DNA from: Synchiropus splendidus
Lineage: Eukaryota > Chordata > Actinopteri > Syngnathiformes > Callionymidae
NCBI RefSeq assembly: GCF_027744825.2
Contig: NC_071334.1
Span: forward strand, 30,319,937 to 30,383,936
Reading direction: 5' to 3'
Length of the DNA: 64,000 nt
Translations under genes and position numbers: made by a program
Shown here: piece after piece, positions 1 to 64,000 of the stretch
Layout: each line of letters opens with the position of its first letter
How positions within the stretch are numbered: position 1 is the stretch's first letter
Notes under the pieces: generated by a model
The model's database searches: none
Seen by the model: only the letters and a program-made list of their open reading frames with translations
What the model was told of the DNA's origin: nothing

Positions 1-3000
1 TACAGCAGAGGCTTCTTCCAATGTAATAACCAACCACGGTGGGGTTAATAAAGCTGCAGCTTTTCAGTTCTCCGAAATCCTAGAGTATTTTGCAGATTCT
101 TATGGGTTTTTGAGTGGCCTTTCTTCAGTGTGTCCCCATCAATTCACTAACTTCGTCTCATCACTCATTGCTGAGAGAAACAGCCAGAGAGTTTGTATTT
201 GATGCACCAAATACCAATCATTTTACATCAGTTGGTTCATAAATTGCATGGTTTATTTGTCCCACAGAGGACTAATAATGCTGCATTTTTGTGTCAGTGT
301 TGAAATAGGCACCCGAAAAAAAAAAAAAAAACCTATACCTGAACTATAAACAAGGCACTTCAAGAATCATTATGAGAAGAACAATAAATGTCAACATTAC
401 TCTTCTTAATGTTGTATTTACTATCTTTTGCCTCCTGTATTGTTTTCTTTTTTGTAAAATAATTCATAGTATTTTCACCAGTAATTTAATATCCTGGATA
501 ACAAAAAAACCTAAAAACGCACCTATAACTATCTGGTGTTATTTTACCATCATGCAGTAGGTGCAGAAAAAGCTCTTCAGATGATACAACGATCAATTGT
601 TGTGTGTGAATAGAATTATAACTCTGCAAATTAACAAACACCTGTGTGTTTGTTCAATACATTTAGTGACTTTATTGCTTAATGCAGTTAAGTTAATAAC
701 ATAGGGGTGGGACTTGCTTAAAAATGACATAAATAATTACAGGTTTTTATTTAATAAACTGCGATGAAGCACATTTAAAAAGTTGAATCTGTTCACAAAA
801 GTTGGTGGAGTTGTTCCGGTCCTCTTTGCTGCAGCTCAATCTCATGCACTCTCCTTCATCTTGGTTGTTTTGGTTATGACACCACATTCTATAATGATGT
901 GTTCAATAGGGTCATTAAAAAAAAAAATCGGTCAGTTTGACCCTCTTTAAATCATTGAAGTTAGCACCTTGAAGTTCCAGCCTAAGTCAGAGTACAACAT
1001 TCATGACTTCCTTTATCCTAGTCTATTGACTTTTTAATTTTTAGCCAGCTCAAAAGTGATCAAAACTTAATGTAAACTCTTGGGCCACTTTCTGTTTGGC
1101 TGCCTCCCTAACACACGCTCACACTCATGATTCACAAGCTCTCATCCCAACTTGATCAGGTGCTGTCAGTTCACACGCAACATTTCTACTCTGCCAGCGA
1201 GGAAAGCCCAGAGCGGAGGTCCGCGCCCGCTCTGATGAAAGCCAGAGACACAGAGGAGAAACTTGGCTCAACAACAGCAGAGTAAACAAACACAAATGAC
1301 CTTCATGCCGTCCCCAACACGCACGCGGTGCACTCACATTCGCTGGCAGTGATTTATAGGCCAATTAACAACAGGAATGATAGAGGTGGCATTTAAATGG
1401 TCTGAGCGCGGTTGAGCCGAGTGAGGTGTCGGGACAACTGGGGGTCCAGGCTGAAGCACAGGGCCATCATCCTGCGAACGCCTTCTCTCCTACGTTGAAT
1501 GTTGCTTTTCTGTACGTGTGTGCACTATTTTTATTCAATATTGTGCACTATTTTTATTATATATTTCCACACCCTGAGACAGACTAAACCCACCGTGAGA
1601 CACTCAAATATGAAGCTGTGGTTCTGTGCAACACTGAGGAGCAATTCTCATTCTCATAAACACCTATGGTGAATTTTCAAGCACATTCAGGATTAAGTTT
1701 TTGCAAATTTACTTGGCATTGCTCTGTTGAATGCTCAATATGTTTGTCATCAATTACATTCACTGATGCCACAGTATGACAAGGAGAAGTGTTGCCGAGT
1801 AAAAATGATGATTGTTTTCCATACATATTTCAATTGATGTAAATGACATTGAAAAACACATTGCAGTACAATACAATGTGTTGTTTTGCTTTTTCACGAG
1901 AACATTCAGTAAAAGGAAAGAAAGGACAGCAGAAGAAAATGAGAAATAAATAAGAATAATGACAGAGAAGAAGAATAGAATAAAAATGAAGATTAAATAA
2001 AAGTAAGAACATGGTGATGGATGAATATCAATCTAGCAGAGCATTTAGCGAATTAAAGAATGACAGAAAGGGTTGCCACTTAGAAATGAATTTATCTGTC
2101 GTGTTTTATTATATTATTTAAAATGTTTTTAACAATAAAACAAAAGTATCAAATCAAATGAGAGTATTTGTAGTCATTATTTTATACATACAGTACCTTA
2201 GTAAATGCGAAAAAAAAGCTCCTTTTCACTGGTTCAGCTCAGTGGAAGACATGTGATCATGTTCCAATTATTTCATCTCCTGAGTCTCCTGAAACATTCA
2301 TGGGAGATCCAACCTTTTAAAACATGTCCTTATGCCTGTTTTTATACACTTTAGAGTCACATTTCTGTTTTTTAAGTGATGACCTGAAACCAAATGAGTT
2401 AGGAAGAGGAGCAGAAGACACTTTAATTTGACTGAATACAACAAGCGTATTTTAGATAATTGTTTTTATAAACTTAAAGTGAGCACGTGTTCTAGTACAT
2501 CACTTCAAAGCAATCTCCAGAAAGTAAAGTTTTGTTTACTTCCTCCCTCAGCCACGGGGGCAGCAGTTGAAGCAAAAGAAGCCAAGGCTTCCACTCCCTT
2601 CACTCAGTGATCCTCGAAAACAAAACCACTCATGCCTTTGTGTCAAGGTTTCATCGTAGTCTCCTCAACTTCCATGTGGAGCCACTTACTGACATCACTA
2701 CACTACACTGATCTTTCTGACAAGGTTCTTGAGCAACAGCTCACCGTCTACCGACAACCATTGTCACTGACTAAGATACAGCTGCCACTAAAGACGATGA
2801 CTGGTCCATATAGTTAGGAATATCTGGGGCGAAAAGAAATATCAAATGAGACACGGACATCACTTGTAACCACGATGTGTGTTGGGTGTGAGTGTGTGTC
2901 CACGCCTGTGTGAGTCGGGGGGCTTTTTAGAGCATGATGTTATGTAATGAAGGTCAGTATCACTTAAAAGGTTTGACTGCACTGGCCTGGTTCAGCACAG

Positions 3001-6000
3001 ACAGATCAGCAATATTCAATAGAGTGAGCGCACACACGGACACACGAGGGGAACTCAATTGCTTCTGCTCTTCACTCTCCCTCTGACACTATTTCTGCCG
3101 CGTTCATTTTCTTTTTCATTTAGTTGGAGTCATTTATTCACTTATTAGTGAATATACACGCTCTTTCATTTATCATTTGAGATTAAATGTGGAGAATTAA
3201 AAAACATAAAAATGTCAGAGCTGTATGAATAAAAAGTTATTTACGTTGTTTATTTATTTGAAAATGTGGAAACAGTGGAAATAAATTCAATGATTCATGA
3301 TTTTCAAGTTACAGAATGCAAAACTCAGAACAGAAGCGTTTGTGTCCTTTTTAGATAACAGCCTGGTTAATGTTGAAGCAGAAACACTGCCATCTTATGG
3401 TGGGAGGCCATCACTTGGTCTTACATGCAGTTGATGTTTTGTGGAAGATCTTGGATTTCGGTCGATGACCAGGGTCAATTTGAATTTTAGTTGGACCACA
3501 AAGAGTGTCTTGCTGGATCTACATCAAAGATGAGTTTGACAGGTCTTTCAAAGACTATTAGCCTCCTCATCATTTCAGTTGTCTTTACCACAGATGAGGT
3601 GGGGAAACCCAAGGTTTAACCTTAAATATCTGAGGTAAATTTCTGGCATCACAGATTCTCCAATGTAAAATATGATGCATATGGGATTGGAACACAAGAT
3701 GCAAACAGTGACGTCTTTTGGGCTCCATTTTTTCAATGAAATATTCAAAGTTGATACCTCTGTTTCAAAAGGCTTGGGCTTGGAAACTGACAGAAATAAA
3801 GGCACACTGTAAACCGATGGCGGCCAGAGTGCATCACATAACTTTTACAGATATTAATCTGATCCACTGTAGACATTCTTCTTCATACCTGAAGTAACAA
3901 TGATGATGATGGCTGGGCATCATCACTGTCATCAACGGTGACACTGTGAACACGGACCATGCAGCCTGCTCTACTATTCATAGTGTATTTTACCCGTGGC
4001 TTCTACCACCTGTGCCTCCTCAACCGATCTGTGTTTATCAAACTTTATTTACTCCCAACTTTGATAGAAACACACACACCAATGTTGCTCAGATTAAAGC
4101 TACTGGCCATCTGCTAGTGAAAAGTAGTAACTGCATCAGGCTTCAAACGTGCAGCTGGCGTTGTTTCAATGCTGCAATCTTTTGCAGCTAAGTTATTGGT
4201 CGACAGGATGACAAAATCCAATCCAGAGGTAGTGCATGGAAGAACCTGAACTTGTATCAGCTGTACATAACGTTCAAGTTTGTGATTGAAGACCACATCT
4301 TTTCTTCCAGACATGTACTGGTACACAAACTGTTGCGGGCGGAACACAACAACTTTGGGGCCTGGATTTGGCCCCTGGACCTTGAGTTTGACATATTCAA
4401 AAAACGTTTTCAAAATCACGCAAAAACTTTGCCGTTAAAATTGTTTAAAATGCTAAACATACAAGAGAAAGCCGGTAGCAAGTAAAGTGCTGTCGGAGGA
4501 TTGTAAATTCCACTTGAGTACCTGAACTCTCTAATCTGCTCCTGCTGCTGCGCTCATGCAGGAAAAGAGATGTCAGATCATCTTTGCGAAAGGTGTTCTC
4601 CCGAGGTGTATGCCTTCTGCAAAAACGACACTTCACAATTCGCCAGTGAGCCAACGTCTAAACACTCAGCCCTGTCACCAACGCTCATATAATCCCACGT
4701 ATTTCTGAGAAAAACAGATGTGACAATGATCTCCCTGCAGCCTCTTCACCTCCTGCCTGCTCCTGTTAGCTCCTTTTCAGTCTGGCCGATGTGACACATG
4801 GAGCCTCCTAAATGTGGGTCAGCGACAAATGACTCAAGAGTTTAGCAGTTTACCAGATCTATTTTTGTAAGCGGTCCGTTTATCAGTGAGGTGGCAGAGT
4901 GCTGAGATCGGAGATTAAGATTAGGTTATCTGGTTTGCGATTCTTTCTGATGTCTCCAAAGAACAACCTACAATACGCCCACCGAACCCCCAACATGTGA
5001 ATCCTCATCCTTTATTGAGTCAGCTCTTCCGATTTGATGCCAGCCCCTGCAAGAACAGGTGCAGGGGAGGTTTCAAACTCAGAGTGATCAAAACAGATTT
5101 TATAAAGGGGCGAAAATTAGTGTCACTTTCCTGACACACACAATGCAATATTTACACTCATCTTCAGCGATATCAACAGACGTGCAAGATCTCACTTGCT
5201 TGAATGAGGACGATCTGCACATTCAATAGTGCATCACGAATTTCTAAGTCCTTCAGACTCCTACCGCTGCAGTACAAATGATTGTTTGTTTGATAGAGTG
5301 CTGAGCCTCAGGTTGATTCATAAATCCAAGTGGATCATCAAACCTGCTGCTGTGGTGAAACATAAATACTCACTCATCGTCCATACAGTTGACCAAGTAT
5401 AGCTTTTTTCCACAGCTCTGTAAACGGCAGTGGAAAAAACAAACTTCACAAAAAATGTAAAAACCGCGCCTAGAAGTTGGGCGCAACAGTTTCAGGGTGA
5501 TTTCACAAATGGTTTTCCCTTCATCTCAACCGAAATAATGGTATTTGAAACTTATGGAATGACGATTACAGCATTTATGGTGTCAACAAAGTATCAGAAA
5601 AAAATATAGTAAAAAAGTGTCTAAAAACCAGAAGGAAGACTTGTCGGTGATATGGCTATGTCAGCATGTGTGTTGCTTGGTCTTATGAACACATATCAAA
5701 CATGATATCAGCTGTGTTTTGTCACTCGCGACAACAATAATCTGCAGATGAGTAGGTTTGTCTTCAGCAGCATTAACGCTGCTGATCGTTGGTTCTTGCA
5801 AGAAGATAAGGAGACGTGTTTTGTTGGATCAAGGCAGCGCTTCTCAGTTATTTTCTGTTGTGCCCCCCACCAGGAAGGAGTTAATGTTTTGTGCCCCCCA
5901 ACTCTCTACCGACTCTATAAATAGTATCATTTGTGTATAAAATTATTTTAAGTACACCTCTGCATAACATTGTATCCTTGTTAACATTAAAGAAAAAAGT

Positions 6001-6464
6001 AATATTGATCGACTTACAATAAAGAATGACTTTATTAACATTGTTCTTGTCTGTAACAGAATCCCATCAATTGAAATATGTGTAAGGAGACGACAACCGT
6101 TTGCATAGTTGCTAAGTTGGTTGAGGCTCACTCCTGTGATCAAAAGTGCGACTCTGTGCTATAGATTCGCCACATCTGTCATCCTTTCAATACAACGACA
6201 ACGACGAGTCTCCTGAATATTTGGGTTTAATCCAAACATCTGCTGAGGGAAGTGTGTGGATAGAGAATATGGAGAGAAGAATATAACAGTCTGAAACGGC
6301 TCCTCGCTACCTGTCCGCTTCGACTACTGACAGCAGAACCGGAAAGACTGAAGAACACCCCTCGTAACAGAGGCGCATTACTCAGCAATTCAGCTTTCTG
6401 TCCACTGCATATTAACCAAGAGAACTTGATCAGAATCAGAAAAACCTTTATCAAAATGAATGAC
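1..6464. other. Gene-free stretch (intergenic, or upstream intron of the shisa8-like gene)
   Basis: I read both strands and found no exon with convincing family similarity and matching splice sites. The open frames here are short, under about 100 codons, and look random. The composition is AT-rich with scattered A and T runs. The missing 5' exons of the shisa8-like gene further right should encode a cysteine-rich domain and a membrane segment; nothing like that is visible here, so they probably lie left of base 1. Confidence 0.5.
6453..6456 (-). terminator. RNA polymerase III terminator of the tRNA-Gly gene
   Basis: Read on the minus strand, this is a TTTT run 8 bases after the tRNA 3' end. 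A second T run, five bases long, follows at 6440-6444. A short T run just after the gene is the normal pol III stop signal. Confidence 0.7.
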
Positions 6465-6536
6465 TGCGATGGCCGGGAATCGAACCCGGGTCAACTGCTT
6501 GGAAGGCAGCTATGCTAACCACTATACCACCATCGC
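6465..6536 (-). tRNA. tRNA-Gly (anticodon TCC)
   Basis: On the minus strand the 72-nt gene starts GCGATGG and ends CCATCGC plus discriminator A, giving a fully paired 7-bp acceptor stem. The A box (TGGTATAGTGG) and B box (GGTTCGATTCC) are intact. The anticodon stem-loop is CTGCCTTCCAAGCAG, with anticodon TCC reading GGA codons. It differs from the vertebrate tRNA-Gly-TCC I know mainly by a compensated change in the acceptor stem (GCGATGG with CCATCGC). There is no intron. The compensated pairing and the T run downstream argue for a functional gene rather than a decayed tRNA-derived repeat. Confidence 0.93.
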
Positions 6537-9500
6537 CCTGTGGTCAGACTTGTCCTACTCTCTGCATGCAACCGCACTCAGTACCGCGACGCATGAATCC
6601 TCCAGGCGAGAGCCCATGATGCGCTTGGGCAGAACTAAGGGAAGGCGACTCATAAAACAGAATCCAGTCCTGATAACGTCGTGGTGAGTTAAAGCTTACA
6701 CCTCGACACGCGGATCACAGTCAAAGCAGCTCAAAACAGCATGTTTCCACAGAATCAATAATGTGTGCATTACCACATTACCAGCGCTCGATAACCTCCT
6801 GTGAACTCACGTTGACCTATACATTCTTGCACGCAACTTTATTTGTGGAATAAACTCCACCATTCAGAGGTTGTTTGGCAGCTCACAGCGACGTCAGCTA
6901 ATTAATCAGTTTCCTGTAATTCACCATTGATCGTTACATAACATTATTGAACGCTGCAGTCGCTGTGATGTAACATGCATCTCAAGTCGTGATCATTACC
7001 GTTGAACAGTGACAGTCAACTAGCAACTCTGTGCAGCGTGGCTGTGCTTGTAGCTCACATTTGTTGGAAGACATTTTGCTGTGTTCCAGCTACTTCAAAC
7101 AGGTGTGGACATGGGTGTTTAATGTGGCAAAAAAGTCATATATGAATGTTTTACACTTTTGATATTGAGGCTTTTAGAAACAAAATAATAGACTGACCGA
7201 GGTTTTCAACCCAGATGCAGATCCACTGATGATTTTCATTTCATAGTTTATCTGATATCCTATTCAATAATTACAAAAACATACATTTCTTTGACTATTT
7301 TGCCAATTTTTACTTAACTGGAGACACGTGGGGGCCACAAAATAGACACTAAAGTTTTTGAGTTCAAAAAACTATGTTTTGAGTGCCAGTATTCCATGTC
7401 AGCGTTTAGATGAAGATGGTCTGAAGAAAATATGTACCAGAACGCAATACTGACGAGAGGAAGTGGCGAAACTGTAGGTTGTTGCATACGAAGGAAAACA
7501 GAAGGAAATCTGGGGGGATTCAGGAGGCCAGATGATTTTTCTCAAGCCGGCCTCTGAAGGGGGCGAGTGGGAAGGATATAGCTGATAGTTAGCACCTGGA
7601 GTTTTATCACAACCTTTGTATGAACTCAGGTGAGCAGGAAGTGTTTCAAACTCAGCAGATGTCACACCTTGGAGAGAGGCACAAACAGAGGGAACAAAGC
7701 TTCAGTTGGCTCCAGCGCTGACTGATGAGGAACGGATCATGCTGGAATGGAGTTGCTGGTCTGGATTGGGGATAATGGCTGGAAGTCTGAGTAATAGGAT
7801 GCAAAAGTTAGTGAAAAGTAAAAGTGGGTCAACAAAACATCAGTAGGGAGACGATGAGTAAACACCGGCAGCACATCAACTGATAGAAATTGTGCCTTAT
7901 AAACATATCCATTCACTATAATCACACTTTTGGACTTCCACTGAGCCCTATGTACCGCTTCCGTCAATCTTAATCTGCTAACCAGCGGCACGGCCAACGC
8001 CATGTTCCAGGGAAATATATAAATATGTACACACACACACACATAATATATATATATATATATATATATCCCCTCACAAAAGACACTTAATCGCTGGAAG
8101 AAAGGTGCAGTTTTGTTGCAGATTAAAAGTTCAAATCAGCAATTTGTTTGAGGGACGAGCCAAGCGATGAGTGTGTGGATGCCAGAGGCGACACGTGGCA
8201 GTGAGTCAGAGAGGATGGGAGACAAACGGTGGGGTTTGAAGAGACAGATTTAGGGCTGAGTTTTGGTGCGAGGAAGGGGTGACGAAGAGAAAGTGATTTG
8301 CATATGTGCAGAGGAGGAAAGGAATCAGAAGTCTTTTCAGTGCCGGATGCAAATGTTTTCGGTGGGACAGTTCCACGGCTCGGCTTGATTTAGCGGGCGT
8401 TGAACAACCGGTTTTGTTGGAAAGTTCTCCTTTCACTGGTTAATCGCTGCTATGGAATCATCTCAAAATAAAGTCAGGAATGGCTGGTCCCCCTGTAAAA
8501 CACAGGCATGGAAGACGAATCTGTCCTCACAAGCCCTTGTGGAGAAGTAAATCCATCCATGATCTATCTCCTTTGGTCACAACCTAAAGTTGGTGAAGCT
8601 TTGGCTATTGGAAGAAGAGGACTGATTGATATGCTGCACTCATCCATCTGCTGACCTCATACCCCATCAGGCTAAGCTACTGTTCCAAAGGACAAACCAG
8701 CACAGAGCCAGGTCACGAAGGTCAAGAGCGAGCCAGAGACAAGATAAAGTTTTAAACACGCTCACTCTGAATAAATCTCTTGGTCTGTTTCCGACCTCCG
8801 TGCCAAGAGGATCTGGGGTGGGTGTGGGTTTTTGCCTACCTGGGTTTGTGTGGGATGGTGGGGAAGGAGATGAGCTTGGCTGGCAGAGCAGAAGCATTTG
8901 AATTATTGATCAAGGCATCGCAGTAAAATCAGCAAATTCAAAAGGAAATGTGTTTATCCAGAGTGAGGGGAGATGATGTATCCAGATCACAAAGTGGGTT
9001 GAGGTGGTCTCCAACTAGCTCTCTGGCAGAGGTGTAGGATAAGATCAGCTTTGGTTTATCTCAGATCAAAACACAATACGCCCCGAGTCCACTGGAACAT
9101 ATTGCAGGAGAACTTCTCCATATGTTTGACAGCCGCCAGTCATGTGTTCGCAGCTGACAAGAGTTCAACTGGAAGGATGTGGAGATATAAGGGAAGGTTT
9201 CTGTGGACAGACAGCAAATAGAGAAAACGGTGATTTGTATAATATATATATTACAGTATACTTGCTGTTTTTATAGTTACGGCTGCTGCAGTGACGTGTT
9301 GGAGAAGCAATGTAGCTTGTCCTTTCTTTGAGGAGCTGCTGGAAAGAAACACTGCTCTTGTGAAGTACACCATCCTCGGCTCTCTTTCTCTCTATATATA
9401 AGCCTATTCTCCATCTGTTTTAAAATAATTTATGTCATGACTTCAGCACAACAACATTGACCAGAACGGTTGCTTTTTTGGGGGGTTAAACACGACTATC

Positions 9501-9584
9501 TCTTTGGCAGCGAATGAGTGTCTAATTCAAAGGTGTGGTAACATCCAAAGAGATGAAGTAATAATTCATGTGCTGCTCTTCCAG
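6537..9584. other. Gene-free stretch left of the first recognised shisa8 exon
   Basis: No exon can be supported. It holds a (CA)n/(TA)n microsatellite at 8027-8069 and a short TA run near 9240. Open frames at 8626-8901 and on the opposite strand match no family I know. It is probably intron of the shisa8-like gene. Confidence 0.45.
8027..8069. repeat. (CA)n-(TA)n compound microsatellite
   Basis: An alternating AC run (about 8027-8042) passes into a TA run (about 8045-8069). Confidence 0.9.
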
Positions 9585-12500
9585 GACTCTAACAGACCTG
9601 CTGAAGCAGCAGGGACCAGAAGTGAGTACAGTGGAGAGCACTGTGACCACGTCGCCTGATGAAGGAAGAGCCAACGGAGTCTCCACCAGGATGCTTCGGA
9701 GCAGAAGCGGTGAGCAGTGGCCATCCACAGATGGCAACCAACAAACACAGATTCACAGAAGTAAACCAACCAACTCACTGACATATTGAATCTTTTTTTA
9801 AATGTAATTTTATTTCCGCGGCTAAATAATGTTTAAACATCACAATTCTTACACCGTAGGTCTCATTTTTTACCAAACAATACTATAAACAAAAAGCTTT
9901 TCTATGCCAATGTATACTTTTTAATTCCGCACATTCTTACATGTCTAAAATACACATCTTAAAATAAAGAATTTTTCTTATTTTCATTACCTTATATCTA
10001 TTTCTGCGTTCTCTTTTACCCAACAGTATTTTTTTTTTGCCTCATCTAAACTCACATATATGAAATATATGCCATAAAATTATGTTGTTTGCTCTAATTC
10101 TGTTTATCATGAGCTGACATTTGTATGCGCCTTGTCAGTGGCCCAGTGGTTGTCACGTATTGCTGTGAACCGACTGGTTGCCAATGTGCGTCTGCCCTGA
10201 ATCTTCTGAATTTACAGCATGGAACTGATGAGAGAGTGACTTTTTTAAACTGAAAAATCATGCAAGGAAAAAGAAGAGTAAAGGGCGGGTGCTGAAGTAC
10301 CACTAGGGGGCGTGTCCCATCTTGTCAGGAACATAGCCCCCCTCCATTTTTATTTATTTTTCTAACTCTATTTAGCTTATGCACCCCAAAAAGAGAAACA
10401 AAAAAAGTCAAACAACAGTGGCATAACTGACCAAGACATATACACACACATATACATTATATATATGGTACATTTACATAGGTCAGTTTCTGTGACAGGA
10501 GTGTCATGATTTATTTCCAGTTGGCCCTTCATCATGCAAATTTAAATGTATCTGAAATGTGTTCCAAAAGCTCAGTGTTAATTTATGCTTTCTGGGTCTA
10601 GCCAATATTTTCCCACCATCACATGTGTATAGTCGTCCAAAACAACAACCACTTTTTGGCAGATGTGCAGTAGTTTACTGACCTCATTCGTACAGAATAG
10701 ACAAAGCAATGCAACTAACATGGAAGAGATGCGTGTTGCCATCTCTGGGAAGTACTTCTTTCCTCGATGGCAGCAGGACTATCCAGCAGCAGCCATTTCA
10801 TTGTTGCTCTTACAGAGCCTGAAGCAGGTGAAGCTACAGGTGTTAGAAAATATGACATAATATGATTTATTTATGAAGATGTTCTTCATATCAAAGCGAA
10901 GAGAGAAGTGGAGACGATCCTTCTTTTTCATCAGATAACCTATTTTTTTCCATAGATATGAGTTTGATTCAATAAAATCATATTGACTACTTTTACTGTA
11001 GGGTCCAGATGAACACTACAAAATTCCTTTCTATCTTGAGAGTGTTTATATGAGCTTTGACTCAGGTTGCAAGAGAACATATTCAAATTTTCTCTGTAAG
11101 TGGAACACATGCTTGTTGCACGTGCAATTCTTGAGTGATTATTATGTTAATGTAGGCAGGAAGCTTCCTTCAGGGTGAACGTGCCATTTCCTGCACACCC
11201 AGTTACAGCAGCATTTTACATCACAGATTGTGGCCAGGAATGTGCCCTAGGTTGCTTCTTTTCCCTCTTTAAATACCACTCCATGCTAAATAAATAAATA
11301 AATACAAACAAGTGGATTTTCACAGATGTATGCAACATGTGGAAATGTAACGTGTGTATAATGCTTTCATCATTGACTAAACAAAAGGATGACTCATGAC
11401 AGTTCCTTGACTCTCATACATCCTTACTATGAGACTATGATGACGCCAGAAGAATGAAATCCGTGTCCTTGTGTAAATAAAGGAGGTGAAATGTACCAAT
11501 GAAACGCATAAAATCATCCCAGAAATAAGCATATGTTCAATGACATTCCGTAGCAGAGTTTTGAAAGTTGACAAAAAAATAGAGATGATTGTTTTGATGT
11601 GCACGAGAAACTGCTAAGATGATCACATGGTTTAAGTGTGCAGATATAAACTAGAAAAGATGGCATTATTGACATTATTGAGATCAAAGACCAAAGGCGG
11701 GCATACCGGGTTTTTCCACTGGAAATGATGACGTTCGCATCGCAGTCATTTCTGTTGCACATTACCGTGACCTCGTGGGGCTGCTTTTTATACTGAGACA
11801 ACACTTTCAAGATTCAAACACTGGATTAGTTTATCAAAACTCAAGTATTTTCCGTTCATTTCAGTTTAGTGCTGGGGTTCTTGTGCAGTGAAACAGTATT
11901 TGCTCTGAAGCTAATGTGGTGACTTGGTGAACTGAATTTGGGGGTTTTATTCTTATTTAATGCTATAAATGGATGTTTGGATGGAAAAAAGCTCTGATGT
12001 TACAGGATTCAACTTGAGCTTTCATGTAAATAGCCTGGAATGGAAGGTGAGGTGCTTGTAGTAAAAGTGTCCACAAAAACTAATATGTGGTTTGCAAAAC
12101 AGTGCATGAGCCAAAATTGATGACAACTTATGTTTCATGGTTTTTAAATGAATTCTTATCTCACTTGTTTCTCCCTCCAAAAATGCCCACTGGCTAAGCA
12201 TCAAATTTAAATATTAGATTTGACAACAGTGGAGCTCTGTGCCAAAAACAAATCCAAAAATATCCAAGTGTCGCAGCTGCATGCACTCATTGACATTGAC
12301 AGATGTTAAGACTTCAGTTGACCAGGAGGCTTTCTGGTAGCAACTGCATTAACCAAACAGAGGCAACCTCATTTTCTGAGTCAGTCATTATGCAACTGGG
12401 ACAGATTTAAATAGTTCAAATGTATTTATTATTAATAATAATAATTAATCTTTATTTTTATAGCATATTTTTGACAGTGGGAAACAAGGTGCTTTGTATA

Positions 12501-15500
12501 AAAACAAAATTAAAATCAACACAAAGAGTGGGGATCAGAGAAAACAAGTTAAAAATGAGTAAAATTCTCAGCCAAACTGTATTAATAGATTTTCTTTAAA
12601 AATGCTGTGGGTTTGGCATCAAGAGCACAGGAAGTGGTTTTCTCCCTGGTTAAAATTCTCTGCTAAAACAGACAAGGTCAGTGGATTGAAACTGCAGAAA
12701 TAAGAGCAGATGGTGTGGCGGGTGTCAAATGTGCGATCTGGAGGTGTTACCTCTTTTATCCATTGAACTCTGGTCTTCAATAGGTGAAAAATTGTTCAGG
12801 GTTGGCAACAGAAGCGCTTGATTTTTCTGTGAGAAAGTTGTTTAAAACCTGGGATAAAACACAGGGATTTGACTGATTGTTAAAATGAGATTAGAAAATG
12901 ACTTTTGCTTCCTTAACTGCCATAGTTGTCACATCAAGATCACACACCATTGAGAAGTTGTGTCATTGTGATCAGTCAGTGTAGTGGACTGAGATTAGAG
13001 ATGGGGAAGAGAAGAGGAGAGGAGACGGTAGTGACGGCAGTGTGGCAGCTAGAAAGGCAGAGAAGCTTTATAGGACACCTCACATGATGTACGCTTTAGA
13101 ACAGCAATTCTCAACTCAAGGGCCATAATGCAAAAGTTGGTCGCGAATCTGCTTTTACAATATTAAATGGAATTGTCTTTGTATTCAGGTGTATCAGCCG
13201 AACATCAGCTGGAATATTGATATTGATATTCAGTAAATAAAACGTCATTTATAGTGAAGTTACTATAGTAGAATATGGTTTTGATGTACAAGCCGCTGAA
13301 AAGTTCTTGTATATTACATTATACACATTTGTGTCATGCTGTCAAAATATATCACTGAAATCACTGGCGTTTAATTTACCTAAAAGCACTCAAAATGCGC
13401 TGCTTTCAAGTTCTGGACACTTGTTTCATGAGTCAAAACTAGTTTAGAAGTGATCCTAATGCATTTTTAAGACGGGTGTACCACTGACCTTTCTACAGGG
13501 CAGACAGCACCACTGCACCCGCAGCTTATAGACCGGTGCGGCTTTTGTATGAACAAGATGTATTTAGTGGGTGCAGCTAATATCCTGATGTGCGCTCTTT
13601 AGTCCAGAAATTACAGAACATTTCATGGTTGATCGGTGTGTTCCATGATATAAAGCGCAACCACATTTTTTGGTTTAGTTTATATAGTAAATCAAATAAA
13701 CTTCATTTGGGTCATGGTTTGTCATTGTGATTGAGCCACACCAGTTGAGAAACATTGGTGACATGTAAGAAAACAATGTGGACTATACCCAAGTATATCA
13801 CCATAACCATGAATACATTGGTACGAAGATGTTGAGGTTGGAACTGCCAGGCAGAAGGTGGAGAGGAAGGTCAAAGAGGAGATTTATGGATGTGGTGAAG
13901 GAGGACATGAGGTTTGTAGGTTTGAGAGGACAGGGTGAGATGGAGGAAGATGATCTGCTGTGGCCACCCCTGAAGGGAGAAAGAAGAAGAAGATGTGTCA
14001 AAATACACATATGAACTACTTTATTTGTGGCAATAGTAATAGTAAGTGTGACCATAACTTTTACTTTAGGTACAACAGACCTCATGTAGTGTATGTAAAC
14101 ACAGGTATATGCTGTTCTATTGTCTAAGTAGAGTTTAACTGGCAATTCCCAAATGAGCCCTCAGTTGGATAGAAAGTGGGACACCAGATAGATTACACAG
14201 GCTGAAAACCAATGAGCGCTATTGGTTTTTCCATGCTAGGAGAGATGGCAGCAGCTTTTGGAAACAGCAATTACACTGATTAATTGAGCTTGTTTAACGG
14301 AGTGATGGGACTCTGCGGGAAATAAGTGCAGAGAAGTGTTGAGTTGTGGGGCAACCACGGTAAGCAAAACATCAGACTTTCAAAGAGGCTCATGTGGATG
14401 ACAGGACGAGGTTTGAGACCACTCCAACACACATGAGTCAGAGCTCAAAGCAAGCTGCAAGCAACAAGCGCTGACCTATTTATCGAGGAGCGCAGAAGTG
14501 GCGTGACCACATAAAACATCGGGCCAATTTCACCTTTCATTCCTCCGTCAACCCTGTCGCGGCAGACGCTTCTTTTTGAAAGCCCGACGGAATATCTGAA
14601 CCTTTTCAAGTCATTTTCAATTCAGCCCTTGAGTGAATGCTCCAACAACCATCGTGTGATCTTCAGCTCGTGTCAAGTTGATTTCTCTGATAGCGGACAT
14701 ACGCATTTGTGACCAGCTCAGCAGATCACAGAAGGAGGATTAGGTGTGTGTGTGTGTGTGTGTGTGTGCGCTCATCTGCTGACTCTGCTCAAAGTAAGTG
14801 ATGACACTGGCAGGCTGTTCTGTGTTCACACCAGCAGCGAAGAGACCATCATGCTTATTCAAGTCAGGAAGCCCTTCCTACACCAGCGGACACCTATAAA
14901 CTGATCTCACAGCAGTCACCTTGCAGACACGTGGTCCAAGTTAGCTTCATCTATCGTTTTATCTCTTGCTCAGTTTACCACCTTTAAGGCCCATTCATGC
15001 TCACTTTACATATGAAGTTACTGGCTCCGATTACATGTTTCCATGCATTTGTTTGCATTGGTATTGCTGTTTACAATACATCCACCAGGGGGAGCAGCCC
15101 AGAGTCAAAGCGTATGACAAGGACAAAGTCAACTATGGCAACTGTGGAAGAAGTATTGGTAATGTACCTTTTCCACTAAAGATGAAACTGAGGCAGCGTT
15201 GTAGGAGGAGATGGTTGGAGAATTTCCACAATTATTATGTCTTCTTTGTGTCACATTAGTGCTACGTATCAACCAGGGAGTAACAGCAACACCGCCCCCA
15301 TGGTTTCAAGAGGTACTGCTCAGTTTGGTCTGTATCTGAAAGCTTTGTGGAAATGTACAGAAGTCCGGTCCGAGCACGGAGCGAAGGCTCCGTGTGTATC
15401 CGGATCCATACGTAAGGGCGTAAATGGGCCTTTAGAAGAAAAAGCACTCCAGACTCTTGGTGGCAAGTTGCAACCGATCACCTTCTCAGCAGAACGCAAG

Positions 15501-18500
15501 ATGCGCTGCAGTCTGCTCTTGTCCGTAGAGGTGGAGCTTTTGTACCAGACAGTGATAGAGGAGGTGAGGGTGGACTGGATGATGGCTGTGTAGAACTCCA
15601 CCAGCAACTCCGTCTGCAGTCGTAGTTTTCGCAGCTGCCTCAAGAAGGACATTCTCTGCTGGGCCTTCCTGATGAGGGACCTGATGGTTGGCTCCCATTT
15701 GAGGTCCTCAGTGATGGTGGTTCCTGGGAAGCAGAAGGAGTCATCTGCATCTGAGATGAGACCGACGATGGTGGTGTCAACTGCAGGGAATTGAGAGAAA
15801 AGGCGAGCAATGGAGTTGTTGCAGTTCATTTTAATGAGTGATCTTCCCAACACTTCTCGGAGGTCAGCAAGTTTAAAGGCTGCCTTTTCTGTTTTCAGAT
15901 GATGATGACAAAACTGCCCTAAGCCAACTCAAGATGAAGTTTACTGGTCAACAATGCAGCATTACAGCGCTATTTCATCAGACTGCCAAAACAGGCTCGA
16001 CTCTTCCAAAAGGATCATTTAGTGGCATCACATTTGTCTCTGCACACCTTAAATCACTCACCTCATGAAAACCTCGGAGGGGAAAGCCATTACGTAAGTC
16101 ATTAAGTACATTCTGTGTCCGCCCATCTGACGTTCACCTAATGGAGAGATTAACATGTGCTGGAGCTTCAAAGACCTCAGAGTACAACCTCAAATTCCCT
16201 TAGTTACTGTTAAATAGATCATCTTTAATACGCAGACTCATATTTGGCCATGCACCATTTCATCACTTAAACAGCTGAAGGCTATTTGGATACAGAGAGG
16301 AGTTTTAATGATGTGTGTGCTACTGTGCTTCACTTCCTCTTTCTCCATTTAGACACGGACAAACCCAAGAACTACAACAGCCAATACAACTTGCAAAGCA
16401 CTCAGAGAGTGCAGACCTACAAGCAAGGATAACAAAGAACGGGACTGCTCCTGTCGCCTTGCAACGGATCCAAATCCTGGACAAATTTCCACCAAAAAGT
16501 GGAAATTTAATTAGTTAAATGTGTTTTGTCTACCAAGGAAAAAAACGTGCAAATGTAGATACAGATAATTGCTGGATGAATCTGACTTTATTGCTCAGTC
16601 AGTCAGTCAGTGTGGAGCAAGTGAAGAACAAGTTTTGAATTTTGTCACAAACCATAACAAAGCTTCCTGCAAAAATGTGCCTAATATAACACAAATGGAG
16701 ACTGGCAGCGCATTCAGCACATTCCCGTTGTGTTTTACACATCAAAAACTACAAAGTAAAACTATTGGGGCAATGTAATTTTCATCAAATCTCTCACTCT
16801 AACAGAGCAGGTTCGCATCAAAATAAAATTCTGAACATTTGCCATTTCAAAACGTATCAATTTAAAGTTTACGAAATAGCCGTCTAGCTCAAAATTGTAC
16901 ATATGCTGTAGACAGAGACAAGGACTATATAAATGGGCAATGAGCCATGCTCTGTCCTGATTTCAAGTGAGCACAAACATCAATCGCAGAAGCATATTTA
17001 AAGCAGCTTAAACAAACCTGTTTGTTAATAAAAAGACAGATGTAGAAAGCGAATGGTAATATTTCACTTCCCGACAATGGCAACAATAGTAACGCACGGT
17101 AACTTAGATAAGTAACTTTAATGTGATTACTTTGTTTGAAATAGTAACACGTTAGATTACTTGTTACTGAAAAAGAAAAAGTAACCTCCTCTTGAAAGGG
17201 TTACTGGGTACAGGAGCCGATCCCAGGGATAGACAGGAATCCATTACACATTCCACACTAGAAATATTACACAAGATGGAGTCATCAGAGTTGAAATAAC
17301 AACGAGTAGTCAAGGTAAATGGTTGTTTAAAGCCAGAATGAAAAAATGTTGGAGCTGACCTCTGAGGCATTTGAAAGGCCCTCATTGTATCTTAAGTGTG
17401 ATATTGTCAGCAGTTCGCACACACTTTGATCCTGAAACTTTTTTGATCTGTCAATCAAGTGGACGTCTGGCTATTGAGTTTAGCAGAGTTTTTCTTTCTT
17501 AATCTGCTAATATGGCGCCTATTGAAAGGTCAGCAGCACAGCTGGATTACACCGCGCGACTGTACACACACGCCGCTCATGGACCATCTTCAGAGTTAAT
17601 CAGCTTACACTGCTGCTCGAGTGTGAGCGTGAGAGGCTTGATTTGGTTTAACTCTGGAGGGTTGCAGCGCTTCTCTGAAGACAAACTGGTGACATCTCTC
17701 CGCCCCGTGAACATCAACATAAATGTAACGTATTCCACACTGCCGCCCTCCACGTCCCCTCCCTTGATCTCCTCAACCACCAGTATGAGTGCTCATCTGC
17801 CCTCTGAAGTTGAAGCAGGGAGAGTCACTCTTCATCTTCTGTCCTTTGATGCTCCTTCTATCGTCGGCAGTTTCTCCCATGCAAATATAAGAATATGTGG
17901 ATTCATTCTACCTTGGCTGCAGAAATCATATCTCTACCTCTCGTTTCACTGTTGGCTGCCAACTGAAGAAGCGGAGTGCGTGTCTGCGGCTGTTTGTGGG
18001 CAGCACGTGTGTCCATCTCTCCCTGCGGCAGGGTCCAGTGAGTTGGCTGCATCAGTGGACTTCATTAATGCTAGCAGCCAATGCTTCACTCTCCCAGTCA
18101 CTTTGTTCCATTGTTCATTAACCTCAGCTCATTTAGCGTGAGACCGGCTGGCCGCCCCTGTCGGGAACATTGTCACAGCGAATCAGCTGCTGGGAGGGGA
18201 AACGCAGACAGATGTACGACTGGAGCTGGAGCAGCTAGCTGTGGCGCGAGAGGATGTTTTCATGAGAAAAGTTGGGAGAAAGTTGGAAATAAAGTGAAGA
18301 AAGGCACTGGGACAGCGCAGACCTCTGCCAAGCCTCTCATTTGCATCTAATTTATTTATATATTTTTTTGTAATATCATTGCCCCACGCATATTTTACAA
18401 CAGTCACACAACTGAAGTCTTAGGTGACATTGAAATGAAGAAGGGTGTATATATGCATCAGGTATAATGTATTCTGTCCTCAGTGAATGTCGATATAACG

Positions 18501-18653
18501 GAACGTTATGTAAACTGTAGATACTAGATAATATATGGAGGTGAAAATTTATTCTAAAAATAATAAGCAGGATAAACAGCATTCACCGATAATAAAAGGT
18601 ATTTTTCATGTATAATCTTCATCAATAATATATAAAGCAGTCTTTAGAACAAA

Positions 18654-18701
<48 letters not shown>

Positions 18702-21700
18702 GGAAAGAGTGAGAGACTGTTTGCCGCTCTTGAATTGTTGCTAGAAAAATATTTCTGAATTTAAATGTTCTTTTACATGTAATCACATAAGAAATAATGA
18801 AATGAAATGAGTTGTTTATGACATAAGTCTTGAATAATTCCTGTGGTGTGTTAATCATTTTCGACATCCATGGAAACACCCACAGACTGAACCTTTAGTC
18901 GCCCTTTTTAAATTCAAATTTCAAACCTTTATTCACTCCTTTGTGCCGACAGTGTGCAAATCAGCCAGTCTTACAGGGGAAGCTGACTTCAGGCGCTGTA
19001 GCTGTGTGTGTTTCTGTCGTGAATGGTCAACCAACCCTGCAGATCATTTGGCTCCAGGGGGAGCGTCCTGGTCATTCGGTTTGCTCTCTAGAAGCTTTAT
19101 ATTGTCTACAGTTATATCACTGATAACTTCATGTGTGCTGTCACGCTGTGCCCGACTCCGAAAGAAAAGATCTCTCAAAGGTTATTAGCACCGGGATGAT
19201 TCCCACCCACTGAATTTGTTTGTCTTTGTGTCTCACCAGAGCAGTACCATCTGAATAACTCAGCGTACGGCCCGTTTGGACAGGGTCTCCCTCACCCACA
19301 CAGCAACCATAGCACAGTGGGACTCAACAAGTACACTTCCCTCAAAGCTGTGGGTAAGTCTGGAAACACACAAAAACAGATTTGATCTTGAGTGCGACCG
19401 ACACTTTAACCTTTGAAGGACTGTGGGTTGGCAGGAGAAGTCTAAATATCAACAGCTGACCATTTGAAAGTAGCTTCCTGCTGGGTGTTACTAGACTGGC
19501 AGGGAAACACACACAAACAGGTAGAAGTCAATCTAGAGTTTGGTTCAGGATCATGTTGTTTAAACAGATAAATTAAAAAAAAAAAGAATAAATGAATGTT
19601 ATTGACGTCAAGTGCTGCTCAACCACCATTCCAGGATGCTCTACGTTTAACAGAGGTCATTAATAGAATTGTTGCTGTCCTGGCAGATGCAGTCAGGACA
19701 GATAGCTCACGACTTTCCTTTTTAATGAGATCCCAATGACATCCCAATTTGCTTCAACAGAAGCAGAGGTTATTCTGCTTGGTTCCTGGAATAAAATGAG
19801 CTCCATGAACAAATCTTGACAGTGATGAATCTCTCTCGATTTGAACAAAATTTCAGACGTAATGAGTCCAGTTTCTTTCTCCGACAGACGAGTTTAAATG
19901 AAGCATTTTCTTTCAGATCAAGTACTTGCTCCAACTAGAGTTGTCCATGTGACCGTAGCTGCTGATAAGAGCAGCACGTTCCTCACATGAAGTGCAATGC
20001 ATTCATGGAACTCACACTATTTTTTGACTTGGTAGTTTTTGTATTGTTGTTTGGTCCCAAGTTCACGTAAAATTGATTTTTGTCAAACACATCAATGTTC
20101 ACTGGTAGTAGAACTTTCACTCTTCTACAAATGAGAAGTATGTTTTTCCCCACACTTGAACAGCAACTGAAGGCAATATTTTTTTTCTGGCTACTTTCCT
20201 ACGGCACCCCTGAAAGGACATTACTTTTTTTTAACATGCTCACGTAAAACTATTAGGTGCAGAAGGTTGCAATTACGTTTTTGTAAATGTGTTCCTGTGG
20301 TGGTGCTTTTTTTGTGTTTGTCATTTGCCATCCAAAAAAAAGTCCTGTTAGGGGCTCCATACTTTTTTTTCTTCCACGTCTCATTATTGCAGCAGCTAAA
20401 CAAGATATAACAACATACAACATGACTCACTGCGCTTGTAGTCTGGTAAACTAACCTGACTGAGTCATAGGGTAAAATCTCCCAGTACCTTCGAATATGG
20501 AATACAGCAATGCTTCTCATGAGTAATACACCATGTCTCCTTCCACTGCTTGGCACCACTCCTTAGATTGTTGATCCAAACTGAATAATAATGTTCATTA
20601 TTTTTGCAGTCTTACAACAGAGGAAGAAGTGGAAATCACAGGCTGACATAATTCAATTAAAGGATGAAGGCATGGTATTACAACTAAAACCCATTTAATT
20701 TAGACCTTATCTTTACTTTTTTATTTGACCATACAAACTGTAATACTTCCTATTTCTTACACGCTAACAAACTTTGTTTGAAAATCATGTACAGGATATT
20801 CACGTTTCACAGCAGGACAGTAAAACGTAAACTAATGTCTCGTAACTAGTCTTTGTCAACATTCATAATTTTGAATCTTATTGTAGCTGTGACGAAGTTT
20901 AACTTTTATTATTCAGTTGTTACACATCTTGTTACACAGAAGTCACTTCGGAGACAAAAGCCGTTTTGTGGAGATGTATCCTCATTTCACTTCGGAGGAC
21001 ATGAATCTCTCACAAAACTGTACATCAGTTGACACAGCCCCGGTCACTAGCAAGGACAAAGCTTTGTTTTCACATTCTACAGCCTCCAGGACTGGAACTG
21101 GAGCTTTTGAGGCGAGAAGAAACAAGTCAGGCGAACATGATGAAAGCTGTGTGACTGCTGAAAAACTTGCATTTTGGTGTCACTTTGTCCAGAGCTCTGA
21201 CAACTCAGCTTCACGCCGACACGTCCAGTGATGAAAAGTGTCCAAACAATTTAGATTATAAGCACAGCCACGACGTGTTGCACGGATTTGAGGCGTTGAT
21301 GAAAATACATTTACTTTTCCTGCATGCAAAGCTAATGTTAGCACCAAAAGTATTGACATCAGTCTACTGCGACAGAAACTTGGCTCAGGGGTGACCGTAA
21401 TACTCAGCTTTTAGGGATAAATAATTTTGGTATTAATTAGGTTTCTTTTTTCCATATCAATTTAATCTATTTGTGTTTCAACATCATTTGAATATGTATT
21501 TTGGTTGTTTATTTTTTAAAAATATTATCTGATATTTGTGATATAAAATACATCACTCCTATTTTTATACTTTTAAGTATGACGTTTAGATCCTATTTTT
21601 CTTCCTTTTTAGCCTTAAGCTGTTTCGATGACTGTGATTGCAAAACGTTTTTTTTTTTCGTATTTATTTCATGTATATGTTCCGCATTCCACGGAAGACC

Positions 21701-22064
21701 ACCTAAACAACATTTAAATATTCCCTCAGTGTCCTGTGAGGCGTAGGATGATGGTGACTGAAGCTGAGAATAAATAGCTATAGGCTGTTTATCACTCTCA
21801 GCATGTTGTGTTCCAATCACAGGTATAACATTTGACAGAACTGCATCAGTCTGTGATAAGAGCACAACAAGAAGAAATGCTAAAGGCGACTCATTACTTG
21901 ACAAAATATGTTTGAATAACTTCTTTAAAAATAGTGTCCAGTTGAGTGCCTATTGTTTGTCACAGTTTTTTGTAGCTGTTTAAAGCCACACATTGTTACA
22001 TCGTTTTATAGTATGATGCTGAAAACCAGGAAAACTCAGAGCTTCCCCACTAAAATCGTGCAAA

Positions 22065-22143
<79 letters not shown>

Positions 22144-22786
22144 CGTGCAATCATAAGGTAAGGTGATAAAATAATTTCATCTGTAATATAACTTTTGATT
22201 TCTTTAACCTGCTCTTCTGTCCTCAGCCGACAGCGCAACTCGCAGTTACTACAAGAGCTTTCCCCTCATGGACTTTTCCCAATACCAGCCAGTGGCGCCT
22301 CCTGCCCTCCACTCCGCGCAAGTGCAGCCTAAAGAAAAGTCCTACATCCACCAGCCGCTGCCAGCACACCACGACCTGCACACCCCTCTCTCCATCTCCA
22401 TCCCACCCAGTCACCTTGAGCATTCACGTATCCCTAAAACCACAACCCACCCACTGCTGGCCAGCTCTGCCTTCAAAGCCTGGGAGCCCTCCAGCCGGCA
22501 CGTCCAGAGGCAGACCTCCGCCCCGGGCCACACTTCTGCATCCATGCACTCGTCCGCCCGCAGACATGCCTACTCCACTCGAAGACAACTGAGCGTCGAA
22601 AACATGCCAGATCTTTTCAGTCATCCCTATAGAGGCGTGTATAGTGGACCCCGGGAAGGTGCAGCACATGGACAGCACTTCCAGGCGCAGCACATCCAAG
22701 GGCAGCACCCTCCTCACCCCCCCTACTACCCGCAAACCAGGCCAAAGAGCTTCTCCACACACAGTGCAACGGAAGTGACTGTTTAA
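9585..22786 (+). CDS. shisa8: Shisa family protein, shisa8-like (3' exons only; partial)
   Basis: Three coding exons keep frame: 9585-9709, 19240-19353 and 22227-22786 (stop 22784-22786). Each is bounded by AG and GT (donors gtgagc and gtaagt). They encode the cytoplasmic tail of a Shisa6-9 type protein. The first carries RTLTDLLKQQGPE, aligning with the post-membrane segment of SHISA9. The second ends LNKYTSLKAV, close to SHISA9 LNKYASLKAV. The last contains HAYSTRRQLSVEN and ends EVTV, the PDZ-binding C-terminus of this family. These proteins are membrane-bound auxiliary subunits of AMPA receptors at synapses. I chose shisa8 over 6, 7 and 9 because of synteny with 22q13 genes; the sequence alone supports only the subfamily. 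The signal peptide, cysteine-knot and membrane exons are not in the window. The first exon here enters in phase 2, so an upstream exon must supply two bases. Confidence 0.82.
13102..13757. mobile_element. hAT-like non-autonomous DNA transposon remnant (TIR pair)
   Basis: The left end reads cagcaattctcaactcaagg. The reverse complement of the right end reads caatgtttctcaactgg. Both resemble the CAGTGGTTCTCAACC-type termini of hAT elements. The interior has no transposase frame, and most of it is occupied by a second element (13285-13616). I could not see a clean 8-bp target duplication, so the boundaries are approximate. Confidence 0.45.
13285..13616 (-). mobile_element. Interspersed inverted-repeat element, copy 1 (reverse orientation)
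   Basis: Read on the minus strand this starts CTGTAATTTCTGGACTAAAG. It stays alignable, with gaps, along most of its length to the element at 60626-61131. Shared blocks include a tagctgcac...cactaaat segment, cttgttcatac, ggtgcagtggtgctgtctg and gaaaggtcagtggtacacc. It is about 170 bp shorter than the other copy because of an internal deletion. There is no coding capacity. Confidence 0.7.
13814..14000 (+). mobile_element. 3' end fragment of an RTE-type LINE
   Basis: The + frame reads LPGRRWRGRSKRRFMDVVKED, typical of the extreme C-terminus of RTE-clade reverse transcriptases in fish. It is followed by the usual tail ...gatctgctgtggccacccctgaagggag and an aagaagaag end. Only about 190 bp remain, so it is a 5'-truncated dead copy. 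Confidence 0.75.
14744..14768. repeat. (GT)n microsatellite
   Basis: A perfect alternating GT run of about 25 bases. Confidence 0.95.
15450..15853 (-). pseudogene. Truncated reverse transcriptase of an L2/CR1-like LINE
   Basis: The minus-strand frame carries GTTITEDLKWEPTI, KAQQRMSFLRQLRKL, LVEFYTAIIQSTLTSSITVW and LQRILRSAEKVIGC. This is the thumb and C-terminal region of L2/CR1-type (jockey-like) LINE reverse transcriptases in fish. The catalytic (F/Y)xDD palm motif is absent because the copy is 5'-truncated, and the frame leaves the family after about 15455. It sits antisense inside the shisa8 intron and is not a host gene. Confidence 0.82.
17080..17205. mobile_element. DNA-transposon terminus remnant with repeated GTAAC/GTTAC motifs
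   Basis: The segment repeats gtaac, gttact and taacacgttagattactt in both orientations. This resembles the TAACGCGTTACT-type ends of short DNA transposons found widely in fish genomes. No second terminus or target duplication is visible, so only a fragment is claimed. Confidence 0.4.
18656..18701. repeat. (TA)n-(GA)n compound microsatellite
   Basis: A TA run of about 28 bases is followed directly by a GA run of about 19 bases. Confidence 0.95.
19354..22226. other. shisa8 last intron
   Basis: A 2.9 kb intron between two in-frame shisa8 exons. No internal exon is seen. It contains a 70-base (TA)n run bracketed by 13-bp direct repeats (22051-22150). Confidence 0.7.
22070..22139. repeat. (TA)n tract flanked by 13-bp direct repeats
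   Basis: About 70 bases of alternating AT. The 13-mer taaaatcgtgcaa occurs at 22051-22063 and again at 22138-22150, immediately bracketing the tract. Confidence 0.92.
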
Positions 22787-24273
22787 GTTGCAGTGGCAGA
22801 CACAGTGCGATTGTGCGCAGCAGAGGTTGAGTTTGAGCCAAAAAATATTACGTTTCCAAAACAAGGCACAAGGTACAGGAAGGTTTGACGTTTCAGCATT
22901 GTTTACCGGATAATTTTAGACTGAAATAGAACAACAATAACAAATGCCAGCGAACAGAAGTGAAAGATTTGACCAAGTCAAGTTCTTACAATGGCAGCCT
23001 ACGACCAGTAGTTCTGCTGTCTACTTTGGACCAGATGGACTGGTACAAACCCAGATGGAGTCCCTCATCACACTAAGTGCACCCCCAGTTTGCTCACTTT
23101 AGTTAGCCCTGACTCTGTAGTGTTTGCATCTATCAAGTTCTACTCAGTACTATTGAAGTGCCCTCCAGTGAAACTCATAACAACGTACACATAGCCACGG
23201 AACAAACGGCATGAAGCTACGTGAGCAAGACAAAGACGAAGGCCGCCTACCTCATCCCTGTACTCAAACTCATCAGCTAGATAACTCAGGCTCTTCCACT
23301 ATTCTTCGACAACCACTGCCAGATCATCCTAGTCCACAGCTGCAGAGGCTTGAGGATCGTTCACGGTCTGTTGACCTTCCTTCTCTTGCTTATGGTCATT
23401 AAGTTGGGTCATGACCGAAAGAACGAGCTGCAAGTGGGTGAAAGGGTTTTCTTGGGCGCCGTCTGTCAAAGGCCTTTTGTATAGATAAGAGGCAGTTAAG
23501 ATCAGATCCCACATCTTTCAGGGTCTAACCCACACATCCAGGTCATAGGAGACCAATGCTGAGATTTAAAGACTCCCCCGCTTTGTGGATACTACTCTCA
23601 CTAACAGTTGGGCATCTCTCCTGGTTCACTGTCTTTGACCTTGCTCTTAAAACAAGCTTCCATCTCTTGGTCTACCTCCCTCGTGCTCGTTTCCACCCTG
23701 GCGCACTTTGCATTCTGTGCCATCAGGCCAAGTGCACAAGGACAGCATCCCCGGGGTCACATTAACTCTACGGTGAGGACAATGCCACCGTCATGTCAGT
23801 TCCCATCAGCCTCCATCCTCACCAGGGAGAGGAAGAGGAGCGAGAGCCAGGGGCCGGACTCTTTAGAAAAGAGCAGAAAGGGACGAGAGACGCAAACTAC
23901 ATGTTTTCTTCCTGTGGGGCAGGAACAGAAAGAAGTCACTATAGATCTAGATTTCTCACTTCTGCACCACTCAGATCATAACGCGAGAGTGCATGGACCT
24001 GTTTGGATGTGTATTTTACTGCCTCCAGGCTTCTTCTCAAGGAAATCCGTGAAGGCATTTTCACGCCTGCAGCCTCAGACTTTGCTCATCCACGAGAGCG
24101 GCTGCTGCTATGGCAAAACATGCAACAGTTGATTCAGTCTTCGCTGTAGTCACTTGTGAACCTCAGGAACCATGAACTATGAGCCAGAGTCAGCGCACTA
24201 TTATGCTCCTCAGTTTTGTGCAGAAAAGGTTCATCTATTTCCACTTTTATACATTTGTATTGCTATCTCTAAA

Positions 24274-24276
<3 letters not shown>

Positions 24277-24326
<50 letters not shown>
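24277..24326. repeat. (TA)n microsatellite with CA tail
   Basis: About 43 bases of alternating TA ending in acacaca. Confidence 0.93.
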
Positions 24327-24330
<4 letters not shown>

Positions 24331-25771
24331 GTGCTTGGGAAAAAAGTTTAATAAAAGAAAAAATTATTTTGCATTAAATTCCACCCCCTCTTTAAACTCA
24401 AGGTAGAACCAAAACACAATAGTCACACAGTTTCTTGATACGACCCCAACATTAGGGGAGTTGTGAGTGTTGCTACGAAAGAATGGTTGCAAGATCAAAT
24501 CCAACCGAGACTCTATTGTTTCACTAAAAGAGCAGGGTGAGTATTCCCCTTGAGACGTCTACCCGGTGAGAGCCGTTTTCCTAGCAACACCTCAGTATCA
24601 CACAGCTAAGCTGCAGGGGGCTTGTCGAGAACGATGCACGTGTGTTTGCTTGATCACAATTACCCTTCAGTACGGTCAGTAATTGTGAACAGCAGTTTTT
24701 TATCATGTGACATTTTGACACACAGGAGTTATTTTTCATCTTATTGAACGGTAGATAAGAAATAATAAATAAATAATAATATATATTATGCCATCTTGAC
24801 TTTGTTGCTGGACCAAGGATGACTTGTTCAACTTGACCTTCCATGTTTTTGTACTGTATTTGCCCTCACAAAGCAAATCATTCAAACTTACACAAAGCAC
24901 AGTTAAGAGTCATCACAACAAATCTTATCAGTTGTCAAAGTAGTTTGCTAGAGGCTGAGGCAACTCCAGACTGGAACCAGCAGCGCTGCACAAGCAATCA
25001 CGCAAATCACAAGTCTCTCTCTGAAGGCCCAAATATTTGTATGTCTCCTTCTGATATAGAGAAAAACATACCAGTCATTTGTGCTTCTGTCAGCAAACAA
25101 ATTGCTGTAGTTTGTTACAGTTCACCCCAGGCTACAGGCTACTTTACACTGTACCAATGTTTTGTTGTTTTCAAATTTCATGTTTAGTAGTGTAACACAT
25201 TTGCTTTCCAAGTTCAAAATAATTAGTCTGTTCTTCTGCAGGAATAATTCAACTCACCAGATTGTACATAGAGCAAATATCATCACTAATTTTACTTTGT
25301 AAATATTGTATATCCAGATGATAAAAGGTCCTTTATATTTTTCCGGGGCAAAAAAAGGGCTTTACTGGAAAAGCTTTTTGTCAACATTTGAAAGAGTTTA
25401 AGTTGGAAATGACGTTATTTTGCTCATATGCTTCGTGAAACGTGATGCTAAGTGCATTTCCTAGGGAGTCGGTGTCTATATTGTGTGTTACATTTTTCAA
25501 TATGTACTGTTTTACTGCTTAAAAATTGAACGCTCTATGGTACTGAACTCTACCGGGCACTGAAATAGTTCACTCGATTATACGCCGCATAGACGCTTTT
25601 AGAACAGTGTTGGGTACAAGACGCTATATAAGGTGTAGATGAAAATGTGCAACCAATGCAAGTTGGATTTCTGTATGTCACTGTACTGGTACAACTAATT
25701 TACATTAAGATATGTTACAATAACATTGTTATCTGTACAGCATTTGTGACACTTTTAAAAGAAAACATTAA

Positions 25772-25777
25772 AATAAA
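25772..25777 (+). terminator. Poly(A) signal, probably of shisa8
   Basis: An AATAAA hexamer in an A-rich context, followed by a T/G-rich stretch (tttgttttgtcgg) about 25 bases on. It is the last + strand signal before the desi1 gene. Confidence 0.5.
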
Positions 25778-26627
25778 TAATGGTATTTAAACTTTGTTTT
25801 GTCGGCATCTCTGTATTTGGTATCTAGAGAAGTACGACTTCATCAATCTCTAGTGGGTATGTATGTTGTGCCCATTAAAATGACTGTTACGCCAGATATG
25901 CAAGAAGATGCCAGCATATTCCAGCTAGGTGTATATGGTCTACAAATTAATTTCTCAAAAAGAATAGTTTGGTAGACACTTTTAATAACACAAATTGATG
26001 TCAATTTCAACCACTTCCATATGACTTTTAAAATAATGAAGTATTGGAGATGTCAATGACAACAAATTGTTGATTATACATATATAAAAAAGGCATGAAA
26101 CCTCACCAGGTGTTGCCCTGAAAAATAAATAACACTTCACCAAACTAGGAAACCTTGTCCCGTCATCTTTGTGCTGTCAGGGACACGGGCAACTCACAGG
26201 GCAATAAATAACACCAAAAACACAGAGATGCGTTTCAAAATTGCATTAAAATGAAGTACTTCAAAGTGCACATCCAGAGTCCAGTTTGTACCGTTGATAG
26301 TTTCAGATGTTTTCACGATTCGATTGTTGTGAGGCAACGACACCAAGTGTCCGTTTCTGGAACTACATGAAGCGGTGCCATTTAATTCCCCGCAACTTGC
26401 AGGGTGTTGAGATGAAAGCAACAAATTGCACAACATAGCTAGAACTATGGCTTCCAATGAATATTAAGAGTATGTACAGGTGATTGACACAGTAGATGAA
26501 AATGATCAAATGAAATCAATCAAATAATTCATATTGTAACTCCACATATACAAACTCATTCACTTCTCTGATTGCAGCATACATGTTCAGAAATTCTGAT
26601 GGAAAGGCCTCTTGTTGTGACCTTTTG

Positions 26628-28035
26628 TTACCAATTACACTGTCCGCTTAAGCCGCTTCCTGCTGGATATTTGACCATGGAATCCAGATATGGACGGAGA
26701 GCCGCTCCTAAAGGTCTAGAGAGGAGACAGCACTCAACTTGTTGTGCCACTTCGTTGTTGAACGTTTTACAGTCTTATTAAAATTAAGTATCTATCAGGT
26801 CTGCCTGTTTTTGTGTGGCTTTTTTTTTTTATCCCTAGCAGAATCAAGAACAACGACTTTGAATAATAATCAAAATTGTGGCTACATACTGTTGCAATAT
26901 GCAACTCTAGAACATAGAAATATGCCGTTCTGTGTACTAGTAATGGTAGGCTCACGTGGATAAGACTTGTGCTGGGAGGGCCAATATGTGGGCGGGAATC
27001 TTCTTGCCAGTCAGGAACTGAGCCACCTCATTACTGAATGTGTTGCAGTTCAGCTCAAACAGGTTGTACTTGTCACCTCTTTAGAAAAAAAAACACAATA
27101 ATGCACATATGAGCCAACAATCCTCCATGGGTCCATTTCTTGCTTCTCTGATGCTTCTGACCAACTTGGTGTCTGCAGCGACGCAGTAAAAACCCTTCAC
27201 ACTCTCCATCTACGTGTTATTACGACAGGGGATTCCACCCCACATTGGGGTAGTTCTGATGGTTTCTAACTATAACCAGACATGACAGTAGTGGTAGTTA
27301 GTGGTTGATAAAACATTCAGGTCCTCAGTGGTCCACTTCATGTCTGTAGTATAACGCTTACTTTTCTATGACCGTTTTGGTGTTTGAAAGTACAAAGATT
27401 TTGTCAGCAGTAAAACAAAATTAGCCACACGTCAACTTGAAAATCTATACAAGTAAGTGGGTAGTAGAATGTTTACCTGTATGTTGACTCCTTCAGGGAC
27501 CGCAGATACTCCTTAAATACGTCTGCAGGCACCTCAGTGGAACCCAAGTGTATCACTCTGTCAGGCTGGCCTAAGAAACTGCTACCCTGGAGGTGGACAT
27601 TAAAAAGCCCCTCACAGTCAGTCTGCCCTTTTTAAGTTACATGGGAAAACAATGGGATTTTTGACTTACAGGTGAACAGTTGAGGACGCCGTCGTTGACA
27701 AAGAAGAATTCTCTGCCATAGATCACGACGGACGTATGCCTTCAAAAGTTTTAGATTAGTTGAAGATGAAAACACTTCTCCATCTTGCACTTACCATATC
27801 CCATCCAGTTGTATCCCTAGGTTTGAATTAGAAACACATTAAACAAACATGACAGTTTCGTGCAGTACTAGGTACAAATGTGATACATTTGCACATAATC
27901 GATGTCAATTTTCAATAGTTTTTTCTTGAACTACCAGTAAGACTCACCGAGCATCGGGGTGCTCCACTGCCGAGCCACTCCTTTAGACATGTCGTAGACA
28001 TGAAGGGAAACAGGGTATGACCACGTGAAGTCCAT
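26628..28035 (-). CDS. desi1: Desumoylating isopeptidase 1 (PPPDE peptidase), complete
   Basis: Six exons on the minus strand keep frame: 27948-28035, 27795-27816, 27670-27739, 27477-27586, 26956-27078 and 26628-26715. They total 501 nt, 166 residues (human DESI1 has 168). All introns are GT-AG. The protein is a PPPDE-fold cysteine protease that removes SUMO from targets or acts as an S-depalmitoylase. The catalytic dyad falls at the human positions, His38 (WHTS) and Cys108 (NCNTFSNEV). The start M-D-F-T-W-S-Y-P-V precedes [10 protein letters not shown], matching human KLYVYDLSKG. The fifth exon would read into a stop right after VLST, but a GTGAGC donor there splices to an exon giving [12 protein letters not shown], the expected C-terminus. 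The second exon is only 22 nt. The gene is divergent from xrcc6, as in human. Confidence 0.93.
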
Positions 28036-28425
28036 CACAATGAAGCCGTGACATGCAATTTAATTGTATGCGTCGCTCAGTAAAAGGCTTTTAAATTGGA
28101 ACGAAAACTAAAGTGGAGGACCTGTCGTCTAACAAAATAGAATAAAATCCCGCCCAATTCCACTCCCATTGGCCAATGACTTTGATTGACAGTGCACTGT
28201 CCAATGGTATTGAGTGACGCTGATGCGTGCTCGCACTCGCGGCGTACGCGCATCTCATTGAAGCAAGTCCTGACAACATCCGAGGGTCGAGCGTCTCCAG
28301 CGTGTGAGTGTATCGGATGGTTTACATGAATTAACAACGATATGCTGACAAAGAAGGTCGACTTATTAAAACGCGTGCGTTTAACTGGAGCTCTGTTACG
28401 GTTCTAGAGTTTAAAATGTCCGCCA
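28036..28425. promoter_or_regulatory. Divergent desi1 / xrcc6 promoter region
   Basis: The start codons of desi1 (minus) and xrcc6 (plus) are 626 bases apart. Four CCAAT boxes cluster here: CCAAT at 28154, 28173 and 28201 on the plus strand and ATTGG at 28168 (minus-strand CCAAT). CG dinucleotides are concentrated around 28215-28300. No TATA box is obvious. CCAAT-rich, TATA-less DNA between head-to-head housekeeping genes fits a shared bidirectional promoter. Start sites cannot be placed from sequence. Confidence 0.65.
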
Positions 28426-28660
28426 AGCTAAGTAAGAGTGGCTTATCAGTATGCTAAGCTAATAGTAGTAGTGACTCAAAACTTCATTGCATTGCAAGGT
28501 TGGTGGAGTCTCACTTTTGTTTTGGGACCTTTTCCACTAAGCTCGTCACTGCTGGTGATGTAGTGTTTTAGATTTAGTTCTATTTAGGCCGTCCAAAGAC
28601 GTGTTTATCTGCAAACATGTTACCGTGTCTAACGTTTGCTACCCATCCATAATCAGAGTC

Positions 28661-30245
28661 ATGGCTGACTGGAATGCCTACTACCGAAATGAGGATGACG
28701 ATAATGAAGAGAAGGAAGAGGAACAACAGGATGGTGAGTGAAAAGTTTAAGCTATGTGTTAAGGCACCGCATGGAGCTGAGGTCGTCCATCTGTGTGTTT
28801 GTGTCAGGAGAGTACAAGATCTCTGGGAGAGACAGCACTGTCTTCTTGGTTGATGCTTCCAAAGAGATGTTCATCAAAGGTGAAGACGGAGAGCCATCCA
28901 ACTTTGACATGACTATGCAGGTGCGCTTTTGAAAAACTGGGGAAAAAAACCCTTTAAGAAGCAGCCTCCCAACCTTCTGGTCTATAGATATGTTTCAGCC
29001 ACTTCCTGGTTGAGATTGGAAAACTGAATCCAGAATGTTTACATTGCTCACTGATTTTGTTGGAAGTAGCCTTTTGAATAGACGCGTGATGTCTTAAAAG
29101 ACATATGTGTTTCCAAAGGTTGTTCGCACTGTTTACACCACCAAGATTATCAATAACCACAAGGACCTGATGGCTCTGGTCTTTTACGGCACTGAGCAGA
29201 GCAAAAACCCAAGAAACTCATTCAAGCACGTCTATGTCTACCATGACCTCGATGAACCAGGTATTTACCATGTTGTCTCATCAACAGTAGTGGATAGATT
29301 ACGAAAAGATTGCTTGTTTTGTTTTCCTCAGGTGCAAAGCGGGTGTTGGAGCTTGATTCCTTACGAGGAGAAAAGGGTGCTCTGCTCGCTGCCCAGACTA
29401 TGGGCAGTGGCGAGACATCACTTGGCGACGCGCTGTGGTGTTGTGCAAATCTCTACAGCGACATCAAGCTTCGTCTCGCACAAAAGCGGCTCTTGATTTT
29501 CACCTGTAGAGACCAGCCACATGGAGATGACACTGCCAAGGACAGACAAGCTCGTACCAAAGCTGGGGACCTTAAAGAAACGGGTAGGTTTCTGTTCTGG
29601 TGTCTGTAAATATCGATCCTAGTACCCAGTGCTTTCAACTTGAAGTAGACTGAATAGGTGTTATCTTCCCACAAAGTCCTTTGTCTGCTGTCTCCCAGCC
29701 ATGGTTGGATGCTGTTTCAAATCCATCCCTACCTGCTGCTTAAAGCGTAGAGAATTCAGTATTTGCTGTTTATATAAGTGCTACTTTTTATCCAGGCAAA
29801 CTGTTGAAGTACTTGGTAACTTACAGAACTATTAAATACTGTTCATTTGGACTGGTGTATGAGGAAAAAAATGTGATTCCATTGATTTGATGCAACGTTT
29901 TACACAAGTCTGGGCCACGACAGATTGATTGTACCCCTGTTTGAACATGTACTCTCTTTGAGAAATGATACACAGTGTAGTTGTTGTGACCTCTGGAAAT
30001 ACTGCCAGAATCTGTGCAGTTGTGGATTACATATTTAAATCATTTCATCTAACCAATGGTGTAATAGTTTGTAATCATGCTGTACTGAAGAGTTGGTGGT
30101 TCCTCACTATATTGGCTTTCTTAGATCAAATAGTGGTACTGTATGGTCCATCACGATGCTCTTACTACCTTTGACTGTACACACGTTATTCCATTATCGG
30201 CCATGAATTAAACGGTCTAACTACTTGGGGATAATTGCAAAAAAA

Positions 30246-30302
<57 letters not shown>

Positions 30303-32991
30303 AGTCTTGTCCTTTATCTTAAATAACTGACAATACTATACAGCTATGTGAATGTGAAAATTGAGGTCCCATTGCTCATGTCAAAAGTTCCATAAGGCAC
30401 AGCAACACATGAATGTTGTATAACAGTTTGTCTGTTGAAGTTAAATTGGAAATCAAATTTGTGACTGACTGAACAAATATGTGATTCTATATTTATGATG
30501 TATATATTTTGTCTCTCACTCAGGTGTTGTCATTGATTTACTGCACCTTACAAAAGCCGGTGGCTTCGACGTCTCACTCTTCTTCCGTGACATCATCAGC
30601 CAAGCGGAGAACGACGATGAGTTGGGGCTGCAGCTGCAGCCCTGTGACAAACTGGAGGAGCTTCAGAAGAGAGTCTGGGCTAAAGAGAGGAAGAAGAGAG
30701 CCATCACTCGGTGAATAACTTTTTTTTTTTTTCACAGAAAACCTTCCAGTTATCCCATGTTGTCCCCATCCTAAATGCCATATGTGTATCTTCTAGCTTT
30801 AACCTTTGCCTGGGTGAGGGACTGAACGTGGCAGTAGGGTTGTATTCAACTATGGTGACTGCTCGCAAAACCGCCATCCGACTGTACAGGGAAACCAACC
30901 AGCCTGTCAGAAGCAAAACTCGCACATTTCACACTCAGACTGGCTCTCTGCTGCTGCCCAGTGACATCAAGAAAGCCCAGGTGTGTGCAGATGCTCTTTA
31001 ACAAGTCTTTCTCTTAATTGAGTGACTCGCAAACAGGCCTGTGTTCCTGCTGCAGGTTTTTGGTAAGAGGCAGATTGTGATGGAATGCGATGAGGTCACC
31101 GCCATCAAGAAGTTTGAAGATCCTGGGCTCTTCCTGATTGGGTTCAAACCGATGGAGCGGCTCAAAGTACACCACCAAATTAAGCCAGCCAGCTTCATCT
31201 ATCCAGAAGAGGACGAGGTGAAAGGTGCCAAACTTGTATTTATTTATTGGAACGTCTTTTGTTTGTGATCAATAGTAATTTAGGTTATTTTTGTTTAATA
31301 TTCGTTTTCTACAGTGTTTCATAGTCCCTTTTTTCACGTAAAAATAAGGAGCTGATTTGCTTTAAAATATCATTAACTTTGGTTTGAGTTAAGGTTGAAC
31401 TGTAACTATATGAATATCAGAAAAAGTCTGTCAAAAAACAGATTGGACAAAGGTGTAACTCAAAGTTTAATTTGACAGTTCTAAACTGTGTGTGCCAAAA
31501 TACCACTGATGAAATAGTTGTTTTTGAGGCTGTCATTGGTTCTTTACGCCTGTGGTCTCTGTAATAATTATCTCTATTTTAATGACATTTTAGAAATATA
31601 TTCTGATTCCAAAAACTATGCCGCAGTGCATTTCTCTTATGGCCGCAGCAATCAGTTATTTTAGTAGTCCGGTGTTGTATTGATTTGTCCGTTGATAAAT
31701 TGAGCACTGAAGAAAAAGCCAGTCAAAAGGGGCATGTGCTTGTAAAGTATAACAGTGGCTCAGGTGCAGTCCCACTGTGAGACATCAGTCAGTATTCAGT
31801 GAATAAATGCAAGTTTTTACTGATTTTTATGCGTCAGTTGGGTCCTAAAATATGTGTCGATTGAATGTTTTTCTGAAAGTCTGTCATCTACTGCATTGTA
31901 TGTGACATCAGTTAGGAAGCAATGAACGCTGAGTCATATCAGTCGATGAGTTCAGCACAACTGAAGTGCTCCATATTACTCATATTAATTACTTCATTGT
32001 TTTTTCCCCTGATTCAGCAGCAGCAGTGCATCGTGCAGCTCACAGTATTTTCACCACGGTTACTAACTACAAACTGAAGTGCTATTATTATGAGTTCAAT
32101 TACTGAAGTCAGTTGATCATTTGACTCTAACTTGAAGTTTTAGGTATTTCCATATGCTCTGTATGACCAAAATGAATGAAATGAAAACACATAAAAGTCC
32201 TGTATGTCTGTCTCTCGACTAAAAACTGAGTGAATGTACTGTATTGTCTGTCGGTTTCCCAGGCAGCTCCTGTCTATTCTCTGCGCTGATGAAAAAGTGT
32301 AAGGAAAAGAACGTGTTTGCCTTGTGTCGCTGCACCAGGCGCAGGAACTACAGCCCTCGGTTTGTTGCTCTGGTGCCACAGGAAGAGGAAGTGGCTGAAG
32401 GGAAGACACAGATCACTCCGCCAGGTACTTTCAGAGACTGCAACTAAGCTAAAATGCTAAAACTGCTTAAACTACAAGGGAACTTCTCAGTGTAGTTTCA
32501 GGTAACACCAACCATAATGCATTATGGTTGCAACAGAGGTGTATGTTTCTAACTTGTGTTTTCATGGGCAGGGCAGAAAGCCCAGTGAGTGTGCTAAGTA
32601 CATTGTTGGATGTATTACTTTCGTCTTCATCAGGCTTTAATGTCATCTACTTGCCGTATGCCGACGATATCCGGAGCTTGGACCCGCCGCGACGTCCGTG
32701 TGCCACACAGATGCAGGTGGACAAGATGAAAGCCATCGTCACAAAACTTAACTTCAAATACAGGTAAGGCCTCATTTTGTCCTAGTGTCATGTGTCAAAT
32801 TCTGTATAACTCAGTAGACTTGTCACCCACAGGATATTTTGTGCTACTTCTATTTTCTCCGTAATTCTAATGTGTTACATTCGTTGTACAAATTCTGTGT
32901 TCGTGTAGTTGACTGCCCCCAGCTGGATGACAACGTCAAATTCATATTGTCTTTCTCATGTTCCTATTAGTGGTGGGACGAGTCATTAATT

Positions 32992-33063
<72 letters not shown>

Positions 33064-35272
33064 TTTATTTATTTATTTATTTATTTTAAGCGACAAACAT
33101 GGAGGAATCCCTGAACAAAAAGCAAACAAAAGCATCTGTTTGCTTTTTTTCAGGGATGTGTTTCGCTACACAATGCACCAGGGTTTCCACTACTCTGAAT
33201 GTACTTGAAATTCTTATAAAATTTTAATTTTATTTACATTAAAAAGGATTTAATTTAAGTAAGGTGATATAAAAACTTGAATATAGCCACTGTTGTGATT
33301 TATTGTGCCATTTTGAAACTGATACAAATATAATAATATGTATATAATAATATAGTATATTTATAATAATATTTATAATATAATATATGTAATTTATAAT
33401 ATTTTGTTGTTTAAATGCATAATTTGATTCAGTAATATACCAAATTCATTCAAATTGAAAAAATGTGGCTTCTTGTACTTCTTGTACTTAAACTGCTATT
33501 ATTTGAGATTAATTAATCACAAAATCTCGAATTAATTTGATTATTTTTTTAAATCAAATTCCACCCCTAGTTTCTATATTTAATCTTTCTTGTCTATTTT
33601 TTTACTCATTTAAAAGGGATGTAATTCTATTGTCTTTTGCTCCCCACCGGTTTGACTCAGGTGTGATGCATTCGAGAACCCCGTCCTTCAGCAGCACTAC
33701 AGGAACTTGGAGGCCTTGGCCCTGGATATGATGGCCCCTGAGGACATGGAGGATCTTATTAGTGCGTCACAAATGCACTAGCATGTGATCATACTTTGTC
33801 CTTTTTCCTTACCCATTGTTTTTGCCCCCGCAGTGCCAAAGGTGGACCAGATTGACCGCCGGCTGGGCATACTGGCTGATGAATTCAGAGAAATGGTGTA
33901 TCCTGATGGCTACAACCCTGAAAGCAAACCGCCTGCCAAACGCAAACCAGGTCAGTCCACAAGGAGAGGAGTTGGTGGCACCATGTGACAGCAAGCAAAT
34001 CAGCAGTATTCAGTCTAGTGTTGGACGTGAAACTGATTCAATGCCACATCATAATGGACAAAAACAACAAATGCGTGTCCTGAGCAAGCAGGGGAAGGAA
34101 GCTGTGACCTCTTCTGTTCACATGAGCCTAAGATCAGGGCAAAGGAAAGCATCATGAGATATAGATTGTCAAACTTATATTGAGCAATGACGAGAAAAGA
34201 GTTGGCACATGAATTCTCCAGAAAAGATGGAGGTCACGAGAGGCAAGAACAACACTGTTGAACTTCGGAACTGGAGACAAATGTAGGGGGAATTGAGGAA
34301 AGAATCTGACTGACTTGGCAGTCCTTAGCAGTGAGGAATTCATATGGATGTAAATAAGTTTCTAGACAGAAGAGCAACAAGGGGTGCACACAGCCAAGTA
34401 CTGATGAAGTTTCAGGTTGGTACAGTCGATCACTTAAATTTATCGATTTATTTAAATATGTAATTCAGGACGATTTCACATCGATGAAGAACAACTCTCA
34501 CAAGAAGATCTGCCGGCAGCACTCCTCTTCAGCTCGCTGAGGTCTTAGCTTTGATGAACATGACAGTAGCAAACATGGCGGACTCCTCTTTCCGCTGTGA
34601 TTTTTTTTTTGTACAAAAGCAAGCTGTCCCTGGCTGTCCAAGTCAATCAAAATGAAAATCGAAACTAGTGGAAATTTCAATTGTTTTAAGGCCCTTTTGC
34701 CCAGCTCAGAAGATCCATTCTATTAAACAGGATGTGAAGGCTTCCACCATTGCAATTCACTATCCTGACACAAATCTTCATTGTACATCACTATTTTGTG
34801 ATTTTTTTTTTTCCAATCCGAATCACAAAATGTTTTTTTTTTTTCTTTTTTCATCCGGTATGTTTGCATATCATCCAGCGACTCGACTGGACTGAATTAG
34901 TTTAAGAGGTTTCTGGAGCCTTCTCTTTTGATATTTGTGCTAGGAACTTATAAGTTTGTTTGCATTCAACGTATCCCTGAAGTCACAATATTCGTGGTTA
35001 GTTGCTAAAATGAAAGTTAATGGTCAGTGAACCTGAAAGATTGCTAAGTTTGGATGCATTTTCATCTTCCAGCTGCCACCGCAGGCTCTGCAGAGAAGAA
35101 ACCCAAAGTGGAGGTTCCAGAAGACGAGCTAAGGGCGCACGTGAAAAACGGTACACTGTCAAAGCTCACGGTGCCGGTGCTGAAGGACGCCTGCAAGCAG
35201 TTTGGAGTTCGCACCACTGGGACCAAGAAACAGGAGCTGATTGAGGCCCTGATTTCTCGCCTGGCTTCTTGA
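28661..35272 (+). CDS. xrcc6: X-ray repair cross-complementing protein 6 (Ku70), complete
   Basis: Twelve coding exons: 28661-28733, 28808-28920, 29119-29260, 29332-29583, 30524-30710, 30797-30980, 31056-31224, 32263-32424, 32634-32763, 33661-33761, 33834-33950 and 35073-35272. They total 1830 nt, 609 residues, the same length as human Ku70. Ku70 pairs with Ku80, encircles DNA double-strand ends and recruits DNA-PKcs for non-homologous end joining. Visible landmarks are an acidic N-terminus, the vWA-like domain ([20 protein letters not shown]), the Ku core (KLYRETN-type [31 protein letters not shown]), a basic segment (PPAKRKP) and a C-terminal SAP DNA-binding domain ([18 protein letters not shown]). 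A noncoding first exon probably ends at 28441, splicing to 28657. All key regions are intact. Confidence 0.96.
30251..30299. repeat. (TA)n microsatellite in an xrcc6 intron
   Basis: A perfect alternating TA run of about 49 bases. Confidence 0.95.
32997..33086. repeat. (TA)n followed by (TTTA)n in an xrcc6 intron
   Basis: About 62 bases of alternating TA pass straight into about 26 bases of TTTA units. Neighbouring DNA to 33550 is very AT-rich and shows no exon. Confidence 0.95.
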
Positions 35273-35473
35273 GTAATTTCACTGTGCTTTCAGACTTGCC
35301 GGTGAATGAATGTGTCATGTGACCTTTCTCAAAGAGCTAAAACCTTGTGACTGACTTTGTTGCCTCAATGTTTCACACCATTTTTATTAAGTGAAATTAA
35401 GTTTTCAAATCTGCTGCATTGCTCTTAAATCTGTTGCGTTGTCTTAAAAAAGTAATCATTTTACTGCTGCGTC

Positions 35474-35479
35474 AATAAA
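35474..35479 (+). terminator. xrcc6 poly(A) signal
   Basis: AATAAA about 200 bases after the Ku70 stop codon, with a T/G-rich stretch (ctgactcagtgtgc) following. It would give a short 3' UTR and end the gene before the GIMAP-like gene begins at 35792. Confidence 0.7.
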
Positions 35480-35791
35480 ATAAAAGCATTTTCCTACTCT
35501 GACTCAGTGTGCTATAAATACACATTTCTTGCGCCTACAAGTCCAGTCGAACTTGTCTCAACAAAAGGTGTGTCCTCGGTTTTATCGTCAGCCTGAGGAG
35601 GGCAGGCATGTGCAGGTGTGACTGCCAGGAAGTGGAAGTCTCCTTCACACTGACCATGTGAGCGTTGCGTCAGAGATTTAAAGGCTGCGAGTCGAGGAAG
35701 GTGGACTGTGAGCTTAGTTGGGAAGTACAAAAATGTTTGACTTTTAGAATACTTCAACTCTTGTGCTTGAGGTCGCTCCACTGATTTTAAG

Positions 35792-38700
35792 ATGGAGTGT
35801 AAATGTGACAACACTGAGGATGTTTCAGGTAAGAGTGTTCTGACAGTCTGCAGGAACTTGATATCAGTGTGACTGAAATAACATGTACTGTTGGATTTTT
35901 CTGTGTGAAGGATGGTGGATGACTGGCAGCAACATCCAGATGGGAGCGTTCACCGTCTTTGGATATCTTCTCTACAGATTCTCACAAAGTTAGTGACACA
36001 GAATCGTGAGTGTCTGCAAAGGCCGGGCAAGATTGTTGACGCCACTGTTCATGTCTTAGGTGAAGGGTTTTTCAGTTACAGAAAACTGAAAGATCTTCAG
36101 GGTGTGAAAGTACAACAGCTTCATAAATGAACTTGTGGCCTCTAATGTTAACAAAGGAGCCGTGAGTGAGTCAGAGGTCATTCATTAATAAAAAAGAAAG
36201 GATTGCTTTTGGCCTCTACACTGGTGAAATGACAAATTTCACTGACTCGTCTGAATCACAGGGGACACTTTGAATCAGTTTTATTTATATATGTATATAT
36301 ATTTTTATAATATTCATGGGGAAAATGACGTCAAAACAGAAATAAAATGGCAAAAAGGTGTTCTACACTCATTTTTTTCGAGATGAATAATACTACTACT
36401 TTAACGCAATGTTTCAAACATCTATTTAATACATTTATTTATTTTAATGTAGTTTGTAGTTTTTGAAAGTCCCAAGTCTTCGTGTGAACCCGAAATATAT
36501 TGAATGGGAATCACAGTTGGACTTTGCAATTGCTTTGCAGGTCACCAGGCTGGATCAATGGTAGAGGTCATATGGTTGAAACCGTCTGCTCTGGAGCAAG
36601 ACGTGGCCCTTGCTTTCTGGACCATGAAAACATTTGATCCCTTAACTATTCTTCTTGGATCTGTAGACAGAAGAACACCAATATTAGACTGCATTGTCCC
36701 TTTAAAATGATTCTTTCTGATATGTCAAACATGTCCAGCATCAGTAGAGGTGTTCACAGTATTAACTGCAGTCTGTTTTCTGTTGCCTGGACAGCACTTC
36801 CTGCTCTGATCCGCTGGCCGATCCGTTTTTTTTGCTCCATTACTGGTGAGTGGAAGGATGGTGGTCGACAGCAGGTTAGATAAACAAAGCATGACATAAT
36901 AATCCTTGGCGTGTCTCATGTCTTCTGTAGGTTTGTCGACTCTATGGGGTTGGGTGAGCCGCATCGTGGGGACTCTCCGTGGTAAGTCATCAAACCTCAC
37001 AAAATGTATGTCGACACTTTCAGCCAGTGAGCCTCTCTTTGTGTGTTTAGGGATCCAAAGCTTGTGTAAATGGTTTTCACGAATATGGAAGTTTTTCAAA
37101 GGTGAGCACTAACTGTTTCTCTCTGAGTCTCTTCCTAACAATAAATGATGATGCTTGCAACGTGAATGAATGTATTCTAGCCTCTGAGGTGGCCGTGCGA
37201 TATGAGGAAACTTCACAGACCACAGGGGTCAAACTCAAATATGGGGGTTAAAACAGGGGGACACATTGATCATAGACCTCCCACCTTTGTATGATTCACT
37301 TCCTAGTCATTCTTATCAATACACTGACATCAGCTCTACTAACAGCGCTTGCCTCCAAGTTCCAGTGGCTGAGTGACATCATCAACACCCTCACAGGTCT
37401 GAGTGCTTCCATTCTTTTTCCTTGATCATGTTGGATTGACTGGTTCTGTTTGTGGTTTAACCACATCACCCATTCTTCAAGTGTATGTACCACAGGTACT
37501 ACAGTAAAACAACCTAATACTGAGCACATTAAGTGGTCTTGCACTTCATTCTGTTGAGATTTAAGTACCATTCATTTGATTTTTTTTTTCTAGTATAATA
37601 CATAGTAGTATAATAATACATAGAAAGACACATAAACAAACTCTTACAATACAATACAGTAAAATAACAAAAGTTCTCTCTTATATTATTTTATTTTCCA
37701 TTGGAAAACTATAACACCAAGAAACAACCAAAACAGAAAAAAAAATAAAGAAAAATAATGGTTTGTTTATTTTTATTTTGATTCATTTATAACAGATATT
37801 TCCATATAAACTTTCTATCACAGGTGACATTTGCCAGATTCCAGGTGCTCCACGTTATACAGTATGATGACATCACCAATACATCAGCGATAAAGGATAC
37901 ACTTTAGATATAAACTCAACACTAGTTCAGTTAGAGTCAATGCTATTGTGGTCTTGTTTAAAGTCAACTTTCATTGACTACTCCGGGGTATACACTTTAA
38001 AGAGGCACTAATCTCTACTTACTATAACTTATAACTTACTATAAGTTTTAAGTGGTTTATTTAGGGTAATAAACACATATTCTATTGTTGTACATTGAAT
38101 GAAGTGTAAGACTCGTGGCTCTCATCATCATGCTGAACTGTGCAGGGTCTACAGAAGCTGCCAGTCATTCGAAACCAGATCTCCGTCTGATCCTTGTGGG
38201 CCCAGCTGGTGGAGGACGCACCTCTGTTGCAAACACACTTTTGGGCAGCAGAATGCCACATACTGCAGGAACAATGGTGGAGAGCACCAGGAGAAGAACC
38301 GTGGTGGCCGGCAGTGAGGTCACAGTGATCGATACCCCTGACCTGTTGAGTCCTGCTTTGGGTACTCCAGAGAAAATAAGAGAAGCTCTGCGGAGCATTC
38401 AGCTCAGCAGTCCCGGACCCAACGCTGTCCTGCTCGTGATGCGAGCTCCAGGTGCCAATGGAGGGATGGACCATGATGCAGCTCAGGCAGTCAAAACCAT
38501 CCTCCAGCTTTATGATGAGGACATTGTAAACTACATCATCCCGGTTCTCACACATGCCGACTGTCTTGATCACACTCTGGAGGATCTGCTGGACAGGGAC
38601 ACCGCAGGCCTGAGAAGAGCTGTGAGTCTGTGCGGTCAGAGGCCAGAGCTAGTTGACACCAAGCCCAAACAGTCCAGGGAGGCTCAGCTTGCCTCACAAA

Positions 38701-38843
38701 AAGCGCTGTTGGGTCGAGTGTTGGAGATGAAGACACACAGGGGTCATTTCAAACACCAGCTGCAGATAAAGGAAGAGCAAATGAGGGAGAAGCTGCTGAT
38801 GGACATGACCCACGACGTGCTGATGAAACATGGTCTCATGTAA
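35792..38843 (+). CDS. GIMAP/AIG1-like GTPase with an N-terminal array of 17-residue helical units
   Basis: Proposed exons: 35792-35828, 35911-35988, 36795-36845, 36931-36981, 37051-37101, 37346-37396 and 38146-38843. They total 1017 nt (338 residues), all joined in phase 1. The last exon encodes an AIG1-type G domain: P-loop GPAGGGRTS (about 125-133), switch region DTPD (about 169), a THAD motif where GIMAPs have T(K/R)xD, and CGQRPELVDTK before a charged C-terminal helix. AIG1 GTPases sit on internal membranes and act in lymphocyte survival and host defence. The P-loop Lys is Arg, so nucleotide binding may be weak. Residues 13-38 are hydrophobic and aromatic (GAFTVFGYLLYRF), a possible membrane anchor. 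Residues 39-106 are four Trp-centred amphipathic units. Exon 35911-35988 has weak splice sites. The final exon is confident; the upstream exons are inferred from frame, phase and repetition. Confidence 0.68.
36795..37396 (+). repeat. Four tandem 51-nt phase-1 exons encoding 17-residue amphipathic units
   Basis: Exons 36795-36845, 36931-36981, 37051-37101 and 37346-37396 are each exactly 51 nt, with AG before, GT after, and phase 1 at both ends. Unit 1 is (T)LPALIRWPIRFFCSIT, unit 2 is GLSTLWGWVSRIVGTLR, unit 3 is GIQSLCKWFSRIWKFFK and unit 4 is ALASKFQWLSDIINTLT. Trp is at position 8 in all four, Leu/Ile at position 2, Arg at position 11 in three, Ser at position 10 in three, Ile at position 12 in three. 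Spacing of the hydrophobic residues fits an amphipathic helix. Introns between them are 85, 69 and 244 bases. The pattern is best explained by tandem exon duplication. Confidence 0.72.
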
Positions 38844-39590
38844 ACATGACGTGCCAAGTGTGTGTCCAGAGGTCATGACTGTATTCACGGGTTTTGTGCG
38901 AGGAATGCACACCGGATGGTGTTCCTTGTGTAGCTATACTTGTTCTTGGAAACACACCTCCTTCAGGAAACCATTTGCTTTTGTGGGGACCCCTCAAGTT
39001 TGAGGCTCAATTTGGGGATTAAACACTTTTAAAAAAAAGTATGTTATTATAATGGATTTGAAGTTTGGTTTGGGTGAGTTAATAAATGAACGTGACAAGA
39101 TGAACCAGGTTAACATGGCATCTTAAAATACAACAGCATGACAGTGACAGAGGAAATAAATAAGGACTTGGCCACGCGTCCTTTTCTGTAATAATGATAG
39201 GAGTGAGTGACAAAACGGTTGAGCTGGATCAACACGCTTAACACTAAAAAATGGTATTCAAAAAGTTGAAAAGATTAGAAGCTTCTCTCAAAGCTGGGAT
39301 AGAATAGACCCACTACAAGCAACACTGAATTATTACGGGTCAGCCAGATCTGTCAGCCAAGCAAGCAAGCGTTGGTACTTAGATATTTATTTGAAACTCA
39401 GCAACATGAATTTCTATCCTGAAGCAAAACATAATTAATAGATGAATAGAATGACCCTCTTTAGCCCCAAACAAAGTGGCCCATTATTACAGCAGACGCC
39501 AGTCTTTATTCATACCACCAAATGCGATCTTCTGAAGAGAGGTTGGTGGCCACATTTGACTCCAGCGGCTCCTCTTCAGTGCTGCGGGGG
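38844..39590. other. GIMAP-like gene 3' UTR and spacer to josd1
   Basis: No coding exon is seen. AATAAA hexamers near 39080 and 39156 could end the GIMAP-like transcript. Confidence 0.5.
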
Positions 39591-39820
39591 GAGATCTGCT
39601 GTCCCACTGACGCAAGTGCTGACAGCAACATGGAGCCAGGGGGACTCCACTGCGCATGTCCGCGTCTGCACAGACAGGGCTCGAGCTCGAGAGGAGTCAC
39701 AGGGAAAAAGTGGTGAAGACAAAGGAGTTCGCGGTGTTTAGTCAAGTCGCGGTGCTTCTGTCCAGTTGCTGGGCCAGTTTGTAAGAGCGGGGTGTGACGG
39801 CAGCGCCAGGAAGCGACTCG
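39591..39820 (+). promoter_or_regulatory. josd1: CG-rich promoter and likely noncoding first exon of josd1
   Basis: CG dinucleotides rise sharply here compared with flanking DNA, consistent with a CpG-island promoter. A strong donor (gactcg then gtgagt) lies at 39820/39821. A matching acceptor before the first coding exon is ccttgcag, ending at 40603. This gives a noncoding exon spliced to the exon holding the josd1 start. The exact transcription start is not visible. Confidence 0.5.
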
Positions 39821-40746
39821 GTGAGTGGTCGTTGACACAACTTACAAGGCGGCGTTGTGTTAGTTTGCGCGTTAAACGGACTAATGGCAGCAGATACGTG
39901 ACGCTTTCTTGTACAAATATCGTCCACCGTCGTGTTTCTGCCGTGTCAATACATCTCTTCTTGGGTTAAACCTGCCTGCCCTCTGCCTGTATGTGTTTAA
40001 AAGAGGCTGTTGTCATGTAGCTAGCTTACTGAGTAGCCTGCTTCCTCTTCCACACCGAGCTGCTGGAAATGTTTACCTTCTTTTTGGGCTCTGCTGACCA
40101 TTGTTTTTAATGATTTTTTTCCCAGTCCTGTGTGAGATAAGCGAACCATTGGAGAGTGATTTCAAGTGTGTTTTGCATTGCTATGAATGGTTGAGTAAGT
40201 TCTTGGAGAATGTCTTCACCATGAATGGGACGCTGTGTGTTATCTCTCCCAGGTTTCCACAGATTGCTGAGCATCATATCCTGACTGCGTCTGCTCCAGA
40301 GGCTAATGGTCGGTGTCAGCAAACCCAGTGATGGAAAGAACTGCAAAGCTCCAGGCTTTTGGGGACTGGATGTAATGAGCTGCCATCGCCGGCACCCAGA
40401 GGATGGACTAGGAAAGAATGCTGACACAGCCAAGATGCCTTTTTGATTTAGGTGTTGTCGTTGATTGTCATTTGCCCAAGGAGGTGTTAGCAGAGTTTGG
40501 GGTTTGGCCGCTGTGCCCTCCCCTCGGCCGATCATTCTTCCCATCAATTATTCAGAGGAAGCAGTTGTTTCTGTTTTAGTCACAGGTCTCATTTACCTTG
40601 CAGCCGCCCCCCCCGCCTTCCACACAGTCTCACAGACTAGCCCCTCTCTTCCAAACGGCTGAGAGGTTGTCATGGCGATGGTTGTCATGATGCAGATGTA
40701 GCATTCTGAAGGTGGAAGTGGTGGAGGAGGGAGTCGGAGACCAGCA

Positions 40747-43700
40747 ATGGGGAGTGCACCATGTCCAGCTGGGGAGTGGAAGGGCAAGGGAAGAGGTGGC
40801 CTCCAGGATCTTGGTTGCATGCCGTGGAAGGTCAGCAAGCAGAAAGGTGGAGAGGAGGATTTGCGAGCCGAGGAGCAGAGGTGTCGTGATCCCAGGGACT
40901 CTCAGCAGATGCAGGATCTCTCTTCCTCCTCGTCCTCCTTCACCCAACCAGCACCACTTCAACCCGCTTTGACACCACCGGCTATTTATCATGAGAAGCA
41001 GCGGAGGGAACTGTGTGCCTTGCACGCCCTCAACAACGTCTTTCAGGATGGCTCGGCCTTCAGTCGGGACACGCTACAGGAGATCTACCAGAGGTGAGTT
41101 CTCCGCCGGGCTGAGTGGGAGGCTGCGGACCAGCAGCTGATCACGGTTGCCAACTCTTGCAGGCTTTCTCCCAGCACACTGGTGACTCCTCACAAGAAGA
41201 GCATGCTGGGAAATGGAAACTATGACGTTAATGTCATCATGGCCGCGCTGCAGACGCGAGGGTTTGAGGCTGTTTGGTGGGATAAAAGAAGGTAAGTCAT
41301 TGACCGAAGTGGGGTGAAGGGGTTGGTTAAAACAACAGAAGTCATTTCTTGAAACTTAAAAAATATACTTTTTTATACTCAGTTATATAGGCATTGTAGA
41401 AAAATGTTTACAAGTAAGGGCACTTGACACTTGTAAACACGATTGACCAATATTTCCGCTTCTGCCCATAACTTGTTTTTGTTATTGCTTATGTCAGTTC
41501 CTTGAAAAACAAGTCTTGTTTGTTCCAATTATTCTTAAGGGTCACGCTCACACGCTCAGTCCTCTTGTGATGTAGCAGGGGAAACATTTTTCTTTGCTTC
41601 TCTTTCAAAGTTCTTACAAGTACAAATATTTTAAACAATTTATTGCGGCTACTGAAGATTTCTCATCAGATAATTAGAGACATTTTGCTACTTTCTGAAG
41701 ATGTATGCGCTTGAAGAGTTGTCTTTTTATTCATGCACCGTCTTGTGACTGGCGCGCACAGTAGAAAAGCACATCAGCTTAAAAGTGGCCGAAAGCAGGT
41801 GAGGAAAATTCCTGAGCTGCCAAATCTTGATCTTGCTAACAAATTCTTTCATTGTGCTGCTACACTCACTATGTCTACTGCATGTCTCTTGGCAACAAGA
41901 TATGAGACCTTCTATATTTTTTATTTCATTAGATCTTCATGTTTAATTTTATTAATTATTATTTTAATATTTTTATGTAATAAATGTAATACATATATTG
42001 TACTATAACATACATAATGTTGTATTAATTGAAATTTCATTAAGGTTGAATATTTGGAATATTAACTCCGAATAATACTTCTGCCCAGATAATATCCCAA
42101 AATTATTGGTGCAGCTTCAATACATGGATGTGAAAAACACCATCTTAATAATCGCCTGCACTTTTTTATTAAGGCACTGCATGCAGTAAGTTAGTGCTTC
42201 TGAATCTTATACATCTGACTAAACTATGATCCATCATCTTCAGAACGTCAGTCTTCCTGCTGTTTTATGCACAGCACCATGTGTTCGGTATCGTTCCACC
42301 GTGTCTCTCCTCTGTGAGTCGGCAACACATTTTTTCTGACTCAGTATCAGAGGAGGTTTGTCACACTGATGGATTCTGTACAAATAATTTCCCACAACAT
42401 CTGCACTGCTGTTATTGCTGTGTTCAAGATTGCCAGTACTGGTTTGAAAGTCACATCATCTGAGTCTATATGTATAATCTTTTAAAAAATATATATTTGT
42501 ATTTGTGTGTTTTTAATAAATGCTATGTTTATTAGTAGTCAATTCCGCTTCCATAGTATTTAAATCCAACCAACTTTTTAATGTAGACAGTTTTCTCTCA
42601 CTCCTCAGTAACCTATCAACAATAAATGCTGCAGCATGGTGAAACTTGTAAAAAAAAAGTTCTCCTGGCATGTGTATGGTTACTTTTTAAGTGGTATCTA
42701 ATAATTGTATCCCGCAGAGTGTTAAACGAGAAAGCGTAGTTTGCACGAACAGAATTTTATGTATATATTTTATGTATATATAGTTCTCAAATGTGAGGGG
42801 CCATCATGCCAAAAGAAAAGATGGCTACGAAACGTGACGGAAAAAAAAATCATAAGAAACGTGGACGGAATGAACCATTTAATATTCAATAGAAGCAAGG
42901 ATATTGAGCGTAAATATGGCATGAAACCTATAAAAATGTATTTCCAAATATATTTTCTTTTTTTCTTTCAACGACTTTTTAGGAAAATACTATTTACTAT
43001 TATACTACTATGCTATTGATAAACTAAAATAAGAAACAAAATGTAGTCATGAATGTGTTGTATTTACTGTTGAACCAGTACTGGCTGAAACAGAAACAAC
43101 AGAAAAATGACAACCTATCAGTTGTATAATTTTTGTCTGACTTCTGGAGGGCCACAAAAACACAGGCAAAGAGCTGCATGTGGCCCCTGGGCTGCATTTG
43201 CCCAGGTCTGGGTCAGTGGGAGGTTAGTGAGAGGTTGAATGAAAGCGTCAGGACTGGCTGTGGACGCTATGGTCATTCCCTGCAGCAGAGGGCAGTATAG
43301 AGGACGTTGAGGATTCTGTGGGAGAGTTTTAGCGTCACATGCTGCTGAGGCCGTTTGGCAAGTAGGGCAACACGGGTAATAAATGTATTTTTATTTTCAC
43401 ATGATCAAATGATGAGTAGCTCGCGTGTGGTCAATGGCTTGTCTCCTGTTCTTCACGTCAGAGCCACATAGCTAAAAATAAACTTCTCTCTGTACTTCCT
43501 CCAGGGATGTTGGCAGCATCGAGCTGTCCAACGTGACTGGCTTTATTCTGAACGTGCCATCCAACCTTCGCTGGGGCCCTCTGCGGCTGCCGCTCAAGCG
43601 CCAGCATTGGATTGGGGTACGAGAGGTGGGCGGGGTCTATTATAACCTGGACTCCAAATTGCGAAGCCCTCAACAAATCGGTTGTCCAGATGAGCTCAGG

Positions 43701-44086
43701 TGAGTAGAGCAAGATCAAGTACTGATGTGACTGGGTGTGTGAGTAGTAGGGAACTACAGCATCAAGTGGTTTGTTCATCGACTACTGTCTGAGTAGTAGA
43801 AGAGAGCCTGTCATCATCCTGCATGTTGTACAGGCTCGTAGGAGAGTGGTACTACTATGGAAGTTATTATCCCTTGTATGTAAATGCTCTCAGCGTTGGA
43901 AATGTATCAGGTAATAAACCAACCGACACTGTCAAAAAATGAAATTCTCATCCGTGTCTTTTCTGTTCATTTGACTTCCAATTCAGGAAGTTTCTCCGCC
44001 AGCAGCTTCGAGGCAAGAACTGTGAACTTCTGCTGGTGGTCTCAGAGGAAGTGGAAGCCCACCATACGTGGCGCTCTGACAGCTAA
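40747..44086 (+). CDS. josd1: Josephin domain-containing protein 1 (deubiquitinase)
   Basis: Four coding exons: 40747-41093, 41163-41291, 43505-43699 and 43987-44086, 771 nt and 256 residues. JOSD1 is a Machado-Joseph-type cysteine deubiquitinase that acts near the plasma membrane after its own ubiquitination. The core is nearly identical to human: [20 protein letters not shown] holds the catalytic Cys (residue 90), [10 protein letters not shown] the His, and NLDS the third catalytic residue. The C-terminus ends HHTWRSDS. Human JOSD1 begins MSCVPWKGDK and is 202 residues. Here the equivalent MPWKVSKQK starts at 40819, while an in-frame ATG at 40747 has the better context (G at -3 and G at +4) and adds 24 residues. 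A serine run (residues 59-64) lengthens the segment before the catalytic domain. Introns: 69, 2213 and 287 bases. Confidence 0.94.
41292..43504. other. josd1 second intron
   Basis: A 2.2 kb intron, AT-rich in the middle, with no exon seen. Near its right end it carries a hAT-like terminus (43140-43212). Confidence 0.7.
43140..43212. mobile_element. hAT-like transposon end fragment
   Basis: The reverse complement reads cagacctgggcaaatgcagc and then cccaggggccacatgcagctc. This matches the style of hAT (Charlie-like) ends, in which a CAGNNNTGGGCAAA terminus is followed by a G/C-rich ggcccgggggccac block. The partner end is not visible. Confidence 0.5.
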
Positions 44087-46439
44087 AAGGTGCACCAAGC
44101 CAATGGCAGAGCGACGAGGAGACAGAATCCAGTCTTTTGGACGCTTGCTGAAGTATTCCTTCTTGGGTTTTGTTTACACAACCTTTGCTGGACTTTCAGT
44201 AATAAAAAAAAACAAAAAAACAACACGCTTTACAGGGAGAACCCAAAAATCGCAGTCCTTTACCGTACCACGATTATATAAAGATATCTATATATATATA
44301 TACATATAGACTATTTTTCAGTGTCATTAAGAACTGTTTGATTTTTCCAGCAACAGTTTCCAAAGTCATGCAGGCTGTGTATCAGTGATGACTCACTGAC
44401 GTGTCTTTATCCTTCACTTTCACCAAAGCGTGCTCTTCTCCTTCATCTCACTTGTCAATCACAGTTCAAGGTTCGAGCCAGTTCCCAAAGTCTCCCCAGT
44501 GAACTGGACTCCTGTTTTGCAACAGTGCAATGCAACAGCCAGCACTCCCTGTAGTAGACAACTTCAGTCAAGCTTCTGTTTTCTCCAGTGATACTGTGCT
44601 ACGTCCTCTCATAAGAAGTTACACTGAAAATAGAGGTCAAGTCCACAGCCATGTGCTCCGTCACCTACAAGCTACAAACTCTAGGCAAGTACATTTCTGT
44701 TTTGTTTACCAGAGAGCCTGAAGAGATTCATCACCCGGACCTGAAGCTCAGTTTTGTACACTGCAGCTATTAATCCTTGTATGTTCTTCCTTGTTTTTTT
44801 TGTTTTGTTTTGCAACAACAAGTCTTTAAAGGCAAAAATGACACTACCTATTGTGCACTAAGTGGAAAAAGCAAAGTAAGCAGTTGCTTGAAAACACGTC
44901 TGTCTTCACGCCAAACCCCATACAATTAACTTAGCAGCACATGCCTCGGCAGGAAGAGAGCACATGGTGCAACCTCATCTGAACACAGGTTGTTTGATGA
45001 GAGAACAAAATCACCAAGGTACAAATAGCGTTTTTCCTTAGGAGATGTAGGAGGATTCATTTTATTCCAGTTAAAGCCACACTCACATTTAAAACTGGAA
45101 GTGAAGGTCAAACCATTTTGGGTGGAAGTTATCGGGTGAAAAGTGGAAAATGACTCGAAGAACCCTTTTCAGATGGAGGTTCTTGACTGACTTAAGATTT
45201 TGCCAATGTAGCCGAAGCGTCCTGTTTACCTGACTAGTACTATAATGACTATAAACAGGTCTGTTGTTTGTCCCGGAGCTATGGCCTTATTGCACATTGA
45301 ACGAGTGAGCCAGTAGCCTTACAGCGTTTTCTAAGCTCCTGAAACTATTTTGTACTTCATTCAGCCTCTGGTTATACAATGCTTTATGAATATTCTAAAC
45401 CAAATATGGGAAAATGCTAGCAGCGTCTTTTTTGAGTGTAAAATCTGAACTCTGACACTATCACCTTGTTGTGAGCTCACGTGAGTCCATGGTGGTCTTT
45501 CGAGGTTCAGATAGGTGGGGTTTAGTTCAAGTTGTCACAGCGGCGATTAAAGGCTCCAGAACAACCGTATGGTATTGTGAGTGCTGGAAACCACAGATGA
45601 TGCTGTGCTGAAGGAAGTTTTCAGGAGGTGGAGTTGAGGGGAATTTACAGCCTGTTGAGCTAAGGAAAGAAGTCATGTTTGCCTCGACGTGTTTCGCTTG
45701 TTGTTGAATGACGAGCCAGTTTTTGGGATTTGCTGAAAAACACTTTTATATTTGTCATTCTAATGACAACCAGCCTTAACTTGTGTACATTGGGTGTTCA
45801 TTTTGTGGACTAAGCACTAAGTAACAAGCAATCAGCTGATGTTTTTCCTCTTCTCTGCAGCCCAGGACTTTATTACAAAAAGGTTTTCTACTATCAAAAC
45901 CCTTTGGAGAGTAAAACATGCATCTGTGTTCTATCGAAGTGAAGAGGCAGGGAAATTGTCGGTTCGCTCTTTGTGTCCAATCAGATCGTCACTCGTGTCC
46001 GTGTTTCCTGTTTTGCCATGGCAATCCATTCAGTCCTTCCGAAATACGGGAATATTTTGTTTTTTTATTATTATTTTTGCATAGAAATAAAATACTTGTA
46101 ATGGCACTGTCCGTATTATGGTCTGGCTGTGTGATACTGATGACTCATGTTCTGCACCACCACCTGTTATGTTTGGGATCAAGTTTGACTGAAAAAGCAA
46201 ACCAGTACTTTTATAGAAATATATATAAATCTGTATGAATCGATATTGAGCTTATTCAGATTTTGGCATTGACTATTAAACAAGGTAAACCCGAGTGATG
46301 TAACACATGAGGTTAGTGTTTAAAAAAAAAGATAAGCACTTCAGGCAATCTCTCGAGAAAAACTTGGCAAATTATTGTTTTGTTTTTCCAGTCTTTAATG
46401 TATGTGATTTTCCCTGTTTTTTATGATCTAAATCTGGGG
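44087..46439 (+). other. josd1 3' UTR and spacer
   Basis: No coding exon seen. Candidate poly(A) signals are AATAAA at 44201-44206 (short form) and 46086-46091 (long form, a 2 kb 3' UTR). Open frames at 44530 and 45839-46238 have no family signal. Confidence 0.5.
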
Positions 46440-47076
46440 AGGACAGCTGACGGAAGTTTTATCTGTGTAACAGCGCCGCGCCGTGTACGTAGCGTCAAAT
46501 GAATGATGGCGATATGGACGGAACGTCAGCGAAAACTATCAGTGTCACACTGTATCTCGTTCTTTATTCCGCGCGGATTGCAGCGCGGTCAAACAGGTTG
46601 CAGAACGGACGTATATTTGTGTGAGTGTTTGCGGGCGCCATGTGAACTGGCCCTGGTGCTGACGGGTCGCCGACACTCACAAGTTCGCACGCTACTTCTC
46701 CGGAGTTACCGGACTCGTTGTTATGTTGCGGTGTATTTCACTGAGTATTAGGGATTTTCTTGACCATACAAATGTGTTATTCCACCTTAATATCGTGCTG
46801 TTATGTGGAAATAGCTCCTTGTACTGAAGCATTGGGGCGCGAGCACGACGCGCGGTCACGAGTGGCCCCGGGAGCGCGCGGCGCTGTGTGCAGATGTGTC
46901 GCAGATTCTGTAAAGTCACTGGGCGAACGGAAGAGCTCGTCGATGGACACGGCACCGGCTCAATGGAGCGAAAACGAGACACCGTAGGCGCCGTTCGCCG
47001 GGGGCCGGCTGCTGTCTGTCGCGGCTGCAGCTCCATCTGACTGCGGAGCTGCTTCCAGGGGCGGCGGCGAGCAGCG
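46440..47076 (+). promoter_or_regulatory. cbx7: CG-rich promoter and 5' UTR of cbx7
   Basis: From about 46470 the DNA is dense in CG dinucleotides (for example gcgccgcgccgtgtacgtagcg and the block at 46840-47070). It continues to the cbx7 start codon at 47077. This is a CpG-island type promoter; no TATA box is clear. Confidence 0.6.
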
Positions 47077-50000
47077 ATGGAGCTGTCCGCTATCGGAGAA
47101 CAAGTATTCGCTGTGGAGTCCATCCTCAAAAAAAGAGTTCGGAAGGTCAGTGATCGCCTCCAAACATGTGGAGCGTGCTCGTCATGGACTCATCCGACTG
47201 CGTCGTAGATATCAAAACATTGCGAGTAAAATGTGATCGGTGCGTAAGTAAGTGCGTGGTCCAAAGCTACTTTCCACCACGCAGTTTATACCCTCTCCGG
47301 GCTTTTGGTTTGCTCTCAATCGCTACATTTATTTGCGGTTACTAAGTAACTATTGCTCTTCGGAAACAACTAATGCTCACCCTTTCCCTGCTCCGTCATT
47401 CAATCGACACCTCACTGACTGTCATACGTCTTTAAATGGACCCAACACCACCGAGCTTAACTGGCAAGAACTCACGCGGCCGTCTCTGCCGGTGCTTTAT
47501 TCCACTGAATGACACACGCGGTTGCATCACCGTTACCGGAAAAGCACGGAGAAAAAGTGCTGACCTCATAACCCGCGTTGACCCACGCTATAGGGTGTGA
47601 TGTCAGCCCGGGCCACGAACCCCGCTTGTAATGTCAGAGCAACGTCAGGGACGAGACAAGACGCTTAAGTTTTGACCTGTTTCTCCTCGGCTCTGCAGGG
47701 AAACGTAGAATACCTGCTGAAGTGGAAAGGTTGGCCTCCAAAGTGAGTATTACAGGAGACGAAATACTGAAATGCTTTGATTACAAATGTAAACATCACA
47801 GTGGCTGTTATCTTTCTATAATGCATGTGAATACAATGATAAAACACTTTCGTTGAAATGATATAGTTAAACAAGGATGCCATTCTGAATCTTCAGTTCA
47901 AGTAGTTAAAAGACCTGAACAGAGTTTTTTGTGTGTTTGGTGGCAGATACAGTACGTGGGAACCAGAGGAGCATATCCTGGACCAGCGGTTGGTGCAACT
48001 GTACGAGGAGAAGTAAGTGATGCGTGTGTAGGTGCATGTTGGTTTGACTGTGAAAACACTGTAGAGTTGTGGGTGAAGACAAAACGTCCAAGCTCTAGTT
48101 GATATGTCGTGACCAAGCACAAGCACATTCTGTGCTTGAATAAGACAATCACAACTAGAAAAGCACTCAGGGAGTACAAACCTCTGCCAAGCAGCTTCAG
48201 TCCACACCCAACAAAGCCCTCCAACAAATCCTGGATCCAAAACTCCAGTCTGCCACAAATCTCCTCCAAAATTCAATCATTCAATTCTTGTCCCATTTCT
48301 CACTTTTTCTGAAAATTTCATCCAAATCTGTTCATTACTTTTCAAGTTATTTTGAACACAGGCAACAAATAACAGCGTCTTTTGCAAATACACCTCCCGT
48401 GTACGTCTGCGCGTCCGTTTACTCTTGAGAATGACTACCAAGAATCCAACAAGTTATATCCAAGATTTATTCCCTGACAGAGGAGTCTAATACATACGCA
48501 GAATTCTGGGTCAGCAGCGACACCTGACTTAGCCTCAGCAGCAGTCCGGTCGAGCCACAAAAGACTATCTGAGGTCTTGACCCTTTATACACAAAAGTTC
48601 TCCACGTGGGCTCCGTCCTCGTCCGATTGGTCCTCAGTCGTTGATGCCAGTCCAGGTCGCTGGTTCCCCCATAACCATGGCAACGATCACAAGGCATGCT
48701 CCCCTTTTCTGGACCCAGGTGGCTCTTATCAGGACCAGCTCTGGAGATGATGGTACTTTCCAGCCTCCTCTGTCCGACCTCTAATGAGTTACAATGTCTG
48801 CTCCGCAGTGTGGTTCACTTCCACCATTGTAGTCGACCTGCAACTTCAAATTCTGAAACACACACACACACTCAGCCACACTCCCTCAGTCAGCACTCCT
48901 GAGAACAACGTCTTTATTAGTGGCACAAACAATGAATAATATTAATATTGCATAATAAATGCACAATTGCCGTTATGTTGAAAACATAACCTCAGAACAA
49001 GCCCCGCCTCTCTCTCACTCCCTGTCTCTCCCTAGTTTATTCACTGGTGTTTCTTCCTGTATATCAGCCCCATGACTGTTTAATTAATGTTGTGTCAGAT
49101 AAAGTTTATCCAACACATGCCGTGTCAGCACTTTCCCCCGGCCTTCTAAATATCCTGTCTGACGTTGATAGAGAGCAGCGGGACAAAACTCCCGGCCACA
49201 GAAAGAGAGCATCAAAAACCAGAAGATTCATTCTGCAGGTAAATAAAGCACTTATTTTTGTCCTTGTGATCACATTCAGTCCTGCGGATTTTGCGTCCAC
49301 TGTGCTGTGTTTTTGGTTCTTGCCTGGACTCAGGATAGGACCTACACCATGGACCTGCGCAGCGCTCACAAGCCGGCGGAGCAGCCGCCGCCTCGGCTGC
49401 GCCTCTCCCTGACCCGGACCCGAGACCCGGAGGAAGACGAGGACCCCAACTACAATCCCCGCCGACCAAAGCTGGCTCACCGTAAAACTAAACACAGGAG
49501 CACGCACGCCCGACGCATCCCGGCAAGTCCAACTCAAGATGACTGGAGTACGAGAGATGAAGCAGAAGAAGAGGAAGAGGAAGAAGAGGAGGAGGAGGAG
49601 GAGGAGGAGGAGGACCAGATGGAGGAGGAAGAAAAGGATGATGAAGAAGGGGATGGGGAACGGGATGAGGAGGTAGAGGCAGAGGGATGTGACCAGGATG
49701 CAGAAGACAATGAACCGTCAGATGAAGAGGAGGAGCTCCAAATAGGAAATACAGATCAGACAAGTGAAATGAATGAAGACCAGACCGAACACCGAAAAGG
49801 TATTGACCTTTAATAAATGACAGTTGCACCGTGTTCCTTTGAAGAGTTTTTTTATTTCATAGGCAAAATCCATTGCTGTGTCATGCTATGGTTTGTCATT
49901 GTATTTATTACGTTGTATATTAATAACGGCAAGTGCAGTTCAGTCACGCCAAATAAAGTGTGTGCGCATATACTTGTGAAAACATAGATCCTGAGCATCA

Positions 50001-50247
50001 CAGATGTTTGCATTTGTCTGCCTCTAGTGGCACCAGATGTTGGACATGATGGTGCGTCTGTCTTGCAGGGAGAAGGAGCGCGTGGGAATCCTCCTCCGCA
50101 GCAGAGAAGCTGGACATCATCTGGAGCCCCATCTTCTCTCCTGGAGAGGTGACGGTCACAGACGTAACTATTAAATCTCTGACGGTGACCTTTAAAGAGT
50201 CGACGGAGGCCAAAGGTTTCTTCAGAGACTGGGACCTGGAGGTGTGA
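47077..50247 (+). CDS. cbx7: Chromobox protein 7 (Polycomb chromodomain protein)
   Basis: Six coding exons: 47077-47145, 47699-47742, 47947-48012, 49172-49238, 49334-49799 and 50069-50247, 891 nt and 296 residues (human CBX7 251). CBX7 is the histone reader of canonical PRC1 and binds H3K27me3. The N-terminus MELSAIGEQVFAVES and the aromatic cage (Phe11, Trp32, Trp35) are intact. Next come an AT-hook-like basic segment (HRKRASKTRRFILQ, human YRKRGPKPKRLLLQ), the CBX7 signature YTMDLRSAHK and the C-terminal Pc box (EVTVTDVTIKSLTVTF, GFFRD) that binds RING1. The family GPKPK block is replaced by ASKTR, weakening the classical AT-hook. Exon 5 carries an acidic insert with a run of 16 Glu (about 49565-49612) absent from human CBX7. 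The Pc box fits CBX7 over CBX2, 4, 6 or 8. Acceptor of exon 4 (ttgatag) is weak but its sequence match is clear. Confidence 0.93.
48400..48860 (-). mobile_element. Possible solo LTR in a cbx7 intron
   Basis: On the minus strand a TATAAA (48594-48599) is followed about 125 bases later by AATAAA (48466-48471). The segment between and after them is moderately GC-rich, unlike the flanking intron. That TATA, R region, poly(A) order is typical of a long terminal repeat. I could not identify TG...CA ends or a target duplication, and no internal viral genes are present. Confidence 0.35.
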
Positions 50248-51550
50248 CTGGCTTCCAGTCTGGCCAGTGGATGTTTACATGAAACTTGAAAAATAACATT
50301 TTCTACATGATGGAATGGCGATGCTCCGCTCGCTCAGTTGAGAAAGGAGAGAAGTTATTTTGTCAAAAAGAGCATGAAATCTGTGGAATACTGGAGAGCG
50401 GCTCTGGCAGCACTAACTGTAGCTTCTTGTCCACAACATGACACTGACTGGATGTTGGAGGAGGGATTTCAGACGTAAAATAACACCTGACCTTTACTTT
50501 GGATCATCCAGTGGCCAGTGCTGTTCTTGTATTTGTGAGTAAAACAGTGACTCTGTAATCGGCTGGTCTTGATAGATGAGCTTCTCTCATCACGCAGGGG
50601 ACGTTTTGATCCTGTTCAAGAGAACAGTGGACATGTTTGGGTGTGGGACGCACTCAGATGCCATGAATGCTTGAAAGGATGAAGCTAGTCCAAGCAGTAT
50701 TCCACTCTCCGGTCCTCTGATACATTTGCTTGTTAGGTCACAGACGACGGTGTCGCATGATCAGAAAACGTCTTCTTCGTGAATGAAAATGCAGCTGCTT
50801 GACTGAGAGAAGAGCCTTCATCCCTGTAGCACCTTTGTGTCCCACATGTCCATAGTCAGGAGAAGCATGGCTTCTTCCAATTTGGGCAAGAATACTTCTT
50901 GACCTGTTTGATTTTAGGAAGCAGATGCAGATCCCTTGTTTTCCTCACCTGGGTTGTCAGGTCATTTGAAATGTGTCAAAGGTGAAAAGAGGGACATGAA
51001 GTGCCTGATGCTGACGAGATTTGACCCACGACAGAAGAAAGACAATCGTAAAGTCAAGCATCTACTTGTACATTAAAACAACCGCAAAACTACACATGAG
51101 CGTTACACAAACGAAACGCGACAGGATTGTGAACTTTGGACGGGTGACAAATAAATGTATACATAATTATTATTTTTCTACATTTTATATGTCAAAATTG
51201 TCGTAATATCGGTTGCTATGACGACGTGTATTCGTACAAGTTCTGTGTCGTCGTCCAGCGTGTTGCTAACGATTCAACCGTCACGTGCGTCCACTATCGA
51301 GAAGACCCGGATTGAAATTATGAGACCTTCATCTCTGACTTATTAAAGTTCACACGCACAAGTTTGTTTCGTTCGTTTTTCAGACGTGATAGTCGACAAC
51401 CGGCTTGCTACATCTTCTCAGTGATGCTACGTTAATAACTGTAGCATATTCATTTTTAAAATGCTGGTACAAGTCAATGTTATTTTGTAAAACATAAATG
51501 GGTTTGGCATAAACATTTGAAGTGCAAAATAAAGACATGCAAGTCAGCTG
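50248..51550 (+). other. cbx7: cbx7 3' UTR
   Basis: Noncoding DNA after the cbx7 stop. AATAAA at 51528-51533 is the likely end signal, giving a 3' UTR of about 1.3 kb. No other gene is seen. Confidence 0.6.
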
Positions 51551-51819
51551 ACTCGTGTTCTCATTTGAAGTTCCAGCGAGTGTTTGCCTTTGCTGTGTAG
51601 CAGTTTTTCCTCAGATTTGAAAAATAAATAGCATTCGTGTACGTCCTACTTGTTATTTGAATGACTTGCATTTGAATCTGATCCTGTTGTATAAGTCAAT
51701 AGTTTTGCTTTTTTTAATAACCAGGTCATCATTAACTTTGATTCATTCAATAACTTCCAAGACCCATCAAATGGAAGGAAGAAAAATAAAAAGAGGCACA
51801 AATGTGGTATTTTTCCCAA

Positions 51820-53680
51820 ATGGTACAAACATACTTTATTGTACAATTAATTTATTGGCAAAAAAAAACAATCAGACCACCAAAATAATTTAAAAAAAGA
51901 AACTAATAAAAGTGTAGCAACATTTTTTTTGCTTTTTCCTCAACAAGCACCAAAAATGAACAAGAAACAGGAAGTGGTCAAATTTCCATCCGAATACGAA
52001 ACAAAAGTTTAAATAGTTCCAGTCTTTTCAAGGCGCAGAAATGATGAAACAATTTGTTCATTTGCCATCAGTTTTGTACAGAGACTCAGTATGTTTACAT
52101 CTATATTAATGTACATAAAACGTAATCCTCCAAAAGAAAGATGGTAGAATATATTCCGCCAGGGCAAAAGCAACTGCAAATGACTTTTTGCATGATCATA
52201 TCATCCCACGTGATGTGCAGAACAAAACATGTTTATCTAGTAATTACTGTTGCTTCAAGTTTTATTTTCAAAAATAAAATTAAATAATATATCTATATAT
52301 TTATATATATAAAAGAGAGTTTTCTAATTTTTTTCTTCTTATAAAATAAGTCTCAAGATATATTGCCACCTGGTTGAAGTAAGCCCTGCCCACATGTCCA
52401 ACACGAGAGAAAATAGTGAGCAGGTCAATATTGTGTCTTCAGTCCTCTCCATAAAAAGCTAAATAACCAGATTTTAATTATTCCACTTCACACCTCATTA
52501 ACCTGTTCAGGTGTGTGTGATTTGTTAGAGTCCCCGCCCATTTCCCTAAAACCCTTTCAAAAAATACACAGGAAAAAGGCGCGTTGGTGCTCATGACCTT
52601 TCTACACCTCATACTGTACCTTTAGAAAACAAACAACACTGTACAGTAGCTCTAGGTATGTTTTTATACAGCATCAACAAGTCTTCAAAACATACATCAA
52701 GTAAAACAAGCAGAAAATAACTCCTCTCTGCTCAGAAGGTTTTCTATGTACAGATATTTTACATCTTCAAAATACAAGTGACGCTTCTCATTATGTACAG
52801 TACGATATGACTAAAAGAAAGAATGTGGCAAGAAAGGAGGGGGAAAAGGAAGGATGGTCGAGGAAGGACACAGGCATGGAAGGCTCAATGTCACAGTTCA
52901 TGGACAAAAACGGCGTATGTACACACTTAATCTCCGTCAGCTGAAAGCAAGGGGCAAGTACACGTCTGACATGTACACAATGTAATACAGGCGAAGGTTT
53001 TGCCTGTGAAGTCAATCTGGATGTTGTAAAACTAGTATAAACAGAATCTGCAGTCCGTTCCACCAAATACTGTTTGGTTTAAATACAAACCAAGCAAGTC
53101 ATTGCTGAACGCGATTACCTCTAGTCACTGGTAAGTGTAAAAAAAAAAACCTTCAATGATCATCGAACATGCTGATGCTTTATGATTGACACAAGAATTA
53201 CAAAAAAAATTTTTCAAAATTCCAACATATTCTCTGCAAAATAGATACAATCATCACTGGATATCGTTGAAAAAGAAAAAGTCACATTTTCTGTACTATG
53301 TTTGCCACATTTAAAATCTTAATATTTTCATAAAAAGGCAAAAATCCTCAGTCCCTAAAAATATTCATAGATTAAGAAAGAAATATCTTCAACCTGAATT
53401 GTTGCCCTTTCACCCTTTTTTACAGAAATGGCAAAAATATATAGATATATTTATATATTAACAGCAATAACTTACCATTGTCTTAATTTATCCATTTATC
53501 AACTATTATTTGTGTCTCCCATAGGAAGCTTCACTTTATAGTTATACATCACAAAAATATTTAAATACAAAATAATAACCTCTAAACCCAAAATCTGTAA
53601 TCCAGATTAGCGTTCTCCCCTCCATGGCAGTTTGACGTGAGCCACGACTGTTCAAATAGGCAAACAGTGTGGAGTCAAGG
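51820..53680 (-). other. ep300: ep300 3' UTR
   Basis: Noncoding DNA after the ep300 stop (minus strand). TTTATT at 51835-51840 is AATAAA on the minus strand and would give a 3' UTR of about 1.85 kb. Its end lies only about 300 bases from the cbx7 poly(A) signal. Confidence 0.6.
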
Positions 53681-54233
53681 CTACATGATGTCCAAACTGT
53701 GGTTAATGTTCGTCGATAACTCCTGGTTGTTGTTGTTGTTGTTATTATTGTTGTTGTTGTTGTTGTTACCTCCCAGCATGTCTGACGGCGCCCCCTGGCC
53801 TCCATGCATAGCCGTCATTCCGCTTAGCTGAGACAAGATGGCGTTCTGGTCTGCGCTGAACTGGCTGGGATCCACAGAACCAGCCTGCTGCTGCTGTGGT
53901 ATTGTCTGCGGTTGTGGTGGTTGAGGTGGTGCCATACTGGGGTGGTGTTGGCCCATGTGGCCCGGGTGAGGAGATCCTGTCTGAGTTTGGGGGGAGATGC
54001 GATGAGGGGAAGGCTGGGGCTGAGGTTGGGAGGAGGGCTGCATGCGGGGGGAGGGGCTGGAACGAGGAGGCTGCGATTGTGGCCGTGGAGATGGTTGGGG
54101 TGACCTGACCTGACTGCTGAGTGGACCTGCAGGACCAAGTCCACCTTGACCCTGGAGATGAGGCGACTGTGCCAACGGCTGTTGAGGGCTCATGGGGCTG
54201 CTGTGCTGGGCTGGAGAGCCCCCACCAAGGTGC

Positions 54234-54272
<39 letters not shown>

Positions 54273-57200
54273 TGCAGGAGCCTCTGATGGATGTTCTGGT
54301 GAAGGATGCTTTGGGTTGACTGAGGCATTTGAGGTCCACCGACCCCACCACCCAGAGTAGTCTGCGGCTGCTGCTGCTGGACCTGAGCAGGTCCACCTTG
54401 TCCAGGCTGGTGCTGTGGTCCACCTGGTCCTGCCGCTCCAGCACCTGGTACGCCATCTTGCCCTTGAAGCCCCCCCATTGAATTTTGCTGTTGCTGTTGT
54501 TGCTGCTGCTGCATCTGCATCTGGTGTAACCTTTGCTGAAGGGCAGCAGCTACGTGGGACACAGAGCCCTGGTACCCTGGTTGTTGTCCTGGTGCAGCTT
54601 GTGGCCCCCCTTGCTGTGGCTGCGCACCCCCAACTCCAGTTGCCGACTGTGGCTGGGAAGTTGTTCCTTGTGGCCCCTGACCAGCCTGCATGAAGCCCTG
54701 TTGGTTCTGTGGTTGCAGCCCTTGAGGCTGTTGGAACTGTCCATGGTTCCCCATTTGTTGTTGCTGTTGTTGTTGCTGCTGCTGCTGTTGTTGTTGTTGT
54801 TGTTGCTGTTGCTGGAGCTGTTGCTGCTGCTGCAGATGTCTTCTCATCAGATCCCTGAATTGTGGACTCATATTGGACATGTTGCTCTGTTGCCCTGGTT
54901 GCATTGCTCCCTGCTGCGGCTGCTGCTGTTGTTGTTGTTGTTGTTGTTGTTGTAGGGCAGCCATTTGTTGCTGCTGTAAATTTCCAGGCAACATTGGACG
55001 CTGTTGCAGCTGCTGCAGCTGAGCCATGGTGGGCATGTTTCCTCCAGTAGTGCCACCCTGACCCATGCTATGCACCGACTGGCCAGCTTGGTTCACTGGC
55101 ACCTGCTGCTGCCCATCCATATTAGCCAGCTGATTAACACCAGGACCCCCCATAGGAGTTGCACCCCCATTAGGCCCTGGAAACCTAACAGCTCCGGGAC
55201 CTTGTGGTGGTCCACCTGGAACAACGGGACCCCCCTGACCTCCTTGGACACCTTGATATCGAGCAGCTCTCTGCCTGATGAAAGCAGCCATAAGAGTTGG
55301 GTTGGATCGAAGAATACTCAAGACTTGTTGCTGCTGAAGTGGCGAGCTTGGGGAGCGAAGTGTCCGCAGAAGGTCTTGCAGTGCAGCCTGTGGCAGGTTT
55401 CCTGGTCCACCAGCACCTGGCATAGCAGGGGGCGCGCCCGGTCCCGCCCCAGAAACACCCATCACTTGCATCAGTGCCCTGTTTCCTGGCTGTGGCTGTT
55501 GCGGATTCATTTGCTGCTGTTGTGCAACTACTGACGGTGATGCCATGTGACCCATCATGCCTGCCCTCTGTTGTGGGTTTAGTGCAGGACCTCCAGCCCC
55601 CCACTGTGGATTTCCTTGGCCAATTTGTCCACCAGCTCCTGACTGGAGATGCTGTTGAACCTGCGGTGGTAACTGAGACTGGGGGGCACCTGGCTGCATC
55701 CCAGCCAGCATTCCCTGTTGCTGAGGATCTAACATAGCCCTGCCTACGACCCCCTGAGCCTGAGGGGGGATGCCCTGGGCCCCCATGTGATGCATTCCCA
55801 TTTGGCCTGGGGTGTTTTGGTGATGAGGGTGAGAGGGCATCATGGGTCCCTGGCCTAACCCACGAATCTGGGCTTGAGCCTGAGCCATTTGTCTCTGGGT
55901 TTCAGCCAGGCGCTGGATTTTCAGAGCAGTCTCTACTGCAGCCAAAGGGGGTCCTTGCTGCTGTCCAGGTGCAGGCATTGGCCCTTGGTTCTGGTTGGGT
56001 TGTTGCTGCTGCTGTGGTGGAGTGGCAGGGCCAAGTCCAGGTTTTCCCATGGACTGGTGGATGGGAGAAGCCCCAGGAGGTCGAGGATTGTAAGGGGGCA
56101 AACCACCAGGGTGTTGCTGTGGCTGCTGGATTTGTTGGACATTGGGGGGCTGCTGCTGGAGCTGGGAAACCATCTGTTGCTGAGGGGAGTTGATCATACC
56201 CCCTCCACCACCCATTGACTGAAACTGGTGATGGAGGTGATGCTGAGAAGCCATGGTTCCACCTGGCTGTTGCTGTTGTCCAGGAGCGCCCAAGCCCCCC
56301 ATGCCAACAACCTGCTGCTGGGGAAGAGCAGGCAAGTTCCCCTGTGTGGGTGTCTGTGGTGTGGGTGGCTGTGTACCTGCAGATGTTGGTGTCCCAGGGC
56401 CACCATTGTTGGGCACTGGCGAGGGCAAGCCATTCCCGCCTGGACCTCCCCCAGGTTTGCCAGCTCTCTGCATGCTGGCCATTCGTCGTCTGAGCATCTG
56501 AGCATGTTGCAACCGATGCTGCAGCTGCTGCTGACGGAGCTTGTGCTTGATGTTCAGACAGAACGGGACTGGGCACTTGTTCTCCTGACAGTGTTTAGCA
56601 TGGTAGCAACACAGTGCGATGAGCTGTTTGCAGATGGGGCAGCCGCCGTTTGTCTTCCTTTTGCAGCTTTTAGTATGCTGAACCACTCGTTTCATCTTCT
56701 GGCAGGACGGCAGTGAACAGTTTGCATTTCGACACTGACACGCGTGGACAAGGGACTGGATGCAGCGCTGGATGCTGAGGCGCCGAGAGTCTCCAGGGCT
56801 CTGAGTGGTAGCTGAGGCCTGGCTGTTGCTCTCATCATCAAGTCCGAGGCCTAACTTCTCCATCCTGTGCTCGTGACCCTTTGTGTTGTAGCACGAGATG
56901 CAGAGGTCATAGTCCTAAAAGGTATGGCAGAGATGACGAATTACATTTACACCAACACGTCATCTCCGTTGACTGAAGATCAGAACAATATTGAATCTCA
57001 AACTCACCTCACAGACAGTGCAGTGGAAGCGTGTTTCCACATGATGTTTGCAAAGATTGCAAGTGTAAACAAAGCGATCCTGACTTTGGTTGTGCAGCTC
57101 CACCAGCATGCACATAGAGCTCCATTTGGACCTCCTCAGCGAGCTGAATTCTAAGTGCTTGTCCCGGGCCAACGTGAGAAAGGCATCCCGCCCGTCCATG

Positions 57201-60200
57201 AGATCACATGCCATTAAAGGATCAGGGTCGACAATTGGTGGCAAGGCATTGGCCATAGGCCCTGCGATCAGCCTTATTACGAAGAAAACCTGGGGAGGGA
57301 CAGAACAGTCCGTCATTTTAAAGATCAGCCATGGGGCCACATGAAAAGCTCAAGGGCTGTTGACATTCTATGCCGCGTTTGGAAAATAATGATGATCAAG
57401 TCTGGGTTTAAAAAAAGTGTACCTCTTTGTGTTTTTCCATGGTTGCGTAAAGCTTCTGCGATAAGTCATTGGAGACATTGGGCATCCCTGGCTTCTTTTT
57501 ATTGGCTCGGCTCAGACTGCTCTTGTTCTTACTTGTCTTCTTATTGTTCTTCTTTTTGGCGTTCTTACTGTCACCTTTCTGATCCTGCATATTAAAAGAC
57601 AGGACGCCATTTGTGATTAATATGAAGAAGGTTGAATGCCGACATGCCTGCCTTGTAACCTACGTCAATACTCTCGTTCGAAGTGCTGTTCTCCTCCCGT
57701 TTCCTCTCTTCTTCCTCCTGCTCCAGCTCTTTGATGCTCTCCTCCAGGACATTAGGCCAGAAGTCTCCCTCAAAGTACGGCAGCTCTTTAGCACTGGTCA
57801 AACGATCCTCTGTCGCCTGCTTGAATATGTCCTGTTGAGGAGAAATGAGAGCAAGTGAATTCAACCCACGTTTACCCAACTGTATGTGTATACAAATGAA
57901 GATGAACTCCTCTTACCTTGTAATCATGCACTATCCGCTCTGCCACAGCTTTGTCTAGCATCTTCTTGTACCACTCCTGCAGGCGTTTGGGCTTTGGGAT
58001 CTTCTGATCAGCAGGGTGACAATGGAAGATGTAATCATCTCCTTCACTAGGTGGGCAGGCCCAGATGTGACCAGTCGTGTACCTGCAGAGGATAGTTTTA
58101 GCGGGCATTCACAGAGTTTTACAACTTTCAGCATTCATTAAACTTTACTACCAGTGTTTGGCCTCAGGACTTTACTTCCTATTACAACAATCTTTGCAAA
58201 AGAAAACTCTTTTAATAGACAACTCACCCCAATCTCCTAACATACTCCAAGTAGCCCAAGAGAATTTCATGATAAACTGCTGTTCTCAGGATTCTTGGTC
58301 GGAAAAAGTGCACACTGTCCAGATAGGATATGTAAACTCTCCTGAGAGGAAAGAGAGTTATAGCGTAAATACAAAACTCAGGTTGGACTGAAACTCCATG
58401 TTTTGGCTCATATATATTGAAAAACATCATACCTCTGGTTAGGTTGAGGGCAGTCGGATCCATACTCTTGAACATGCATTCCAAAGAAGCAGACGTCAGC
58501 TCCATCGATATCCTCGAATGCAAAGAGAGCTTTTGTTCTGTATGGAAAAGACTCAGACATCTCTCCACTGTCCACAAATCTGGAAAATGAAAAATGTTTT
58601 AAAAATTACCATGAGATCACATCATCTCACCTTCGACAATACCATCATGGACATATCACATATCATTTTCAGGAGTTACGTGTGGATAGTGTGCATAGTG
58701 AATGTGTGAGAGCGTGTAAAAGATCATTGTGGATTCTGTTACTTTAGATTAGTTACTGCTGAGAGTATTTATTAACATGCATAATAAGTGGTCATAAAAT
58801 ATCAAATGTAATCTGTTCAAACATAATCACAAACCAACCCCCCCTCTGCATGAAATCAGGATATTCAAGTACCTAGACTTCATTCCTGGCTTGACCTCCA
58901 CCACTTTGTCAGAAACATGCACTACACGGATGAAAACCTCTCCAGCCTCTGGATTGTTCTGACGCTTCAGATAGTCGTTCACCCTCGTCTCTAGGTAAGA
59001 GCCCAACCTGGTTGGTGGCAATCCTGCAAGACAGGTAAAGAAAGTTTTTTATGAATTCAGAACACAGTGATAAGCCTTAGCAAGTGACATAATATGGGAA
59101 GAAATGTGCCTTACTTTTTGCTGAATACTTGTTTTCTTTCCGTGTCTTATTAGTCTTCTTTAAACAGCCATCACACACAAACCTTTTGCAGAAACAAGAA
59201 ACATTTATTAACATCATGTTAATAAGTATTTTAGAATATTGAGGTATGAATAGAAAAGTAGATGCTTACCCCGATGGCCAGATCGTATCATTGTGCAGGA
59301 CACAAATCTGATGCATCCTGCGTCCACAGTCCAAACATTCAACTAGCCTTTAAACAAAAAACAGCAAAAATCATGTCACAGTTTTACGAAAGGCAAAGTA
59401 GAAAAAAAAAGAAAACAAAACAAAACAAAAGCTTTACTTACAGCTCAGGGTCCAGTGTGTCATTCTTTTTCTTTTCAAACTGATCTTTGTTAATTGAGCT
59501 GAAATAAGAAGAGATCAGAGAAATCTTATAAAAGTTCGCAACATTTTTCTCAACTGAGTAATTACTTATTACATTTATTCCATTCAGTGAAAACATAATG
59601 CATAGCTTGCACCAACCTGAAGCCTCAAAAAGTATTTTGCATTGATCTAACTGTAATTAATTACTGTCTCACAGGGTCTTCACACTTGAAAAGTTCAAAA
59701 TGTTTTTTACATGTGTGGAAAGTGATTTTAAAAACACAGCATAGGAAACATCAAAATCAAATATTCAGAAAATGAATGCAAAAACGTTTCATCCTTTATT
59801 TCACTTGATGAATGAGTATTTGCTTTTTGTATTTCTAACACCATGAAAACCCGAGCAATGGCAGGCAGATGAGACGGATGAGGTTCCGTCTCATCCATCC
59901 ATTTCACCTCGTGCTCCAAGTGTGTAAAAAGTTGAATAACATAAATAGCTGCGACGATATTAAAAATATTTCAGCCATACTCACGTTTGAGGCTGCGTTG
60001 GGTCATCACCCAGGGAAACCGTCTCTCCCTGGATCTCGTTGAAACACTTCTCGCAGAAGTGGTACCTGTCAGCAATAAGCCCAAATTGTGGTGAACTACA
60101 CCATTTCCCCAATGCACAGTCAACCACAGACAGCGCATGGAGAGCAGTCACCAAGTGGAAGAGGACATGGAAGCGTGCGAAGTAGGAGCACACGGACATC

Positions 60201-63200
60201 GAGGGGAGTCGTCATCACAACAGCCAGTCATGATTTGGGGAAATCAGGGATTGGAAGAAGGGATTTGGTTCACGGTTGGGCGTAGCAAGCACAAGCCAAT
60301 GACACACAGGGACAAAGACCAGGACAGGACAAAAACGAGGAAGACAACACACAGCAGAGAGGTGAAGGTAAAGCACAGATTAGCAAATTGAAGGCGACAA
60401 ATGAGCAACAACAATTAGAAGCAAATAGTGAGCAGGTGAGCTGAGACACATCAAAGACATTTAGGGCTGACAGGACTGGCTGAATCAGAAGATCACTCTT
60501 GCGCACATGACTAGAGTGTTGGAGGTGGAATTACTAATAATAATAACAATAATAACAATAACTAGTTTCGATGAGTAAACAAAAATGAATAAAGCCATCC
60601 AGAGTGTAACTGGTCTTTTAGTGTACTGTAAATTTCCAGACTATAAAGCGCACAGGAATATTAGCTGCACTCACTAAATTTAAGAAGGAAAGTAGATCTT
60701 GTTCATACATAAGCCGTACCAGTCTATAAGCCGAGGGTGCAGTGGTGCTGTCTGTGGCATAGAAAGGTCAGTGGTACACCTGTCTTAAAAACGCTTTTCA
60801 AAACTAGTTTTAAAAACTAGTTTTGGATACGGGGTCCAGCATAGAGACTGAGGAAATGGCAGAAACAAGCTGCATAATACAGAGTGTCTGAATTTATCCA
60901 CGCTGCTCTCGCAAGTTGAACTAAGTGAGAGAGATTACTGACGGTCGAGAAGATTTTAATCATTGAAGTACAGATCCAGAAGTCCGAAATTATCAATTTT
61001 GAGTGCTTTAAGGGTAAATAAAAAGCCTCTGATTTCAGTCTGTAAAAATCCAGATATTGGCTGAGCCATTGTATAAGCTGCAGGGTTCAGACTGCAAGAA
61101 AAAAGTAGCAGCTTATAGTCAGGAAATTACGATATGCATAATAACATTTTATGACAATTAATAGCCAAAATTAATTAAGCAATATGCTACATTTCAACAT
61201 CTGAAGGGAATAGAAGGTAAGCAGACAGTTTCTACAAATACAAATGAGGTGTTCATGGCTTTCATTTTGAAATTTATAAAACAATAATTGGTAATGTGGC
61301 CTATTTTGTAGCACTGAAGTAGCTAACATCATAAACTGACATTGGCCGAATCAATCTAAAATACCAGTGGTCCCAGTGGAAAAACTGGATTTACAATACA
61401 ATTTCAGATGGAAAAATATATTTGTGACAGCCCTAAATGTAAATGCAGACACATTTAACACATTTGTACACACATAAGCAGCAGGTCAGCTGTCAAAGCA
61501 GCTCTTTTTAAAATCTGTCATTTCAGATTCCACAACCGTCGTGCTGAATAAATCAGTTTGACACACAATGTGCTTTCATTTAAGACTTTTTCATATCTGG
61601 AAATTTGAAAAGACAGATGTTTAAAAATGCAGAGCACTAAGCAGAGCTACATTTTAAAACAAAATGAGGATGGTGAATGTAGATGGTTCAAGGAGACACA
61701 TTAAGGAATGAGAAACACACTGTATGTCGTTCTGTACAATGAGTGTCATCATACCTGTTCTGGTAGCTGAAGTAAGCAGCGTCTCGGGGGATAGTGCACA
61801 GCTGCTTTCCATAGCAGCATAATGTCTGAGGAGAGAACTCCAGCTGATGGACGAAAGAAGACAGTGCATGAGAATCAGGAGTGTGCTTAATCCAAAGTAA
61901 ATGACTACTATGGCAACAAATTTTAAAATACAGCTGCCAAAAATTGCTTGGATCTTCTTTTGTTCTTAAGAATGTGGTTAACTGAAGCACAGCCCAACAT
62001 TCACTAAGCGACGATTGTCTTTGCTTGGCCAATGATGCACTCATCTTCAGCCGATCACGTGCCTGAAAAAACTCATCTGTGATTCAGTGGATGACGTGAA
62101 CTTTCAAGGAGAAATGATTGAATTCAAGTTTAAAAAAAAAAACCCTCAATGTCAAAAGCCAACAATTGGTAGAAGAGTCACAATCAGCTGATACAAGATC
62201 AACATTCCACACATTTTACTGTCTCTTCTACTACTTTGAAGAGAATACAAATCTAACGTGTTTAAAAACAACTATAGGGAGGGACATGTTGGATTCTATG
62301 AACGATTGAGCCAACCAATCATCTGTCTTCACCACCATAAATAGAATCCAATGGAATCTGAAATGCGATCTGGAGGTGTTGTTCCCAAAATCCACATTTA
62401 GCTCAGCATCCAGCATGGAGATACTTAACATGATTTAGATAGATACTAAATTGGTTATTTTTTTTATCGATCATTAGACTTCATCAAATGTATATTTGAC
62501 AAACAGAAGCATCTCTATGCATCTCAGCTCACCTTCCTGCCGCAACAGTAGCCAAGGCTCTGCATGACTGGGTCTATCTCCTGCTCAAACACCTCGGCCA
62601 GTTTGGAGCAGTACTTGTAAACTCGAGAGGTTTTACGGTTATACAGCCAGGCATTGTTGAACATCAGCCAGATATCATCCACGTACTGCCAGGGATCCTG
62701 GTACTGACCTGCAAAGACAAAAAGGAAGGGATCTAGTTGGCGGTTATGGTTTTATCATGGCTGTCATGATAATATAATATTAACTTTAAAGTTGACTAAA
62801 CAATAATGGAAAGTGAAATACAAACCAGTGTCAAGTTTTCTCTTAATAGTGGACAAGTCCATGGGGTTCTTCACAATGTCAAAGTAGTCCTGAAAAGGCA
62901 CAAGGAGAAACTCTTTAAGAACAGTTCACTACATTTTTAACAGTAAATGTTCACCAAGTCAAATGTCTTTTAGATTTAGATAAAAGACAAAGGCAACAAT
63001 GAAACTTGTAATCTTCCCAATAGGTACAAGGCTGGTGCTAGCGAGTAAAAATATTTGGCATCTTTGTTTAACGCCGTTTCATTTCTATCAAAGGTCCAAC
63101 GAAAACAGCCTTTTCCGTTATTAGGAAAGGACTGACTGTAGACACAATTATTCAGTCAGGAAAGTGAAGGCATTGAAATCAAAGCAGAACATCAACGTCT

Positions 63201-64000
63201 CAACATCATAGCCACTCCCCCATCTCAATAGTCCAGAAGAGACAGGCTCGGCTGAACTGTAAGTGAAGATGCTGCGATGTCTGCGGAACTCCTCAAGTTT
63301 TGCAACACAGAATGCAATGAACTTTCTTCTGTAACAGTACTATTAGGTTCCACATTTCTTTTCACAATGAAAAATTTATCATCAACAAATAAAATGCATT
63401 GTCAATAAGAAATGTGTGTTTTTATCCACCTGTTATCCAGTCAAAATTGTTTTCCTTCATAGTTGCAATATCAACAATTTCTCTTAACTTAAAGTACTTG
63501 TTTGTGGGTTCAGAAGGACTGACTCGTCCTGAGTCTAACTACTCCACTAGCAACCCGGAAATCCCCAAAATATTCAATCAAATTTAAGAAATATCATCAG
63601 CATATAGTATCAGTGAAAGCCCTTCAAAGAAAGGGTGTGCATATTTGTCACAATTTAATAACGGGGTTACACATTCTGATACAGGCACATTATGGGTATT
63701 CCTAATGATGGATTGTCAAGGACTTGATGCTCTGCTCCTTCAGGAATAAGATGCTGATGAATAAGATGATATAAGATAAATAAGATGAATAAGATGTTTT
63801 AATGATACAGCTACTTAGTTCACAAGAAAGTAGATGGCTATTGATGTGTGTGTCCTAAAGTTCAAGAGAGGTACATACAGGTATGCACAGCAGCTGAGGG
63901 TCAACTGGCATCCTGAAAGGTAGCGACTCTGGATCTTGTCTGTAGAGCGACTCCAGTGTTGGCATCAACGCCTGCCTAAGCTCCTCTGGTTTGAAAACTA
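53681..64000 (-). CDS. ep300: Histone acetyltransferase p300, C-terminal half (partial, runs off right edge)
   Basis: Sixteen exons, minus strand: 63879->64000, 62826-62889, 62533-62708, 61755-61843, 59985-60065, 59442-59498, 59270-59347, 59115-59182, 58873-59023, 58433-58579, 58228-58341, 57917-58082, 57664-57831, 57423-57584, 57008-57289 and 53681-56914. p300 acetylates histones and transcription factors as an enhancer co-activator. In order: bromodomain ([13 protein letters not shown]), RING/PHD ([22 protein letters not shown]), HAT domain ([11 protein letters not shown] with the acetyl-CoA-contacting Asp; LQEWYKKML with the catalytic Tyr), Lys-rich autoacetylation loop ([15 protein letters not shown]), ZZ finger, TAZ2 ([18 protein letters not shown]), NCBD ([20 protein letters not shown]) and a Gln/Pro-rich tail. 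[17 protein letters not shown] sequence before TAZ2 and [15 protein letters not shown] mark EP300 rather than CREBBP. N-terminal TAZ1 and KIX exons lie outside the window. No defects seen. Confidence 0.97.
53726..53767 (-). repeat. ep300: Asn-coding trinucleotide repeat at the ep300 C-terminus
   Basis: Fourteen AAC/AAT codons (minus strand: six AAC, two AAT, six AAC) lie between MLGG and QELSTN, fourteen codons before the stop. The two AAT codons interrupt the AAC run. Confidence 0.95.
54756..54835 (-). repeat. ep300: Longest poly-Gln tract in ep300
   Basis: A CAA/CAG run with single Leu interruptions follows DLMRRHL in the last exon. Further Gln runs lie near 54240-54275, 54485-54510 and 54920-54955. 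CAA and CAG are mixed throughout. Confidence 0.92.
60066..61754. other. ep300 intron
   Basis: A 1.7 kb intron between the exons at 61755-61843 and 59985-60065. No exon seen. It contains the 506-bp inverted-repeat element at 60626-61131. Confidence 0.8.
60626..61131 (+). mobile_element. Interspersed inverted-repeat element (MITE-like), copy 2
   Basis: The left end reads ctgtaaatttccagactata. The reverse complement of the right end reads cgtaatttcctgactataag. These form imperfect terminal inverted repeats of about 24 bp. The interior repeats related motifs (ctataagccg, gtataagctgcaggg, agcttatag) and has no open frame of note. It is homologous to the reverse-oriented element at 13285-13616. 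The size, TIRs and lack of coding capacity fit a non-autonomous DNA transposon. A target duplication is not clear. Confidence 0.72.
62890..63878. other. ep300 intron
   Basis: A 1 kb intron within the bromodomain-coding part of ep300. No exon or repeat was identified in it. Confidence 0.8.

Follow-up and report, generated by a model that had tools for sequence, protein, structure and literature searches.

GIMAP proteins are viewed as GTP switches, several of which are anchored near the C-terminus. Septins, from a related GTPase superfamily, bind membranes through amphipathic helices, but these helices are not known to be encoded by an array of exons preceding the G domain. The GIMAP/AIG1 literature describes a C-terminal transmembrane segment in some GIMAP members (PMC3100574) and a coiled coil beside the AIG1 domain (PMC3100574, PMC7053062). 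Biomphalaria AIG proteins are described in PMC7053062 as an AIG1 domain combined with extra N-terminal parts, in which splice variants differ; these additions are death, kinase or ARM-type domains, whereas the gene presented here carries tandem 17-residue helices.

We identified this gene in a window of DNA (the whole stretch analysed, 64,000 nucleotides) from the dragonet Synchiropus splendidus (Syngnathiformes, Callionymidae). It is conserved among teleosts and presumably functional; its GIMAP-type G domain lies behind a helical module encoded by one 78-nt and four duplicated 51-nt exons. Our comparisons rely on 126 related proteins (P0001-P0126), collected from the best 120 of 204 and the best 120 of 194 matches and clustered at 90%; these share ancestry and are not independent observations. 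Their named sources are, as we recognise them, teleosts, including tarpon, eels, salmonids, pike and percomorphs. Set against human GIMAP1, 2, 4, 5 and 7, the array gene has Arg for the P-loop Lys (in 108 of the 126 relatives), has no C-terminal hydrophobic stretch, and adds the repeat-built N-terminal module. The gene is already public under many GIMAP names; among the titles and abstract openings of the GIMAP literature listed, none describes the module.

A splice model between 35792 and 38843 on the plus strand joins seven coding exons into a protein of 338 amino acids:

35792..35828, plus strand: coding exon 1 of the splice model, with the ATG, encoding MECKCDNTEDVS plus 1 nt; Cys-x-Cys start
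35911..35988, plus strand: coding exon 2 (78 nt, both ends in phase 1); begins the first long helix
36795..36845, plus strand: array unit 1 (exon 3), TLPALIRWPIRFFCSIT, 51 nt, phase 1 at both ends
36931..36981, plus strand: array unit 2 (exon 4), GLSTLWGWVSRIVGTLR, 51 nt, phase 1 at both ends
37051..37101, plus strand: array unit 3 (exon 5), GIQSLCKWFSRIWKFFK, 51 nt, phase 1 at both ends
37346..37396, plus strand: array unit 4 (exon 6), ALASKFQWLSDIINTLT, 51 nt; the unit most frequently missing
38146..38843, plus strand: coding exon 7, with the linker, the AIG1 G domain (P-loop GPAGGGRTS), the C-terminal helices and the stop

A protein search matched this product from end to end, at 100% identity, with a public S. 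splendidus entry titled "GTPase IMAP family member 1-like isoform X1". The initial annotation of this DNA had proposed four AG...GT-bounded segments of 51 nt, phase 1 at both ends, each with a Trp at unit position 8, spliced in frame to an AIG1-type exon. The segments and their phases are indeed present in the window, the Trp is seen in all four units, and the splice model reproduces the in-frame joining to the exon at 38146-38843; moreover, since the product is identical to the public protein, the four junctions proposed there match the annotated gene model. That annotation captured the four units and the AIG1 exon and overlooked exons 1 and 2, the extent of conservation and the altered P-loop. 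All six introns are in phase 1, so that exon 2 and each of the 51-nt exons can be removed without a frameshift. An M-x(1,2)-C-x-C N-terminus is present in 104 of the 126 relatives. Within the upstream region 35273-35900, simple pattern searches retrieved one TATAAA, at 35513, and no ISRE or GAS interferon-type elements.

Contigs from relatives bear on the exon structure as well. Eleven 'lgn' proteins (316-347 aa, from contigs of 1137-2335 bases) represent full or nearly full frames that run across the exon joins; in the shortest contig 1044 of the 1137 bases are coding, leaving no room for introns, so such contigs represent spliced products. Some of these lack the first residues, and one (P0087) lacks unit 4. 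The exon borders recur in nine short 'lgn' frames from unspliced contigs (P0131-P0139), in which exon 2 (5 of 9), unit 1 (4), unit 2 (1) or unit 3 (1) runs into the intron; the eel-like and salmon-like P0137-P0139 had weak E-values (0.004, 0.03 and 0.12) and were assigned by eye. We considered whether the array also exists as a stand-alone protein, and rejected this: an array-only search gave 13 matches at E up to 1, all of them short models or unspliced frames, none of which points to an array lacking the G domain. The annotated short models among them (P0127-P0130) break off inside the array, right behind it or barely into the G domain, and we take them for partial models, although real short forms may exist.

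The four 51-nt exons are homologous repeats of symmetric phase, forming an exon-duplication array. Taken in exon register, the window's four units greatly outscore both free shuffles (z = 9.0) and shuffles within hydrophobic and polar classes (z = 6.6), with none of 50,000 shuffles reaching the observed score in either case; the consensus of the 126 relatives gave z = 8.8 and 7.6, respectively. As the units have a sharp period of 17 residues and outscore shuffles that preserve the hydrophobic pattern, they are true repeats. The self-similarity of the consensus, examined at lags 5-34, stands out at lag 17 (1.27) and lag 34 (0.88), the next being lag 24 (0.14). Registers offset by 1-4 residues scored 115-127, slightly above the 111 of the exon register, and the repeat test therefore does not fix the border of the ancestral unit.

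An AlphaFold2 model built with 30 sequences (mean pLDDT 81.4) predicts helices at residues 19-55, 58-94 and 96-105, which roughly correspond to exon 2 plus unit 1, units 2 plus 3, and unit 4, in addition to C-terminal helices at 284-305 and 311-334; a model of the Megalops protein made without an alignment reached a pLDDT of 52.6 and was set aside. Each unit is amphipathic, with hydrophobic moments of 0.47-0.73, the largest in unit 3, exceeding those of shuffles at p = 0.003-0.032. The earlier picture of an array of amphipathic helices therefore stands for the character of the units, but not for their number as helices, as the model shows two long helices and a short one instead of four. With thresholds of our own choice, an amphipathic cationic filter was passed by 39 of 72 17-residue windows in residues 19-106, as compared to 0 of 205 in residues 118-338. 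Units 1-4 carry net charges of +2, +2, +4 and 0, and in S. splendidus units 1-3 are rich in Trp and contain no acidic residues. The lipid discriminant, with the HeliQuest formula and a cut-off of 0.68, is 1.11-2.01 for units 1-3.

On balance we lean towards a reading in which the amphipathic N-terminal module anchors a GIMAP-derived G domain, altered in its nucleotide site, to a membrane, and in which in-frame skipping of exons trims this anchor. The module would most likely hold the protein on the cytosolic side of a membrane, with its Trp-centred, mostly cationic amphipathic helices inserting into the lipid surface, possible hinges at the Gly or Ala residues close to the unit 2-4 borders, and lipidated N-terminal Cys residues perhaps assisting. 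Such a module would take the place of the hydrophobic anchor that some other GIMAPs carry at the C-terminus. In S. splendidus, unit 4 speaks against an anchor, as its net charge is 0 and its lipid discriminant (0.45) falls below the cut-off. The geometry also does: on an ideal alpha helix the hydrophobic face turns by about 100 degrees with each 17-residue unit (phases 260, 154 and 75 for units 2-4), so that the period denies a single flat helix one common face, and either kinks near the unit borders or a twisted bundle are required.

The twisted bundle is the basis of one alternative, namely that the array is a protein-protein module in which the twisted hydrophobic stripe of the 17-residue repeat would form a helical bundle, either by self-association or with another protein. 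In helix 58-94 the moment peaks at 104-106 degrees per residue, or about 3.4 residues per turn, a value that in our reading fits a left-handed supercoil more readily than it fits a flat helix; unit 1, moreover, is almost invariant at most of its positions, which suggests a specific partner. However, units 1-3 combine their lack of acidic residues and their many Trp with net charges of +2 to +4, and a fold search yielded no chain matching the N-terminal array, though the matches listed were filled by the G domain. We regard a bundle as quite unlikely.

Unlikely, too, in our estimate, is a monotopic helical hairpin, proposed by analogy with lipid-droplet and endoplasmic reticulum (ER) hairpin proteins, in which helices 19-55 and 58-94 would be sunk into a single leaflet, with a turn at Thr-Gly-Leu 55-57 and the repeats forming the arms. 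This arrangement would account for the two long predicted helices with a short break at 56-57, for the Gly that opens unit 2 and is conserved in 100% of relatives, and for a module that is hydrophobic yet has no classical transmembrane window (19 residues, above 1.6) in 121 of 126 relatives, with 5 of 126 having one in the N-terminal part; human GIMAP2, moreover, resides on lipid droplets. Against it, Arg and Lys are scattered through both helices, and the confidence of the model, given as pLDDT, dips at residues 51-60 (pLDDT 59). A classical transmembrane helix was rejected for the S. splendidus protein, whose best window reaches 1.17, under the 1.6 threshold, and the C-terminal 78 residues hold no transmembrane-like 19-residue window (at least 1.6) in any of the 126 relatives. 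A Pfam search of the module returned nothing above the cut-off, the sole match being Treslin_N at E = 0.2.

Conservation is unevenly distributed along the protein. The mean frequency of the top residue among the 126 relatives is highest in unit 1 (0.93), the most conserved of the segments measured, followed by unit 2 (0.87) and exon 2 (0.81), and is 0.72 in unit 3, 0.62 in unit 4, 0.70 in exon 1 and 0.72 in the G domain. Since exon 2 and units 1-2 exceed the G domain, the conserved core consists of these segments and not of the whole array; units 3 and 4 are no better conserved than the G domain, which counts against the anchor reading. The Trp at position 8 occurs in 100% of relatives in units 1 and 2, in 79% in unit 3 and, among those with a residue at this place, in 83% in unit 4. 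Residues 27-72 are closer than the G domain to the Megalops protein in 125 of 126 relatives, and likewise to the salmon protein in 125 of 126, the remaining one being in each case the self-comparison. The anchor has seemingly moved to the N-terminus, where it is built from duplicated symmetric exons and its first half is kept more strictly than the GTPase core.

This degree of conservation also bears on the idea, raised in the initial annotation too, that the array serves to disrupt membranes in a lytic, antimicrobial-like manner, a suggestion that the cationic, Trp-rich, amphipathic character of the helices would fit. Typical antimicrobial peptides evolve fast, while among teleosts exon 2 and units 1-2 have changed very little, and the fusion to a G domain further disfavours such a role. 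We consider it highly improbable and the least likely of the rival explanations.

The initial annotation had also raised the possibility that the number of units varies. By an occupancy rule of 12 residues, the array is complete in 95 of 126 relatives, while 27 lack unit 4, two lack units 3 and 4, one lacks units 2 and 3 and one lacks unit 2; the rule overcounts losses, because some unit-4 sequences are merely short, and 18 of 126 relatives have at most 3 residues in unit 4. When 55 proteins without a full array were compared with their nearest full relative, 10 showed a gap whose length is exactly 17 residues, located at unit 4 in eight of them, at unit 2 in one and across units 3/4 in one (the edges being fuzzy), and P0097 showed a gap of 34 residues. 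Exon 2 is absent from the annotated isoform P0091 and unit 2 from the annotated variant P0099; several of the unit-deficient proteins are labelled isoform X2 or higher, and others carry no such label. Variable copy number is thus borne out to the extent that annotated proteins without single units exist; with 95 of 126 retaining all four units, the number is mostly stable and varies mainly at unit 4. These absences are known from gene annotation or contigs alone, and may also reflect missed exons or true gene losses. In the anchor reading, in-frame skipping of unit 4, and sometimes of other exons, would produce shorter anchors, and the gene may offer a natural case in which to ask whether the strength of a protein's hold on a membrane is set by exon skipping.

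Some lineages show further variation next to unit 4. Leuresthes tenuis has one isoform (P0077) with unit 4 plus an insert of 52 residues and another (P0056) without unit 4. By eye, an extra helix-like stretch that lacks Trp follows unit 4 in P0066, P0088, P0105, P0106, P0111 and P0112, and the pike-like sequences seem to carry this stretch but no Trp-containing unit 4.

The downstream domain was correctly assigned to the AIG1/GIMAP type from the outset: it matches the AIG1 profile (PF04548) with 100.8 bits against a cut-off of 27, and its fold was identified as GIMAP by the fold search. Its P-loop departs from the G1 motif GxxxxGKS given for GIMAP/AIG1 proteins in PMC7053062, reading GPAGGGRTS, with Arg for Lys. 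Across the 126 relatives this position is Arg in 108, Gln in 9, Pro in 5, Lys in 2, His in 1 and Trp in 1. An AIG1 profile search of the S. splendidus assembly (582.7 Mb, 96 contigs) found 64 matches, among which the G domain of the array gene ranks 34th by score. In an alignment with the 28 best-scoring other AIG1 domains, which share the domain type with the array gene, 27 keep the P-loop Lys, although choosing the best-scoring domains favours canonical ones and some may be near-identical duplicates; a pattern-based scan recognised the loop in 14 of the 28 (13 Lys, 1 Arg), and the alignment covers all 28. The exception, L021 (G000:C19:15472699-15473492), is a second AIG1 domain with Arg for the P-loop Lys (GRTGSGRSS). 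The 64 matches sit on contigs C1, C2, C3, C7 and C19, and some form mirrored pairs on C2 that may represent a large inverted duplication or an assembly effect.

The G3 position reads DTPD and not DxxG, with Asp in fourth place in 118 of 126 relatives and Gly in 1 of 126; DTPD is also found in human GIMAP2 and in 2 of the 28 paralogs. A loss of the G4 motif was considered and rejected, as paralog sequences such as FTHGDQL and FTRGDEL show that THAD itself aligns with the motif (THGD or TRGD in most paralogs), the Asp of which is kept in 103 of 126 relatives; G4 thus looks intact in S. splendidus, and the P-loop change stands. In P0110, P0115, P0116, P0120 and P0126, two of them from named gobies, the whole P-loop is replaced by RPCDx(R/Q)PSS and G4 is altered. 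With Arg or another residue replacing the P-loop Lys in 124 of 126 relatives, the GTPase label needs care; at the same time, the Arg is itself conserved and G4 matches the paralogs, so nucleotide binding may persist. From its sequence, this is best read as a G domain of GIMAP origin whose nucleotide site has changed; in many species it probably has little or no GTPase activity, and it may act more as a binding or assembly part.

In the 16 relatives that have neither Lys nor Arg in the P-loop, the exon 2 core and unit 1 show the same median identity to the consensus as in the other 110 (0.94), and lower values were found for unit 2 (0.82 vs 0.88), unit 3 (0.59 vs 0.76) and the G domain (0.68 vs 0.75). 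That unit 3 drops more than the G domain in these proteins is a further point against the anchor. A bolder view would turn the GIMAP inside out: throughout teleosts, the duplicated-exon membrane module would be the conserved working part, adjustable by exon skipping, and the G domain, its Lys lost in 124 of 126 relatives, would be decaying in several lineages, leaving a membrane scaffold and not a GTPase. We put this forward tentatively and hold it to be rather doubtful. The gene nonetheless provides a natural case for asking whether a GIMAP can go on working once GTP binding is gone.

Eleven of the 126 relatives bear names that we recognise as syngnathid. In a seadragon genome paper (PMC9245644), GIMAPs were described as contracted in syngnathids, with gimap4 persisting, and earlier work cited there had found gimap4 to rise in Syngnathus pregnancy tissues. 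The presence of syngnathid names among the relatives makes the array gene a candidate for this surviving gene, and it may be the gimap4 kept in pipefishes and seahorses. The listed annotations of the gene include various numbered GIMAP names, 'uncharacterized' and, in two species, josephin-1, and with such mixed names the gene is easily overlooked.

In the window, the gene is flanked by two neighbours on the same strand:

35075..35269, plus strand: upstream neighbour, a C-terminal SAP exon (Pfam SAP, 6.7e-11)
40702..41097, plus strand: downstream neighbour, a frame in which a josephin domain begins (Pfam Josephin, 2e-5; 24.9 bits, slightly below the cut-off of 26)

We take these to be an XRCC6 (Ku70)-like and a JOSD1-like gene, respectively. 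Two relatives of the array gene, P0079 and P0110, are annotated as josephin-1 isoform X1; these names fit a gene position beside JOSD1, as in the window, and suggest read-through or merged gene models with this neighbour. Farther away on the minus strand, an open reading frame at 15320-15928 matches Pfam ALKBH8_N (4e-13) and is presumably a retrotransposon fragment, and EP300/CBP-like frames with long glutamine runs (Pfam Creb_binding, TAZ and ZZ) occupy 53681-57349.
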